Assembly: GCA_001599355.1 (NCBI GenBank)
Contig: BCGQ01000001.1
Span: 2,731,135-2,795,134 of the forward strand
DNA: 64,000 nucleotides
Reading direction: 5' to 3'
Source: Nakazawaea peltata
Taxonomy: Eukaryota > Ascomycota > Pichiomycetes > Alaninales > Pachysolenaceae
Part shown: positions 1-64,000 of the stretch, piece by piece
Layout: each line of letters begins with the position of its first letter
Position numbering within the stretch: position 1 is the first letter of the stretch
Notes under the pieces: model-generated
What the model saw: only the letters and a program-made list of their open reading frames with translations
Told to the model about the DNA's origin: nothing
The model's database searches: none
Translations under genes and position numbers: made by a program

Positions 1-1128
1 CTTCAAGGGGCTAGAAGGTATTGCGCACTCTACAGCAAAATGACTAAAAATTATGTAAATAGAGCTAAACCTTTGAAATGCCCAAGGCACAACCAGGGGA
101 TCCCCTTCTCAGGGTCGACCAAGTTATAAAAAAGAAAAGGGTGTGCTCATGAGGATCTCATGTTCTAGACTGCATATGAAGCGATATTGACAAAGTACAT
201 AAGATGGCCCATAACTAGAGTAACTTTGAAACAATTGCCCTGCCCTCTCTCCCCCCAATTAGAGATGCGTGTGCGCGGTGCTCATTTTCTTATCTCCCAA
301 ATAGGAGGGGTATATGTAAGTTTTTGGAAGAAGTAATTTTTCTTAATAATATTTTTTTTTAAGAGGGGGGAGAGGGGGCGGAAAAAAGGCACTTACCTTT
401 ACGGTGACATTGATAGGGACAGGCACAGATTACATTTTATCATGGAAGTAATACGTAGTTAAAAAAGGAGTTTGAGCAAATTTGATGACGATGATCAATA
501 CCGTGTCTAGAGTCCAATGACGCTTCATCCCCCTCATCATGATTGCTTTCCAAAAGGGCAAATCAAACATGCCATAAATTTCGATATAGCATATTAAACA
601 ATAAAGAAAAGGTAAAAAGAAACAAGCAAAAAAAAGAAATCCTGCTAAAAACAGACAGTCAAAGGTCTCGCTAGGTAGTAAGCCCGGAGGTGGCCGTGGA
701 TCGTGAAAGGAAGTCGGACCATCTTGATGCTGCATCGAAAAGTACCAAGGGATGTTCGCAGCATATGGAATGATGATGTCTTATCATTTGACACTATCTC
801 CCCCACAAAGCTCTCTACTCTCTGCCCCATCCCCATCTACTACTCTCCATTCCCCCCCTATCCCTCCCACACGTTTCTTTGGTGCCTCTTTTTCCTTCCC
901 TTTCCCTCCAATACCCCTTTTTCTGCCCCTCGTATAAATCCAACCTTTGAGCGATTTCATGCCCTTTTCTTTTTTTTCCCTCCTGTCGTTCCTACTTTTT
1001 TTAACCTTTTTACTAATCTGTCTCCTCCCAACACTTAAAAACACCGGAAAGGAAAAAATTTACGTATATATAATTTAGAATGTCTAATTGATAGATTAAA
1101 TACAGTTGATCGAGTATTAAGTATATCT
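1..1128. other. Intergenic region upstream of the C2H2 regulator
   Basis: No gene can be supported here. The right part (about 810-1030) is a long pyrimidine-rich tract of C and T runs, typical of yeast promoters and 5' leaders, and it leads into the ATG at 1129. A reverse-strand reading frame at 430-735 could encode about 101 residues with a hydrophobic middle. It has no recognised family and no supporting neighbour, so I did not call it. Confidence 0.6.
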
Positions 1129-2688
1129 ATGTCTTCATTAGCGCTGGAACCTGAGCGCGAGGTTCCTTCTCAGAAGGATGCCGTCAAGGGCGGTAAGAAA
1201 AAATCAAAGGGCCGCGTTTTCCAATGTAGCGGGTTCCCTCCTTGTAACATGTCCTTTACAAGATCCGAACATTTGGCCAGACATATTCGTTCACATACTG
1301 GTGAGAAGCCATTCAAATGTCAACATTGTAACAAGTTTTTCAGTAGATTGGACAATTTGAGGCAACACAAGCAAACCGTCCATGCTTATGAGAACTTCAT
1401 TCTCACTTATCCAAATGAGAAATTAATGATTAGAGTTCGTAATGACGAGTTCCACGAGGTTAAGAAGAACTTGGGGATTGATGAAAATAATATGATTAGA
1501 GTTGGTTCTAATAATCAACAACAAGGTCCTCCTGCTCAGCATGGCCAACCACAGAACCAACAACCATACCAGCCTCAATATCGTTCTCAAGAGGATATTA
1601 ATTTGGCTGCTCAACAACTTAGTGATATGAGAAACATTTCTTCATCCAACCCAATAACTCCAGTGACTCAACAGTTCAACTCCCATTATCATAATGGCCA
1701 GAACAATGGACAAAACAGATCACTCATTTCACCTCCAAATTCCACCTCCCCACATACTTCTCATGACCCAAGTTTCCCGCAACATCATCAACACCAGCTG
1801 CTGCCGCCACCTCCAAGGGCATCTTCATCTTCTTTGTTAAGACCTTTACAATTCAGACCTGATGACCACAAGAGACCTAGACCTATTATGGTTCCGGATA
1901 ACCAAGAGGATCCTCGTTTGCTGCATTCAGCTCCACCTGCACCTCATCAGCACCTTCTGTGGCAACAACAACAACATCAACAATCTTATTTGAGCACACC
2001 ACTCACCGGAAGATCTTTAATTTCACCATTATCACCATACCACAACTCCCAATATCATCATTTGAATTATATGAACAATCAAATTCACCCTCCATCGTCT
2101 CTGGGTGGTTCTCAACCGCAACAACATCCGCTGCAATATTCGCTGCCTCAGCAAATGACTCCAAACAACAGTTCATTCATCAGTCCATACCAGGCCAATT
2201 TCCCTGCCATTCAACCTAATCAACAGCAATACCAACAGCAGCAATATCAACAACAATACCAGCAGAGACAACAACCTCAACAACCACCACAGCAACAACA
2301 ACCTGTTCCTCCTCCACCTCAACAGTACAACAAATTACCTCTGATCAAGATAAGAGAACCAGGTCAAGGTTCTGCATCAACTACACCTGTCAAGAATCAT
2401 TTCCCATCTCCTCATGAGTCTCAATCCCAAAGTCAATACAAACCTGTATCTCAACTGACTCCATCTCAACCACTGAGAAGTCCGGTTTTCGAGACAGAAA
2501 GAGGAAACAGAATGAAGGTGAGCCATTTGATGAATGATGACAGTAGTTCGAGACCTACAACTTCAGATGACGAAAATAATAGCAACAAGGAGAATGGTGC
2601 TTCTCTTTCATCATCCTCCACTGGAATGCCTCTGCCTGAGACCTCAAAGATGAAACTTCCATCTCTCAAGGAATTGGCTTTTAAATGA
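1129..2688 (+). CDS. C2H2 zinc-finger transcription factor (Usv1/Rgm1-like type)
   Basis: A 519-residue protein, probably a nuclear DNA-binding regulator. Two adjacent C2H2 fingers lie near the N-terminus: Cys33/Cys39 with His52/His56, then Cys64/Cys67 with His80/His85, joined by a classical TGEKPF linker. A basic stretch (about residues 21-29, KKKSKGR) just before them could act as a nuclear signal. The rest is low complexity: Gln/Pro/Ser-rich with poly-Gln runs around residues 365-400, typical of fungal activation or prion-like regions. A short conserved-looking tail ends in LKELAFK. The two-finger layout resembles Saccharomyces stress and carbon regulators such as Usv1 and Rgm1, but the paralogue cannot be fixed. 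The start is the first ATG after a pyrimidine-rich leader. Confidence 0.85.
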
Positions 2689-3031
2689 TACCTCTGTTGC
2701 ATTTTATGTTTGTTTTTTATTTGATCGGCTTGTATATTTGCTTGCATGTTTTGCTACCCTTAAGGGTTAATACGTTATGTTTTAAGATAATCATTGTAGT
2801 GTCCACTTGTAGTCCCTCTGTAACCCCTCTGTAACCCCCTCTTGGGAGCCCAACAGAAAAGGTCGTGCACTCCCAATTTTGCCAATCTAACCAAAAAAAG
2901 CAGCTCACTCAGCCCAGCCTTATCTGGGAAAAAGGTGGCCCAGGACTATCGATGAAATTCGAGTCAAGCTACAAAGAAGACTTTAACACTTATTGAAGAA
3001 GATATATATGATTGATAAGCTTTAGAGAAAG
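2689..3031. promoter_or_regulatory. Intergenic region with CCCCT (STRE-like) motifs
   Basis: A spacer between two genes on the same strand. Around 2815-2840 the sequence repeats a CTCTGTAACCCC unit, giving adjacent CCCCT motifs, which is the core of the stress-response element read by Msn2/4-type fingers. The sequence shows the motif; any function is inference. They lie about 200 bases upstream of the gene at 3032. Confidence 0.4.
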
Positions 3032-3697
3032 ATGAACTATAACTACATATCGTCGAATACGGGCGGCGGTGGAGGTGTATTGTTGAATGGGAACTCTGGG
3101 AACGCCACCGGAGATTCTACTCTGCAACAACAGCAACAGCAACCAACATCGTCGTCGTTATTCTCACAAGTGCCTGGGAATGGCGCTCAGATGGGCCAGG
3201 CCACATCTCCTGGACATCAGTTATTCCAAAGCCCCTTGAATGGATTCTCATCGTTGAGAACAGCATCATCGGGTTCAAATTACTCGACTCCGCTCATGGC
3301 TAATTTAGACTTGGCCACGGCATCGACTTCATCATCGGGAACGGCCTCATCTTCGTCGTCGTATTCACGTCAACGGTTCTTGTGTTCCAAAGGATTTGAT
3401 TGGGAGGATGATTTGGAGTTTTGTCCGGAGATTGTCTCTCCACAACAACTCAACCAACATCATAAGTTCAATCCTTATACTTCACTGGTATTCTCTCCGA
3501 TCTCTCCTCCTCAAACGGTGGCAGAGACTGCTAGCGAAAGCAGTCCTGAATCTAATGTCAAGAAGACCCCGGTTCAAGACCTGCAACGCAGTCTGACTTT
3601 GTCACCAAGAGTACATACCCCTCGGATCAAGAAGCCATTGGAGATTATCAACCCTCTGACAAGAGCCAAAGTGGGATCTCCAAGCATCAACAATTGA
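3032..3697 (+). CDS. Uncharacterised low-complexity protein
   Basis: A 221-residue protein that I do not recognise. The first half is Gly/Gln/Ser-rich and looks disordered. The second half has two non-repetitive blocks. One (about residues 112-130) contains a Cys, then aromatic and acidic residues (FDWEDDLEFCP). The other is near the C-terminus, with several SP/TP sites followed by KKPLEIINPLT and a VGSP motif. SP/TP sites suggest phosphorylation by proline-directed kinases, which is inference. There is no membrane segment and no signal peptide. The ATG is at 3032, and the frame is compact and codon-typical, so a real gene is likely. Confidence 0.7.
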   Translation: MNYNYISSNTGGGGGVLLNGNSGNATGDSTLQQQQQQPTSSSLFSQVPGNGAQMGQATSPGHQLFQSPLNGFSSLRTASSGSNYSTPLMANLDLATASTSSSGTASSSSSYSRQRFLCSKGFDWEDDLEFCPEIVSPQQLNQHHKFNPYTSLVFSPISPPQTVAETASESSPESNVKKTPVQDLQRSLTLSPRVHTPRIKKPLEIINPLTRAKVGSPSINN

Positions 3698-4273
3698 ACT
3701 CATTGGAAAGGAGAGAAGGACTGGTTTCTTCTTCTCGACCGAGCCGTTTTACACTTCTTGTTGATCATGGAGTTAAAACACTCGATCCCTTCCAACGCTC
3801 ACGTTCAATCTTGCTTTTCCCTATTGATTTAGTCTCGAGTATTTTCCCCACCCAAACTATAGAACCTTAAAGGACATACAAAGAAAAAAAGATGATGGTT
3901 ATGATGATTTATTTATATCCTAAATGATGATTTAGAAACAACTTGCACGATATGTCTTTATCGATATATAAAGAGGAGAGGATATCTGCTCACGAAAGAC
4001 TTTATGATTCAATTTCAACGCTATTATGTTAATGTTTGTAGATAAGTGTAGTTTGTGTGTGATAACTTTACCCCTCACATCACCACCTCATATTTCCACC
4101 TCACACCCTTCCCCCTCCCCCCTTTATTGCCCCCTAATTAACCCCTAATTAACCCCTTTACAAGCTCATCCCTTTCCCCTCAGTAGAACACGATAGAAAA
4201 AAAATGTAAATGAAAAAAAAGGAGTCGACGATCAAAGGTTTGGGCGTTTAAGGAGTAGAGAAAAGAGACGAAA
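3698..4273. other. Intergenic region with C-rich tandem repeat
   Basis: A gene-free spacer. The distal half is strongly C/T-rich on the + strand, and at 4132-4156 it contains two copies of CCCCTAATTAA followed by a third CCCC. This is likely promoter sequence for the gene at 4274. No open frame of note. Confidence 0.5.
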
Positions 4274-4666
4274 ATGGATGACGAATTAGCTGCTATTAGG
4301 GCAGCCAGACTTCAAGAGTTACAAAGAAACTCTGGAGGTGGACAAGATGGACCTTCTGGGAGTGGAGGTCAACAGGCTCCTCTGAATCCTATCTTAGCTC
4401 AGGTTTTGGAGCCTCAAGCTCGTGAGAGATTGTCAAGAGTTCGTATGGTGAAGCCCGACAGAGCTGCTGCCGTGGAGAATTATATCGTCAAATTGGTACA
4501 GATGGGCCAGATAAGGCAGAAGTTAGGAGAAAATGATATTGTAGAGATCTTGGATGGTATAAGTAGGGATACCAGTGGTCAACAGCAAACCAAGATCATC
4601 TTCTCAAGAAAACAGCATGTAGAAAGTGATAACGATGATGATGATGACGACGATTTCTTCGATTAA
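4274..4666 (+). CDS. SDD2: PDCD5 family protein (Sdd2)
   Basis: A 130-residue member of the PDCD5/TFAR19 family, called Sdd2 (YMR074C) in S. cerevisiae. These are small helical nucleic-acid-binding proteins; the yeast protein is cytosolic and was found through suppression of a Sec61/Sec63-related defect. Family hallmarks are seen in order: an N-terminal acidic helix (DDELAAIRAARLQEL), a Gly/Gln linker, the core LEPQARERLSRVRMVKPDRA, the second helix (VENYIVKLVQMGQI) and the C-terminal KIIFSRK, then an acidic Asp run. Length is normal. In S. cerevisiae this gene is the immediate neighbour of IRC21, which here lies about 8 kb away. Confidence 0.88.
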   Translation: MDDELAAIRAARLQELQRNSGGGQDGPSGSGGQQAPLNPILAQVLEPQARERLSRVRMVKPDRAAAVENYIVKLVQMGQIRQKLGENDIVEILDGISRDTSGQQQTKIIFSRKQHVESDNDDDDDDDFFD

Positions 4667-4730
4667 CCAAATCTACAATTAGGTTGAACGTAATAAATAG
4701 TGTTAATAAACGGATATATATATATATTTT

Positions 4731-6443
4731 TTAGAGTCTAATGAGACCTTTCTTGACGGCAGAGTTTAAAATACTGATAAGAGACAAGAAGGAAGCTTGC
4801 GAGATATCCTCATGGATACCTACACCCCAGATGGAGGTATTGAGAGACAGACCATCACTAAGAGAGCATTCAATGTAGGTAGCAGCCTTCGAGTCTGAGT
4901 CTTTACCCAAAGAATGTTCATGGAACTTTAAGATCTTCACGTTCAGTCTGAAGAACTTGGATAAAGCGTTTGTCAGAGACGAAAGAGGACCGTTTCCTAC
5001 TCCCTCTAAAGAGTGTTCGGTACCATTGATAGATAACAACAAGTTACATCTTCTAGAGTTCTTGTCGAGGACCTTCATTTCGTAGTCGATCAACTTGATA
5101 GGATAAGATTCATCATTCAAGATAAAGTTCTGATAGAACAAGTCTACGATTTCATTACTCACCAACTCTCTACCGACCTGTTCAGTGGAAGACTGAACCA
5201 CTTTACTGAATTCCACCTGTAAACCACGAGGTAAGTCCAATTCCAAGTTCCGCAAGATGATCCATGAGGCTCCACCTTTACCGGACTGTGAGTTGACTCT
5301 GATAATCAGCTCGTATGTTCTTCCAATATCCAGAGGATCGATAGGCAAATATGGGATCTGCCACTTCAGGTCCTTCGGACCCTCGTCTCTCATCTTGAAA
5401 CCCTTCTTGATGGCATCTTGATGTGATCCACTGAATGCACATACCACTAATTGACCTCCATATGGAGCTCTTGGATGTACCGGGATCTTGTTACAACGCT
5501 CAACGATGTCTACAACGGAGGAGATATCTGAGAAGTCCAACTTTGGGGAGATTCCCTGCGAATACAAATTCAAGGCCAAGGTCACCAAGTCTACATTACC
5601 TGTTCTTTCTCCATTTCCGAAAAGACATCCTTCGACTCTGTCTGCACCGGCCATCTGGGCCAATTCCAGAGCCAGAACAGCACATCCTCTGTCATTATGA
5701 GGATGTAAAGAGATACAAACCTTCTCACGTTCCGAGATACCGGTCGAGAACACCTCGATTTGATCAGCGTAAACGTTTGGAGTGGACATCTCAACAGTAG
5801 CAGGTAAATTGAAAATAATAGGATTCTCAACAGTCGGTTCCCATTCGGCCTTAACAGCTTCACATACTTTAAGAGCATATTCAGGACTTGTATCACTGAA
5901 AGTTTCTGGACTAAACTCGAAATCCCACTCGGTTCCTTGTTGAGATGGGTCATCTTTAGTCAACTGGCGGACTAAACGAGCAGACTTGGCAGCTAATTCT
6001 AAAGACTCATCCTCCGACATTCCAAAGATGACTCGTCTGAAGCAGGCAGATGTAGCCAAATAGATATGCACTGTGGCCTTCTTAGCACCTCTTAAAGACT
6101 CGATTGTCCTCTTGATCAACTCTTCTCTACAAGGACTCAAGACTTGGATAGACACATCATCAGGGGCGTTCTTAACGGCCCATTGAGTGAAATCGAAATC
6201 GATTTGAGAAGCACTTGGGAAAGCCACCTCAATCTCCTTGAATCCAATCTCAACTAACTTCAAGAAATACTCTTTCTTCTGCTCTACAGACATAGGGTCA
6301 GGTAACGATTGGTTACCATCTCTCAAGTCGGTGGAAAGCCAACGTGGAGGTTTGTCCAAGGTCTTGGATGGCCATTGGCGGTAAGGTAAGTGAACTGGAG
6401 GGAACTTCAGATACTTCACGGAAGGGTCTGCTAACATGACCAT
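4731..6443 (-). CDS. LEU4: 2-isopropylmalate synthase
   Basis: A 570-residue enzyme that condenses acetyl-CoA with 2-ketoisovalerate, the first committed step of leucine synthesis. The catalytic HMGL-like domain starts with the conserved RWLSTDLRDGNQ motif (about residues 35-46, holding a metal-binding Asp). It continues through the HPHNDRGC motif and the GNGERTGNVDLVTLALNLYSQG signature. A C-terminal LeuA dimer/allosteric domain follows (GVGNGPLSSL). The protein begins close to the mature core: the N-terminal extension that targets S. cerevisiae Leu4 to mitochondria is absent, so a cytosolic form is predicted. CTG codons at 5673-5675 and 5667-5669 (residues 257 and 259) fall in the CAVAAAEL-type motif, where other fungi mostly have Ala. 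Divergent from the amine oxidase gene. Confidence 0.95.
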   Translation of the reverse strand: MVMLADPSVKYLKFPPVHLPYRQWPSKTLDKPPRWLSTDLRDGNQSLPDPMSVEQKKEYFLKLVEIGFKEIEVAFPSASQIDFDFTQWAVKNAPDDVSIQVLSPCREELIKRTIESLRGAKKATVHIYLATSACFRRVIFGMSEDESLELAAKSARLVRQLTKDDPSQQGTEWDFEFSPETFSDTSPEYALKVCEAVKAEWEPTVENPIIFNLPATVEMSTPNVYADQIEVFSTGISEREKVCISLHPHNDRGCAVLALELAQMAGADRVEGCLFGNGERTGNVDLVTLALNLYSQGISPKLDFSDISSVVDIVERCNKIPVHPRAPYGGQLVVCAFSGSHQDAIKKGFKMRDEGPKDLKWQIPYLPIDPLDIGRTYELIIRVNSQSGKGGASWIILRNLELDLPRGLQVEFSKVVQSSTEQVGRELVSNEIVDLFYQNFILNDESYPIKLIDYEMKVLDKNSRRCNLLLSINGTEHSLEGVGNGPLSSLTNALSKFFRLNVKILKFHEHSLGKDSDSKAATYIECSLSDGLSLNTSIWGVGIHEDISQASFLSLISILNSAVKKGLIRL

Positions 6444-7350
6444 TTTGTGGGGTGAAATCTAGCAAAAAGTACTCGTTTTCTATAATATGCTGATAGGGTT
6501 ATCCCGGATTAGCAACTTGACGTATGACAATAGTGATACGACAACAGCGGTGGGAGAGTAACAAGATATGTATCTACTGATATAGCTACCTTGTTATATA
6601 TTTCGATACCCGAGGGATGATCACGTGAAAAATTTTAGAGTGTGACTAATTGCTATGAAAAATATGCATATGAGTGGGTGGAACGAGGGTGCAGAGAGAA
6701 AGAGGGCAGAGAGAAAGAAGGGAAGTATGGGGGTAGGGAGATAGGGAGAGGTATGGAAAATAGGGGCGAGTTTAGGAGTGGTTTAAGAAAACGTTAGTGG
6801 AGACCGGGTCAGATATAGAGAGCAGAACGGTTGAGCTCCTCCCTCTTATTGAGTTAACTTCTCTACACCTAATCCCTCCCTGCCTCATCGCTCCCACACA
6901 AATCAGTCATTCACAAAAATAACCCCTGTGTGTCAGTGTCAGGTCACTCATTATGGAGAAAAGGAAGAGCAGAAATAAGAGCAAAATATTAATCGTAAAA
7001 TTAAAGGTAGTGCACGTGATACCGAGCATCTCATTTTAATTGCACAGGAAAATCCGTACTGCCATTAGCGCAAGGCATTTGCGCTCCGATCGCATACTGA
7101 TAAGCATAGCGGGAGATTAGAGAGACGACAAATGTAGGGAGACTCAAATTATTTCATATTAAATATTTACATAGATAATGTGGTAATTACATTATATCGA
7201 GTTCAGTGACAATCATCTAGTTGCATCTGGAATCCTCCCTCAATCTTTCTCCAATCTTACTCTCCATTCTCATCCTCTTCCCATCGTAAATCTCAAAAAG
7301 GAAATCTGAAAAACTCCCGCTTAAAATGCAAATCATCTCGCATACTCATG

Positions 7351-7360
7351 CCTAATTAGG
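7351..7360. promoter_or_regulatory. Mcm1-type CArG box upstream of amine oxidase
   Basis: CCTAATTAGG, a perfect CC(A/T)6GG palindrome followed by AAAT, 135 bases upstream of the amine oxidase ATG. It matches the core of the yeast MADS-box (Mcm1) site. A longer version of the same palindrome is at 17317-17338. Confidence 0.5.
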
Positions 7361-7435
7361 AAATACCGGCTAGTTAAGCGGTCCTCAAATCTTTCCGCTT
7401 CCTTATCTTAGTGCTGCATTGGTCGATGAGATGAA

Positions 7436-7443
7436 TATAAATA
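7436..7443 (+). promoter_or_regulatory. TATA box of the amine oxidase gene
   Basis: TATAAATA, 52 bases upstream of the ATG at 7495. This is a usual TATA-to-ATG distance for a strongly regulated yeast gene. Confidence 0.65.
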
Positions 7444-7494
7444 AGTGAAATTTGGCAAATTTTCAATATTACCTTAACTCACCAATTCAAAATC

Positions 7495-9495
7495 ATGTCT
7501 GCTACTAAACTTCACCCATTCGACTCTTTACAAGAGTCCGAATTCAGACTCGCTGTTAAGTTGATCAAAAATGAGTACTCTGAGAAGCCTCATTTCATCA
7601 CCGTCGACAGATTAGACCCTCCAAAGAAGGATGCTATTAGATACTTGGAAGCCGAGAAGAACGGTACTGCCTTGCCTGTCATCCCAAGAGTCGTCTATCT
7701 GTACTACTACACCAACAACGGTAAGGATTTCCACAAGGCTTTGGTTAATGTCAGCCTTGGTCACATTATTGTCAAGGAGACCTTACCAAAGGGTGTTATT
7801 GGTCCATTATTACCAGAAGACATGGGTGAGATCGAAGAGATTTGTATGAAACATCCTCTCGTTCAAGCTGAGATCGCCAAATTGCAATTGCCAAAGGGTG
7901 TTCATGTCAGAAATGACCCATGGATGTACGGTACCGATGACTCCAACGATGAGAGACCTTTGATTCAATGTTACATGTACTTGCGTTATGACCATGACGA
8001 GTCTAACCATTACTCTTTGCCATTGAAGTTCTCTCCAGTCTTCGAGGCCTTCACCAACAAATTGGTCAGAATCGACTACTTGCCAGGTGGTCATGACGAG
8101 ACTATCACTCCAACTACCCCATGGAAGCAAGTCCCAGCCGTTGAATACCACCCAGACTTGAACGGTGTTCCAACCAAGACCGACTTGAAGCCTTTGATCG
8201 TCCAACAACCAGAAGGTCCTTCTTTCAACGTTAACGGTTCCTTGATCGAATGGCAAGATTGGAGATTCAGAGTCGCTCCAAACTGTAGAGAAGGTTTCGC
8301 CATTTACGACGTTACTTTCAAGGGTAGATCTGTCGCTTATAGAATCTCTTTGTCTGAGATGACTGTCCCATACGGTGACCCAAGAGCCCCATACCATAGA
8401 AAGCAAGCCTTTGATTTGGGTGACTGTGGTTTCGGTACTACCGGTAACAGTTTGAACTTGGGTTGTGACTGTCTTGGTGTTATTAAGTACCTTGACACTA
8501 TCAGAACCAATGCCGAAGGTGAACCAATCTTGGTTCCAAACACCGTCTGTTTGCATGAACAAGATTACGGTATTCTTTACAAGCATGTTAACTACAGAAC
8601 TAACGCTGCTGTCGTTGCTAGAAGAAGAGAATTCGTCGTTCAAACCATTGCTACCGTTGCTAACTACGAGTACATCATTAACATCATCTTTGACCAAGTA
8701 GGTGCTATCCAAATCCAAGTCAGAGCTACTGGTATCTTGTCTACCATGCCAATCGATGACGGAGTTGTTGTTGATTACGGTACTAACGTTGGTCCAAATG
8801 TTATGGCTGCTTACCACCAACATTTATTGGCCTTCAGAATCGACCCAGCCGTCGATGGTCATAAGAACACCGTTGTTTACGACGATGTGTTACCAATGGA
8901 GGAGAACACTCTGTTGAATCCTAACAATGTTGGATTCTACACCAAGAGAACCGTTCTTGAGAAATCTGGTGCTGTTGAACAATCTCCATTCACCAACAGA
9001 GCTTACAAGGTTATTAACGAGAACGTTATTAACAATGTCACTAAGAAGCCTGTTGCTTATAAGATTGAGATGCCAGCTAGACAAATGATCTTGGCTTCTC
9101 CAGAATCTTGGAACGTCAAGAGAGCCACTTATGCTACCAAACAATTGTGGGTCACTAAATACAGAGACAACCAATTGTATGCTGCTGGTGAGTTCACCAA
9201 CCAATCTCTCAAGGACACCGGTGTCGGAGAATGGGCTAACGGTCAAGACAGTGTTAGAAATGAGGATGTCGTCGTTTGGGCTACCTTGGGTTTCACCCAC
9301 GTTCCAAGACTGGAAGATTTCCCAGTCATGCCTGTAGAGATTCATCACATCAACATTGTTCCATTCGGATTCTTCGAGAAGAACCCAGCTTTGGACTTGC
9401 CTTTGGCTAACAACAACTTCAACAAGTCTCAATACTATGAACAATTCAAGCAAGGAGGTTCTCAAGAGGCTGCTTCTTGTTGCAAGAAGTTATAA
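7495..9495 (+). CDS. AMO1: Copper-containing primary amine oxidase (peroxisomal type)
   Basis: A 666-residue topaquinone copper amine oxidase. It oxidises primary amines (methylamine and similar) to aldehyde, ammonia and peroxide, letting yeasts use amines as nitrogen. Key residues are present: catalytic base Asp307 (in AFDLGDCG), topaquinone precursor Tyr391 in the NYEY motif, and copper ligands His441, His443 and His602. Spacing is the same as in the Ogataea (Hansenula) polymorpha enzyme. The C-terminus ends CCKKL. A Cys-Cys tail is shared with the Ogataea enzyme, but the final KKL is a poor PTS1, and no clear PTS2 is visible at the N-terminus, so peroxisomal import is likely from the family but not proved. 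Codon use is strongly biased (few CTG), suggesting high expression. GATAAG sites upstream fit nitrogen control. S. cerevisiae lacks this gene. Confidence 0.94.
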   Translation: MSATKLHPFDSLQESEFRLAVKLIKNEYSEKPHFITVDRLDPPKKDAIRYLEAEKNGTALPVIPRVVYLYYYTNNGKDFHKALVNVSLGHIIVKETLPKGVIGPLLPEDMGEIEEICMKHPLVQAEIAKLQLPKGVHVRNDPWMYGTDDSNDERPLIQCYMYLRYDHDESNHYSLPLKFSPVFEAFTNKLVRIDYLPGGHDETITPTTPWKQVPAVEYHPDLNGVPTKTDLKPLIVQQPEGPSFNVNGSLIEWQDWRFRVAPNCREGFAIYDVTFKGRSVAYRISLSEMTVPYGDPRAPYHRKQAFDLGDCGFGTTGNSLNLGCDCLGVIKYLDTIRTNAEGEPILVPNTVCLHEQDYGILYKHVNYRTNAAVVARRREFVVQTIATVANYEYIINIIFDQVGAIQIQVRATGILSTMPIDDGVVVDYGTNVGPNVMAAYHQHLLAFRIDPAVDGHKNTVVYDDVLPMEENTLLNPNNVGFYTKRTVLEKSGAVEQSPFTNRAYKVINENVINNVTKKPVAYKIEMPARQMILASPESWNVKRATYATKQLWVTKYRDNQLYAAGEFTNQSLKDTGVGEWANGQDSVRNEDVVVWATLGFTHVPRLEDFPVMPVEIHHINIVPFGFFEKNPALDLPLANNNFNKSQYYEQFKQGGSQEAASCCKKL

Positions 9496-9993
9496 TCGGA
9501 CGGGTAACGGTTAATTCATTGTATATGCTTTTCTAATATTATTGATTAAGAGTAATAATGTGTAGAGGTAGTAGGTCACGTGACACAGATCTTTAATTAG
9601 GGTTAAGTGGTTGCGGAAGAGGTAAGAAGATGTGAAGAGTGTGGTTTCATGGGAGTTTCAGATCGTATCATACAAGTTTATCCTTCAGTAGTGTATAGGT
9701 ATGACAAATGAAATGCTACAATGTGTGGTGAGGCTATGGAGGGAGGACTGGGCTGAGCTATGGAAGAGCACAGTGTATTTGCCCTTCAGAGCTGGTTTGG
9801 ATTGAGGTTTCCCTGGTCTAATACCCATCTAGACCTTTCTCAATCTAGACCACTAATCATCAGAGGCTGAGCTTCCCCGTATCCAGATATGATACATCAT
9901 CTCTTCTGAAACATGTTGTAAAATGCATCAAGCGCAACGATATATATTGGGGGTGTTTTGGGGCAGACGCCTCAATTTCAGGTCGTCATTCAA
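9496..9993. other. Intergenic region with a GTCACGTGAC palindrome
   Basis: A spacer downstream of the amine oxidase. A perfect 10-base palindrome GTCACGTGAC lies at 9575-9584, an extended E-box of the Cbf1 type. The motif TATATATTGG occurs near 9941-9950, shortly before the next gene. Nothing else is recognised. Confidence 0.4.
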
Positions 9994-10710
9994 ATGGAAA
10001 ACCAACTGAGAACAAGAGATAAGAGAAGACCTCTCTCCAGGATCAACTTGGGGGAGTTTGACAGGTTTGGTCCCAAACGGATGATATCGTTCCATCATCG
10101 GTTGAAGAAGATGAATGAACTTTCAACCAGATTGGGGGTAACCACCATGGGCAATATTGAAGAAAAAGAGGGCAAGGAGAATATTGAGCCGCACGAGTTA
10201 GAGAGGTCGGTCGAGTTCACTTTTGAGCATGGTCATAGAGAGAATAGGATTGAGGGGGTTTTGAATGTGTCAACTGGTATGACACAGGCTCCGAGATTGA
10301 AGAGGCGGCAGCAATTGGGTACTGGTTACTCCACTGGTGACTCTGATCACTCCACTGACCACCCCACAGATTTTGTAAACAGGGGCTCTCAAGGTTTAAG
10401 CGAAAATTTACATTGTAGGAGCCCTCAAATAGCGACTCCGGAGACATCAGCTGAACTAGAGGAGCTTTACGAGATGTGGGCATTCTCACCAGAGGAAGAT
10501 ACTTCAGAGTATATAGAAAAAGAAGCTGAATTAGACCGGTTCTTTTTCGAAAGAGTTCAACCTCAGGTGATGAAGGTGAAGGGGAGAGAAACAAGATTTG
10601 TAACTAGGGGCAGAATAGTGACAGAGGAAAAATTTCTTGCCCTTACTGGTGACACACCGAGGGATGTTTTAAGGTTGGAGATGCCTAAGATGAGAGTAAG
10701 GAAGAGATGA
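9994..10710 (+). CDS. Orphan protein with D-box and KEN-box motifs
   Basis: A 238-residue protein with no family I recognise. The frame is open upstream, but the first ATG is at 9994. The N-terminus has a destruction-box-like sequence, R11-x-x-L14-x-x-I17-N18. It is followed by a KEN box at residues 61-63 (GKENIEP). The middle is Ser/Thr/Asp-rich and probably disordered. The C-terminal third is an acidic, likely helical segment (ELEELYEMWAFSPEEDTSEYIEKEAELDR in two stretches) and a basic tail ending KMRVRKR. Paired D-box and KEN-box near an N-terminus is the usual layout of substrates of the anaphase-promoting complex. A fast-evolving cell-cycle protein such as a securin is possible but only a guess. 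Confidence 0.6.
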   Translation: MENQLRTRDKRRPLSRINLGEFDRFGPKRMISFHHRLKKMNELSTRLGVTTMGNIEEKEGKENIEPHELERSVEFTFEHGHRENRIEGVLNVSTGMTQAPRLKRRQQLGTGYSTGDSDHSTDHPTDFVNRGSQGLSENLHCRSPQIATPETSAELEELYEMWAFSPEEDTSEYIEKEAELDRFFFERVQPQVMKVKGRETRFVTRGRIVTEEKFLALTGDTPRDVLRLEMPKMRVRKR

Positions 10711-11119
10711 ATAAATGAAGAAATGTAAGATTAAAGAATTTCAAACTGTAGTAACATGATCTGTCAGATCTGACAAGTGACCACAACCCTATTATTGTCT
10801 CATTAATATCCAACCCTCTCCGGTGAAGTCCTCCCTCCCTGTCATTTCAGCTCTGCCCATCCTTCCTGCCCTTCTGCCATGCCCCTCAGGCTCTCCCCTT
10901 TTCGTATTTCGCTCTTTATTATGATCTTTCCCAAAACATCAATAAACATTCGTGCCCTTACCCATTTTTTGTAGGGAAATTTTAGTGCGGCCGATTTTTT
11001 AAATTAATCAAAAAGTGACTAGAAAGGTAAGGGAGTGTTTCAGTTAGTGGAAAACTAGTTAACGTGGTAGTTTAAGTAAGAGGACAAGACGTTCGACCTC
11101 TACTTAGTGGACCGCGAAG
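10711..11119. other. Intergenic region with a short palindrome
   Basis: TGTCAGATCTGACA at 10762-10775 is a perfect 14-base palindrome about 50 bases after the preceding stop codon. It could be a factor site or part of the 3' end. The remainder is C/T-rich promoter-like sequence for the gene at 11120. Confidence 0.4.
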
Positions 11120-12661
11120 ATGAAAAAGACCGAAATACCTAGCTCCAATATCATACTCCTAACGGCGCCATTGAAATCTCAATACATTGTGTTCAATCCG
11201 ATGGATCAGAAGTTGCTGCATCTTCTAGCGACGGAACATCAGTATTTGCAGTTTATCCGTGTGTTAGAGACCACTAGGAGGAATGCTAATAAAGTGTCAT
11301 TGCTGGCGTTGGTGAGTGGAGATGGTAAACAACACATCCAGACGAGGTCCGTGTCTACTTCTTCGAAGGGGACCGAATATTATGACTTTGTTCAGAGTTT
11401 TAGTAGTGATTCTACCGAGCAAACAAAGACGGAGAATATGACTGATAGTGATGATGAACAAATCAGTCTTCTAAAAGATACCCTGCCCCATCATAACCGT
11501 ACTTCTAGTGTGATAAAACATGATCTCGAAGGTTCAAATGTACCTGGAATCGACTATTTACTTGGAGATTTGCATTTAAGTGATGAGGCTCAGTTCTCAG
11601 AAGATACAACTAGAGGTGATAATGGCACTCCTGACCCAGAGGATTTGACATTTGATGACTTGGCCAATTATGAGAAACTTCTTAACGATTTTGAATCTAC
11701 AAGAGACGAAGATTATTTCGAATGTCATACTAGACATACTCTTTGTGAACAAGGTATCTTACAAGATATACCTGAGATCTTGCTGGATGCCAATTTTGAT
11801 GATGATACCGATAATACTACGTTTGAGACTGCTCCTACAGGTGAAACGTCGTTCAGTAATTATTTCAAACGAAAGCTTACTGACGATGATAGTACTATAT
11901 TTATGTCTAATCCTCAAGAGTTGTTGAAAAAAGTATCGAAAATCTGGAAATTGATTCCAAAGAATAAGGAAAAAGGTGATAAAGATAGTGACATTAATAA
12001 GGATCTGTTCCATGATTTCTATGTGAGATGGAAACAGGCCTCCAAAAAGAACAGAGAAGAGAAAGAAAGTCTGAAATTACAGACAAATGAAGTGGAATCT
12101 ACCGATATTCTGAAACTTAGTAGACAAATTAGACTGGATCCAGATACGTATGTGGCGGAAAATCAAGTTACTGATGAGCTTTTGGTACTGAAAATCCAAG
12201 CCACAAGTATTCCGAATGCTGCTTCTCCCTTTGAGTACTTTTTCAATGACAAAGTATCGGAACTTTTGGCCGATCGTAAAAATTTCAATATGAAGAAGAA
12301 GGAAATTCGGTCATTTGTTTTAGTTCAATGGGAGAAATTGAGTGTATTAGAGAAACTGAGATACTCTTCAATTGTAATTGATAACAATAGTAGTCTGATA
12401 CCGACTCCATTTGCAAGTCCTTCCAAAAGATCCGTTAGCTACGGTTATTCCAAGGTCTCGTTGAACTCTCAAACGAGCCTGAGCCCCCCACCAAAGCTTA
12501 GTAAGAAAAGATCTGTAAGTGCATTTGCGCAGGGAGTCAACATCATGACACCAATCGAGTCTATGTCTAATGATCCATTTATTGCTCAAGAGAGTAATGG
12601 ACAGTTTGTCAAGCCTCTCTCTAAGAAGAAGAGCTGGGGTACTGATGATAAATGGTTGTAA
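11120..12661 (+). CDS. Unknown protein with a degenerate HMG-box-like segment
   Basis: A 513-residue protein that I cannot assign to a named family. The N-terminal 60 residues look folded (hydrophobic, with LLHLLATEHQYLQFIRVLE). Residues about 85-245 are acidic and Ser/Thr-rich. Two helical, Trp-containing blocks follow. The second (about residues 370-418: SPFEYFFNDKVSELL, then FVLVQWEKLSVLEKLRYSS) matches the spacing of an HMG box (W..LS..EK..Y), though degenerate. The C-terminus has SP sites and basic stretches (KKRSVSAF, KKKSWG). A nuclear DNA-associated role is a reasonable inference, not shown. No membrane segments. ATG at 11120 is the first in frame. Confidence 0.65.
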   Translation: MKKTEIPSSNIILLTAPLKSQYIVFNPMDQKLLHLLATEHQYLQFIRVLETTRRNANKVSLLALVSGDGKQHIQTRSVSTSSKGTEYYDFVQSFSSDSTEQTKTENMTDSDDEQISLLKDTLPHHNRTSSVIKHDLEGSNVPGIDYLLGDLHLSDEAQFSEDTTRGDNGTPDPEDLTFDDLANYEKLLNDFESTRDEDYFECHTRHTLCEQGILQDIPEILLDANFDDDTDNTTFETAPTGETSFSNYFKRKLTDDDSTIFMSNPQELLKKVSKIWKLIPKNKEKGDKDSDINKDLFHDFYVRWKQASKKNREEKESLKLQTNEVESTDILKLSRQIRLDPDTYVAENQVTDELLVLKIQATSIPNAASPFEYFFNDKVSELLADRKNFNMKKKEIRSFVLVQWEKLSVLEKLRYSSIVIDNNSSLIPTPFASPSKRSVSYGYSKVSLNSQTSLSPPPKLSKKRSVSAFAQGVNIMTPIESMSNDPFIAQESNGQFVKPLSKKKSWGTDDKWL

Positions 12662-12707
12662 AAATATGTGTAAATTAAATGAATGAACTTATGTCTATTA
12701 ATAAATA

Positions 12708-13385
12708 TTATACTAAAATGCCGACGAAACACAGGTCTAAGATACGGTCCAGATTGATCCAGGGATGATACTTATTGAATAACGAAGTGCCGTCTTTTCC
12801 AGCGCATTTCTTCAAGATATCGATTCCTCCAGGATGGAAATCTAAATAGGGTGTGATATTATATACTTTGCGGTTTATAACCATCCAAAAATCGTCTAGA
12901 GTGTTGTGTTTGCGTAGTTCTTCTTTAGAGATGCGAATTGGGATTGGGGGCATTCCATTTCTGAAATTTGGTTTTCGTTTAGTCGATTCCCAATCTAGAG
13001 CCGAATGACCTGGTTTGAGTATTATTTTTTGTCTAGGGGAGTTATTGGACATTTGTGGACGGGGGATATTAAGGGTGGGAGTTCTTAGGGAGGGGGTGTT
13101 TAGTCCAGGGGCTCTTATAGAGGGGACAGTTAGACCAGGGGTTTTCAATGCGGGAGCTCCTGGTCTTGTGCTGGAGGTAGTAGATGATATATTAGCTGAT
13201 GGTGCAGTTGGAGGTCCAGCAGCATCAGATCCAGGTCCAGATCCACGCCCAGTAGCGCCAGCTCCAGTAGCGCCAGCCCCAGTCCCACCTAACACCAGCA
13301 CTCTCTCCACATTCTGTCCCAATCTCTTATTCAAATATCCCGAAGTAACAATCTCAGGAACCTTTCGCACTTCTTTATCGGTCAT
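12708..13385 (-). CDS. IRC21: Cytochrome b5-domain protein (Irc21)
   Basis: A 225-residue protein with a C-terminal cytochrome b5-like haem domain. The axial ligands are the His of the HPGG motif (YLDFHPGGIDIL) and the His of FNKYHPW. The fold is bracketed by DDFWMVINRKVYNITPYL and the final LDLCFVGILV. The middle is a low-complexity Ala/Gly/Pro/Thr linker with repeated APxLxTPxL units. S. cerevisiae Irc21 (YMR073C, 201 residues) has the same layout. The frame is open a little further, but the first ATG is at 13383-13385. Its stop lies 46 bases from that of the gene at 11120 (convergent), and it diverges from the ubiquitin protease. The partner reductase is unknown. Confidence 0.85.
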   Translation of the reverse strand: MTDKEVRKVPEIVTSGYLNKRLGQNVERVLVLGGTGAGATGAGATGRGSGPGSDAAGPPTAPSANISSTTSSTRPGAPALKTPGLTVPSIRAPGLNTPSLRTPTLNIPRPQMSNNSPRQKIILKPGHSALDWESTKRKPNFRNGMPPIPIRISKEELRKHNTLDDFWMVINRKVYNITPYLDFHPGGIDILKKCAGKDGTSLFNKYHPWINLDRILDLCFVGILV

Positions 13386-13667
13386 TTTACTCTTCACGAC
13401 ACTACTTGGCCACACTATTTCACCACTACTTCTCTCCTTAAATCACCTTCTTAATCACCTCCTTCAGTCGATCCGATCGACGCCCGATGAGCACTCTCGA
13501 TAATTTCCTAACTCGGAATCTCCAACATATTTCCTAATCAAGTAATCTCATCGTTCCCCTCGGTTGCCCCCTGCCCCTCAAACCGTTGCGCCCCCAATTG
13601 TGGAGAAGGAATTCCATTTTTGCCCACGCAAAGGCTCCCCGGACAGGCTCCGGACTTGGTTCAATTG

Positions 13668-15875
13668 ATGAAGTTGGTCGCCGAATTACAGGATTCGGCC
13701 GTTGAATCATTGATAAAAAGATCTCTTATCGCATTACATCTCATATCCGAGCCGAAAGTACCCGAGAACAACCACCCTTTTCATCTCTTGGTATCAAAGT
13801 GGAACCTTCTCTCATCTCATCAAAAGAACAAGCTTTATTTGTACGGTCTGGCGGTTGCCCTTAGTTTATACATACTCGCTCCGTCTATCCCCATTTACAG
13901 ATCCAACAAGATGTTCAGCAAACTGAGACCCGATCGGTACACCACCGGTTTAATCAATATGGACATAGATTGCTTTGCCAATTCGACTTTACAGTCTCTT
14001 CTGGCTCTTCCAGGGTTGAATAATTACCTTAATGAGTTGTATTCCAAGGTGTATTCCAATGATGAAATTGCCGAATTCGATCCTCCAGAGCTCCCTTTAC
14101 ATGCTGCTCTCATGGAGATCTTAGGAAAGTTACAGAAAGTGGTGTATAAGTCCAAAACTATTAGCGTTTGGGATTTTTTGAACGTTTTAGAGAGGATTTT
14201 CAAGTCCAAAATCTCCAAAAGTCAGCATGATGCCCATGAATTATTGCAATTGATATTGGAAACATTGCTCCAAGAGAACTTACAGCTTTATAAGTACTCT
14301 CTCCGGTCCGGTTTGGACAAGAAAATCACCATCCCACTGCTACCTTTCAAGAGTTTGTTGTTGAACCAGTTACAATGTGTGGAATGTGGTGGCAGTAGTA
14401 ACTTAAGTTATAGTCCTATGATGATTCTCACATTGCCTGTGCCGCAGGAGAGCTCTATTGACCTTCTGGACTTGATCACTGGCAATGAGAAGGAGTTTAT
14501 CGAGGGTTATTCTTGTCTTAGATGTAAAATTAATGCTATTATTAATATGGAGAGTCAAACGAAGACATTGGATGAGAAAGTGACCGAGAAATTGGTGAAA
14601 CTTCAGAAGGACCCTAAGACGATGATCAATGACGATTTGGACCCTGAATTGATGCTGATAATCGATAATTACAAGCATCCATCGAGGTTTGAAATCGGGT
14701 CTGTTCGCTCTACAATTAATAAGAGAAACGATATCATAAAGCCACCAAAAATCTTACCTATACATCTTTCGAGATCGATCTTTGCCAATACACAAGAATT
14801 GAGGAACTCATGTCAAGTGTTGTTCCCCGAAGAATTGGTTCTTGAGACCGATATCGAGTTAGCTAATCAGTTAGAACAGATCGAAGAGCAGACTGTGTTG
14901 GCTGAATTTGACAAGCAAGATTTGGAACCTGCTAAGGAAGATGTATTTCTGAAACCTGCGATATTGCATGATAATGACGAGAAGCAAGACGATGCCTTTT
15001 ATGAGGATGTAGGTCAGATCTCGGATATAGATGAGGAAGAAGGTGGGAATTCTTCGGAGGAAGGAGGACATTCTTCCGATGAAGGAAATGATGAGGCGAT
15101 TGCTAGTGATGAATCAGCACCCGAAGATGGAGACGACGATGAAGAAGAAGATGGGTCTCCAATTTTCAAGAAATCTTTTGTAGAAACACCTTCAACTTCG
15201 GCTTCTGTTTCCCATAATGATAAGATGCCTCAAAATAGACCTTCAATTCAAACGGTTAAATCATCTAGTTCGTTTGACCCGTTGATCCAACTGCATAAAT
15301 CGGCCGATTTCAAGCTGGAAACACCTATCTCGAGCACTCTGAAGCATACTTATAAGTTAAAATCAATGATCAGACACGTAGGAACTCATCGTGCTGGACA
15401 TTATGAATGTTATCGTCATAAACCTCCTATTTATAAAGTGGATGCTGAGAAATTCGATGTTCAGTTCCCTTTCTTAGTTGCACCTATTGCCAATTCACAA
15501 GATGAGAACGATGAGGGAAGTGAAGCTGTTGCTACAGCCACAGCCACAGCTACGAGCGACTCTCTGACCGATCTCGAGACTAGAAGACTGTCTGTAAGTG
15601 ACAAAGGTCTCTCTCGTTCGTCGTCTCAACGTAAATCCAGAAGATTCTCAAGAAGGTTGTCTTCTTTCTTAGGAGGTAATCGTGAGGGACCTGATTCTTT
15701 GAGTGAAATGACAAGTGAGATGAGATTGACTCCAGCCAGAAGAAGGAAGTTGGGCAGTTATGCCAAATATCCGTTCTGGAGAATCAGTGATTCTAAAGTA
15801 TCGGAAGTTAAGACTACTGATGTTGTTTCTGATAATAAGGCAGTTTATATGTTATTTTATGAACGAATTGATTAG
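13668..15875 (+). CDS. Membrane-anchored ubiquitin C-terminal hydrolase (Ubp1/Ubp16 type)
   Basis: A 735-residue USP-family deubiquitinase. A hydrophobic segment (about residues 62-80, LYGLAVALSLYILAP) precedes the catalytic domain, as in yeast Ubp1 and Ubp16, so it is probably held on the ER or mitochondrial outer membrane. Catalytic Cys102 sits in NMDIDCFANSTLQSL, His578 in GTHRAGHYECY and Asp708 in FWRISDS. A CxxC pair (VECGG, CLRCK) forms the usual zinc ribbon. A long acidic insert (about residues 420-510) and a basic Ser/Arg insert (about 640-680) interrupt the C-terminal half. The frame is open upstream of 13668, but the first ATG is there. The CTG in SLQSL-x-AL falls where Ubp1 has Ala. 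Confidence 0.88.
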   Translation: MKLVAELQDSAVESLIKRSLIALHLISEPKVPENNHPFHLLVSKWNLLSSHQKNKLYLYGLAVALSLYILAPSIPIYRSNKMFSKLRPDRYTTGLINMDIDCFANSTLQSLLALPGLNNYLNELYSKVYSNDEIAEFDPPELPLHAALMEILGKLQKVVYKSKTISVWDFLNVLERIFKSKISKSQHDAHELLQLILETLLQENLQLYKYSLRSGLDKKITIPLLPFKSLLLNQLQCVECGGSSNLSYSPMMILTLPVPQESSIDLLDLITGNEKEFIEGYSCLRCKINAIINMESQTKTLDEKVTEKLVKLQKDPKTMINDDLDPELMLIIDNYKHPSRFEIGSVRSTINKRNDIIKPPKILPIHLSRSIFANTQELRNSCQVLFPEELVLETDIELANQLEQIEEQTVLAEFDKQDLEPAKEDVFLKPAILHDNDEKQDDAFYEDVGQISDIDEEEGGNSSEEGGHSSDEGNDEAIASDESAPEDGDDDEEEDGSPIFKKSFVETPSTSASVSHNDKMPQNRPSIQTVKSSSSFDPLIQLHKSADFKLETPISSTLKHTYKLKSMIRHVGTHRAGHYECYRHKPPIYKVDAEKFDVQFPFLVAPIANSQDENDEGSEAVATATATATSDSLTDLETRRLSVSDKGLSRSSSQRKSRRFSRRLSSFLGGNREGPDSLSEMTSEMRLTPARRRKLGSYAKYPFWRISDSKVSEVKTTDVVSDNKAVYMLFYERID

Positions 15876-15970
15876 GTGTGTCTAGAGAATGTAGAGAAGT
15901 AGAAGTAGAAGTAGAGGTAGAGAAGTAGGATAGTAGAATATAGTAGCATGTATTGGTGTAGAAGTGGGAT
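15876..15970. repeat. AGTAGA-type short tandem repeat between convergent genes
   Basis: The 95-base gap between two convergent stop codons contains several imperfect copies of AGAAGTAG / AGGTAGAG (about 15893-15928). It is a simple repeat with no coding role and probably part of both 3' ends. Confidence 0.5.
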
Positions 15971-17236
15971 TCATTCCGAAATACTCTCCTTGAATGACTC
16001 AACTGCCTCAACTAATGCTTTAGCAGCATATTCATAATCTTCTATCTCATTATATACTTGACAACTGAATCTTGCCCAATACTTACCATTGTGGAGGATG
16101 GTGGGAATGAATGTCTTGTACTCTAAGGTGAGCTTCTTTGTAATGAAAGCTGTCATTTGAGGTAAGAATTGGGGATCCTTCATCTTCTCTAAGAGTTCAG
16201 GTCCAACTGGAACTTCTACATTACACAAGTTGGTGGTCAAGGTGTTGGTACTGTTCTCCATATATGAGGTTCCCCAAATCTCAGCGACGGTTTTGGCAAC
16301 CTCTTGGGCCAACAGGTTGTTTCTCAGGATAATTTTATCCTCCCCTCCACATACTTCTTCTCTGAACTTTATAGCTTCGACAGCTGCTTCAAGTTGAGCT
16401 GAAGTGAAAGACCCATAGGCCAGGAACTTATCGACTAATCTCGTCTTCTCCTTCTCTGGTGAAAGTTCGACCCAATCATCCAAATATGACAGAGCAACAG
16501 GTAATGTGTGAATAACTTTATGATGTTTGGGGTCGACATACAAAAAGGCACACCCTCTTGGAGTAAAAAGCCATTTGTGAAGATTGGAGACAAAGAAATC
16601 AGGTTTCAATTGAGAAAGGCTGAAAGGTACCATACCAACAGCATGAGCAGCATCTACCAAACTAAGAACACCTTTTTCCTTACAAAGAGCAACCAAGCGT
16701 TCAAATGGAACTTTTACACCTGGCATCGAAGTGACAGCATCGAACATGGCCAATTTGACTTGGTTTGACTCAAGGACCTTCTTAAATCTGGCAACAACTT
16801 CATCATCCTCCATTGGGTAGTTCAAATCTACAACTAAGATCTCGATTCCCAACCGGTTTTTCAAAAACTTCACAGTACTTCCCGAGGAATTGAATACAGT
16901 CGACTGGATGACAATCTTATCACCTTTTGAGAAGGGGTAAGATCTTAAGACAGTATTGATACCAGTAGTGGTATTTTGTACAAATACAATAGTATTAGGA
17001 TCGGCATCTACAACTTTGGCCAATGCCAGAGTTGATTCTTTCAATCTTTCCCCACGCTCAAGAGAGATAAATCTATCGGGGAACAGAATATCATCTTCGA
17101 TATTCTTCCTCCAAGCTGCAATAACAGGCTTTGGGAGGGCACCATAGGCACCATGATTTACTGGGACAACCCCTTCTTCAAACAGAAAATACTTCTCTCT
17201 GAACTGTTTTCCAAACGGAACCTCTGTTTCACTCAT
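15971..17236 (-). CDS. PLP-dependent lyase/epimerase, aminotransferase class V
   Basis: A 421-residue pyridoxal-phosphate enzyme of the isopenicillin-N-epimerase-like branch of class V aminotransferases. The same branch contains fungal hercynylcysteine sulfoxide lyase (Egt2, ergothioneine synthesis). Visible motifs are the N-terminal VNHGAYGALP, the TTTGINTVLR phosphate-binding region, the DAAHAVG motif with the cofactor-binding Asp, and the Schiff-base Lys221 in NLHKWLFTPRG. No mitochondrial presequence is evident and IscS-type cysteine desulfurase motifs are lacking, so it is not NFS1. No Egt1-like partner is in the window, so the substrate is open. Its promoter holds an Mcm1-type palindrome and AP-1/Gcn4-type sites. 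Confidence 0.8.
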   Translation of the reverse strand: MSETEVPFGKQFREKYFLFEEGVVPVNHGAYGALPKPVIAAWRKNIEDDILFPDRFISLERGERLKESTLALAKVVDADPNTIVFVQNTTTGINTVLRSYPFSKGDKIVIQSTVFNSSGSTVKFLKNRLGIEILVVDLNYPMEDDEVVARFKKVLESNQVKLAMFDAVTSMPGVKVPFERLVALCKEKGVLSLVDAAHAVGMVPFSLSQLKPDFFVSNLHKWLFTPRGCAFLYVDPKHHKVIHTLPVALSYLDDWVELSPEKEKTRLVDKFLAYGSFTSAQLEAAVEAIKFREEVCGGEDKIILRNNLLAQEVAKTVAEIWGTSYMENSTNTLTTNLCNVEVPVGPELLEKMKDPQFLPQMTAFITKKLTLEYKTFIPTILHNGKYWARFSCQVYNEIEDYEYAAKALVEAVESFKESISE

Positions 17237-17316
17237 CTCTACTTCTTTGTATACTCTATAGTCGTACCAATGAACCAGGGAGACACCCCTCTTTTATACC
17301 TGCAGATAAGATCTGA

Positions 17317-17338
17317 AAATTTCCTAATTAGGAAATTT
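17317..17338. promoter_or_regulatory. Perfect 22-base palindrome containing an ideal Mcm1 site
   Basis: The core TTTCCTAATTAGGAAA is identical to the synthetic-consensus P-box palindrome bound by yeast Mcm1, and the symmetry extends for 22 bases. It is 81 bases upstream of the PLP-enzyme ATG. The palindrome is seen directly; binding is inferred from the consensus. Confidence 0.65.
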
Positions 17339-17369
17339 CGTACTTCGCTTATCTAAATTTTTCACCTCG

Positions 17370-17402
17370 ATGACTCTTCAGGGAAGAGTCATAGCTGAGT
17401 CA
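17370..17402. promoter_or_regulatory. TGACTC inverted repeat plus TGAGTCA (Gcn4/AP-1 sites)
   Basis: ATGACTCTTC at 17370-17379 and its exact reverse complement at 17383-17392 are separated by AGG. Four bases later comes TGAGTCA (17396-17402), the perfect bZIP (Gcn4/Yap) heptamer. Each arm also carries a TGACTC core. This gives three potential bZIP contacts in 33 bases. Confidence 0.6.
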
Positions 17403-17833
17403 TTTGGTGATCGGCGGTAAATGAAGTGGGAAAGATTTATGACGAGGTATAGCCGTATAATAGGGGAACTGCAAGGTTCTGATACTGGTTGCTGATCCTA
17501 TTCTGATCTTAGTTCAGATCCTAGGGGTTCGCTTACTAATTGACTCTCAAACTTTGTGCATCCCTATTTACAGCTTAACTGTACCCAAATATCCGATAAC
17601 TCAATTGACGTAAAGCTAGGTCTTATGGAATCCTCATGAGTATTTGACCTATCTCCACAAGAATTTATTCTCATCCAACCCAATTTTACTCAAATTCGTA
17701 AATCTCTTCCCAGATCTCCACCAAGAACTCATCTCAGCAATTTATCAATTTCCATCTACTAATCATCTCATCTGAAGTCAAAAATTCCAAACAAATTCAT
17801 GATGAAACCAAACTATATCTCAGTCCACGTATA

Positions 17834-18450
17834 ATGGCAAAGTATTGGTGTAAACTTTGCTCGATTGTAAGTTGAATCCCGCACTACATGTGATACGATT
17901 GTTACTAACTTTTTAGTTCGTACCTGATACGTCCTTTGAGAGGCTCAAACATGACAAGTCTTCAAGACATCAACTGGCATTAAGACAACAATTACGAGAT
18001 GTACATATAAAAAACAAGGAACTGAAATTGGAAGAGAAGCTGGTTACGCAAGAACTTCAAAGAATTAATAAAGAAATTGGTCTTTCTTCAGCTAAACCTG
18101 TTGGATTTAAGGTCGTGAAACCAAGACCAGACTCGAAGAGAAAATTAGACTCGAAATTAGGCTCGAAATCAGACTCGAAACCAGGACCAAAACCAGAACC
18201 TAAACACGACATATCGCAATGGAGACCTGCGAAAGAGGAAACAGAAGCCTCTGAAGTTCCTGCGGTCCCTACAGTCCCCGCAATCCCATTGAAATCCAAA
18301 TTCGTCCGCAAACAAACAGAATCAGAAAAAGAATCCAATAACTGGGACTTGAATGGCTCCAAACTAATGAGAAATGACCTTTCGGATGAAGATACTTCCG
18401 AGCTAAAAGTAGTGCCCAAATTCAAAACGAGGAAACCCCTCAAGAAGTAA
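17834..18450 (+). CDS. Spliced U1-type (WBP4-like) zinc-finger protein
   Basis: A two-exon gene: 17834-17866 joined to 17917-18450, giving 188 residues. Exon 1 encodes MAKYWCKLCSI and splicing continues as FVPDTSFERLKHD. Together they form a U1-C/matrin-type finger, Cys6-x2-Cys9-x13-His23-x5-His29, which neither exon holds alone. The KYWCKxC...FERxxH..S.RHQ pattern, followed by a helical Arg/Lys/Glu region, resembles the N-terminus of WBP4/FBP21-like splicing proteins, so a spliceosome role is likely. The C-terminal half is low complexity, with KxDSK/GSK repeats (about residues 78-105) and Lys/Glu-rich sequence. Starting at the in-frame ATG-less exon 2 would lose the finger, which supports the intron. 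Confidence 0.82.
17867..17916 (+). other. Intron of the U1-type zinc-finger gene
   Basis: 50 bases, phase 0. Donor GTAAGT at 17867, branch point TACTAAC at 17903-17909, acceptor TTTTAG ending at 17916. Removal joins the two zinc-ligand halves in frame. Confidence 0.88.
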
Positions 18451-18527
18451 TACAGTGGAATGAATAAATGAATATGGATATCTATTTTTCGCCATGAATC
18501 TGGCTTGAATATGTTTATAAATACGTT

Positions 18528-21233
18528 TTATTTAACTTGAACAGGAATGTAGACAAGAGCTTTCTTCTTACCGTAACCCTTTGAGCCTGTTTCATCACCT
18601 TCTTCGAGTTCGATCTCTACTTTTAAGCAATACAATCTAGCAACAAGACAACTCTGGAAACTTGGAACCAATGTCTCTTTAAAATTGTGATTTGTGTCCA
18701 TGATGATGGACAATCTATTTTTAAAGACCATTTTACGGGCTCCATTTACAGAAGATTGAGAGGTATCCCAATTTTGATTTACTATGCGGAATCCCTTCAA
18801 TTCAAATGGCTCATCCATGACCGATTTTTGCTGCCTAATGCTGAGCAAAGAGTTCAATGATTTAACCAAGTTAGGATTGATATTGATTTGATCCTGCTCG
18901 TCTCTACTAGAATTCAACACCTCAATCTCTTTCGAAAGCTTCAAGAAACGATTTTTGTAGTTCCTCAACTCTGGAATGACTCCATTGTTGTTATGTTTAG
19001 CGAAACTAAACACTTTTCTCGATGCCTCGTGCAAATTTTCATTGGTATTGAGGTCGATATTTTCATTGGTGGCATTGAGGAACATATCGATCCTCAAATT
19101 GATCGGGAATGGATGCTTGGAATCAAGAGTCAATGCGCACATAGATACAGTTACGTTCTTGATCTTCGGAGGTCTTTGGAAATCTTCCATTCCAGATAAA
19201 GATTTGACAGACACAAATTCCAAGTCCAAATCAAGAGAATTGTATATAGGTTCTGGGATATTTTGAGCCTCATTTTGAGATCTCATTACCAGGATATTAT
19301 TGCTCAAAGGATTAGTCAACTTTTCATGTTCCAAATGATTCTTCAGTTGCTGTTTCTTACGCTCCGAAATCATATCCCAAATGGTCTTGGAACGTTCAGA
19401 TTTGAAGCTAAGAGGAGTCCTGTATAACAAGTCGAAATCGATCAGATCACATGAGATTTTCAAGAACGAAGCACGAGAATAATGCTCGATGAAACTCCTG
19501 TTCAATTTGTCCAATATAAATAAGGTCAGATTGGTCTTTGAGATCGAATTGATTTCGTTGATAATGGAATTTTGAGAGCTCTTAGTGAGGAAACTGACGA
19601 TAGAACAAACTCTGGAATCATTCAGACGTAATTGCTGGTTCAAATATTTACGTTGAGCATCTTTGAAGTCGGTGATCTTCTGCAGATCTCTACTACGTTT
19701 GATATGAGATTTCGCCAGTAAAAACGAATCTCCATCTTCAGGCAGTAATTGCCTATTGAGACGGCCCAATTCTAACTGCTTACGTTTTGAACTCACAGCT
19801 GCAATCTTACGAGAAGGCTTTTCTTCGTCACTAGAACTATGGTACTTTGACAGCTTCTTAGAGGCCTCGATAATGCTATCTAGACGGGTAATTTCGTTCT
19901 CAAAACGTACACGCAAGCTCTCTAAAGAGAAATAGTCATCTCTTGACTTCGAAAGAGGTGCAAAATCATCCACTGGGGAAGGATTTATATAATGAGGGAC
20001 GATCCGTAACTGATGTTTCAGGTCGTTAATGATGTTGTAAGGAGTAGAAGAAGCATCGGCCTCGGTTCCGATCAATACAGAGTTGATACCATAACTGACA
20101 GCGAGTCCATTAGGGCATAAATCATTGGTGAATACTCCATCACCACCTTTAACATAAAGAGAATCGTTTAATTTGTCAGATTCCGATATGTTCCCATGAT
20201 GAGTGGTTTGGTTATGAAGAGCCGAAAGGTTATGACAAACATATCCTCTATCAGGAATGGTTCCGAGCCAGCCGGAAGAGTCTTTACTGATGCCTAAACT
20301 TGGGATCAATTTCAAATGATCTCCAATTTGATTTTCACAGGTATTATCCAATAAATTTTCGGGTATCACAAAGTTGAACGGCACTTTATAAGACCTTCCA
20401 GGCACGAGAACCTTATCAGAAGGTAAACCATTGTAATAACCATCGGGACCGGCGACAGAACCAGGGTTAGGATCGGCTAAAGAGCTCTCCAAATCGATCA
20501 TTTTCAAGAAAAGATGTCTATATTTGGTTCCGATACCTCTGACGACGGTGATTTCTCCGTATAAAAAGGTGAAAAACATCTCGAATGCCTTCGGTTTGGT
20601 CGAATTGTTAGTAATGACGGCAAAACCTACAATATTATCTCCCTGTTGGTACTCTCTGACGCTGAAATCGTCGGTGACTTGTCTGAAAATGGAGTCAGTC
20701 GAGGCGTCCTTGGCCACGTAGATCTTCATCTTGATGAACTTGTTTTGGAGATGAGTGAGGAGGTTCAAATTATGCAATACGGACTCTTTTTCCGAGTCGA
20801 AATTGATGTCTCTGTAGAATAAATTATGGAGCATTTGTTCTTCTGTAAGTCTATGATGGTGAGAGTTTCGAGAGTTTCTTCTGCGGGAGCCGATGGCGGC
20901 GGTTGTAGAGCCAGTGGCGGAGTTTGAAGTGGATGACGAATGAACTGACGTGTCGTCACGATGATTACGAGACACCAGAACAAATGGCGGTGGGGTATCC
21001 GCCACATCCTCGTCGTCTGACAACATGGGTCTATTGATATAAAACTGATGCATCTGGAAGGAGGGCAAAATGTGACCCTCTGATTTCTTAAGATCACCCA
21101 CACCGAGTCTGGGCACTGATACCGAGACAGAAAGAGTGCTATTCAAGTCATTGGATGGGGTCAGAGACCTGGTATCCTTGTTGGAGGGAGTCGGTGTGGG
21201 AGAATCATGTTTCAATTTTGTGAATATTCGCAT
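18528..21233 (-). CDS. BUL1: Bul1/Bul2-like arrestin, Rsp5 ubiquitin-ligase adaptor
   Basis: A 901-residue protein of the Bul family. These alpha-arrestin-like adaptors bring the Rsp5 ligase to permeases such as Gap1 for ubiquitination and endocytosis. The N-terminal arrestin half is clear: a MKIYVAKDAS strand, GDNIVGFAVITNNS, FTFLYGEITVVRG, then VPGRSYKVPFNFVIPENLLDNTCENQIGDHLKLIPSLG (in two stretches), the Bul signature around the conserved Cys. The C-terminal Bul domain ends near ALVYIPVQVK. The N-terminus is Ser/Thr/Pro-rich. I see no canonical PPxY motif; LPSF at residues 56-59 and PPPF are the nearest. Its nitrogen role fits other window genes, but that link is inference. Confidence 0.8.
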   Translation of the reverse strand: MRIFTKLKHDSPTPTPSNKDTRSLTPSNDLNSTLSVSVSVPRLGVGDLKKSEGHILPSFQMHQFYINRPMLSDDEDVADTPPPFVLVSRNHRDDTSVHSSSTSNSATGSTTAAIGSRRRNSRNSHHHRLTEEQMLHNLFYRDINFDSEKESVLHNLNLLTHLQNKFIKMKIYVAKDASTDSIFRQVTDDFSVREYQQGDNIVGFAVITNNSTKPKAFEMFFTFLYGEITVVRGIGTKYRHLFLKMIDLESSLADPNPGSVAGPDGYYNGLPSDKVLVPGRSYKVPFNFVIPENLLDNTCENQIGDHLKLIPSLGISKDSSGWLGTIPDRGYVCHNLSALHNQTTHHGNISESDKLNDSLYVKGGDGVFTNDLCPNGLAVSYGINSVLIGTEADASSTPYNIINDLKHQLRIVPHYINPSPVDDFAPLSKSRDDYFSLESLRVRFENEITRLDSIIEASKKLSKYHSSSDEEKPSRKIAAVSSKRKQLELGRLNRQLLPEDGDSFLLAKSHIKRSRDLQKITDFKDAQRKYLNQQLRLNDSRVCSIVSFLTKSSQNSIINEINSISKTNLTLFILDKLNRSFIEHYSRASFLKISCDLIDFDLLYRTPLSFKSERSKTIWDMISERKKQQLKNHLEHEKLTNPLSNNILVMRSQNEAQNIPEPIYNSLDLDLEFVSVKSLSGMEDFQRPPKIKNVTVSMCALTLDSKHPFPINLRIDMFLNATNENIDLNTNENLHEASRKVFSFAKHNNNGVIPELRNYKNRFLKLSKEIEVLNSSRDEQDQININPNLVKSLNSLLSIRQQKSVMDEPFELKGFRIVNQNWDTSQSSVNGARKMVFKNRLSIIMDTNHNFKETLVPSFQSCLVARLYCLKVEIELEEGDETGSKGYGKKKALVYIPVQVK

Positions 21234-23108
21234 TTACCAGGATTATTTGGGTGGATAGCCTTGGGCGCTATGGAAATCTGGTAAGTTTGAAGGTACTAAC
21301 GGCGGGTTTTATGGCGTTTGAAGGTCAGAGGTTGGGTTACTTTCTTATGAATAAAAATGGAAACGAGTCCGACAACGATCCTGATTGGCGCGCCTGAGCA
21401 GCTTAAGAGGAAAATGGGGGCGGATTGGAGCGCTTGCGGGGGGAGGGCAAAGAGGGCAAGAAGAGAAGGCAAGAACAGGAAGGCTGATGGGTACGGTCTG
21501 GTGTAGTGTACTGGTTGGTGTAGCTGTGTAGAGCTCTACTGGTGGTCTACAGGTCTACAAGTCTACAGGTCACAGCTCTTGAAGTCTTCCATACGCCCCC
21601 CTACGCTCCCTTCTAGACTTCCTATTTTGCCCTCTGAAATTCCAGAGCCGTGCAAAGAAGAAAAAGACAAGTAAAATTTTTTTTGGTGCCGTTTGAGACT
21701 ATTGTTACTAGGCGCGTACATTATCTAGCATAGATAGGCGCTAAAGCAGGAGAGCAAACTAGGTGGGTATGAGAGAAGGGAGTTTGACAGGTGGGGGGAG
21801 TTAAAGAGGTTGGAATTGTGATTGTTCGGGGTAGAGGAGTTATATGGAGTTGTTCTAGGCCTTCCAGGGGGGAACGGTGCTGCTTTTCACTGACCCAGTT
21901 CCTCTTCAAATTTTTCTGGTTAGGGCCAGATCTGCAGCAATTTGCGCAGGGAACCGAGGAGAAGCATGCCATCACGCAATAGCGCAGAAGTAAAATTGTG
22001 GTGCTGATGATTTACGAAAAAAGAATACAGAGGACAGAGTAAGGGAGAGGAAGAGCTTGCTGATAAGAACGAGATGGAGAAACTCTGTAGGATGATTGGT
22101 TCGATCATGATGTCGTATAACGTTGATGATTGGATGAGCTGACCAAAGTTTGGGAAATGACGTTTTTGATTGGTCATCTCAACAAATCCAGGGGCATGCC
22201 CCCTCGGTCAAAGCTTCATACATATTAAGTCAAAATAGTTAGGGGCTTAGTGAGTGATCTACGAAAATTGGGGGAGCGTTTTTATTGGACGGGTTGTGCG
22301 ATGAGGTGAGGAGCCAATCAGGATGGGGATGGGATTTGGGGAATGGAACGAATACGGTTGATGAGAGGGCATGATGAGTAATTTGATGAGTAATTATGAT
22401 GAGTAGTTATGGGTATAGTTGAAGTATATGATTGGATGAATGAGGTGTGTGATTAAATATTATGCGCTATATATAGTAGGGTAAGCGCAGTTTTGATTGG
22501 CTCATTTAGAGGGGGTGATCAATAAACGAGAAAGGCGAACGAGCAAAGGAAATGAGGAAATGAGCTATAGGCAAGGATTTGAGGGCGGATTGGAAATACG
22601 AAACGATAGTCTGCGATGGTGGACCAGATGTAATTGGGTGAACATTCCCTGAATTTCTATATATATTTATTTTAAATGATATTTAGTCTCTGTAGTAAAC
22701 TTCATATTGAATAAATGTTAAGCAATGAAGAGTTAAGAGAAATTAGACACCCTTAGAATGATTTTCCCTTCAACGGCTGTATCACCAGACCCTGACTCGG
22801 AAATCTGCTGGAGATCATCCCCTCTCTTCTCCCTCTCGGCTTTTACATTTCCCACTCCTCCAACAGCCCCTATTTTTCCCAACTAACTCTGCTCTTCTCC
22901 ACATTAGGAAAAACTACACCCAAATCGAGGTACTTTTTCTCTCAGAACAGTAAGCGAAATCTTAACTAAGGAATCTTTAATAGGAGTAACGTTTCTCGGG
23001 ACACAAATTCGTAATGTGCTAACAGACATAGAAAAAGATCGAAATTCTGGCAAACTCAGTGCGAAGCCTTGTTCAAAAGTTCTTCACAAGGGTTAAAGAT
23101 CCAGTTCC
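21234..23108. promoter_or_regulatory. Long gene-free divergent region rich in CCAAT boxes
   Basis: 1.9 kb between BUL1 (leftward) and JEM1 (rightward) with no convincing reading frame. From 22093 to 22593 there are eight CCAAT boxes in either orientation. Two are perfect TNATTGGT sites (22093-22100 and 22167-22174), the Hap2/3/5 consensus. A GATGAGTAATT unit is repeated near 22374-22410, and a TCTACAGG-type unit near 21545-21570. TATA-like stretches occur at 22466-22475 and 22658-22670. An unannotated noncoding transcript is possible. Confidence 0.5.
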
Positions 23109-25178
23109 ATGAATAGAGATATCAGTATGGGATCAAGATACTGGGCGCTTGTCATGCGCTTGCTTTTGGTGTCGATACTTACAGGTGTGGCGTTTCTGGC
23201 AGGTCCCGATGACGACAGCGCTGTGTTCACGCTGAGGATCAGACAGTTGGATGAATTGTTCAAGACCAAAGGAGCTACCATGGATGTCTTACAACAGTAT
23301 GAATCTGTGATCTCGGATTTCAACAAATTGAACAAGACAACTTCACATGAGATCTTTATACTGCAGAATTTACCTCAATTGTATTTCAAGAAGGGATTGA
23401 TCGAATTTTCATTGGGAAAAGAGTCGTTTGCATTGAATAGTTTCGAGCATTGCCATAGATTGGATCATAATTTGGAGCCATGTAAGGCAAGATTAGTGGA
23501 TTTATACTTGAAAAATGGTCGAATTGACGATTTGGAGCTGTTGGATCAATCCAAGCAGTCCGAGAAGGTACTGGCTTTAAAGCTGTTTGTGTCTTCTGCT
23601 CATAATGAGTACAATGCCAAAGATTATACGTCATGTGTTGAGAGTTGTTCTCTGGGATTGGAAGTTGCTCCTTCATTCAATGATTTGCATGCTCTTCGTA
23701 TTAGTTGTCTGCTCTCAGCACAGCTTGAATACGAGACAAAATTGAAAATATTGACCGATGATTATTCTAGTTTAATTTCTCTGGGTCAATATTCGATTAA
23801 AAGTTCCACAGAAGGATCTTTATGGAGTAATTTCTTTGGATCTAATGAAACTCCAACTGACATTGAATCGAAAAAGTTGGCCAATTTCGAGAAAATCTTC
23901 AAATTATCCCTCTTTGGTAATAAAAATTTCGAGTCTGCCACTCAATCATTGAAAAAATGTCTTCGATTAGACAATGATTACGTTGATTGTCAAGTTTACT
24001 CGAAATTGAATTCTAAATTCACTCCATTTTGGAAGATTTTTGACGAAATATCCATATATTATTCACATTTATATTTGAAAAAAGAAGATGACTCGGAATC
24101 GGACGATTCTAACTTCCATGTGGAAGCTTATCAGATTTCAGACAAAGATTGGGAATTTATTTATGACTTTTTATTCCAACAGAAGGTGAAATTGAGCCCT
24201 AAACACCAACAAATATTAGGAATAACAAAGTTAAAGACCAATTTCGAAGTATTGAAATTTTTGACAGAGAAGTTCTTTGAAGAATTTAACCTTTCTGACA
24301 AGAATCTGTATAGTAAGAGTGAATTCTTGAAAGATTTCACTCGTATAGCAATTGAAAGTATTGTAGTTGTGAAGGGTTATTCTATATCTGGTGCGGATAA
24401 AACCTTGATCAATAAAATGTGTCCACTTATAGACCAATTTTTACCTTGTGATTTGGTTCAACAGGTGGATAAATTATTAAATCAACCTGGACTGACAAGA
24501 AAAGATTATATGGAAGCCAAGAGGATTTTGAGTAAGATGTCACCTCGTAGTCGAAAGACTAGTTTGTGGAATTCGAGAATGAAGAAAATTCAATCGAAAT
24601 TCCCAGCACAACAGCAACAACAAAGACAATACCAAAATTCTCAACAGCATCAACAGTTCTTCCAACAACAACAGCAACAACAATATCAACAGCAACGTCA
24701 GCAGCAACGTCAACAACAGCATAATGTTCCACCTGACGTAGATCATTATAAAGTTCTTGAGGTACCTAAAGATGCCGAGGACGCACAGATTAAAAAACTG
24801 TATCGTGATCTGGTGAAGAAATTCCATCCTGATAAGAATAAAAACAGCAAATTTTCGAAGGAGGAATTAGAACTGAAGATGTCCGAGATTAATAATGCTT
24901 ATGAGGTGTTATCTGATAAGGAGAAGAGACAACAATATGATATGCAACGGTCAGGAGGAGGGGGAGGAAGGTTCCGCCAAGGAGGCCATGGTGGACTGCA
25001 ATTTAGACAAGGTGGTCAAATGTTCCAAGGGGGGTTCCCTGGAGGCCAGGATATATTTGGCCAAATGTTCCTGCAGATGCAAAATCAGCAAGCTAGAAGA
25101 GGACAAGCACAAGGTGCAAGAGGACAGGGACGTGCCCAGGGACGAGCCCAGGGACAGAGAAGGGGTGGCTTCTTTTAG
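23109..25178 (+). CDS. JEM1: ER lumenal J-domain co-chaperone (Jem1)
   Basis: A 689-residue DnaJ-type partner of the ER Hsp70 Kar2, needed in yeast for nuclear membrane fusion and ER protein quality control. An N-terminal hydrophobic segment (residues about 10-31) serves as signal or anchor. TPR-like helices follow (about 60-300). A Gln-rich linker (about 500-540) precedes the J domain at about 545-615, with the HPD triad at 573-575. The same order, including the poly-Gln linker before a C-terminal J domain, is found in S. cerevisiae Jem1 (645 residues). The tail is Gly/Arg/Gln-rich. CTG at 24798-24800 (residue 564) sits at the invariant Ala of the J-domain helix II motif (IKKAYR), one of the code-reassignment clues. 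Met7 is an alternative start. Confidence 0.88.
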
Positions 25179-25524
25179 AAAATAGAAAATGGTAATCTCA
25201 ATAAATGATATCAATTGAAGTATTTAGAGGGGGTAATTAATTAACCTAATTGGGAATATTAGGCGTACACGACATATATAATTAGTTAACCCAATTTGGA
25301 ATATTAGGAATACACGACCAAAATAGTACTATTTTAGGGGTTAGATGAGATATTGAGGTTGAAAAGTACAGTCAAACAGTATCAAAGGATAATGAAATTG
25401 CGATATTCACCTTCTCAACACCATTAAGTAACCCTCAGTGCAATACAAGATTAATTTACCAATAATAAAATCTACTTTTAATTTATAATGGTATCTAGTT
25501 GTAAAAGATGAGATTATTTAAAGA
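25179..25524. other. AT-rich spacer between convergent genes
   Basis: 346 bases between the 3' ends of JEM1 and APE3. Apart from the 33-base direct repeat pair listed separately, it is AT-rich with no coding potential. An intergenic 3'-3' location with AT-rich repeats is where yeast replication origins are often found, but no origin is shown. Confidence 0.4.
25241..25318. repeat. Pair of 33-base direct repeats with Mcm1-like cores
   Basis: Copy 1 is 25241-25273 and copy 2 is 25286-25318: 29 of 33 positions are identical, with a period of 45 bases. Shared blocks are TTAACC, GGAATATTAGG and TACACGAC. Each copy carries a CCYWWWNNRG sequence (CCTAATTGGG and CCCAATTTGG), the relaxed Mcm1 consensus. 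Confidence 0.65.
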
Positions 25525-27042
25525 TCAAATAACATAGAAAGATCCATGTTTGGTGAACTTCTTGGTATATTCATCACCAACCTTCGCGACAGAAATCTCA
25601 GCCTTAGGGAAATCCTCAAGACTCTTAGCATAAGTGGCAACAGAATGAGCAATCAACTTAGTGTTAACGATCCAAGAATCATAGTTAAGATTAGTCAAAT
25701 CGTCACATAATTCATGGTAACAAACATCATACTGTTCACCGGAAGTACCGCCGAACATCTCAGCTTCCTTGGCACTCTTCAATGCCTCAGCACCAGTAGC
25801 AATTCCTCCTCCAGGAATACCGGCATCGATGAACAGAACATAATCGGATCTACCGTCGAATGGAATCAAAGTATAGTTATGACCATGGGAAACGTACCAA
25901 TCGATATACAAGTTTTTCAATTCTTCGGAACCAACTGGGTTGTCAATGTTATTAGCATCATAAACTTGGAATGCGTAGTTTGGAGAAGCCATCATATCAT
26001 AGTCCATGAACAAACGGATCTTCAGTTTCTCCAGTTCAGGTAAAACACTGACGTAGTAATCACTTCCAAGTAAACCTTCTTCTTCCAGAGACCACCAAGC
26101 GAAACGGACACTGTTATTCAATTTGAAATGAGTCAATTGCTCGGCAATTTCAAGAAGAGACAAAGATCCTGAACCATCATCGTTCAATCCTGGTCCCAGA
26201 ATGACACTATCAGAGTGAGCACCTAACATGACAACGTTGTCTTGGTCTCCGTCGGTGGACTGAGCTACAATGTTGATGGTGTGAATCAAGTTGACTTCAG
26301 CATCAACATCAAGGGTCAGCTCTACAGGACCTTCCAAAGCAAGAAGCTTGACCCCATCCTCTTGAGAAATACTAATAGTTGGGGCAGAGGAGTGGTCATG
26401 TTTGTTAGCTGGAGGTTCCAAAGTACCAGCAGCATTACCAGGCTCATTGTTATAGATGATAGCACCAAGAGCACCCAGGCTGTGGGCCAACTTGGATTTT
26501 TGACTGAAACTACATTCTCCACGCTTGATCAAAGCAATCGACCCAGCTGTACTGTTTGAAGGATAATCACTGGCGTCACAACCAAGGTTGTTGACGATGG
26601 TTAAAGGTCCAGTAACAGGGCCACCAGTTGATGGGGTCAAAGACATACCTAATGCCGACTCAATGGTCTCACCATTGGCAACCAAGGATACATTGAAGAT
26701 CTTACTATCATACAGACTGAATTCTTGAACTGAAACGTCGTAGAAAGGCTTCAATTTCTTCAATTTATGCAAGATATGGTTGATAGTGGCCCAATGACCT
26801 GGACTTCCGATGACTCTAGTTGGGTGACCATACTTCTTGACCGAAGCTCCGGCCAATTCATACAATTTCTCGGCCTTAATCTTCAAGTTCTCGGTGGTAA
26901 TCAAGGCTTGAAGATCTTCAGTGTCGATGAGAGGCTTGTCGACGGTGGTTGGGAGGTCGAACTCGAAGAATTCTTGGAACTCGTTAGGGAGAATAGCAGC
27001 TTGGGCAATCCCGGCTGCCAGTAATAAGAGCAGCAACTTCAT
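25525..27042 (-). CDS. APE3: Vacuolar aminopeptidase Y
   Basis: A 505-residue M28-family zinc aminopeptidase that works in the vacuole. A cleavable signal peptide (KLLLLLLAAGIAQA) is followed by a propeptide, then a protease-associated (PA) insert (about residues 140-240: GPLTIVNNLGC, KRGECSFSQKS). The catalytic core has the zinc ligands in order: His of GAHSDSV, Asp of GLNDDGSGS, the Glu pair of SLEEEGLLGS, Asp of FMDYDMM and His of CYHELCDD. The region near the C-terminus matches S. cerevisiae Ape3 almost word for word (NTKLIAHSVATYAKS). Several N-glycosylation sites (NxS/T) fit secretory transit. Slightly shorter than the 537-residue orthologue. Confidence 0.94.
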   Translation of the reverse strand: MKLLLLLLAAGIAQAAILPNEFQEFFEFDLPTTVDKPLIDTEDLQALITTENLKIKAEKLYELAGASVKKYGHPTRVIGSPGHWATINHILHKLKKLKPFYDVSVQEFSLYDSKIFNVSLVANGETIESALGMSLTPSTGGPVTGPLTIVNNLGCDASDYPSNSTAGSIALIKRGECSFSQKSKLAHSLGALGAIIYNNEPGNAAGTLEPPANKHDHSSAPTISISQEDGVKLLALEGPVELTLDVDAEVNLIHTINIVAQSTDGDQDNVVMLGAHSDSVILGPGLNDDGSGSLSLLEIAEQLTHFKLNNSVRFAWWSLEEEGLLGSDYYVSVLPELEKLKIRLFMDYDMMASPNYAFQVYDANNIDNPVGSEELKNLYIDWYVSHGHNYTLIPFDGRSDYVLFIDAGIPGGGIATGAEALKSAKEAEMFGGTSGEQYDVCYHELCDDLTNLNYDSWIVNTKLIAHSVATYAKSLEDFPKAEISVAKVGDEYTKKFTKHGSFYVI

Positions 27043-27209
27043 TGTAGTTGTTTACGTGGTGTTGGAGCAATGGGGTGATTAATTATATCATTATAAATAG
27101 GAGCCGTTTGGGTGTGGCTGCAAGGTGTGGGAGCCGCGGGAGAATCCGCGGAAATTACTATTTTGGGAAAGATGTCGTACGGGGGGTTTTTGGAATTAAA
27201 TACACGACT

Positions 27210-28073
27210 TTAATCAAGGATGAGGGTTACCGATGACTTGAGGGATGCAAGTTGTTCATCGACAACTCTATAATCGTTGAAAGCTGTTCCATACCAGTTG
27301 TAAAGGTACAGGTTCACTATTGCGTAAATGAATAACCCGAAAATTTGAAGAGGTAAACATTCTGACCCATCTTTGTTAAATGAACTTTCAGTAATAATAA
27401 ATAGGAACAGGGAATAAAACAGAAAGTTGTAGAAATCATGTTTCTTGTAGTCATCTAAGAGATCAGTAGGGAGAGAGGTCTCTTCTTCAGTAAATTGAAG
27501 GAATTCATGTGTTGGTTGATATTTGTGGAGACCTTTTGGTGTTTTGTAGTTGAGGGCATTATCTTTAACTTGAACTAATCCTAAAATGAACAGTACAAAG
27601 GGGGTCATATTGACTAGGGATAAAGTGAACAGGTAGAATAAAGTTGACTGGGTGCGTTCACAGATTTTATGAGTACTCATACCAAATGCACTTACAACCC
27701 CAACAGAACAAGCCACAAGCATTCCTACTCTCGATTTCCATATCTTATTGAAATATGATGTGTTCAAAATTTGATAAATAAAAGCCAGATGTAAACTGAA
27801 ATAAATGGTCGATAAAATAATTTGAAACCAAACAGATTTCTCGATATCCACCAACTTTTGAGTAATACTGATAGTTAAAATCCCACTAACCGATGTTATC
27901 ACGTAAAGTTTAGTGTAGATCTGGAATTCTGCGATGGGGATTCTGTATTTGGTGTTGGCGACAATATGTCTGAGTTTTGGGATCTGTACAAAGAGAAACC
28001 TCACTATAAGCAACGATAGAATCGTTGACAGCGGGGTCATCAACAGGGCTAGTATTTGGTGCAATAGCGTCAT
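27210..28073 (-). CDS. Multi-pass membrane protein of unknown function
   Basis: A 287-residue protein that I do not recognise. Hydrophobic segments suggest seven or so transmembrane helices: about residues 5-30, 52-72, 82-105, 115-133, 142-165, 215-233 and 240-260. A hydrophilic loop of about 40 residues (KTPKGLHKYQPTHEF...LDDYKKHDF) separates helices five and six, and short soluble ends flank the bundle. There is no cleavable signal, and no transporter or receptor motif is visible. It lies next to APE3 on the same strand, with about 170 bases between. Codon use and the clean ATG support a real gene. Confidence 0.72.
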   Translation of the reverse strand: MTLLHQILALLMTPLSTILSLLIVRFLFVQIPKLRHIVANTKYRIPIAEFQIYTKLYVITSVSGILTISITQKLVDIEKSVWFQIILSTIYFSLHLAFIYQILNTSYFNKIWKSRVGMLVACSVGVVSAFGMSTHKICERTQSTLFYLFTLSLVNMTPFVLFILGLVQVKDNALNYKTPKGLHKYQPTHEFLQFTEEETSLPTDLLDDYKKHDFYNFLFYSLFLFIITESSFNKDGSECLPLQIFGLFIYAIVNLYLYNWYGTAFNDYRVVDEQLASLKSSVTLILD

Positions 28074-29706
28074 GGTGTGGTTGGTAGATCTGGCATTGTA
28101 TTTAGTAGATGAATAAATAATTTTGAACCCATCAGGGGCCCTTTTTTCCTTTCAAAGTTTTTCCGTTGCATGAAAAATTTAAAAATTACGTCATATTTAA
28201 GGGAGATCGAGGGGGTGAGGAATGAAGGGACGATGAAGGAACGATGAAGGGAGGTAAAGGGGTGAGACAAGGGGAGGATATTGTGAAGGGTAGAGCAAAT
28301 AGGGTAGGCAGTGGAAGAGAAAGATGTTGATTAAAGGTGATGAAGAAGAAATCAAGGGATTGAAGGAAGCAAGGGGGGAGAAGATGAGAAGAGATTTAAC
28401 AGGGTAAGCAATGGATAGAATTTGACTACAAATTAGGTAGTGAAGGAACAGAATAGGACTTTGAATACAAGGAACGAGGAAGGTTAGATTGATTTGGTTG
28501 GTCGCGTTCTAAGGCCAGGTCGTGCAATGTCCAAAACTGTTTCTCTTATTTTTTGGCAGTCTTATTAAAATTTGGTTGAAGGGATGTTGATGTCCCGGGA
28601 ACTAAAGCCTGGGACTAAAAGCGACACGTAAATTGACGTGAACTCTTGGGAATCCCGAGTCGGAATCGATATTCGTACGCTTTGTTTATCTAGATCCCTT
28701 CCCGCGTGTTTGTTCCTCTTTTGTACATTTATGTGGGGTGATCCCGGGGGAATTTCAAACTTTCACCCGAGGTGTAAAAAAATCTGGGGAAATTTGACAG
28801 CAAAATGTAGAATGAATAGAATGTTAGTTTTGTAAGTTAGTTGATTGGACATACAGTGTAGGGGGCTGAATTAGAAGGATGCATTAGTGAATTCGAGAAA
28901 AAACGGGTGGATCGGGAGAGTTGGTGTAGGTGAGAACCAAATAATAGTAGTAATCCCGGAGTAACTATAGTGAATAATAGAGATCTAGAGTGGGAGGAAG
29001 AATAAGGTTGATTTAAGTTTGAGAGAAATAGAGTTTGGTGTGTGGATTGGACTCTGAATTCGTAGTATACTATTAACTCACATCTCTCAGTTATCATTGA
29101 CCAATAATAATATGACCAATTATCGTACTACCACTGTAGATTATTGTGTGATTATACACTACTATTGAGCGCGCAAAAACTTGACTCTGAATTGTGGTAA
29201 ATTAACTCTGCTGCGCAATTCCTGTTCCGGTCCGTTTTTTCAGGGTTAATTAGGGAGATGAGTCATGGAGAATAATGCATAAGAATAACGATGAATGCAA
29301 GTAGAGTATCGTCATAAAAAGAGTGTGATGTGGGTAGAGAGTGATAGCAGTACGAGCAGTAGTACGAGCAGTGCGATAGCAGTACGATGTAGAACATGTA
29401 AGTAGTGTATCTGTACACCCTCCCCCCATCGATGTATCCCGCAACCTTACAGTTACTCCCGGCCCCTATCCCGGCCATGCAACCCAAGTGATTTCATCGC
29501 TCCCATAAAATTTTTCTCTCCTTCTTCTCTATTAAGAAAAAAAAAAATGACCAGAATTCCCGGGTCTTCAACTGCGTGCAATCGCAGCCTTAATCTGCAA
29601 TCAAAGTCATCTTAGTTGAGTTTAGTGGAAAATTTTTTATAAATAAAGATATTTCTGGAGATTGGAAATTGGAGGTGTGTAGTTTTTGTCCAATTGCTTT
29701 ATTAAG
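28074..29706. promoter_or_regulatory. Long promoter region upstream of pyruvate carboxylase
   Basis: 1.6 kb without a supported gene. Simple repeats occur: GATGAAGG units near 28215-28255, and AGCAGTACGA-type units, with imperfect copies, at about 29344-29388. A TATA box, TATAAATA, is at 29638-29645, 62 bases before the pyruvate carboxylase ATG. A reading frame at 28638-28835 is not convincing. Confidence 0.5.
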
Positions 29707-32700
29707 ATGTCAGAATTGGAAGAATTCGAGTCATCTGTGGTCAATGACCTCAGAAAATCGTCCTCATTATTGGGCTCTTTGAACAAGATCTTGGTCGCCA
29801 ATAGAGGAGAGATTCCAATTAGAATTTTCAGGACTGCTCATGAGTTGTCTATGCAGACAGTTGCTATTTATTCGCATGAGGATCGTTTGTCCATGCACAG
29901 ATTGAAGGCTGATGAGCTGTATGTCATTGGTAACAGAGGTCAATTCTCTCCAGTCCAACTGTACTTGGCCATTGATGAGATCATCAAGATTGCCAAACAA
30001 CATGGTGTTAATATGATCCACCCAGGTTACGGGTTCCTCTCTGAGAACAGTGAGTTTGCTAGAAAAGTTGAGGAGAACGGTATTAAATGGGTTGGTCCTC
30101 CACATAACGTCATCGATGCTGTGGGTGATAAGGTTAGTGCTAGAACTTTGGCTTTGGAGAACGATGTCCCAGTTGTTCCAGGTACTCCAGGTCCAATTGA
30201 GTCTGTCGAAGAGGCCAAGGAGTTTGTTCTGAAGTACGGCTTCCCAGTCATCATCAAGGCTGCCTTTGGTGGTGGTGGTAGAGGTATGAGAGTCGTTAGA
30301 GAAGGTGATGATATTGCTGATCTGTTCACCAGAGCTACCTCCGAGCTGAGAACTGCTTTCGGTAATGGTACTTGTTTCATCGAAAGATTCTTGGACAAGC
30401 CAAAGCATATTGAGGTTCAATTGCTTGCTGATGCTTACGGTAATGTTATCCACCTTTTCGAGAGAGATTGTTCTGTCCAAAGAAGACACCAAAAGGTTGT
30501 TGAAATTGCTCCTCTGAAGACCTTACCAATTGAGGTTCGTGATGCCATTTTGAAGGACGCTGTCAAGTTGGCTAAACTGGCCAACTACAGAAATGCCGGT
30601 ACCGCTGAGTTCCTTGTCGATGAACAAAACAGACATTACTTCATCGAGATCAACCCAAGAATTCAAGTCGAACATACTATCACCGAAGAAATCACCGGTG
30701 TCGACATCGTACTGCTGCAAATCCAAGTGGCTGCCGGTGCCTCTTTGGAACAATTAGGTTTGTTACAAGATAAAATCACCACCAGAGGTTTCGCTATCCA
30801 ATGTCGTATCACCACTGAAGACCCAACTAAGAATTTCCAACCTGATACTGGTAAAATCGAGGTTTATAGATCGGCTGGTGGTAATGGTGTGAGATTAGAT
30901 GGTGGTAATGGATTTGCCGGTGCCATTATCTCACCTCATTACGATTCTATGTTGGTCAAATGTTCTTGTTCTGGTTCTACTTACGAAATTGCCAGACGTA
31001 AGATGATCAGATCTCTTGTAGAGTTCAGAATTAGAGGTGTTAAGACCAATATTCCATTCTTACTTTCTCTTTTGACCAATCCTACTTTCATCGAGGGTAA
31101 TTGTTGGACTACTTTCATCGATGATACTCCTTCATTGTTCCAAATGATGTCTACTAAGAACAGAGCTCAAAAATTGTTGCTGTATTTGGGAGATTTGGCC
31201 GTCAACGGTTCTTCTATTGCTGGACAAGTTGGATTGCCAAAGTTGGACAAAGAACTGTTAATCCCACCAATTCACGACCCAGCTACCGGAGAGTTGATCG
31301 ACGTCACTACTGCTCCTCCAAAGGGTTGGAGAGATGTCTTGTTACTGGAAGGACCAGAAGGTTTCGCCAAGAAGGTTCGTCAATTCAACGGTACTTTGGT
31401 CATGGACACCACTTGGAGAGATCTGCATCAATCTTTATTGGCTACCAGAGTTAGAACTATCGACTTATTGAACATTGCTCCAACTACAGCTCATGCTTTG
31501 AGCGGTGCTTTCGCTTTGGAATGTTGGGGTGGTGCTACTTTCGATGTCTCGATGAGATTCTTACATGAGGACCCATGGATCAGATTACGTAAATTGAGAA
31601 AACTGGTTCCTAACATTCCATTCCAGATGTTGTTGAGAGGTGCCAACGGTGTTGCTTACTCTTCTTTGCCAGATAATGCCATTGACCACTTTGTCAAGCA
31701 AGCCAAGGAGATTGGTGTCGACATTTTCAGAGTATTCGATGCTTTGAACGATTTGGAGCAATTGTCTGTCGGTGTCAATGCTGTCAAGAAGGCTGGTGGT
31801 GTCGTTGAGGCTACCGTCTGTTACTCTGGTGACATGTTGCAACCAGGTAAGAAGTACAACTTGGAGTACTACTTGGAAGTTGTCGACAAGATCGTCAAGA
31901 TGGGTACCCATATCTTGGGTATCAAGGATATGGCTGGTACTTTGAAGCCAACTGCTGCTAAGAAGTTGATCTCGGCTATTAGAGCCAAGTACCCAGACTT
32001 GCCAATCCATGTCCATACTCATGATTCCGCCGGTACCGGTGTAGCTTCTATGGCTGAGTGTGCTAAGGCTGGAGCCGATGTAGTGGATGTTGCTTCTAAC
32101 TCGATGTCCGGTTTGACTTCTCAACCATCTATCTCTGCTTTACTGGCTTCTTTGGAAGGTGAGATCGATACTGGACTTGAACCTTCTTTGGTTAGAGAGA
32201 TCGACAGTTACTGGGCTGAGATGAGATTGTTGTACTCTTGTTTCGCTGCTGACTTGAACGGTCCTGACCCAGAGGTTTATCAACATGAGATCCCAGGTGG
32301 TCAATTGACCAACTTGTTATTCCAAGCTCAACAAGTTGGTTTGGGTGAGAAGTGGTTGGAGACCAAGAAGACTTACGAAGAGGCCAACAAATTGTTGGGT
32401 GATATCGTCAAGGTCACCCCAACTTCTAAGGTTGTTGGTGACTTGGCTCAATTCATGGTTTCCAACAAGTTGACCTCTCAAGATGTCGAAAGATTGGCTT
32501 CCGAATTGGACTTCCCTGACTCTGTCTTGGACTTCTTTGAAGGGTTGATGGGTACCCCATACGGAGGATTCCCAGAACCTTTGAGAACTAATGTCTTACA
32601 CGGTAAGAGAAGAAAGTTGAACAAGAGACCGGGATTGGAATTGGCTCCATTCGACTTGAAGAGTATCAAGGAAGACTTGAGCTCGAGATTCGATGGTATC

Positions 32701-33234
32701 ACCGAGGCCGACGTTGCTTCTTACAACATGTACCCTAAGGTATTTGAGCTGTTCAAGAAGATCCAACTGCAATACGGAGACTTGTCTGTCTTGCCAACCA
32801 GATACTTCTTGTCTCCTCCTAAATTAAACGAGGAGATTGCCGTTGAGTTGGAGAAGGGTAAGGTGTTGATCATCAAGTGTATGGCTGTTGGAGACTTGAG
32901 TAGCAACGGTACCAGAGAGGTTTACTTTGAGTTGAACGGTGAGATGAGAAAGGTCACTGTTGAGGACAAGAAGGCTGCTGTCGAGACCGTCACTAGACCA
33001 AAGGCCGATGCTCATAATCCAAATGAAGTTGGAGCCCCAATGGCTGGTGTTGTGGTTGAGGTTAGAGTCAAGGAAGGTACTGAGGTTAAGAAGGGAGACC
33101 CATTATGTGTTTTGTCAGCTATGAAGATGGAGATGGTTATCTCTGCTCCAGTTGCGGGTAAGGTTGGAGAGGTTGTTATCAAGGAGGGAGACTCTGTTGA
33201 TGCAGCTGATTTGATTTGCAGAATCCTTAAATGA
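29707..33234 (+). CDS. PYC1: Pyruvate carboxylase
   Basis: A 1175-residue biotin enzyme that carboxylates pyruvate to oxaloacetate in the cytosol, refilling the TCA cycle. Order: biotin carboxylase domain (LNKILVANRGEI; ATP-grasp GGGGRGMR; catalytic RNAGTAEFLVD and EINPRIQVEHT), carboxyltransferase domain (FNGTLVMDTTWRD; metal-binding HVHTHDSAG), the PYC-specific domain and the C-terminal biotin carrier with biotinyl-Lys1140 in AMKM. Length matches S. cerevisiae Pyc1/2 (about 1178). The frame is open back to 29686, but the first ATG is 29707. CTG codons at residues 71, 85, 175, 206, 214, 270, 291, 336, 337 and 573 lie mostly at family Ala positions (for example WRDAHQSLLATR), strong evidence that CUG means Ala here. 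Confidence 0.97.
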   Translation: MSELEEFESSVVNDLRKSSSLLGSLNKILVANRGEIPIRIFRTAHELSMQTVAIYSHEDRLSMHRLKADELYVIGNRGQFSPVQLYLAIDEIIKIAKQHGVNMIHPGYGFLSENSEFARKVEENGIKWVGPPHNVIDAVGDKVSARTLALENDVPVVPGTPGPIESVEEAKEFVLKYGFPVIIKAAFGGGGRGMRVVREGDDIADLFTRATSELRTAFGNGTCFIERFLDKPKHIEVQLLADAYGNVIHLFERDCSVQRRHQKVVEIAPLKTLPIEVRDAILKDAVKLAKLANYRNAGTAEFLVDEQNRHYFIEINPRIQVEHTITEEITGVDIVLLQIQVAAGASLEQLGLLQDKITTRGFAIQCRITTEDPTKNFQPDTGKIEVYRSAGGNGVRLDGGNGFAGAIISPHYDSMLVKCSCSGSTYEIARRKMIRSLVEFRIRGVKTNIPFLLSLLTNPTFIEGNCWTTFIDDTPSLFQMMSTKNRAQKLLLYLGDLAVNGSSIAGQVGLPKLDKELLIPPIHDPATGELIDVTTAPPKGWRDVLLLEGPEGFAKKVRQFNGTLVMDTTWRDLHQSLLATRVRTIDLLNIAPTTAHALSGAFALECWGGATFDVSMRFLHEDPWIRLRKLRKLVPNIPFQMLLRGANGVAYSSLPDNAIDHFVKQAKEIGVDIFRVFDALNDLEQLSVGVNAVKKAGGVVEATVCYSGDMLQPGKKYNLEYYLEVVDKIVKMGTHILGIKDMAGTLKPTAAKKLISAIRAKYPDLPIHVHTHDSAGTGVASMAECAKAGADVVDVASNSMSGLTSQPSISALLASLEGEIDTGLEPSLVREIDSYWAEMRLLYSCFAADLNGPDPEVYQHEIPGGQLTNLLFQAQQVGLGEKWLETKKTYEEANKLLGDIVKVTPTSKVVGDLAQFMVSNKLTSQDVERLASELDFPDSVLDFFEGLMGTPYGGFPEPLRTNVLHGKRRKLNKRPGLELAPFDLKSIKEDLSSRFDGITEADVASYNMYPKVFELFKKIQLQYGDLSVLPTRYFLSPPKLNEEIAVELEKGKVLIIKCMAVGDLSSNGTREVYFELNGEMRKVTVEDKKAAVETVTRPKADAHNPNEVGAPMAGVVVEVRVKEGTEVKKGDPLCVLSAMKMEMVISAPVAGKVGEVVIKEGDSVDAADLICRILK

Positions 33235-33275
33235 TTAGTTAGTTTTATTTAGTTGTTATTTATGAGAGATGTAGA

Positions 33276-33314
33276 AGTAAAGGTAAAGGTAAAGGTAAAG
33301 GTAAAGGTAAAGGG
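33276..33314 (+). repeat. GTAAAG hexanucleotide microsatellite
   Basis: About six tandem copies of GTAAAG (AAGGTA in another phase) begin some 40 bases after the PYC1 stop codon. It is a simple-sequence repeat in the 3' region, likely variable in length between strains. Confidence 0.75.
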
Positions 33315-33870
33315 GTAGTAGTTTGGAGAGATAGTGTAAAGGGTGAGGGTGACTGTGAGGGTGACTGTGAGGGTGTAGGTATTAATTTTTCTCTACTCTT
33401 AGTCTACATGATTTTCGCGTCTCTTCATTTTATCATCATTGATTTTCTCATTCTATATGATTTCTACTGCGTGGATATTAAATATATCAATGTGGAGAAG
33501 GTGATAATTAGTAGTTTGGGAGAGGGGAATGTGAGAAGGTGAAGTAGGTGGGATAGATATAGGTGGGGGGTAAAAGGGGTGAAGTTGGGTAGTGGAGATT
33601 AAGAATGAAATGGATTTGGAAGTTGATATTGCTTAGGTTAGGCTAATTGTGGTGGCTGTTTATCCCAACTCCCTCAAACTCACCACCACCCCCTCCCCCA
33701 TGCTTACCCTCCACCTATTTCTAACCCTCATACACCCACCCTCATCTTCACCTTCTCAATCACCAAATTCTCTACTAAATTACCCCCTTTAGTTTTCTTA
33801 CTTTTTCCTTACTAAATTTCTCACCTTAAGTTCGCTCAATACCTTTACCCCTTTAAGATTCCTCCACTAC

Positions 33871-33981
33871 TTTACGCTTCGCTTTCTTTACGTTTTCGCT
33901 TTCTTTACGATTTCTCCCTTTACGATTTGCTTCTTTACGATTTTCCCCCTTTACGTTTCGCTTAGCTTTCTCTCCTTTACG
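33871..33981. repeat. Array of seven TTTACG motifs upstream of ADP1
   Basis: TTTACG starts at 33871, 33887, 33904, 33919, 33934, 33950 and 33976, a near-regular 15-17 base spacing except for the last. Most copies are preceded by C/T-rich sequence and followed by CGCTT-like or ATTT sequence. It is a degenerate minisatellite or a clustered binding site (CGTAAA on the other strand), about 350 bases upstream of the ADP1 ATG. Confidence 0.6.
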
Positions 33982-34333
33982 TTTTCGCTTCCTCGCTTCT
34001 TCTTTACCGCCCCTAAATTTCCTAACCAAGTACCCCGCAATGCGCATGGCTCAAACCAGCCGCTTTGCTACCGATGGCAATCAAATAACCACCATCAATT
34101 GGGATCACAACGGACTACACCAGCGTTTCGAACCGTTCAAAAGACTCAAAAGTCTCATTGGCCCATACGTTGCAGTTAATTTCACTCGATTTCACTCGAT
34201 TTCAACCCATTTGAACCCATTTGAATCCACCATTCCACCTAGTCCACTCATTAACCGCCGTCACAATCGCCCAAATCATACCATAGAGACCCAATAGAGA
34301 CCCAATTCAAACTCAATAAACTCAATAAACTCA

Positions 34334-37300
34334 ATGGCTCAGATAGGCGTGTTGCGTGTGTTACGCATGTGGTGTGTGTGGCTGTTTTTCATCCAATTGA
34401 TAGCACTGACCGCCACCAACCCTTTGGCAATACTTGAACTCGAGGCAACCGAAGACAAATGCCCGCCATGTTTCAACTGTAATTTACCCAACTTCAATTG
34501 CCAACAATTCTCATCATGTAACGAATTCACAGGATTGTGTGAATGTCTCGACGGATTCGGTGGCCAAGATTGCTCTCAGCCGTTGTGTGGATCTCTTGCT
34601 GATGGCCAAAATGGAAGACCTGTAAGAGGAGATGAACATTGTGTATGTGAAGATGGTTGGAAGGGGATCAATTGTAATATGTGTACGGAGGATTCTGTGT
34701 GTGATCTGCTTGTTCCTGGTGATTTGAAGGGTACGTGTTACCAAGGAGGAATCATTGTCAACCAATTCCATCAGATGTGTGATATCACCAATAAAAAGAT
34801 CGTCCAAATATTGGACGGGAAGAAACCTCAGGCTACTTTTAGTTGTAATAAGACGTCGGCCGAGTGTAATTTCCAGTTTTGGATCCTGGAAGTGGAGAGT
34901 TTTTATTGTGATTTGAGTAGTTGTCAGTTTGAATATGACTTGAATTCCAATACTACTCATTATAAATGTGAAGAGGTCGCTTGTAAATGTGTTCCTGATA
35001 GAATGCTTTGTGGGGAGAAGGGGTCAATTGATATTTCCGACTTCCTTACTGAGACAATCCGTGGTCCGGGAGATTTCTCGTGTGATATTCTGTCTAAGGA
35101 TTGTAAATTCAGTGAGCCAAGTATGAACGATTTGATTTTATCGGTATTTGGAGATCCTTCCATCTTTTTACATTGTGAATCTGGAGAATGTCTTCATTAT
35201 AGTGAGATTCCAGGGTATGAGATTCCTGATAAACTGAGATTGGGGTTATATCAGTCGCTTGCTCTTGTTGTAGCTCTGGTTTTAGTAGCTTTAGTGCTGT
35301 CTCTTACTGTGTGGGGGATCAAAAGATCTCCATTATTCTCTTCAGGTAGTGTCACATTGGGTGGAGATCATGAAGATCCGTCCCTGGAACTGATCCCACT
35401 GATTTTATCTTTCCAAGATGTATCTTATTCCGTAAATGAGAAACCTATTTTGAATAATGCTTTTGGATCTGTTGGTCCGGGAGAATGTTTGGCTATTATG
35501 GGAGGATCAGGAGCTGGTAAAACCACCTTGCTTGATATTTTACTGGGCAAAAATAAGACTGGTGATCAGAATGCTTCGTTGTTTGTTAATGGAGAACCTG
35601 TTAGATCTCAAAATGATTATAAAAAATACCGTAAAGTGATTGGGTTTGTTGACCAAGAAGACCATCTTATTCCTACTTTGACTGTTTATGAAACTGTGTT
35701 GAACAGTGCCTTGTTGAGGTTACCTACAACACTTTCTTTAGAGGCTAAGAAACTCAAAGTGTATGAAATCTTGACCGAGTTGAGAATTTATCATATCCGT
35801 GATAAAGTGATTGGGTCAGATTTTGAACGTGGAATTTCCGGGGGTGAAAAGAGAAGAGTTGCTATTGCTTGTGAACTTGTCACTTCACCTGCTATTTTGT
35901 TCCTTGATGAACCAACCTCGGGTCTCGATGCTTATAATGCTAAGAATGTTGTAGAGTCGTTAATTCGTTTGGCTCATCAATATCAAAGGACTATTGTCTT
36001 CACTATTCATCAGCCTAGAAGTAATATTGTAGCTATGTTCGATAAGTTGGTACTTTTAAGCCAGGGAGAGACGGTTTATTCGGGTAATATGCTTGCATGT
36101 GGAGAATTCTTTGCTAGCAAAGGGTTCAGATGTCCTCCAGGATATAATATTGCCGATTATTTGATCGATCTTACCTCGGGAGAAGAGAAGAGGACTGTTA
36201 GTGTAGAAGGAGATCTTGAAAGTGCTTCTTTCGAAGATGATATTCATCATGTAGATCCTACAGCTTCGGATGATGATCCTACTAGAGAATGGGCTCATTA
36301 TGCTGTTCATAGAGATGAATATAATAATACGTTGACTAAGAGGAAAGTGCCAACTGCAGCCAAATCCTCGGCTATGGATTCCATTTTCACCTCTTCCATT
36401 CAAGCCGAACAATTATTAGCGGAAATCAAAGAAATTAACGACAGATTCGCTTCAGGAAGTGATTCTCGTTTAGTCTCGGTATTAAAACTGACTCCATCTT
36501 ACTCCAAACCGGGAATTGCAGGTCAGTTTGTCATCTTGTCCTCTAGAACCTTCAAAAATCTTTACAGAAACCCTAAATTATTACTTACTCAATATGCTCT
36601 TTCGATCTTTGTCGGATTGTTCTGTGGATATTTATACTACGATATTGCCAATGATATCAGTGGATTCCAGAACAGACTCGGATTGTTTTTCTTCCTTTTG
36701 ACATTCTTAGGTTTCTCGTCATTGACCGGATTACATTCCTTCTCTGTGGAACGGATCATTTTCACTCGTGAAAGGTCTAATAATTATTACCATACTGCCA
36801 GTTATTACTTGAGTAAAGTGGTCTGTGATGTCTTGCCATTGAGAGTTTTACCCCCAATCTTCTTGGCCATCATAATTTATCCGCTAGTCGGATTGAACAT
36901 GGAAGGTAATACGTTTACCAAATGTGTGATGGTGTTGATTTTGTTCAATTTGGCTGCTGCCATTGAGATCTTGATCGTGGGGATCTTGATCAAAGAACCA
37001 GGAACTGCAACGCTTGTAGGAGTTTTAATTCTCTTATTCTCGTTATTATTCTCGGGACTTTTCATCAACCAAGCTACTATCCCATCTCAAATCGAGTGGA
37101 TTCAGAGATTCTCCGTCTTCCATTACGGATATGAAGCACTTATCGTGAATGAGGCACGTACTTTGACCTTGAAAGAGCGTAAATATGGCTTGGATATCGA
37201 ACTTCCTGGTGCTACAATCTTGAGTACTTTTGGATTCAATGTTGGAGGATTCTGGACCGATTCCTATTGGTTAGCAGGAATGCTTGGACTGTTCTTTGTG

Positions 37301-37345
37301 GTGGGATTCATAGGATTACATTACTTTGTATACGAAAGAAGATAG
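34334..37345 (+). CDS. ADP1: ABC transporter, ABCG/White type (Adp1)
   Basis: A 1003-residue half-size ABC transporter. A signal peptide (about residues 1-30) leads to a long lumenal/extracellular Cys-rich domain with EGF-like sequence (CECLDGFGGQDCSQPLCG). One transmembrane helix follows (about 303-325). The nucleotide-binding domain has Walker A GGSGAGKTT at 390-398, signature SGGEKRR, and Walker B ILFLDEPTSGLD. The C-terminal ABC2 membrane domain has about six helices and ends YFVYERR. This layout, EGF then NBD then TMD, is specific to Adp1 (S. cerevisiae YCR011C, 1049 residues). Its substrate is unknown in yeast. The ATG at 34334 begins a good signal sequence. Confidence 0.93.
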   Translation: MAQIGVLRVLRMWCVWLFFIQLIALTATNPLAILELEATEDKCPPCFNCNLPNFNCQQFSSCNEFTGLCECLDGFGGQDCSQPLCGSLADGQNGRPVRGDEHCVCEDGWKGINCNMCTEDSVCDLLVPGDLKGTCYQGGIIVNQFHQMCDITNKKIVQILDGKKPQATFSCNKTSAECNFQFWILEVESFYCDLSSCQFEYDLNSNTTHYKCEEVACKCVPDRMLCGEKGSIDISDFLTETIRGPGDFSCDILSKDCKFSEPSMNDLILSVFGDPSIFLHCESGECLHYSEIPGYEIPDKLRLGLYQSLALVVALVLVALVLSLTVWGIKRSPLFSSGSVTLGGDHEDPSLELIPLILSFQDVSYSVNEKPILNNAFGSVGPGECLAIMGGSGAGKTTLLDILLGKNKTGDQNASLFVNGEPVRSQNDYKKYRKVIGFVDQEDHLIPTLTVYETVLNSALLRLPTTLSLEAKKLKVYEILTELRIYHIRDKVIGSDFERGISGGEKRRVAIACELVTSPAILFLDEPTSGLDAYNAKNVVESLIRLAHQYQRTIVFTIHQPRSNIVAMFDKLVLLSQGETVYSGNMLACGEFFASKGFRCPPGYNIADYLIDLTSGEEKRTVSVEGDLESASFEDDIHHVDPTASDDDPTREWAHYAVHRDEYNNTLTKRKVPTAAKSSAMDSIFTSSIQAEQLLAEIKEINDRFASGSDSRLVSVLKLTPSYSKPGIAGQFVILSSRTFKNLYRNPKLLLTQYALSIFVGLFCGYLYYDIANDISGFQNRLGLFFFLLTFLGFSSLTGLHSFSVERIIFTRERSNNYYHTASYYLSKVVCDVLPLRVLPPIFLAIIIYPLVGLNMEGNTFTKCVMVLILFNLAAAIEILIVGILIKEPGTATLVGVLILLFSLLFSGLFINQATIPSQIEWIQRFSVFHYGYEALIVNEARTLTLKERKYGLDIELPGATILSTFGFNVGGFWTDSYWLAGMLGLFFVVGFIGLHYFVYERR

Positions 37346-37404
37346 ATAGAATAAAGACAGATTGTTAAATTGATGTAGTGAGGTATGTAGTTGGTGTAAT
37401 GATG

Positions 37405-39732
37405 TTACCATGGGTTCTCTTCGATTTCTCCCCATGTTTTATGGGCTAAACCTGAAGGCAGTTGAAGTTGCTTGAAGATTTCGTCTCCACCGAAAGCAGA
37501 CGACACATAGTCTCCTCCGTAGTCATCTCTTGCGGTTTCTTCGTACTCGTATTCATTTTCATCTCTCTCATAATCACGGCCTTTCTCGGAGCTTTCGTAA
37601 ATTTCATCTATATCATCGACAATTTCTGGTGGTAAGAATGGCTGGAATTGTCTAGAATGCATGTCATTATATTGAGTAGTGAATTCTCCTGAGTACTGCT
37701 TGAGTAACTGTTGGATATTAGGTAAAGCCACGGGGAAAATCATATCAGGATTGAGGAAGATATTCTCGTGTTTATCGGCAGTTGTATAGTACAAATTGGA
37801 TGGAACTTTGGAAGTCTCGGCCATTTTCTTCAACATTTGTACTGAAGGTTTGGGGAAATGTACTTCATCTACTTCGTATCTGTACCCTTTGACGACTTTG
37901 AGGATCTGATTTGGATTCAACAGGGTGAAACTCAGTGCTGTTTGTTTCAGTAACTCTTCTTCTTGAATCGAGGTCATAATTTGTAGCCATTGAAGAAGCT
38001 CGATAGCAGGCAGTAAATGTTGACGTCCAATTTGGTATAAACTGTTATAGTAGAACTTCAAGTCTGTAGGATCCTTTGAATCATTGTTGAATCGAGCAGT
38101 ATTAGTTAATTTAGTACCTTCTGAGGCCAATTTATCTGGGAAATTCTTATCTTCATCGGTCAATTGGGGCTGGAAATTGTTAGTTCTTAACCAATCTTCG
38201 ACTATAGATAAGTTCAATCTGATTTGGATGGCTCTTGTACGAGATTGGTACTCTTTTTTAGCTATCATCCGATCAAAGACACTGGCTCCTATCCAATATA
38301 ATACTGAGGAGAGGGTTTGTTGCCTCGAGAGTTCATTTACGTTGTGTAAACTTAACACATACATTAAGGCACCTAAAGTCTGAGTCACTTTGATAGGAGA
38401 AGGTTTCATTTGTTCTTTAGGAGGTGGTGGATACAACATATCGACGATATCATCGTATGTGGTCTTACTGTTGACGAACTTCTTCTTGAAGAATCTCCAA
38501 TCACGCTGGAAGGCTACATTTTTGGAGTCCAGCAAGCTTGTATAATCCAAGAGACAAGAGTCGATCAAAGGATCGAGTCTGTTATTGATAGAGAAAGCCA
38601 ATTGGGCGATCAACGTCTGCTGAGTATTGATGAGTTCCTGTAAAAATTTGGGGTATTTGGTGAAGAATTTACAAGCAGAGTCACGATAAAGATAATAATA
38701 CAAGAAATTGATCACAGATAACCAATAACTGAGCATCATAATGTCACCTTCAGCTTGGGAAATGGAGGGAACACCACTTTTAGTGTTGGTTTCGGATCTT
38801 ACACGGGTCAAGAACAAGTCTAAGAGAGTCTCACAGAGATTCGATGACCCCGCAATGGTATCAGCATACCTTAAACATTGGAATACAACGGCTGCTGGTA
38901 AGGTGGTACGATGACGGTACTTATCAGGTAAGGAAAAGATATAGTCGAGCAATTCAGTCAAGCTGGAGTCGTGGAATGGGATATACTGACCTTTTGAGAC
39001 TCTATCGAACTCGAAAGGACGATCATAAGCGGCTCCTGTGAAAAGATCTGGCCCGGCAAACGTATCATTGAAGGTTCCGGCTTTATACAATTGGTCCTCA
39101 GAGGTATCTTTGATGTTAATCGTGGCTATTCCGGCCGTTTGAAGTCTTATATTGGCTTCGAGGTCAGGATCGCTCAATCTAGATGCTATTGGAGTATCAA
39201 TTGAGTCGTCAATATCTGGTTCAACAGTGGCTATCTTGATAAGATTATGGTCCATAAAGTACTCGTACATTTGAGAGCCTGGTAAGGCCAAATCTATGGC
39301 ATTTTTCTTGGATTTTGAGGATTGGAGGTACGGATCAGCTCCTCCAGTTAAAAGTGTAGTCACAATGTCTGGGAAATTCATGTATGTTGCCCACATTATT
39401 GGGGTCCATTTAAACATTTCATCTGGCTCATTACAATCGGCTCTGAAGGTGACTAAGAGGTCGACAATGTCGGCCTTATTGAAGCAAATGGCGTAAATGA
39501 GGGGTGTCAACCCACTCTTATCGTACAAATTCAAGATTTTGGAGTCTTTGGAGAGAAGATCATTGACAATCACGTTATCTCCTTCAGCTGCGGCGAGACA
39601 AAGCTTGATGAGAGGACCGGCGTTGTCACCGAGCAGGGTCAAGGCCTTTTTGGCGGCCAATACTTGGGCAAAACTGGTGTCTGTGCCCATGGCAAGACCG
39701 GCCGTTGCCTTTAAAGTGTTCCACAGTTCCAT
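37405..39732 (-). CDS. Ankyrin-repeat and dilute (DIL) domain protein
   Basis: A 775-residue cytosolic protein. Three ankyrin repeats lie at about residues 34-150 (SGLTPLIYAICFNKADIVDLL, then KWTPIMWATYMNFPDIVTTLL and the start of a third). A DIL domain, the cargo-binding fold of class V myosins, covers roughly 250-640 (SYWLSVINFLYYYLYRD; then QTLGALMYVLSLHNV; and the terminal LLKQTALSFTLLNPNQILKVVKGY). The C-terminus is acidic and Tyr/Glu-rich. The architecture matches fungal ankyrin-DIL proteins such as the one I recall as S. cerevisiae YPR089W. A trafficking role is inferred from the DIL domain only. No myosin motor is present. Confidence 0.8.
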   Translation of the reverse strand: MELWNTLKATAGLAMGTDTSFAQVLAAKKALTLLGDNAGPLIKLCLAAAEGDNVIVNDLLSKDSKILNLYDKSGLTPLIYAICFNKADIVDLLVTFRADCNEPDEMFKWTPIMWATYMNFPDIVTTLLTGGADPYLQSSKSKKNAIDLALPGSQMYEYFMDHNLIKIATVEPDIDDSIDTPIASRLSDPDLEANIRLQTAGIATINIKDTSEDQLYKAGTFNDTFAGPDLFTGAAYDRPFEFDRVSKGQYIPFHDSSLTELLDYIFSLPDKYRHRTTLPAAVVFQCLRYADTIAGSSNLCETLLDLFLTRVRSETNTKSGVPSISQAEGDIMMLSYWLSVINFLYYYLYRDSACKFFTKYPKFLQELINTQQTLIAQLAFSINNRLDPLIDSCLLDYTSLLDSKNVAFQRDWRFFKKKFVNSKTTYDDIVDMLYPPPPKEQMKPSPIKVTQTLGALMYVLSLHNVNELSRQQTLSSVLYWIGASVFDRMIAKKEYQSRTRAIQIRLNLSIVEDWLRTNNFQPQLTDEDKNFPDKLASEGTKLTNTARFNNDSKDPTDLKFYYNSLYQIGRQHLLPAIELLQWLQIMTSIQEEELLKQTALSFTLLNPNQILKVVKGYRYEVDEVHFPKPSVQMLKKMAETSKVPSNLYYTTADKHENIFLNPDMIFPVALPNIQQLLKQYSGEFTTQYNDMHSRQFQPFLPPEIVDDIDEIYESSEKGRDYERDENEYEYEETARDDYGGDYVSSAFGGDEIFKQLQLPSGLAHKTWGEIEENPW

Positions 39733-39886
39733 TTAGGGGCAATTGGCGTTCTTATCGACCCTTGATCGAAGGCGACTCAGTTACGGTGTCATTTTTAGCA
39801 GGGTAACGACGGGAGGATATTCGTAAAATGCTAAGTTGGCGCAGGAGAAAAGTTGTATATTGCTAAGTATTGATATTTGTAAATTG

Positions 39887-40954
39887 CTAAGGATGGTGTG
39901 GTCTGGATCTGTTGAGGGCTAGACGGGTCTTGACGAGGAGAGTGATGGTTTCATTGACGTTGGCAGTGAGTCCATGTTTCTTGGCGAGAGTTACTACGTA
40001 ACCGTTGATAAAATCGATTTCGGTGGTTCGGAGGTGGAGAGTATCTTGTCTCATTGAGGAGGAATTTTTGGCATTAATCACAGTACCGACGTTAACGACA
40101 TTAGAGACGAGTTTATCGACATTGAGAATCTGAGTAGAGGTCTTATTTTTTGTGAGCATCGGTATAGTCTTGAAAAATACGTCAAGACATTCGGCAATGA
40201 TATTTTTGAATAATTGAGGGATATCTTCCAAGGGGTTCAATTCTCCATTTATGCAATCCAAGATCGAGGTAATGGAATTGATACAACAATTGACGGTGAA
40301 TTTCTCCACTTGAAGAACCAAGAGATCAGAATATTCATACATGATTGGATTTAAACCTTTTGTGCTGTTTAAATTTTTGATGAGCTCTGAATTGGAGAGC
40401 ATTTCCAGTGGTAAGATCTGATTGTTATCGTCGTTTGGGATCTGAGCAATTTTGAGATCACCAAATCCAGCATGGGTGAAATGAAATTCGTCATCAATAT
40501 CTGGAGTCTTGAAACCTCCATGGTTGGTCACACCTTGAAATAAGTTAGGTCTCGAACCCAAATCTGGCCATATTTCACCATGTAAAATGTCTACTACTCC
40601 AAGTCCATTTTGGACAAAAACCACATCCGATGAGCTGGAGATAAATGGCAAATAAGGTTCAAGAGCTTCCTTTGTTTGATAAGTTTTAGTGGAAACAATC
40701 AAGCTCTTGATATTCTGACACTCGGAGCCAATTATCTCGGGACAACTACCCCGGAACCGTGCTTCATACTGACTCCCATCAGGGGCATACAACATCGTGA
40801 CACCAGATCCCAGTTGTTCAAATCTAGAGAGCTTGTCCTTATTACGGAATAAGAGTACAATGTCTTGCTCGGGGAACTGTAATTTAAGCTGGCATGCTAT
40901 AAGGCACCCAATAAATCCAGCCCCTAATACGTACACACTATCTCCAGAGGTCAT
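39887..40954 (-). CDS. PAN5: Ketopantoate (2-dehydropantoate) reductase family (Pan5-like)
   Basis: A 355-residue NADPH-dependent reductase of the ApbA/PanE family, which makes pantoate for pantothenate and coenzyme A. The Rossmann GxGxxG motif is right at the N-terminus (VLGAGFIGCLIA). The QNGLG motif, the helical KFTVNCCINSITSILDCINGEL block with the catalytic Lys, and the C-terminal RQD...RTTEIDFINGYVV signature are all present. The polyamine oxidase FMS1, which feeds the other half of pantothenate synthesis (beta-alanine), is only 1.4 kb away. Several family members act on other keto acids, so activity is not certain. Confidence 0.82.
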   Translation of the reverse strand: MTSGDSVYVLGAGFIGCLIACQLKLQFPEQDIVLLFRNKDKLSRFEQLGSGVTMLYAPDGSQYEARFRGSCPEIIGSECQNIKSLIVSTKTYQTKEALEPYLPFISSSSDVVFVQNGLGVVDILHGEIWPDLGSRPNLFQGVTNHGGFKTPDIDDEFHFTHAGFGDLKIAQIPNDDNNQILPLEMLSNSELIKNLNSTKGLNPIMYEYSDLLVLQVEKFTVNCCINSITSILDCINGELNPLEDIPQLFKNIIAECLDVFFKTIPMLTKNKTSTQILNVDKLVSNVVNVGTVINAKNSSSMRQDTLHLRTTEIDFINGYVVTLAKKHGLTANVNETITLLVKTRLALNRSRPHHP

Positions 40955-41126
40955 TATCTTGTAGAGAGATGAGCTGGTCGGCGTTAAGAAGCTTTTTAAA
41001 TAGGGATTTTTTTTTCAGTGGCATCAACCCACCTTTTTCAGTTTCCTATTTGGGAATTGGGAGGGTGTTTGTGGTTGATCCAGATAAGAGAGGTGCGATG
41101 AGGGATCGAATATTGTTGGAGGGGTA

Positions 41127-42227
41127 ATGTTTTGGATTAAATCGTTACAGAGGCAAGTGGCCAGGAATCATTTGAATACAGTACCTTCTAGGGTACTTTT
41201 GTTCTTGACGGGGTTCCTTCTTTTATTGATGTTTAATGTTTTAGATGCGACATTTGACCAGCGGTTCAATGCATCGGTTTCATTCCCTAATTTCGCGGTC
41301 AACACCAAAGTTTCCCACTTGTTTAAGCATATGGGTATGGCTACAATGAGTAATATGACGGCAAGAAGGGAGCCTGAGACTCAGGTATTGTTCGAATTGG
41401 ATAACAGGATGAACCCTATGTTTTTAGAACATGGAGAATTGAATGTTAAATGTAGTTTCAACCATGGAATGGATTTGAATTGTTATTATATGGGGGTGAT
41501 CAAGGAACCCAAATATTATATTGCGGAGGTTATTTTCAGCAATTCGGTTCCTGACAAACTTAAATTTCTGTTTGACCCTTTCAAAAGGTATGTGGATCCC
41601 ACCAATTATGATAAATCTGACACCTTCTCCCATTTGGCTCTGTATTTTTACATCTTTGAGAACCCTACCGGGAAAGTTGTACGGTCAACTAGTTTAGATA
41701 AGATGTTTCAAACGAAGGAATTCCAGGGAATCCGCAAACGTATATCAGTTCTGTACCAGACAGTCATCACATGGAGCTATTTATCCAACAGAATATTCAG
41801 CATTACTACCATTCTCTATGTCATGTTCCTCATTGTGATTCTTGTTCATCGCATAATTAGTGACTATGCTAATAGGAAGGGAGATACAGCCAGAGACCCA
41901 ACTACTGCAGTACTTTTCAAGAGATTGGAGATCTTCAGTATAGTTCAGCTGTTTCTTTGCTTCAGTTATTACTTGCTGCATCGAATAATAGTACTTCTAA
42001 ATGGGATTGCCCAATCATTTGTTCTATCGTCTGTGTCAGAGGGGCTAACACTTCTGACTACCAAATCTAATATTGATAATGTTTCATTTTTGAGCCATAT
42101 TATCGGGATACTGCTGTTACTTTGGATCCTCACTTTCCTTCATCATACCATCTTCAAGGATTACCTTGTAGATATGCTCCAACCTAAGCAAGTGGTCGCT
42201 GACTCTGCTTGTTCCTCCAAGGTTTGA
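41127..42227 (+). CDS. Unknown membrane protein with a lumenal domain
   Basis: A 366-residue protein of no recognised family. One N-terminal transmembrane helix (about residues 23-40) is followed by a 180-residue hydrophilic domain with several possible N-glycosylation sites (NAS, NMT), so it is probably lumenal. Three C-terminal helices lie at about 226-246, 268-292 and 324-345. Its position between the PAN5-like gene (divergent, 172 bases) and FMS1 (107 bases, same strand) raises a possible link to pantothenate metabolism or transport, which is pure context. Confidence 0.7.
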   Translation: MFWIKSLQRQVARNHLNTVPSRVLLFLTGFLLLLMFNVLDATFDQRFNASVSFPNFAVNTKVSHLFKHMGMATMSNMTARREPETQVLFELDNRMNPMFLEHGELNVKCSFNHGMDLNCYYMGVIKEPKYYIAEVIFSNSVPDKLKFLFDPFKRYVDPTNYDKSDTFSHLALYFYIFENPTGKVVRSTSLDKMFQTKEFQGIRKRISVLYQTVITWSYLSNRIFSITTILYVMFLIVILVHRIISDYANRKGDTARDPTTAVLFKRLEIFSIVQLFLCFSYYLLHRIIVLLNGIAQSFVLSSVSEGLTLLTTKSNIDNVSFLSHIIGILLLLWILTFLHHTIFKDYLVDMLQPKQVVADSACSSKV

Positions 42228-42334
42228 CTGACGCCCCCTTCTTTGATGGAAAAAAATCCGTTTAAGAGAGGTTTTATTTTTCACTAGCTTAAAATTTAAA
42301 GAAGGAATCGCATTTCAGATTTGTAGAGACGTAG

Positions 42335-43789
42335 ATGGCCATGGGAGAGGTAAAGACACGGGTTTTGATCATAGGAGCGGGCATTTCTGGGCTTAAGGCA
42401 GCCCAGGAACTCCAAAAATATGGCGTCGACTATAGAATAATTGAGGGAAGAGCAAGAGCTGGGGGTCGTTTACATTCTGTGCCCTTCAATGGAGGGAAAT
42501 CCAAGGTGGATATGGGAGCGTCATGGTTCCATGACACGTTGACAAATGAACTTTTCGATGAAGTGGTGGCTCTGAACAAATATGATCTCTATTATGATGA
42601 TAGTAGTCCTATTTTGATCACTAAAGAGGGAGAACTCGATGACCGGAAGTTGAAGATTCAACAAGTGACAAATGAGATCATCAAGTTTATTGAGTTGGAG
42701 TATTTTGAGAACTTGGATCAGAAAGATATAGCATTGAAGGCCAAGGTAGTTGATTATTTGTGGAAACAGAAGGGTCTCCTCACAGATGAGCAGATCAAAT
42801 ATGCTCCTGAACTTTTGAGATACTTAGAGCTCTGGCATGGTGTCGGATGGCAGTCAATGAGTAGTAAATACGCAATGGTAGATAATGTAGGACGTAATTG
42901 CTTGATTAAAGATGGATATGGGGCTCTTGTAGACGAGATAATGAGTACCTTGGAGGAGTCAAGAATTCAGTATGGTGTCACGGCTAAAGTTATTGATCGT
43001 AGTCATCTGAAAACTGTAGTCCAAACTGATGATCCACTGTTGACATTTGAGTGTGATTATTGTATAGTTACGGTGCCTCAGAGTGTTTTGCAACTGCCTG
43101 CTGAACTGAAAGCCGGGATCTCTTGGGTTCCTAAACTTCCTGAGCGGATAACCGAGGCATTGGAAGGTATGCATTTTGGATCATTGGGTAAATTTGTATT
43201 TGAATTTGAAGACTGTTTTTGGGACCGTGATCTGACCGACAGGTACATAGCATTGGCTGAACCTGAGCAGCGGATATTAGACACTTTAAGAGCCGGATCT
43301 AAACCGTATGTAGAAGATTTCAGTCCGGAGCTTGACCAGGTCCCAAAACCATGGTCATATCCAATTCTTATTTTAAATTTATATAGAACGTATAAAACTC
43401 CAGCTTTGTTGGTGTTCACTCAAGGAGAATTGACCAGAGCTTTAGAGAAGCGACCAGAACAAGCATGGGAGCAATTGAAGTCTGTGATTTCTCAACTTAA
43501 AGTCGACTCGAGCTCAGCTGTTCCTGACCCGATCAATACTATCGGTAGTAACTGGACAAGAGATCCATTTTCAATGGGATCTTATGCAGCTTGTCATCCA
43601 GGAGATGATCCTACTTCTTTGATTATCCAGTTGAGCAAAGGCTTGGGCAAGGTGAGGTTTGCAGGTGAACATACGATCCTTGACGGAGCCGGAGCCGTCC
43701 ATGGAGCCTGGATGTCTGGAAGGAGAGAAGCTGACTACATATTGATCGATATGGGGCTGAAAGAAGGTGATTTAGATGAATTTATATAG
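42335..43789 (+). CDS. FMS1: FAD polyamine oxidase (Fms1)
   Basis: A 484-residue flavin amine oxidase. In yeast Fms1 oxidises spermine to spermidine and 3-aminopropanal, the source of beta-alanine for pantothenate. Sequence features: the N-terminal dinucleotide fold VLIIGAGISGLKAAQEL with the GRARAGGRLHS continuation; GASWFHDTLTNELF (Fms1 has GASWHHDTLTNPLF); RYLELWHG; IVTVPQSVLQL; the SNWTRDPFSMGSYA motif; and the FAD-binding end RFAGEHTILDGAGAVHGAWMSGRREA. Identity of these blocks with S. cerevisiae Fms1 is high. No peroxisomal SKL is present. The next genes, MAC1 and UBC7, are in the same order and orientation as in S. cerevisiae (YMR020W-YMR021C-YMR022W). Confidence 0.93.
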   Translation: MAMGEVKTRVLIIGAGISGLKAAQELQKYGVDYRIIEGRARAGGRLHSVPFNGGKSKVDMGASWFHDTLTNELFDEVVALNKYDLYYDDSSPILITKEGELDDRKLKIQQVTNEIIKFIELEYFENLDQKDIALKAKVVDYLWKQKGLLTDEQIKYAPELLRYLELWHGVGWQSMSSKYAMVDNVGRNCLIKDGYGALVDEIMSTLEESRIQYGVTAKVIDRSHLKTVVQTDDPLLTFECDYCIVTVPQSVLQLPAELKAGISWVPKLPERITEALEGMHFGSLGKFVFEFEDCFWDRDLTDRYIALAEPEQRILDTLRAGSKPYVEDFSPELDQVPKPWSYPILILNLYRTYKTPALLVFTQGELTRALEKRPEQAWEQLKSVISQLKVDSSSAVPDPINTIGSNWTRDPFSMGSYAACHPGDDPTSLIIQLSKGLGKVRFAGEHTILDGAGAVHGAWMSGRREADYILIDMGLKEGDLDEFI

Positions 43790-43807
43790 GCACCAATGCA
43801 TATTTAT

Positions 43808-45007
43808 TTACAGATCGGATTTCTTTGGGATCAATTGTAAGGCTGGCGTCAGGAAATTGACTACTTCATTATTGAAGATCCCATGTTTGAAGCAATTGGA
43901 GCAATTACAGTCATCATCTGGGCACAGGCAATCTTTCATGATATCCATAAGTTCATCTGTGGGGAGATCATTGAAGAGTAAGTTGGTAATAGATGCTTTT
44001 GTTTGTGTGTCATTAGATGGGAGGGCCAGAAGCTCGGGGAATACGTTGTTCAAGGTCGGAGTAGATGATCCAGAGCTTTCTGGGGGTGATAAACACACTT
44101 TCACTCCATCGGACAATCTAATCCCGTCAACTATCAAGTGCTTTGGACAGTTATAGCATGCGCATTCTTCAGGAAGACAAGCACAGTCATCCATTGAGAA
44201 GTATGTTGAAGGGATTGGTTCGGATTTGATTTGGTTAGAACCATTAGTAGGTATAGCGGAGCTGATTTCGGTGTTCCCGTGATCATGGTCTTCACAATGA
44301 CAGTTATCTGGGTCACATTTACACTCCATTTCCACATTAAGAGTGGATCCTGAATTAGCATATTGAGTAGCATAAAACATGTCATAAGAAAAGAGATTGG
44401 AAGATGAATTGTACACCGTAGGATTGGTGGAAGGGATATTTTGGTACATTGGTTGGACAAGGAACTCCTGGGAACGAATCGGATCATCTGCAGGCTCTAA
44501 TTTGATAGGATCTTTCAGCTCTGAAGGGCGACAAGATGTGCATTTCCCTCCATGTTTATGCCCCAAATATTTGGACTTTGTGAAAGAGCCATTCCCAGTC
44601 ATGGTGGCCGAGGAAGCTGATACAGGATTTAATAACGAAAAGGATCCTTTTGAGACGTTGTAGAGACGTTTTTTGGATGCCTTGAGAACGATAACCGGCT
44701 GGTGTTCTGCAGCCAAACTTCTCAGACGAGATGAACAGCAACATGTGGACTTCTCTTGACAAGAACATGACTTGACCCGCACAGATATCGGCGGTTGGGT
44801 TTCTGCAGCCATCTTGGAGCAACATGAGGATCTCAGTTTCGTCCCTTCTTGCTCGGCAATCACGGCTACACGGTGATCAGGACCATTATTTGGTCTTCCT
44901 CGAGACCTCACTTGGACAAGAGGGCGCTTTGTATGTTGACAGGTGGACGAACGATGACCGCGGATACACTGGGCACAAGCATACTTCTCACCGTCAACCA
45001 AAATCAT
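43808..45007 (-). CDS. MAC1: Copper-sensing transcription factor (Mac1)
   Basis: A 399-residue copper-fist regulator. The start at 45005-45007 gives MILVDGEKYACAQCIRGHRSSTC, the Mac1-type N-terminus. The fist ligands are Cys11, Cys14, Cys23 and His25, followed by the minor-groove RGRP hook (36-39). The C-terminal part holds Cys-rich copper-sensing motifs of the C-x-C-x4-C-x-C-x2-C-x2-H type: CACLPEECACYNCPKH and CLCPDDDCNCSNCFKH, with a related CKCDPDNCHCEDHDH before them. In yeast Mac1 activates copper and iron uptake genes when copper is low. An internal CSCQEKSTCCC cluster (about residues 80-92) is an extra metal-binding candidate. Its 3' end is 18 bases from the FMS1 stop. Confidence 0.92.
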   Translation of the reverse strand: MILVDGEKYACAQCIRGHRSSTCQHTKRPLVQVRSRGRPNNGPDHRVAVIAEQEGTKLRSSCCSKMAAETQPPISVRVKSCSCQEKSTCCCSSRLRSLAAEHQPVIVLKASKKRLYNVSKGSFSLLNPVSASSATMTGNGSFTKSKYLGHKHGGKCTSCRPSELKDPIKLEPADDPIRSQEFLVQPMYQNIPSTNPTVYNSSSNLFSYDMFYATQYANSGSTLNVEMECKCDPDNCHCEDHDHGNTEISSAIPTNGSNQIKSEPIPSTYFSMDDCACLPEECACYNCPKHLIVDGIRLSDGVKVCLSPPESSGSSTPTLNNVFPELLALPSNDTQTKASITNLLFNDLPTDELMDIMKDCLCPDDDCNCSNCFKHGIFNNEVVNFLTPALQLIPKKSDL

Positions 45008-45337
45008 CTTCAACGGTGGTGAATCAACTGTTGGGAGGCGATAAAAAGTGGAACCGGCCTTCTTCTACCTCTTCTCCAGAGGAAGAGGGTACATAATTGA
45101 TAATCTGCTGAGCCGGAGCTGCAGGGAACTCTAAATGGAAATATTTGCTCAGTAGTGCGTGAACGACTAATTATACCTATTAGGAAGGTAAACCGGGCAG
45201 AAACGGTGAAAGTCGTGCACCTCATTTCATTACCGGATTAGTCCAGCGGCGATACGAACACGCAGAAGATTCTGGAGGAAGTCACGAGAGATCAGACGGT
45301 TAGGAGATTAGGACGAAAAGGGACTGTGAAGTGTGAA
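45008..45337. promoter_or_regulatory. Divergent MAC1/UBC7 promoter
   Basis: 330 bases shared by two divergent genes. I see no clear TATA box and no Mac1 TTTGCTC element here. Nothing else is recognised. Confidence 0.4.
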
Positions 45338-45832
45338 ATGCTGCCAGCTCAACGTCGTTTGTTGAAAGAGTACCAGCAGTTATCGCAGGATGCACCTGAA
45401 GGGATCGTGGCAGGCCCGGTCTCGGAGGACAACTTATTTGTATGGGAATGTTTGTTGGAAGGACCGCCTGATACCGCTTATGAAAATGGAGTATTCAGTG
45501 CTTCATTGGTGTTTCCAAAGGACTACCCGTTATCGCCGCCTGTTTTAAAGTTCAATCCGCCGATTTTACATCCGAATATTTATGCCGATGGAACCGTTTG
45601 TATATCGATTTTACATCCTCCTGGCGATGATCCGTTACAATACGAGAGGGCTGAGGAGAGATGGTCACCCGTTCAAAGTGTGGAGAAAATTTTGTTGAGT
45701 GTTATGAGTATGTTGGCAGAACCTAATATTGAGAGTGGGGCTAATATTGATGCATGTAAGTTGTGGAGGGATGAACCGGAGAAGTATAAGAGAATAGTTA
45801 GGGAGCAGGTTAAGAGATCACTTGGGCTTTAA
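45338..45832 (+). CDS. UBC7: ER-associated ubiquitin-conjugating enzyme E2 (Ubc7)
   Basis: A 164-residue E2 enzyme that works in ER-associated degradation with Cue1 and the Hrd1/Doa10 ligases. Active-site Cys88 is in [17 protein letters not shown]. The HPN motif is present (ILHPNIY). The Ubc7/Ube2g-specific acidic insertion after the active site is kept ([18 protein letters not shown]). The sequence is close to the 165-residue S. cerevisiae protein throughout and ends RSLGL (RSLGF/KSLGF in relatives). The frame is open back to 45326, but the first ATG is 45338, which gives the family length. Confidence 0.96.
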
Positions 45833-46170
45833 TAGAAGACATTTATTAGCGATTGTATGTAGGTGGTTGAGTGGATGATGAGTTGGTGAGTTGGTGAGTT
45901 GAATATGACTCAGACACCGAATTGAGTACTGCACATCATATCCACTTTCTGTAGGAATATCTCTTATCCATTAGAACAATGAATTGTAAGTTCTTCATAG
46001 TAGCGTAATTCACCCTTCCCCACCTTCTCTACCCCTCAGACCTCTCTTATCCGAACAAGCGAAAATCGGCACCCGCGCTAACAAAAAAAATTTTTCAGTG
46101 AAAAATTCGGATGAGAGGGGTGTCAAATTCAACTATATCCCCAATCATTAGAGGTACCCAGTAACCAAGA
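45833..46170. other. Intergenic region upstream of CLU1
   Basis: 338 bases. GTTGGTGA is repeated in tandem (about 45882-45903) shortly after UBC7. An A-run and AT-rich stretch (46081-46110) precede the CLU1 ATG. No other feature is seen. Confidence 0.4.
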
Positions 46171-49100
46171 ATGTCTGAAGAACTGGCTGTTGAAGAGCAG
46201 TTGAAGAGTGAGTGAATTCAGAACTATTTAACCCTCTAGCTTGTTTTTCCCCCAATTTACTAACCTTCCAAGCATATCAACTCCATGTCGAATTTCCTGG
46301 AGAAATCTCAACCATCTCAGTTGAGGTCGCCCAGACCACTACTGTCGAGGAAATTAAGGAAATGGTGACCTCATATCCACAGTCAAGGGACTTCACCAAC
46401 TTCTCTATCGAGCACGAGAACGTCAAGGTTGAGGATGCCCTGGACATCGAGTCTATTGTCGGCGAATCTTCGGTCTCCGAAATCCATTTGAAGGTCAGAC
46501 TTGATGCTTATACTGAGTCACTGGTCCGTGTTCATGTCTTGAAAGTTCGTGAGCTTTTGGGATTGAGAACTACCACTGCTGAGTTATTCGAAGGTTCAAG
46601 TGCTGGAGTCTCCAAATTCCAAGATTTGGAATTATCTGAGGTTGTCCCAAAACCTGAATCTGAAACTGAAGAGCCTTTCAGCGAAGAAGAGAAATCCAAG
46701 GTTGACGCTGCCATTGCCGGAGTTTTGAGTTCTGAGAAACTTCCAGCTCATTCTGTTGCTTCTGCTGAATCTTTCAAGCCAGCTGTCAAGTCGTTGGCCC
46801 TCTCAGTTTGGAATCCTCCAACTGCTCAACAAGCCTTGAGGGGTGATTTATTGTATTTACAACTGCAGACATTAGAAGGGGATACTTACCAAATTACTGC
46901 CCATGTTTCTGGCTTCTTTGTTAACAGTTCCTCTGCCTCTTCGTTTGACAACACTCTTAAATCTGTAGGAAACTCGAAACTCAACAAATCTCATTCATTG
47001 TTGCTGTTGTTAACCAGTTTATCCCCAAAATTACTGGACCAAGTTCTGAAGAATGCTAAGTACTTTGTTTCCTCCAAACCAGAGACTTACTTGCCATCTG
47101 GAAACTGTTTCCTTTCTAACCCTTGGTTGGTCGGAAAGACTTCTAACAGAGTTCCGGACTTGGCTCGTTCTCAATTCAACTATTTAGTTGGAGGTCCAGA
47201 TGGTGCCGACTTGTCTAAGGATTGGAATGAAGAGTTCCAAAGTGTTAGAGAATTGCCAAAGGATTCTTTTGCTGAGAGAGTCATGAGAGAGAGATTGCTC
47301 AACTCTACCACTTTTGAATTCACCAAGACTGCTACTAAGACTGCTATTGCTATTGTCAAGGGAGAGTTGGAGCCAATGAACGTTGAAGCTGATCCTTCAT
47401 TGCACGTTTATTTGAGAAATGGTATCTTTTACTCTTTGGGAGTCGATGCCACCGAGCTGTTCAAGAGTACTGGTGGTAACGAAGCTGCCAGAGCTGCTAC
47501 AACTAGAGATTTGAACTCTGTTAAAGTCTTGAACAGAATCGATAGTTCTGAGATTTCTCACATTTTGACTACCGTTGTCGATTACTGTGGTAAGAGAGTT
47601 GTCTGCCAGGCTCCAGTTCCTGGTATTTTCAATGATGAGGCTGAGACTGCTGAGGATTCTCTGTATCCAAACAAGGTTCTGTATGGACTTGATGAATCTA
47701 GAGAAGGTTTAGTTAGTGATGAATCTTTCCTGAAGAAACTTTCCACCGTTACCGAGCCACTTCACTTGAAGCCACATGCTGCTTGGACTGAGAGTACCAA
47801 GGAGCCTGTTGAGATCGTTACTTCGATTGAGACAAAGGGTTTGAGAGGTTCTGATGGTCGTTCTTACGTTATTGATTTATTCCGTACTACTCCATTAGAT
47901 ATTGATTTCATTGAGAAGCATTGGGATCCAGCTCTGTCTGATTCTTATCCTCACCGTGAGGTTAGTTTGAGACATGAGGCTGTTGAGGAATGGAGACAAC
48001 GTCAAGTCGCTGTTCTTGTCCAGAAGGAGACTGCTAAGATTGAGGCCGAGAAGGCTGAATCTGTAACTAAATCCGAGGATGATGCTGAGGCTGAAAAGCC
48101 AACTATTGCCGTTTCTACTAAGGAATTTGCTTTGAATCCTGATTGTTTCTCATTGAATGTTTCTTCTACTACCAAGGAAGCTCTGGAACAACTCAAGAAG
48201 GATGAGGAGCAAGTCCGTGAAGTTTCCAAATTCGTCACTCTTCAATTGATCCCTGAATTTATCAATGAAATCACCACCTCTGAGACCATGGTCCCAATTG
48301 ATGGTAAGCACCTCGTTAGCTTGTTGCACAAACGTGGTATTAATGTTCGTTACCTTGGCCATATTGCTCAAGAAGTGTTGAAGAAGAAGGAAGAAATTTT
48401 AAGTTTGGAGTCCGATAAGATCGCGCAGATCGAGCTCGCTAATGCAAAATTCCTGCAGGAACAAAAAGAAAAAGCCGAGAAAAAGGCCGAGGAGAATGCC
48501 GAGAAGGAAGAAACCAAGGATGAAGAGCCTGAAAAGAAGGAGTCCAAGGCCGATTTCACTCCAGTAATCTTCTCTTTGACCACTTTATACCAAATTCTCG
48601 TCCAAGAGATGATTGCTCGTGGTTCTAAGCATGTTTTACGTGTTGCTACTGCCGATTTGCCTCTTCCTTTGCTGTCTGTTTGTATTTCTCACTTCCACAA
48701 TTGTTTGTTGGGTGACAAATTGAATGGAACCCCAGTTGCTGAGGTTGATCTGATCACTCGCACTGTATTCCCAGATGCTGATTACTCATTCGTTGAATGG
48801 ACTCCGGCCTCAATTCGTGCTCTGATTTCCAAACAAGTAGCTCTCCGTTACAGATACACTTTGCCTGAAGATTGGAGAGAGAGTTTGGTCAGAGAGATCC
48901 CATTATTGAGGGAGATCTCGACTCATTTCGGTATCCAATGGGCTGCCCGTGAGTATGCTTTGAAAGAGGGAGAAATCGTAGAGAGTGTAGTTACTCCTGT
49001 AGAGCCTGTAGCCAAGGGAAAGAAGAAGGGAAAGAAGAGCTCTGGAGCTGCTAATGGAGCTGCCACTGCTTCTGCTATCCAATCGTTCCACCCTGATGAT

Positions 49101-50069
49101 ATCGTAGCCATCTACCCAATCATCAAAGATTCCATGTACTCTTCAACTCTTGTTGGAGAAATTTGGGAAGCCGGTAGAATCAGACTTCAATCTGAGGAAG
49201 AACGTCTGGCTGGTTTGAATTTATTGGAAGAAGCTGTTCAATTTTATGAGCAAATCTACGGTAATATTCATCCTCAAGTCGGTAAAGCTTACTCGGTATT
49301 GGGTCAGACTTACCATGAGCTCGGTTTATTGGACAGAGCTTGTGTGATTTCGAGAAAAGCCGTCACCATCTTAGAACGTTGTCTCGGTTATGATTCTGCC
49401 GATACCATTTTGCTGTTGATCAACGCTGCTTTCTTCGAGCAAGCCAATGGCAACGTAGCTGATGCTTTGAGCATCTACTCTCGTGTCCTTGCTGACTGGA
49501 AAGTCGTTTATGGAGAATCTCATCCTTCTTATATGACCACTTTAAGTAACTTTGCTTCGTTATTGCAAAAGAAGAAGCTGTTTGGAGATCTGGCCAGAAT
49601 TTGTCAAGTCTCTGTTGGTCTTAGTGAGATCCATAACGGTGTTGAATCTCAAATCACTGGTATGTTACGTTATCAATTAGGTCAATACCATTTAATGGCC
49701 GAAGATATCGAAAAGGCTGGTGTGGAGATGAAACTCGCCCATGGTATTTTCTCTAAAACCGTTGGAGATGAAGATGCCATCACTGAGGATTCCAGAAACT
49801 GGTTCCAATCTTTGGAACTTGTTAAGCAACGTCGTGAGCAAGCCGCATCTCAAGTTCAAGCCAACCTGACTTCTGGGTCTGGACTGAAGAAGGTGAAGAA
49901 ATCTCAATCCCAAGCCGCTAAGACTCAAGCTGCTGCCAAGTCAGGTAAGAATTCTAAGGGTAAGAAGAAAACTTTAGTGGCTCCTCTTGAAGACATGAGT
50001 AACATGTCACCTGAAGAACTTGCAGCTTTCATTGAGGGTGTCAATCCTAAGAGTAAGCTGAAGAAATAG
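46171..50069 (+). CDS. CLU1: Clustered mitochondria protein (Clu1/Tif31), spliced
   Basis: A two-exon gene: 46171-46207 joined to 46273-50069, giving 1277 residues, the same length as S. cerevisiae Clu1. Exon 1 encodes MSEELAVEEQLK. The join completes a Thr codon and leads to YQLHVEFPGEISTISVEV. Domains in order: CLU N-terminal ubiquitin-like region; the central CLU domain (about 300-560, with SLGVDATELFKSTGGNEAARA); an eIF3-p135-like region (about 700-920); and C-terminal tetratricopeptide repeats (about 985-1150, PQVGKAYSVLGQTYHELGLLDRA). The protein binds mRNAs of mitochondrial proteins, and loss clusters mitochondria. A Lys-rich tail ends the protein. A frame opening inside the intron would give a false N-terminus. 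Confidence 0.94.
46208..46272 (+). other. Intron of CLU1
   Basis: 65 bases, phase 1. Donor GTGAGT at 46208, branch point TACTAAC at 46258-46264, acceptor AAG ending at 46272. Without splicing an in-frame TGA follows the twelfth codon. Confidence 0.9.
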
Positions 50070-50469
50070 TTTGTATATATTGAATAAAAAGAAGATAGAG
50101 TATCTTGTATACTGAAGTGAAGTAAATCAAGAGCAGTAAAGAAGACGGTGGTAGATGAGACGGGAGTATAGATTGAATTGAAAGTAGGTGATTAGTGAGG
50201 TGAGAGGATAGTGAATATAAGGTGAAGATATTGTGTGATGTTGAAGTGAAGTCGGTTCTAAAATTGGGGATTAGGAAGGAAGGTCCTAGGGGGGCTAGGG
50301 GAGCTAGGGGTACAGGGTCCTCCATTAGATACTACCGACCCCACAATTGATCTCAACCTCTACAATTCGAATTAATAATATATATATTGATAATCAGATA
50401 CTTTTAGTTAATGATATACAGCAGTACGGCCAGTCGAAAGTGTCAGTGATAAAGTAATTCCAGAAGATT
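50070..50469. other. Spacer between convergent CLU1 and Tudor-SN
   Basis: 400 bases between two stop codons. GGGGCTAGGGGAGCTAGGGG (50289-50308) is a short G-rich repeat. The rest is AT-rich with TATATATAT at about 50380. No gene. Confidence 0.45.
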
Positions 50470-53094
50470 CTAATCCTCATCCTCATCAACATCTCCCAAC
50501 AGCCAGCATCCTAATCTCAGGTTCTTGGCCTCATTTTGAAGTCTCAAAAGCTCATCATAATCCAGTTGAAGAGCTTTTTCGAAACTACCAATTTTACGGT
50601 CTACAATAGCAAGACCTTCCTTGACAAGTTGCTTGTTAATCGAGTCATTCTTATCACCACCTTTCTTAACAGCAGCAAAGTCAACCAATCCAATTTCATA
50701 CTCAATTCCAGCGGTTGGTTTGGTACGATACTCAACAGCAACTAATTCTTCGGTATCTTGAGTTAATTCATAGAGTAAATCAATGGCCTCAGAAAGATAA
50801 TCTTGAGGTTGGGATGGAGCTAAATGAATTAAAGCCAATTTTGCTGAATGAGCTTGCAGAGGAAGGCTCGAAGTTCCGTAAGAAGTTGGTAACAGACGCA
50901 AAGATGAGGTGTCTACAGTGTCGATTACTCCATAATCGATATGTTGGACAGTAGCTTGGCCCCTAGAGACAGAGATGACCTTAGCACGGTACCAAAGACC
51001 ATTTTCAGAGTCTTTGGCGGCTACAAATTGGCCGGATTTGACGAAATCAGGTGCAGAAGCTCCAGAACTCGAGATACTTGATCTGAAAGATTCTTGGAAA
51101 GTCTTGAAATCATCATTTTGTCCATTCAAAATACGGAACCATACGATTCCTTCATCTGAAATGAAGGTAACTTTGGCATTGTGGTATTTAGGTGTAATTG
51201 TCAATGATTCTACAGATTTCGAGACTGATTCGACCTCTTTTTGAGCTAAAATTGACTCGTCAAAGTCCTTCCAAAGACCTAATTTCTCCAGTTGGGCCAG
51301 TTTTTGAGCCTCAATAAACTCCAGCTCATATCCAGTTTGTCCTACAGAGAAATCATGAATTTTAGCCAAACCCAGACGCAATAAAGTCACTTGTAAAGGT
51401 ACATTTTGACCAGGAAGGAACAAATTACCAACAAAAGCTCCAGTATTGTCATTTCCGTACACTTTAAAGTGGACATCACGCTGAGTTGCTCTACGACCAA
51501 CTAAAGCTTGAGCCTTAGCAACAATCTCGGGTTCCTGTTGCCCCAAATTGGCTAAACCACCCAAAACTAAAGTCAATTTAGTCGATTCACGGCTCATTAA
51601 AACCCTGAAACGATTGTAATTAAGAACTACTTCAATTACACCAGTCATTGAGGATCTTCCTTTGAAAGAGTGAAGGAAAGAAGCAGCACGAGCTTTATTT
51701 TCACTGGCTTCAATCATCTTTCCGCTCTCTGGAGCCTTTCCAAAGATTCCCTTCTTGTTTTTAGCCGCATTTTGCTCTAATTCCATGAATAAATCCCATT
51801 GAGAAGAACGGTCATTATCATCTCTTCTGTGACGGATAGCTGTAGCATAACCGGCCTCAATGATAGCGGAACCTAAACTAGAGCCATTTGGCAAGACTAC
51901 ATCGGCCATTGGACGTTCATCGAACGAGTCGGTTTTCGGTCTAATGGCCTCAATTTTAACTATACATTTTTTACCGATGGCCTTTTTACGAGTGAATTCA
52001 CGAGCTGCGTCTACGAAAGGAGAGGATTGTGGGTCATTTTGACGTGGACCACGAACTGAGGTCAACGAAACGGTAACTTCTTCATCGTTAGAGAGTAAAA
52101 GACGAATAGTGTCAGCACTAATGATTCTGGAGACGGTGGCTGAAAATTTCGAACCTACAACGAGGTCCAGTTGAGATTGGACAGCCTTAGAGGTACCAGA
52201 AGATGGTGCAGAAGCTACAGAACTTGTAGTAGTTTGCCATTGACCTTTTCCTAAAGCTCTAGCCTCACTTTGTAATCCACGAAGATATCCCATAGCACTG
52301 GCTCCTAAACTGGTAGATTGACGATCATCTACCTCAGCCAATCCCTCCTTCAAAAGTCTATCGGACAAATTACCATTCTTACTCATAATCTTGGCAATTG
52401 GAATGCCATTTCCAAGCTCGCCAACAATCTCAACCTGCACAATCTTTGCCAACTCAAACAACTCAATGAAGTATTTACTTTGCTCAGCAACGGCAGAGTC
52501 GGAATTTGGAGCCCTAACTCCAGCAACCTGGACTAAAACCTCGGCATGTTGGTTCTTGCCCAAAAGGAAACGAAGTCTCAACCTATCTCCCGATACAACT
52601 CTCTCAACTATAGCCCTCAATGGGCTCGATTTCGACTTGGCGATTTCAGATTCTGGTAAAGAGTCAACAACCTCGATAGCCTTCGCCTTTGGGTTCCACA
52701 AACCTTTGCCCTCAGTACGAGCTTTGGTCTCCAAATCCTTAAGACGTTCACCAATCTCTTCATCGACTCTCTCACGAACTTTAGCACATCCATTGGCCAC
52801 GATCTCAGCAGCCAAACTGTCAAAGATCGGAGAAGAGATATCGACAAACTCTCTTCCGGTGGCAGAAACATTCAATACCTTGACATTGACCACTTTGCCC
52901 ACCAACAAGTTTCTCAAATACTCTCTGGCCTCGAAACTGTACACTTCCAGACCTCTAGGCAGTTGAATGAAAGACAATGACACGATTCGCTCTGGGGCAG
53001 GAGTCTTACCCTTGTGATTTGGGCTGATCAAGACGATCGAGTCGCCTGAAATGATGGATTTGACTCTTCCTTGGTAAGTTTTGGCAGCTGACAT
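50470..53094 (-). CDS. Tudor staphylococcal nuclease (SND1 family)
   Basis: An 874-residue RNA-binding nuclease with four tandem staphylococcal-nuclease-like domains and a fifth split by a Tudor domain. SN repeats start at about residues 5, 160, 315 and 480 (KSIISGDSIVL; ERVVSGDRLRLRF; SRIISADTIRLLL; EVVLNYNRFRVLM). Each ends near a G.WN/GLWK-type motif (EGKGLWNP, LGKGQWQT, KKGIFGK, LGLWKDFD). The Tudor part (about 700-760) has GQFVAAKDSENGLWYRAKVISVSRGQATVQHIDYG (in two stretches), with the aromatic cage for methyl-arginine. Family members act in RNA decay, stress granules and splicing. S. cerevisiae is known to lack this gene, so its presence here is informative. Confidence 0.93.
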   Translation of the reverse strand: MSAAKTYQGRVKSIISGDSIVLISPNHKGKTPAPERIVSLSFIQLPRGLEVYSFEAREYLRNLLVGKVVNVKVLNVSATGREFVDISSPIFDSLAAEIVANGCAKVRERVDEEIGERLKDLETKARTEGKGLWNPKAKAIEVVDSLPESEIAKSKSSPLRAIVERVVSGDRLRLRFLLGKNQHAEVLVQVAGVRAPNSDSAVAEQSKYFIELFELAKIVQVEIVGELGNGIPIAKIMSKNGNLSDRLLKEGLAEVDDRQSTSLGASAMGYLRGLQSEARALGKGQWQTTTSSVASAPSSGTSKAVQSQLDLVVGSKFSATVSRIISADTIRLLLSNDEEVTVSLTSVRGPRQNDPQSSPFVDAAREFTRKKAIGKKCIVKIEAIRPKTDSFDERPMADVVLPNGSSLGSAIIEAGYATAIRHRRDDNDRSSQWDLFMELEQNAAKNKKGIFGKAPESGKMIEASENKARAASFLHSFKGRSSMTGVIEVVLNYNRFRVLMSRESTKLTLVLGGLANLGQQEPEIVAKAQALVGRRATQRDVHFKVYGNDNTGAFVGNLFLPGQNVPLQVTLLRLGLAKIHDFSVGQTGYELEFIEAQKLAQLEKLGLWKDFDESILAQKEVESVSKSVESLTITPKYHNAKVTFISDEGIVWFRILNGQNDDFKTFQESFRSSISSSGASAPDFVKSGQFVAAKDSENGLWYRAKVISVSRGQATVQHIDYGVIDTVDTSSLRLLPTSYGTSSLPLQAHSAKLALIHLAPSQPQDYLSEAIDLLYELTQDTEELVAVEYRTKPTAGIEYEIGLVDFAAVKKGGDKNDSINKQLVKEGLAIVDRKIGSFEKALQLDYDELLRLQNEAKNLRLGCWLLGDVDEDED

Positions 53095-53529
53095 AGTTTG
53101 AATGGGCGATGGGGTGTTATGGGTGATGGGGTTGTATGTTGGTTGTGTGGGGAGAGTGAAGTTTGGATGAATTTTTCAAGGGTTGAACGAGCCGGGGTGC
53201 GCAGCAGAGTGCCCGGCTGGGGAGGGTGCGCGGGGAGTGGACGGGGAGTGGGCGGGGAGTGGGTGGAAGCCAGGCGGAGGGTGGTGCACTGGTGGGCTCA
53301 CAGCTGGGCGGACACACAGTCGAGTGCGCGTTGTGGAAGCGCATCGTCGAAGGAACTGTGGGCGCGCACTGTGAGGAAAAGTGAAGGCGCGCAGTACGGC
53401 AGCGCACCGCTCAGCGTAGCGGGACAGGCCTGGTAACCGGGCTGGTGGCCGAGCAGGTGGCCGAGTGGAGTGAGGGAAGGCCTGTAGCGGAGTACGACCG
53501 GTTCGCAGCCGGGCACTGGGCACAGCACT
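53095..53529. other. GC-rich intergenic island with tandem repeats
   Basis: This 435-base spacer is much richer in G and C than its surroundings, with strong G/C strand asymmetry in part. At 53231-53263 there are three copies of the 11-mer CGGGGAGTGGR. Repeats of GGTGGCCGAG occur near 53444-53463. Frames on both strands are open only because stop codons are rare in such composition. The region is the 5' flank of Tudor-SN and the 3' flank of the STB2/6-like gene. Confidence 0.6.
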
Positions 53530-55767
53530 CTACCCCAACTCCCTCTTGATCCCCCTAAACCTCTCAATCCTCTCCTCTAACTCCTTCCTCTCTCCAACAT
53601 GTCCCTCCAATGTCTCAATCACATTCTTCATCCTGTACTCCTCCAATTGCCTTAAATTATCCTCCAAATCCTGCACTTTATTCAGCAGAAGTCTCACTTC
53701 ATACGCTAACCTCGAATTCAAAAGATCAATATCCTTGAGTTTCAACTCTAGAAACTCTTTCTTAGACATAACTCTCCGTCTTAAGTCATCTATCATCTCT
53801 TCCGTTACCGTCTGAGATGCAAAATCGTCAATCTCCTCTAGAATGTCTTCATTCCATTGCTGAGCTTGTCGATTCCGAGTATCTTCTACCTGTAAATAGT
53901 CCCTTGCAAGTCTATGAGCCGAGGTAGAGAACGGATACGTCCATAAAAGCACTCCAGACTCAACTTGAGAGAAACTCCTTCGCCTCACCAATAGCTGTTT
54001 CTCATATTCAGAGACCATTTTATTCTTACACTCATTGGTACTGTCTCTATTATGAATAAGAGAGTTATTGAGCTCATGACAAACATAAGGAAACGAGGAT
54101 CTACGGTTTAACAGAGCTACGAAATTCCTGTCATTATCCCAGTCCACCACTTCCGCCTGAGATTGTTCAGAATCACTCGACCCTTCCTCGTAATACTCAT
54201 CCTCATAACCGTCGTAAATCTCGAGCCCAGATGACTCTAGAACACTTGTCAGAGCTTTTGATCTTGTAGTCAGACGTGAAGGAATCGTCAAAAAGTCATT
54301 ATCAATCCGTTTTGGCGACATCACTCCACGAGAAACCTTCAGATTCTGCATCTGTTGCTTTGCAAGCTGTTCCCGAATCAGATTGGCCAAAGACACTTCA
54401 TTTAACCGCACCTCTTTACCTCTACCTCTCCATAAATATACAAGACGCTTACCTTGAAGTGCCGGCAACATCCTCTCATACTCAGTAGTGAAGATTTCAT
54501 GCATATTTTGGGTCTCACTCTCCCCCAATCCAATACTATCCAGTTGCAAAGCAGCATTCGATGACGAGAGATTGAGGTATGTTCTACCGGAACTGATATC
54601 ACTCACAGTATTCTTCAACATCTTCTTGACCCTATTAAGATCATTTTTGAACTGCTGGTTGTTCATCTTATGGTTGGAATAAGCTATCAAGGCATCAATT
54701 GTATGGATGTTGAAGAAATACGAAAACTCATCCGAATGAGACTGGTTAGATGAGCTGTTGATGGTGGAAAGACCAACAAATGATGACGACAGATGCACCA
54801 GTGATTGCAGTCCCACTAAAGAGTTATATTTATGACTATATTTCTGGAAATTTCCAATGGCAAGCCTAAATCTTTCCAGATTCAACGGATCTTTAGGAAC
54901 ATCAATACTATTGATATTTAAGAGCTCCAATCTCAGCTTCATATTTAAGGTGAACGACACAATTGCCGACACAGACATGAAACTGAACCCCCCGGATCCA
55001 TAACTCATCTTAGAATCACTATAATTCAACCCATATGTATCCCACCACAGCTGAACAGCAGCCTCAGTAGAATCACATAAAATCCCATCACAATAATTAG
55101 CTGGGAACAAATTATAGTAATACAAAAAAGTCTGAACCACCAATACAATCTCCCTAGCAGCATATTTTACATCTACAAGACTCCCGATTCGATAAGTTTG
55201 CCGAAACTTATCCTCGGTCAGTTTAGACGGCTCCATTAACGTGAGGACCGACCGTCCACTACAACCCATCTTCTTCAAATTGTAGTTGACCGTAAAAAGG
55301 TCCCATACTTCTCTGATGTTACCACTCTCGACTTCGATCAAATTCAAAGCCGTGGGCACCAGAGATAAACTTGTTACATAAATTATACCCCCACCTTCGA
55401 TCTCTTTCAGCTTACAATGCAGGCTATCGACCAATTCCCCTATATAAGCTCTCAAAGCGGCGGGCCAGGCGGTCTCGTCGAGCGTTAATAACGTCACACG
55501 GACCGCTGTGATCTCATCCTCCAAACTTCCAGTATATGTCGTCACCAGAGTAGCAAGATTCCTCTGGGAGAGCCACTGTTCAACAAGATAAATCTCGAAA
55601 CCCTTCAACTTGGTCTCTTCAAGGAGAACTAAGTCGGGTTGGAATTCATATTTGATGGCCTCAATCAGCCCAACGTCGGGAAACACGAAACTAACAACAC
55701 CCTCGTGACTCATATGTCTGTCTTGAGTGCGATCTGGACCTCGTTCTTGTGTCCGCTCTTCCATCAT
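53530..55767 (-). CDS. STB2: Sin3-binding protein, Stb2/Stb6-like
   Basis: A 745-residue protein of the fungal Stb2/Stb6 family, linked in S. cerevisiae to the Sin3 histone deacetylase complex. The N-terminal STB6-like domain is recognised by VSFVFPDVGLIEAIKYEF, the GFEIYLVEQWLSQRNL motif and VTTYTGSLEDEI. A central helical part follows. An acidic stretch lies at about 540-560 (EDEYYEEGSSDSEQSQAE), and the C-terminus is a long coiled coil (about 650-745, many Leu/Glu/Lys heptads). It diverges from the V-ATPase gene, as STB2 (YMR053C) does from STV1 (YMR054W) in S. cerevisiae, which is why I prefer STB2 to its paralogue. Confidence 0.82.
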   Translation of the reverse strand: MMEERTQERGPDRTQDRHMSHEGVVSFVFPDVGLIEAIKYEFQPDLVLLEETKLKGFEIYLVEQWLSQRNLATLVTTYTGSLEDEITAVRVTLLTLDETAWPAALRAYIGELVDSLHCKLKEIEGGGIIYVTSLSLVPTALNLIEVESGNIREVWDLFTVNYNLKKMGCSGRSVLTLMEPSKLTEDKFRQTYRIGSLVDVKYAAREIVLVVQTFLYYYNLFPANYCDGILCDSTEAAVQLWWDTYGLNYSDSKMSYGSGGFSFMSVSAIVSFTLNMKLRLELLNINSIDVPKDPLNLERFRLAIGNFQKYSHKYNSLVGLQSLVHLSSSFVGLSTINSSSNQSHSDEFSYFFNIHTIDALIAYSNHKMNNQQFKNDLNRVKKMLKNTVSDISSGRTYLNLSSSNAALQLDSIGLGESETQNMHEIFTTEYERMLPALQGKRLVYLWRGRGKEVRLNEVSLANLIREQLAKQQMQNLKVSRGVMSPKRIDNDFLTIPSRLTTRSKALTSVLESSGLEIYDGYEDEYYEEGSSDSEQSQAEVVDWDNDRNFVALLNRRSSFPYVCHELNNSLIHNRDSTNECKNKMVSEYEKQLLVRRRSFSQVESGVLLWTYPFSTSAHRLARDYLQVEDTRNRQAQQWNEDILEEIDDFASQTVTEEMIDDLRRRVMSKKEFLELKLKDIDLLNSRLAYEVRLLLNKVQDLEDNLRQLEEYRMKNVIETLEGHVGERKELEERIERFRGIKRELG

Positions 55768-56035
55768 AGCCCTCTTAGTTCAGATGGGTCGACTCTCACT
55801 AGCACGGAGTTTCCTAAATAGGTATATCAATAAGATCCCATTAAGGAAATCAAATACAATTATGCAATTGATATTTTGCTAACTTTAATTCCATAATTTG
55901 CTCATCTCGATTTCCGCTTTGGGCAACTACTCCATTCAACTAATCACTCCGGCAAATAAAATGAGTTGTCTTTTTTATTCTATTTAATCACTTAACCGCC
56001 ATTGAAATACATCAGATATCAGTCAGAATTTGACG

Positions 56036-58862
56036 ATGAATCTTCCAGAAGAAGCCATTTTCCGTAAGTAGAACCGCAATTGACGTGTTTGGCGCGTCTT
56101 TTCCACCCGTTTACCCCCCTTTTGGTACCCCTCCCATTTAGGTCTCACGACCCTCTGCCGATATCGGCGGCAATGGGTTTCCAGGTACCATCCAGCCCTC
56201 AATCGTCCGTTTTACTAACTTTCCAGGCTCGGCGGAAATGACACTAGTCCAAATGTACATCTCTGGTGAAATAGCCAGAGATTGTGCCGCTCTTTTAGGC
56301 CGTCTAGGTGTGGTTCATTTCAGAGACGTGAGTGAAATTTTTGATCCCAATTCTTAGCCACCAGTTTACTAACAGATCCCCCAGCTCAATTCTCAAATTA
56401 GCACCTTCCAAAGATCCTTCGTCAAGGAAATTAGAACTCTTGATAATACAGAACGTCAATTAAGGTATTTGGAGTCGGTCATTGTCAAGCATCGTTCTGT
56501 TGAATTGGTCGACTCGGGCGCTATAGTTTATCAGCCTACCAGATCGTTCACTTCGACGGAAATCGAAGCCTTAATCTCCGATATCCTGACTTATGAAGCC
56601 AGGATCCAAAACTTGGACACCAATTTCGAAGAATTCTCCCAGAAGGTGGCCAAATTCATAGAGAACAGAGACGTGTTATTGGCTTGTTCCGACTTCTTCA
56701 ACAACAACCCACGTTCGGTCGAAAACTCAAGTAGTTTCAATCCTCTGCGAGGTGCCGCCTTAAATGATCTCAGAAACTCTTTCGATGAAGACGAAATACT
56801 CTTAGCTGAAGTTCAAGATTTAGAAGAAGGTGTGTTCGATTCAAGACTCACCTCCAATCAAGAAGCCTCGATCGGTCTGGTGCCGACATTCTTACCATCT
56901 ATGAGCTTAATTGCAGGTTCGATCCCTCGTGAAAAGTATGTCTTATTAGAGCAAATCCTCTGGAGAACGTTGAGAGGTAACTTGTTCATCACTCATATCC
57001 CATTACAAGGCACTTATTACAATGAGAAGTCCAAGAGAGAAGAACTCAAAGATGCCTTCATTGTATTTACTCATGGTGAGAGATTGGTCCAAAAGACTCG
57101 TAAGATTGTAGAGTCCTTGGATGGAGCCATCTATCAATTCGATAACGATGAGAATATCTTCCAAGAGACTCTTGTCGGTTTAAATGTGAAGATTGGAGAT
57201 CTTGAGGAGGTGATTAAGAACACCGATCTCGCTTTGAATGTACAACTCTCATCAATAGCTACGAAATTACAAGACTGGAGAATCTCAATCAAGAAAGAAA
57301 AACTGATCTATATCACATTGAACAAATTCAATCATGACGAAACTAGACATGGACTCATCGCTGAAGGCTGGATCCCAAAGAGCGATTTGGAAAGAGTGAA
57401 GAATTCCATGAGAGATCTCACCTCAAATTCAGGTACTAACGCAACCAGTGTAGTCAACGAGTTGCAGACTAACAGGACTCCTCCAACTTATCACCGTACC
57501 AACCAATTCACTGCAGCATTCCAACTGATTTGTGATGCTTACGGTATCTCGACTTATCAAGAAGTTAACCCTGGTTTACCTACCGTAATCACCTTCCCAT
57601 TCATGTTCGCTATCATGTTCGGTGATATTGGGCATGGAATCATCGTATGTTTGGCTGCTTCCGTCTTGATCTTCAAGCAAGATAAAATCGCAAAGATGAA
57701 AAGAGACGAAATGTTCGATATGGTTTACAGTGGAAGATACATGATTTTACTTATGGGACTCTTTTCCATCTATACAGGGTTTATGTACAACGATATTTTC
57801 TCCAGGTCATTAACTTTATTCAAAAGTGGATGGGAGTGGCCTTCCGATTTTAAACTGAACACTTCAGTGACTGCTTCCAGAGTCGATCATCACGTCTATA
57901 GCTTTGGACTCGACTACAATTGGCATGGAACAGAAAACAACTTGTTATTCACCAACTCTTATAAAATGAAGTTGTCCATTTTAATGGGATTCATCCATAT
58001 GAGTTACTCATTCTTATTCTCTCTTGTCAACTATCGGTTCTTCAAGTCCAGAGTCGATGTCATCGGTAACTTCATCCCGGGATTATTGTTCATGCAAAGT
58101 ATTTTCGGTTACTTATCCATCACTATCGTCTATAAATGGTGTGTAGATTGGATAGGTGAGAACAAACAACCCCCAGGATTATTAAATATGTTGATCAATA
58201 TGTTCTTAAGTCCTGGAAATATCGATGTCCCATTGTACCCGGGCCAAGCTTTCATCCAGGTATGTTTAGTATTGATCGCCTTGGTATGTGTCCCATGGTT
58301 ATTATTATACAAACCATTGACCCTTCGTAGACAAAATATGTCCTCGGTTCTGTTAGGTTACAATAACTTACTGCATGAGGAGCATATTACAAGAATGAGT
58401 GATGTAAATGAAAGTAGCTTAGAAGATGACCAATTCCAAATCCAAGATTTCGCCAACGATGATGAAGGTCATGAAGAATTCGATTTCGGTGATGTCATGA
58501 TTCACCAAGTCATTCATACTATCGAATTCTGTCTTAATTGTGTATCCCATACAGCTTCTTACTTAAGATTATGGGCTTTATCTCTTGCGCATAATCAATT
58601 GTCATCGGTTTTGTGGAGTATGACGATCTCTAATGCTTTTGGAATGACTGGTGCTTTCGGTGTCTTCATGACTGTGGTTCTTTTCGGAATGTGGTTTGTC
58701 TTGACCGTCTGTATTTTGGTCATGATGGAGGGAACTTCCGCCATGTTACATTCTTTAAGATTACATTGGGTGGAAAGTATGAGTAAATTTTTCGAAGGAG
58801 AGGGGTATCTGTATGAACCTTTTTCGTTCAAGACTATTGTTGAACTGAATGAGGAGGATTAA
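56036..58862 (+). CDS. STV1: V-ATPase subunit a, Golgi/endosome form (Stv1), spliced
   Basis: A three-exon gene: 56036-56063, 56227-56327 and 56385-58862, giving 868 residues. Exons 1 and 2 supply MNLPEEAIFRSAEMTLVQMYI and the RLGVVHFRD region that all subunit a proteins have. Exon 3 continues LNSQISTFQRSFVKEIR. The N-terminal half is the cytosolic stator arm. The C-terminal half has about eight membrane helices with the essential proton-channel motif SYLRLWALSLAH (its Arg is present). C-terminal sequence (FVLTVCILVMMEGTSAML, then FFEGEGYLYEPFSF) and VPWLLLYKPLTLRR match S. cerevisiae Stv1 better than Vph1. Divergent STB2-like neighbour agrees with an STV1 locus. Confidence 0.92.
56064..56226 (+). 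other. Intron 1 of STV1
   Basis: 163 bases, phase 1. Donor GTAAGT at 56064, branch point TACTAAC at 56213-56219, acceptor CAG ending at 56226. Joining rebuilds the EEAIFRSAEM motif. Confidence 0.9.
56328..56384 (+). other. Intron 2 of STV1
   Basis: 57 bases, phase 0. Donor GTGAGT at 56328, branch point TACTAAC at 56367-56373, acceptor CAG ending at 56384. The nearer AG at 56374-56375 is too close to the branch point. The join gives FRD then LNS, as in relatives. Confidence 0.88.
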
Positions 58863-60226
58863 TACACAATGGATATTTAGACTTAAGTAGAATTTCCGCG
58901 TTAATCTAATAATATCTTACCTAAATGAGTTATATTTATTATATGAACTAAGTAAATTACATTCGTGACCTTGACCATCACCCCTTATCGGCGACCACTT
59001 GATGACTTAATGGGGTTGTTACCTCATTGGGCTAACTTGTTGGGCTGCCTAATGAGCCAACTCATGCACTTTATCATGCACCTTATCATATCTACGATCT
59101 ATACTCTTCCTCTTATCTCAATCTCGAACGATTCTCTCATGAAACCAGATTCTTATACACCTATGTTATCTATTCTTCTATGCAACATACCCCGATTTAG
59201 TAACTTCTATTATCAAGACGCAATAACTCCGTATCAAATCGAACCCTGCATGTCTAATCATTGAGGTCTCCATCAAAGTTCTTATCTCGAAGGTGTTTCT
59301 TCTTGCCCTTTTAGGATGTCTCACCTTTGAAGATCCGGCGAAAATTACGCCGAACCTTGTTTTTAACTCTGTAGTGAGCGGATTTGACTCCGTTCGGATT
59401 TTGACTCGGTGCGTTTGGCTGCATATTAAGCTTAGATAAAATAATATTATTTGGGTCACAAGGAGAGAAGAAGGGGGGTGGAGTGAGGTGAGGCAGGTTG
59501 CTGGAACACGGTCAATGTTCCATAATCTGCAGAGATCATATCATCTTGAAAAGATTCAGATCCTCTTCGCCTGTTTTCACGCCGAACCTCTTATCTCCCA
59601 CCGCCCTCATCTTACGATAATAGTACTGAATTCTTTGTATCGTGAGAGGCATTCACTTTTCTTTTGATAGCTGCGTTGAGTGATTTGATTGGCCAAATTG
59701 GGAGCAAAAATCTGCAAGAACCGTGAGGGCAGATCAAAGAAAGGGCAAGAAAAAGAAAAAGTAGTACTGGGTCTATTATGGTGAAATATTTTCATCAATG
59801 CCACCAACCAACTAGCCACTACAACATCCATATTCCAATCTAAATACCACCATATCACCAAATCCTCAAACCTCACCACTTTTCCTCCTCTCATCCCGAC
59901 CCTTCATCCCCTTTATTTCCCTCCCCTCTATTTCCTTTTGGTTCTCTGTCACCTGCCTCAGCCCTGCTATGCCCCTCATGCCCCTTCCGCTCCTCCTACT
60001 TCTGGCCCTCCCCCCTCCCCCTCCCCTTATCTATGCATACAAAAACTTTTCAAACCTTATTTGGCAAGCCCCCATCCAGGGCATAATCGCAGCAAGTTGT
60101 CTGCCATCTTGATAAGATGCCTTGCTTTATTATCACCGTTATCTTGCTATCGGAATATAAAAACTGATCGGTCTGCCTCCCTTATCACCTCCAAGTTGAT
60201 CTACACATCACATCGACCCCCAAAAA
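58863..60226. promoter_or_regulatory. Intergenic region and FUR4-like promoter with GATA sites
   Basis: 1.36 kb with no supported gene. Near the permease ATG there are GATAAG sites at 60026-60031 (inverted), 60111-60116 and 60181-60186 (inverted), plus a TATA box, TATAAAA, at 60156-60162. A C/T-rich tract spans about 59985-60030. GATAAG is the binding site of Gln3/Gat1-type nitrogen regulators. The left part shows only short repeats (CATGCACTTTATCAT-like, 59064-59090). Confidence 0.55.
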
Positions 60227-62032
60227 ATGAGCAAACGTTATTCTCACTCCCCTGTCGACGTCGATGACGCTAACACCTCTTCCCTGAACGAGGATAAGAA
60301 GCAGCTCTTCCGTACCCAATCGCAGGACGTGTCGGAGGATGGCTCCGTCGAGGAATACCTGGACTCGGAGACCAAGAACCCTTCGACTTTCCGCCGTATC
60401 ATGAAGCTGATCGAAATCCAAGAAAAAGGTAACTTGACCACCGCCCAGTTGTTCTTGTATAACTTTGATTTGAAGCCGGTGGAAGAAGCCAGAAGACGTT
60501 GGTCTTGGTTTAATTTCGTCTTCTTTTGGATTCTGGACTCTTTCAACGTGAACACTTTCCAAATCGCCGCCTCAAGTGTTGGTAAGCTTAACGTTTTCGA
60601 AGCCTGGCTGACCGTCTGGATCGGTTACTCCATGACCGCTTGTTTCGTCGTGCTTGCCCTGAGAGTCGGTACTTATTACCATATTTCATTCCCGGTCACC
60701 TCCAGAACCTCGTTTGGTATCTTTGGTTCCCTCTTGCCTATCGTCTACAGAATTATCGTGGCCATCTTATGGTTCAGTATTCAGGCTTTCCTTGGAGGTG
60801 AAATCGTAGCTATTATGTTGAAGGCTGTCTTTGGTAACGATTTGCCAGAGAGAATTCCTGACCATATCAATAACCCAAACCTTAGTACTTTCACCTTTTT
60901 AAGTTTCTTCCTATTCTGGTTGTTCTCCTTGCCAGCTATTTGGTTCCCACCTCACCAAATCCGTCATCTTTTCACACTCAAACTGTACGTTGTTCCATTT
61001 GCCGGTTTTGGTTTCATGATTTGGGTCCTTGTAAAAGCTAAAGGTGCTGGTTCGGTCATTCATGAACCTTCTACTGTAACAGGTTCAGCTCATGGTTGGG
61101 CTTTCATTTCTGCAGTCATGAATGCCTTGGCCAATTTCGCAACCTTGATCAATAACGCTCCAGATTTCTCCCGTTTCGCCGATACCAGAAAAGCTGCCGT
61201 TTGGTCTCAATTATTCACCATTCCTATCCTGTTCAGTATCACCTCTTTGATCGGTATTATGGTCTCTTCTGCTTCTGCTGTATTAACAGAGGACGGAGAA
61301 GCTTTATGGAACCCATTGGACGTTCTTGACTTGTTATTAGACAACGCTTCCACTGGTGCCAGAGTAGGAGTCTTCTTCATCGCTTTTGGTTTCGCTATTG
61401 CCCAACTTGGTACTAATATCTCGCTGAATTCCCTTTCTGCCGGTACCGACTTGACCCTGATCTTGCCTCGTTATGTAAATATCCGTAGAGGTGGTTACTT
61501 CTGTGCTTGTATGTCGTTAGTCGTTTGTCCATGGAACCTTATTTCGGACTCTAGTAGTTTCCAGACTTACCTTTCCCTGTTTGGTGTGTTCCTCTCGTCC
61601 TTTGCCGGTATCTTTGCATCCGACTACTACTTTGTCAGAAGAGGTCACATCAGATTATACGATTTGTACTCTGTCGACTCGCATTGTGTCTACACTTATT
61701 TCAAAGGGTTCAATTGGAGACTGTTTGCTGCCTATATTTGCGGTATTCTGCCTAATGTGACCGGATTTGCCGGTGCTACAGGTGCTCAAAAGGTTCCTAT
61801 TGGAGCCACTCATGTCTATGACTTGAGTTTCTTAGTTGGATATTTCGTAGCCTTTGCCGTGTACTCCGTTTTGAATATGGTATTCCCAGTTCCTGGCCGT
61901 CCTACCGATAAATTCTTTGAGAAGGGATGGTATGAAGAGTATGCTGAGGTTGAGAACTTTGATGATGTTCGTCATGGAGGTTTGGTCGAGGCCGGACATG
62001 GATATTTGGATGAGAAGTATTCAGTAGAATGA
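60227..62032 (+). CDS. FUR4: NCS1-family uracil/allantoin/uridine permease (Fur4-like)
   Basis: A 601-residue plasma-membrane proton symporter of the fungal Fur4/Dal4/Fui1 group. A hydrophilic N-terminus of about 100 residues holds Lys and acidic Ser/Glu sites suited to ubiquitination. Twelve membrane helices follow. Family motifs are clear: RTSFGIFGSLLPIVYR, FSLPAIWFPPHQIRHLFTLK, NNAPDFSRFADTRKAAVWSQLFTIP (in two parts), AQLGTNIS and PRYVNIRRGGYFCA. CTG codons at residues 400, 411, 451 and 499 replace Ala residues fixed in relatives (NISANSLSAG, TALLPR, TYLSA, NWRAYASY). Whether the cargo is uracil, uridine or allantoin cannot be told; GATAAG sites upstream would suit nitrogen-regulated uptake. 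Confidence 0.85.
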   Translation: MSKRYSHSPVDVDDANTSSLNEDKKQLFRTQSQDVSEDGSVEEYLDSETKNPSTFRRIMKLIEIQEKGNLTTAQLFLYNFDLKPVEEARRRWSWFNFVFFWILDSFNVNTFQIAASSVGKLNVFEAWLTVWIGYSMTACFVVLALRVGTYYHISFPVTSRTSFGIFGSLLPIVYRIIVAILWFSIQAFLGGEIVAIMLKAVFGNDLPERIPDHINNPNLSTFTFLSFFLFWLFSLPAIWFPPHQIRHLFTLKLYVVPFAGFGFMIWVLVKAKGAGSVIHEPSTVTGSAHGWAFISAVMNALANFATLINNAPDFSRFADTRKAAVWSQLFTIPILFSITSLIGIMVSSASAVLTEDGEALWNPLDVLDLLLDNASTGARVGVFFIAFGFAIAQLGTNISLNSLSAGTDLTLILPRYVNIRRGGYFCACMSLVVCPWNLISDSSSFQTYLSLFGVFLSSFAGIFASDYYFVRRGHIRLYDLYSVDSHCVYTYFKGFNWRLFAAYICGILPNVTGFAGATGAQKVPIGATHVYDLSFLVGYFVAFAVYSVLNMVFPVPGRPTDKFFEKGWYEEYAEVENFDDVRHGGLVEAGHGYLDEKYSVE

Positions 62033-62136
62033 TTGTTTAGTAATTGATTTGAATTTATATGAGAGAGTGTAGGTGTGTAGAGCAGGTGGAGTAGGTAGAC
62101 CAGGCACGCTACGTAGAACAGCTTTATCATAGAAAA

Positions 62137-64000
62137 TTATGCATTTGGTCGATATTGATTTATATATCCCATTGGAAACTCGTTTGGTTCTTGTTGATAT
62201 TCTCGTTGGAATGCTTCTCCATTGAATTGTGCAGTGGCTTGATGAGAAATCGTTTCAGAGTAGTCGAACATCACAAATGGCTGACCAGTATTCTCATCAA
62301 TCATAGGTTGAGGAGGTAAATTTCGATCTTGAGGAACACCCATATTTGTATGCATTTGTTGAGACATCAACATTTGGAATTGTTGAGGGTTCTGGATTGG
62401 CATCATTGGCATAGGTTGAGGTTGGTGGTGAAGTTGAGGCTGAGGCAGGTGCAGTTGCTGATGCTGAGGCAGATGTTGAGGCGGGTGCTGCTGCTGCTGA
62501 TGTTGCACCATATGCTTATTTCCCATAGTAATATCCCATCCTTGAACTCCAGGCACTATGTCGTTGAATAGATCATTGTTATTTAATACGTTGAACTCGT
62601 TTTGCTCTACCTTGACTTTCTCTTGGAGAGGTGCCTGGGCCAGATGATGAAGGAGCTGCTGTTGCGGCTTCTGTTTCTGATTCCTCTCTGGTTTTACCTG
62701 CTTCTCTCCCAGCTTGTCCTTCTTATTTCTTCCCCTCTTCTTATCATCGATCTCCAACAGCGACGTTTTAACAATGATCTTCTGACTATCAAACGGATCA
62801 TCCTCGTTATTCTTCTTAGAAAGAGGATAGTGAATCAACGTAGACAATGGTTTCGAATAAATAGAAAGTCCAGACGATTCCGTTAAACAGTTGTCTAACG
62901 TAACCAACTTAGTAAAGAAGGATCTCAGAGTATGGTTTCCCTTGTTAGCCATGAACAGCATGGTTTCTACACCTAAATAACATATAGTAGCGTTGACACG
63001 GCTCATTCCCAGAACGATAAAGATCACCAACGCAGAGAAACAGTACTGGTTATCCCAGTGATCAAATGTATGTAACAAATAGTTCTCTCTAAGGAATCCC
63101 ATCATTTTAATAATCTCATAAGCGGAGTCGATGGCTCTTTGAGCCAAAGCCTTGACTTCTGGAGTTTCTGGGATCTTTTTACGGAAGAAAGCAAGCACTA
63201 CAGGTCTCACTGTGAAGATCAAGAAGGCATGGTAATCCAAAATGACGTTTTGATCATCTCTAGTATCATCTAGAGCGATTTGTCGATTCAAAACTTGCTC
63301 ATGACGTTCAAAAAACTCTTCTAACCGTCCTCTCAACTTATCTGATTCATTTACATAGTGCAAAGTCAATTCAATTTTCCTCCCAATGATCTGTTCAGCA
63401 GTCCAGTCGGGATTTTGATTCTTAATCTTATCAGAGTAGATATCACTGGTGATTTCTCGACTGTTTTTGATTATCATTACATGCAGTTCGAGGTGACGTG
63501 GCTTGAAATTATCTTGTAAATCCACAGGATTCGACGTCGGTAACCCTGTAGAGATCTCGTCGAAATTCAACTCGAAAGGAAGATGGCACTTAGCACTACT
63601 ACGGGCAGTTATATAATATGTAGACCACCATACTCTCTCTATGATCAGTCTTTTCTCCGGGGTCACAGCTCCTTCTTTAAGATTCAAATGATATCCATTC
63701 AGCATGAGCAATTTCATAGCAAGTCCGTCGAATGCAAACAGAGAAGTCGTCCTATTCAACAAAAGCTCATAATACGAGATCAAAAGACATGTCTGGATGT
63801 TGGTTATGGTGAAATTCTCATGGTTATAACGGAATAATTGGATCAGCAACGTGAAGAATTTCAATCCGGCGATTCCAGAGTTGACTTTATGGCCATATTT
63901 ATCGTTGAAAGACTTGTCAAAAGACAACTTGGAGAAAATCAACTGCTCTCCTATGGCCATAGTGACCAATAGCTTGACTAAAAACAGAGACAGTTGGGCA
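62137..64000 (-). CDS. Fungal-specific transcription factor, N-terminus outside window
   Basis: A partial gene running off the right end; the frame is open to the last base, so about 620 C-terminal residues are seen. The visible part begins inside the fungal-specific transcription factor domain found after a Zn2Cys6 DNA-binding domain (TNIQTCLLISYYELLLNRTTSLFAFDGLAMKLLMLNGYHLN (in two stretches), then ERVWWSTYYITARSS). The C-terminal 200 residues are low complexity: Lys-rich, then His/Gln/Pro-rich with HQQQQHPPQHLPQHQQLH-like runs, a likely activation region. The DNA-binding domain itself is not in the window, so the zinc cluster is inferred. A Met near 63960 would be internal, not a start. 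Confidence 0.8.
   Translation of the reverse strand, partial: AQLSLFLVKLLVTMAIGEQLIFSKLSFDKSFNDKYGHKVNSGIAGLKFFTLLIQLFRYNHENFTITNIQTCLLISYYELLLNRTTSLFAFDGLAMKLLMLNGYHLNLKEGAVTPEKRLIIERVWWSTYYITARSSAKCHLPFELNFDEISTGLPTSNPVDLQDNFKPRHLELHVMIIKNSREITSDIYSDKIKNQNPDWTAEQIIGRKIELTLHYVNESDKLRGRLEEFFERHEQVLNRQIALDDTRDDQNVILDYHAFLIFTVRPVVLAFFRKKIPETPEVKALAQRAIDSAYEIIKMMGFLRENYLLHTFDHWDNQYCFSALVIFIVLGMSRVNATICYLGVETMLFMANKGNHTLRSFFTKLVTLDNCLTESSGLSIYSKPLSTLIHYPLSKKNNEDDPFDSQKIIVKTSLLEIDDKKRGRNKKDKLGEKQVKPERNQKQKPQQQLLHHLAQAPLQEKVKVEQNEFNVLNNNDLFNDIVPGVQGWDITMGNKHMVQHQQQQHPPQHLPQHQQLHLPQPQLHHQPQPMPMMPIQNPQQFQMLMSQQMHTNMGVPQDRNLPPQPMIDENTGQPFVMFDYSETISHQATAQFNGEAFQREYQQEPNEFPMGYINQYRPNA

Follow-up and report, generated by a model that had tools for sequence, protein, structure and literature searches.

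The 64-kb window analysed here (the whole stretch of 64,000 nucleotides) almost certainly comes from the nuclear genome of a budding yeast that belongs to the CUG-Ala clade (Alaninales), has Pachysolen as its sister among the sampled species and reads CUG as alanine. CTG codons coincide with conserved alanines in three genes of the window, the one CAG-anticodon tRNA gene that pattern scans found in the genome carries alanine identity elements, and a one-gene tree places the yeast beside Pachysolen. A CUG-as-alanine code is unusual but already described, and is known from a small yeast group around Pachysolen and Nakazawaea.

CTG codons at conserved alanines

The 27 main ORFs of the window contain 263 CTG codons. 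PYC1, LEU4 and an NCS1-type permease were aligned to homologues with CTG left undecided as X, using 356 of 360 homologues over the three genes and 38 of their 39 CTG columns, one gappy column being left out; the 120 homologues aligned with PYC1 do not include S. cerevisiae PYC1. The genes and principal sites are as follows.

29707..33234, + strand: PYC1 (pyruvate carboxylase), 1175 aa, 17 in-frame CTG codons
29959..29961, + strand: CTG at an invariant alanine, PYC1 aa 85 (Ala in 119-120 of 120 homologues)
Codon starts 30322, 30346, 30514, 30712 and 30715, + strand: further CTGs at invariant alanines of PYC1 (Ala in 119-120 of 120)
31423..31425, + strand: CTG at the invariant alanine of the WRDAHQSLLATR motif, PYC1 aa 573 (Ala in 120 of 120)
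31603..31605, + strand: exception, PYC1 CTG at aa 633 (Leu 90, Ala 28 of 120)
32143..32145, + strand: exception, PYC1 CTG at aa 813 (Leu 74, Ile 44 of 120)
4731..6443, - strand: LEU4 (2-isopropylmalate synthase), 9 CTG codons
5673-5675, 5667-5669 and 5307-5309, - strand: LEU4 CTGs at alanine columns (Ala in 118, 115 and 120 of 120)
60227..62032, + strand: NCS1-type permease, 13 CTG codons
Codon starts 60533, 60983, 61424, 61457, 61577 and 61721, + strand: permease CTGs at alanine columns (Ala in 108-120 of 120)
23109..25178, + strand: J-domain protein (the name JEM1 comes from the initial annotation)

Every CTG column of the three aligned genes that is conserved to at least 95% holds alanine (12/12), as do 15 of the 16 conserved to at least 90%, the other being phenylalanine and none leucine or serine; at 80% conservation or more, leucine occupies one of 20. 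Alanine is the majority residue in 18 of the 38 CTG columns and in none of the 203 columns of other leucine codons (Fisher p = 5e-17), which rules out chance. Conversely, CTG accounts for 15 of the 98 codons at columns that are at least 90% alanine, and for none at the leucine and serine columns that reach the same level of conservation (128 and 67 codons, respectively). With the effective number of sequences per column set at 4, our own choice, the log-likelihood over the 38 columns puts alanine ahead of serine by 141 units and ahead of leucine by 336.

These figures bear directly on the two simplest alternatives. Under the standard code, CUG would be leucine and CTG would fall by chance at variable sites, an account that can draw on the leucine-aligned CTGs at PYC1 31603 and 32143, permease 61748, JEM1 24810 and FMS1 42572, 43094 and 43106. 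Against it stand the uniformly alanine columns at 95% conservation, the empty class at leucine columns and the failure of pattern scans to find a tRNA-Leu(CAG), and we regard it as vanishingly improbable. Serine, as in the CUG-Ser1 or CUG-Ser2 clades, would make the alanine columns a mere effect of Ala/Ser exchange, and serine does form 7% of the residues in CTG columns, with Ser/Ala sites such as PYC1 29917. However, the columns of true alanine codons (GCN) have a similar serine share (8.3%), CTG is missing from the conserved serine columns, and the CAG tRNA is without the long variable arm of tRNA-Ser, so that this reading too is highly improbable. The column likelihood and the conserved columns reject both leucine and serine for the three sampled genes; the initial annotation had likewise judged serine the weaker fit.

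That annotation had proposed the alanine code from 17 sites (10 in PYC1, 2 in LEU4, 1 in JEM1 and 4 in the permease), said to align with alanine or with no conserved leucine. All 17 are in-frame CTG codons where it placed them, and 14 have an alanine majority, including its independent cases: LEU4 5673 and 5667, JEM1 24798 and, in the permease, 61424 (120 of 120), 61457 (112), 61577 (119) and 61721 (118). The other three, all in PYC1, are without a conserved leucine: 29917 (Ser 73, Ala 47), 30229 (Glu 71, Ala 18) and 30577 (Ser 70, Leu 9, Ala 7; n = 120 for each). The two PYC1 exceptions that it conceded, 31603 and 32143, are real. It thus named 12 of the 17 PYC1 CTGs, and the remaining five are less clean: among the 120 homologues, 31180 and 31255 tend to alanine (45 and 101), 32749 is divided between Ala and Asp (44/42), and 31345 and 32767 are Glu. 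The CTGs of LEU4 and the permease that it left unnamed include some in more Ala columns and others in columns of Lys, Val, Phe, Ile, Cys and Leu. Translation with table 26 (CTG = Ala) recovers the conserved alanines of PYC1.

Comparison with PDB structures gave a more mixed picture. PYC1 31423 is also alanine in five PDB pyruvate carboxylase alignments among the matches listed. JEM1 24798, in the J-domain, is alanine in the five alignments listed of 57 matches, the five chains amounting to about three different proteins, and the nearby CTG at 24810 is a J-domain leucine in the same five. Three further genes were each set against a single PDB homologue: five alignable sites of V-ATPase subunit a gave Ala (at 57303), Ser, Lys, Ser and Pro, three of an amine oxidase gave Val, Lys and Val, and six of FMS1 gave Leu at three, Ser at two and Thr at one. 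Save for JEM1 24798 and V-ATPase 57303, the pattern of CUG at conserved alanine did not appear in these four genes (JEM1, V-ATPase subunit a, amine oxidase and FMS1). The PDB searches (PYC1, JEM1, V-ATPase, amine oxidase, FMS1) translated CTG as leucine, and the alignments may therefore lean towards leucine; FMS1 alone was repeated with code 26, and all three leucine matches were kept, two of them adjoining gaps.

A CAG-anticodon tRNA with alanine identity elements

The tRNA search covered the yeast's own genome (11.63 Mb in 11 contigs), in which pattern scans found one CAG-anticodon tRNA gene.

G000:C4:81426-81498, + strand: tRNA(CAG), class I, short variable loop, G3-U70, A73

Its variable loop, AGGTC, is the same in both tRNA-Ala types, and a poly-T run follows immediately downstream. 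A covariance model fitted the gene, which scores 50.9 bits against the Rfam tRNA model with permissive filters (cut-off 29); at the gathering threshold Rfam listed no match for it, nor for a tRNA-Leu(UAG) and a tRNA-Val(AAC) of the same genome (L059 and L140). Folded freely, tRNA(CAG) forms no cloverleaf and tRNA-Ala(AGC) nearly one, a weak test in that the folds are made without modified bases.

Alanyl-tRNA synthetase reads G3-U70 and needs no particular anticodon bases. A tRNA(CAG) with G3-U70 and A73 would therefore be recognised by this enzyme and charged with alanine, which would then be inserted at CUG. In this scheme the ancestral tRNA-Leu(CAG) would have been lost, tRNA-Leu(AAG) would read CUU and CUC, and tRNA-Leu(UAG) would read CUA.

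Nine tRNA-Leu genes were found by A-box scan and ARAGORN, and the anticodon is CAG in none of them. The A-box scan, allowing at most 3 mismatches, gave 40 matches, 34 of which were run through ARAGORN; a scan from CAG to the B box with gaps of 20-34 gave 18 matches, all checked, with no CAG tRNA among them. Neither a tRNA-Leu(CAG) nor a tRNA-Ser(CAG), either of which as the sole CAG tRNA would have spoken against the initial annotation, appeared in these pattern scans, which could miss an intron-containing gene or one whose A box is divergent. A genome tRNA scan scored 63 of 608 candidates and missed tRNA(CAG) itself, and the absence of a competing CAG tRNA therefore rests on the pattern scans. 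ARAGORN also called a tRNA-Val(CAC) at C7:154353 (L067), a label that we rejected. The gene has a long variable arm and an intron of 24 nt; spliced one base later, it is a tRNA-Leu(CAA) with 77 of 82 bases equal to another tRNA-Leu(CAA), and it is therefore counted as leucine.

In raw identity tRNA(CAG) is slightly closer to tRNA-Val(UAC) (71%) than to tRNA-Ala(AGC) (69%), and since 2000 column bootstraps split between these two as the nearest tRNA (1008 and 804 times, respectively), we assign it no origin. The molecule is a mosaic, with a D arm and anticodon stem that are Val/Gln-like and an acceptor stem, variable loop and T arm that are Ala-like. On one possible reading, a single substitution of G for C36 together with the gain of G3-U70 made it out of a tRNA-Val(CAC) rather than a tRNA-Ala. 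Pattern scans of the genome gave 1 and 21 matches for tRNA-Val(CAC) and 1 match for tRNA-Ala(CGC), none of them tRNA-like when judged by eye.

Residual leucine at CTG columns

Because CTG columns carry a small leucine excess, clean decoding as alanine is something we only infer. Across the three genes leucine averages 8% in CTG columns vs 0.9% in GCN columns; it is the majority residue in 3 of 38 CTG columns vs 1 of 169 GCN columns (p = 0.02, uncorrected), and LIVMF residues are in the majority in 7 of 38 vs 8 of 169 (p = 0.009, uncorrected). A mixture fit to the CTG columns gives Ala 0.87, Leu 0.12 (95% interval 0.03-0.23) and Ser 0.02.

One explanation is that CUG is mostly alanine with a low but real level of leucine. 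A35, G37 and A73 are features used by leucyl-tRNA synthetase, and such leucine could enter through these bases of tRNA(CAG), in which G37 is present, or through wobble by tRNA-Leu(UAG). The leucine component of the mixture and the leucines at three of the six FMS1 sites are in keeping with it, and PMC5951914 attributes 3% leucylation of tRNA-Ser(CAG) in C. albicans to G37. Yet the excess is explained equally well by relic CTGs at former leucine sites that tolerate alanine: the CTG at permease 61748 lies in a leucine column (97 of 120) in which Pachysolen has alanine, and 28 of 120 homologues have alanine at PYC1 31603. The well-sampled genes, moreover, are three only. G37 is frequent in tRNAs carrying G36, and tRNA-Pro of this genome has it too. 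We consider real low-level leucine unlikely, and it is doubtful that a functional leucine persists at part of the CUG sites, making the proteins statistical Ala/Leu mixtures; if true, this would be the Ala-clade counterpart of the Ser/Leu ambiguity of Candida. The leucine excess probably consists of relics, and possibly reflects slight leucine decoding.

Relation to known reassignments

The initial annotation placed this genome near Pachysolen, and the PYC1 tree agrees: among 21 rows, none of them named Nakazawaea or Peterozyma, the query pairs with Pachysolen tannophilus at 96/96, and this species is also the closest relative of the protein (87% identity). NCBI taxonomy lists Nakazawaea peltata in the order Alaninales. 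The CUG-Ala clade, for which a description was given in Krassowski et al. 2018 (PMC5951914), comprises the genera Pachysolen, Nakazawaea and Peterozyma, and its code is NCBI table 26, the Pachysolen tannophilus nuclear code. The present yeast resembles it in having CUG at conserved alanines, a CAG tRNA of alanine identity, no tRNA-Leu(CAG) found and a position sister to Pachysolen in PYC1, and we see no difference in kind. According to the same paper, CUGs of recoded clades usually avoid well conserved sites, whereas here CTG takes 15 of the 98 positions in columns at least 90% alanine. A search for PF03175, the killer-plasmid polymerase family, prompted by a hypothesis in PMC5951914, gave no match here and none in the control genomes either, so that this negative carries no weight.

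The CUG-Ser1 and CUG-Ser2 yeasts (Candida; Ascoidea and Saccharomycopsis) share with this genome the reassignment of the same codon through a CAG-anticodon tRNA, but theirs is to serine with a class II tRNA, whereas here it is to alanine and CTG is not at serine columns. Mitochondria of Ashbya, as reported in PMC3874161, have CUU and CUA reassigned to alanine; CUN-box leucine codons read as alanine are common to both, although the Ashbya case is mitochondrial and involves other codons.

The finding confirms a known, rare reassignment of a nuclear sense codon. In proteins predicted from this genome with the standard code, leucine at CTG is mostly wrong, and table 26 is the one to use. The leucine excess and the mosaic tRNA(CAG) raise two testable questions, namely whether the reassignment is complete and from which tRNA its decoder arose.

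Results

The window (G000:C1:2731135-2795134, on contig C1 of the 11,631,020-base, 11-contig genome G000) is yeast nuclear DNA with 42% G+C. Its open reading frames of at least 150 amino acids number 31, and 27 remained once four that overlapped longer ones were removed. Within this set CTG accounts for 263 of 15,953 codons (stops counted) and, if all CTG codons stood for alanine, would make up 263 of the 1,159 alanine codons, with GCG contributing merely 32. CTA is very rare: it occurs 30 times among the 15,953 codons, against 261 occurrences of CTT, 161 of CTC and 263 of CTG. Antisense to the amine oxidase gene (7495-9495) lie two long open frames on the minus strand (7810-8823 and 8890-9345; 337 and 151 aa), which we regard as probable by-products of codon bias.

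For PYC1, LEU4 and an NCS1-type permease, the 120 homologues listed per gene were aligned, with the query CTG codons entered as X so that the alignment was unable to favour any residue. Left out of the statistics were 4 of the 360 proteins, those of Pachysolen and one close relative, and one of the 39 CTG columns, which was gappy; near-identical rows were given lower weight. Across the three genes, the mean residue share at CTG columns is 51% Ala, 8% Leu and 7% Ser; the corresponding shares at GCN columns are 69%, 0.9% and 8%, and columns at the other leucine codons are 65-79% Leu. CTG columns conserved at 90% or more comprise 15 for Ala and one for Phe, and alanine occupies all 12 conserved at 95% or more. 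Where a column is 90% Ala or more, the query codon is GCT (52), GCC (27), CTG (15), GCA (3) or GAA (1), while CTG is found at none of the 128 columns that are at least 90% Leu and at none of the 67 that are at least 90% Ser. The alanine reading of the CTG columns exceeds serine by 141 log units and leucine by 336.

A leucine excess accompanies this pattern. Leu is the majority residue in 3 of 38 CTG columns and 1 of 169 GCN columns (p = 0.02), and LIVMF residues form the majority in 7 and 8 of these columns, respectively (p = 0.009); both p values are uncorrected. A mixture fit for CTG assigns 0.87 to Ala, 0.12 to Leu (95% interval 0.03-0.23) and 0.02 to Ser, and low-level decoding of CUG as leucine is a possible reading of the excess. 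The ordinary account is that CTG codons persist as relics at former leucine sites where alanine is tolerated; Pachysolen itself has Ala at permease position 61748. At columns that are at least 85% Ala, no sampled PYC1 or LEU4 homologue carries Leu, and the permease relative P0241 does so at 1 of 19.

Other window genes were compared with PDB homologues. In the J-domain protein, site 24798 is Ala in all five PDB alignments shown, and these five have Leu at the nearby site 24810. Five of the seven CTGs of V-ATPase subunit a could be aligned to S. cerevisiae (opposite Ala, Ser, Lys, Ser and Pro), and the three in the amine oxidase lie opposite Val, Lys and Val of the closest PDB chain. For FMS1, six of seven were alignable, opposite Leu, Ser, Thr, Leu, Leu and Ser, unchanged when the query was translated by code 26. 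These weak, single-homologue comparisons add nothing to the alanine case, and that of FMS1 contributes to the leucine excess.

Scanning G000 for a CAG anticodon followed by a B box at the correct distance gave 46 matches (23 by the reversed pattern). ARAGORN, applied to all of them (30 loci, then 16), recognised one CAG tRNA:

G000:C4:81426-81498, plus strand: CAG-anticodon tRNA (ARAGORN; outside the window)

ARAGORN labels this gene tRNA-Leu, a name drawn from the anticodon alone; its anatomy is unlike that of a leucine tRNA (73 bases, a 5-base variable loop, G3-U70 and A73). G3-U70 is the alanine identity pair. Both it and A73 are also present in tRNA-Ala(AGC) and tRNA-Ala(UGC) of this genome, which also match the CAG tRNA in variable-loop sequence (AGGTC) and in having U6-U67 mismatched; tRNA-Val(UAC) has the mismatch too, but U3-G70. 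The Rfam score of the CAG tRNA is 50.9 bits. According to PMC5951914, AlaRS requires no particular anticodon bases. A general tRNA scan of G000 did not have the CAG tRNA among those listed, with 63 of 608 candidates scored, and was therefore not used as evidence of absence. The open frame directly downstream (locus L056, 2435-3028) is CTG-rich (27 in 198 codons), and its translation by table 26 is a protein rich in Gln and Ala.

A class II A-box scan allowing up to three mismatches gave 40 matches, 25 of them from the reversed pattern. ARAGORN read 34 of the 40, and the other six each have three mismatches. Among those read are nine tRNA-Leu genes (five CAA, two UAA, one AAG and one UAG), none with a CAG anticodon; one of the five tRNA-Leu(CAA) contains an intron and was labelled Val(CAC) by ARAGORN, a label that we re-read as Leu(CAA). 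Nor did scanning for CAG and a B box separated by 20-34 bases reveal a CAG tRNA in the 18 matches, all read: three tRNA-Tyr(GUA), tRNA-Leu(AAG), one intron-containing gene, labelled Val(GAC) by ARAGORN, that looks like tRNA-Phe(GAA), and 13 non-tRNA places. The sole tRNA-Leu(UAG) found is intron-containing:

G000:C4:804518-804725 (locus L059, 1489-1696), minus strand: tRNA-Leu(UAG), 208 bases against 88 spliced, intron about 120 nt

The length of this intron is close to the 134-318 nt of tRNA-Leu(CAG) introns, the largest canonical tRNA introns according to PMC5951914.

Discussion

The CAG tRNA is a mosaic of arms with different nearest tRNAs. It comes closest to tRNA-Ala(AGC) in the acceptor stem (10/14), the T arm (14/17, equalled by tRNA-Glu) and the variable loop (5/5, equalled by others). 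PMC5951914 traces its ancestry to a tRNA-Ala. The D arm matches Gln at 17/18, Val(UAC) at 15/18 and Ala at 11/18, and the anticodon stem matches Val(UAC) and Glu at 7/10 and Ala at 3/10. Since CAC and CAG are one base apart and anticodon-to-B-box patterns found no tRNA-Val(CAC) in G000, even though GTG provides 195 of 1032 valine codons in the window ORFs, descent from a valine tRNA offers a testable alternative, which one genome cannot decide. G000 does contain tRNA-Val(UAC), as well as five pattern matches of identical sequence to tRNA-Val(AAC).

NCBI places Nakazawaea in the Pachysolenaceae, order Alaninales, and a PYC1 tree of 21 rows pairs the query with Pachysolen tannophilus (96/96). 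PMC6692504 names five CUG-Ala species (Peterozyma xylosa, P. toletana, Nakazawaea peltata, N. holstii and Pachysolen tannophilus), PMC5951914 defines the clade by BLAST predictions and mass spectrometry of 18 species, and PMC8629427 reports CUG meaning computed for 462 yeast species, 453 as expected. A finding of this kind, CUG read as alanine, is therefore not new, and perhaps not new for this species either.
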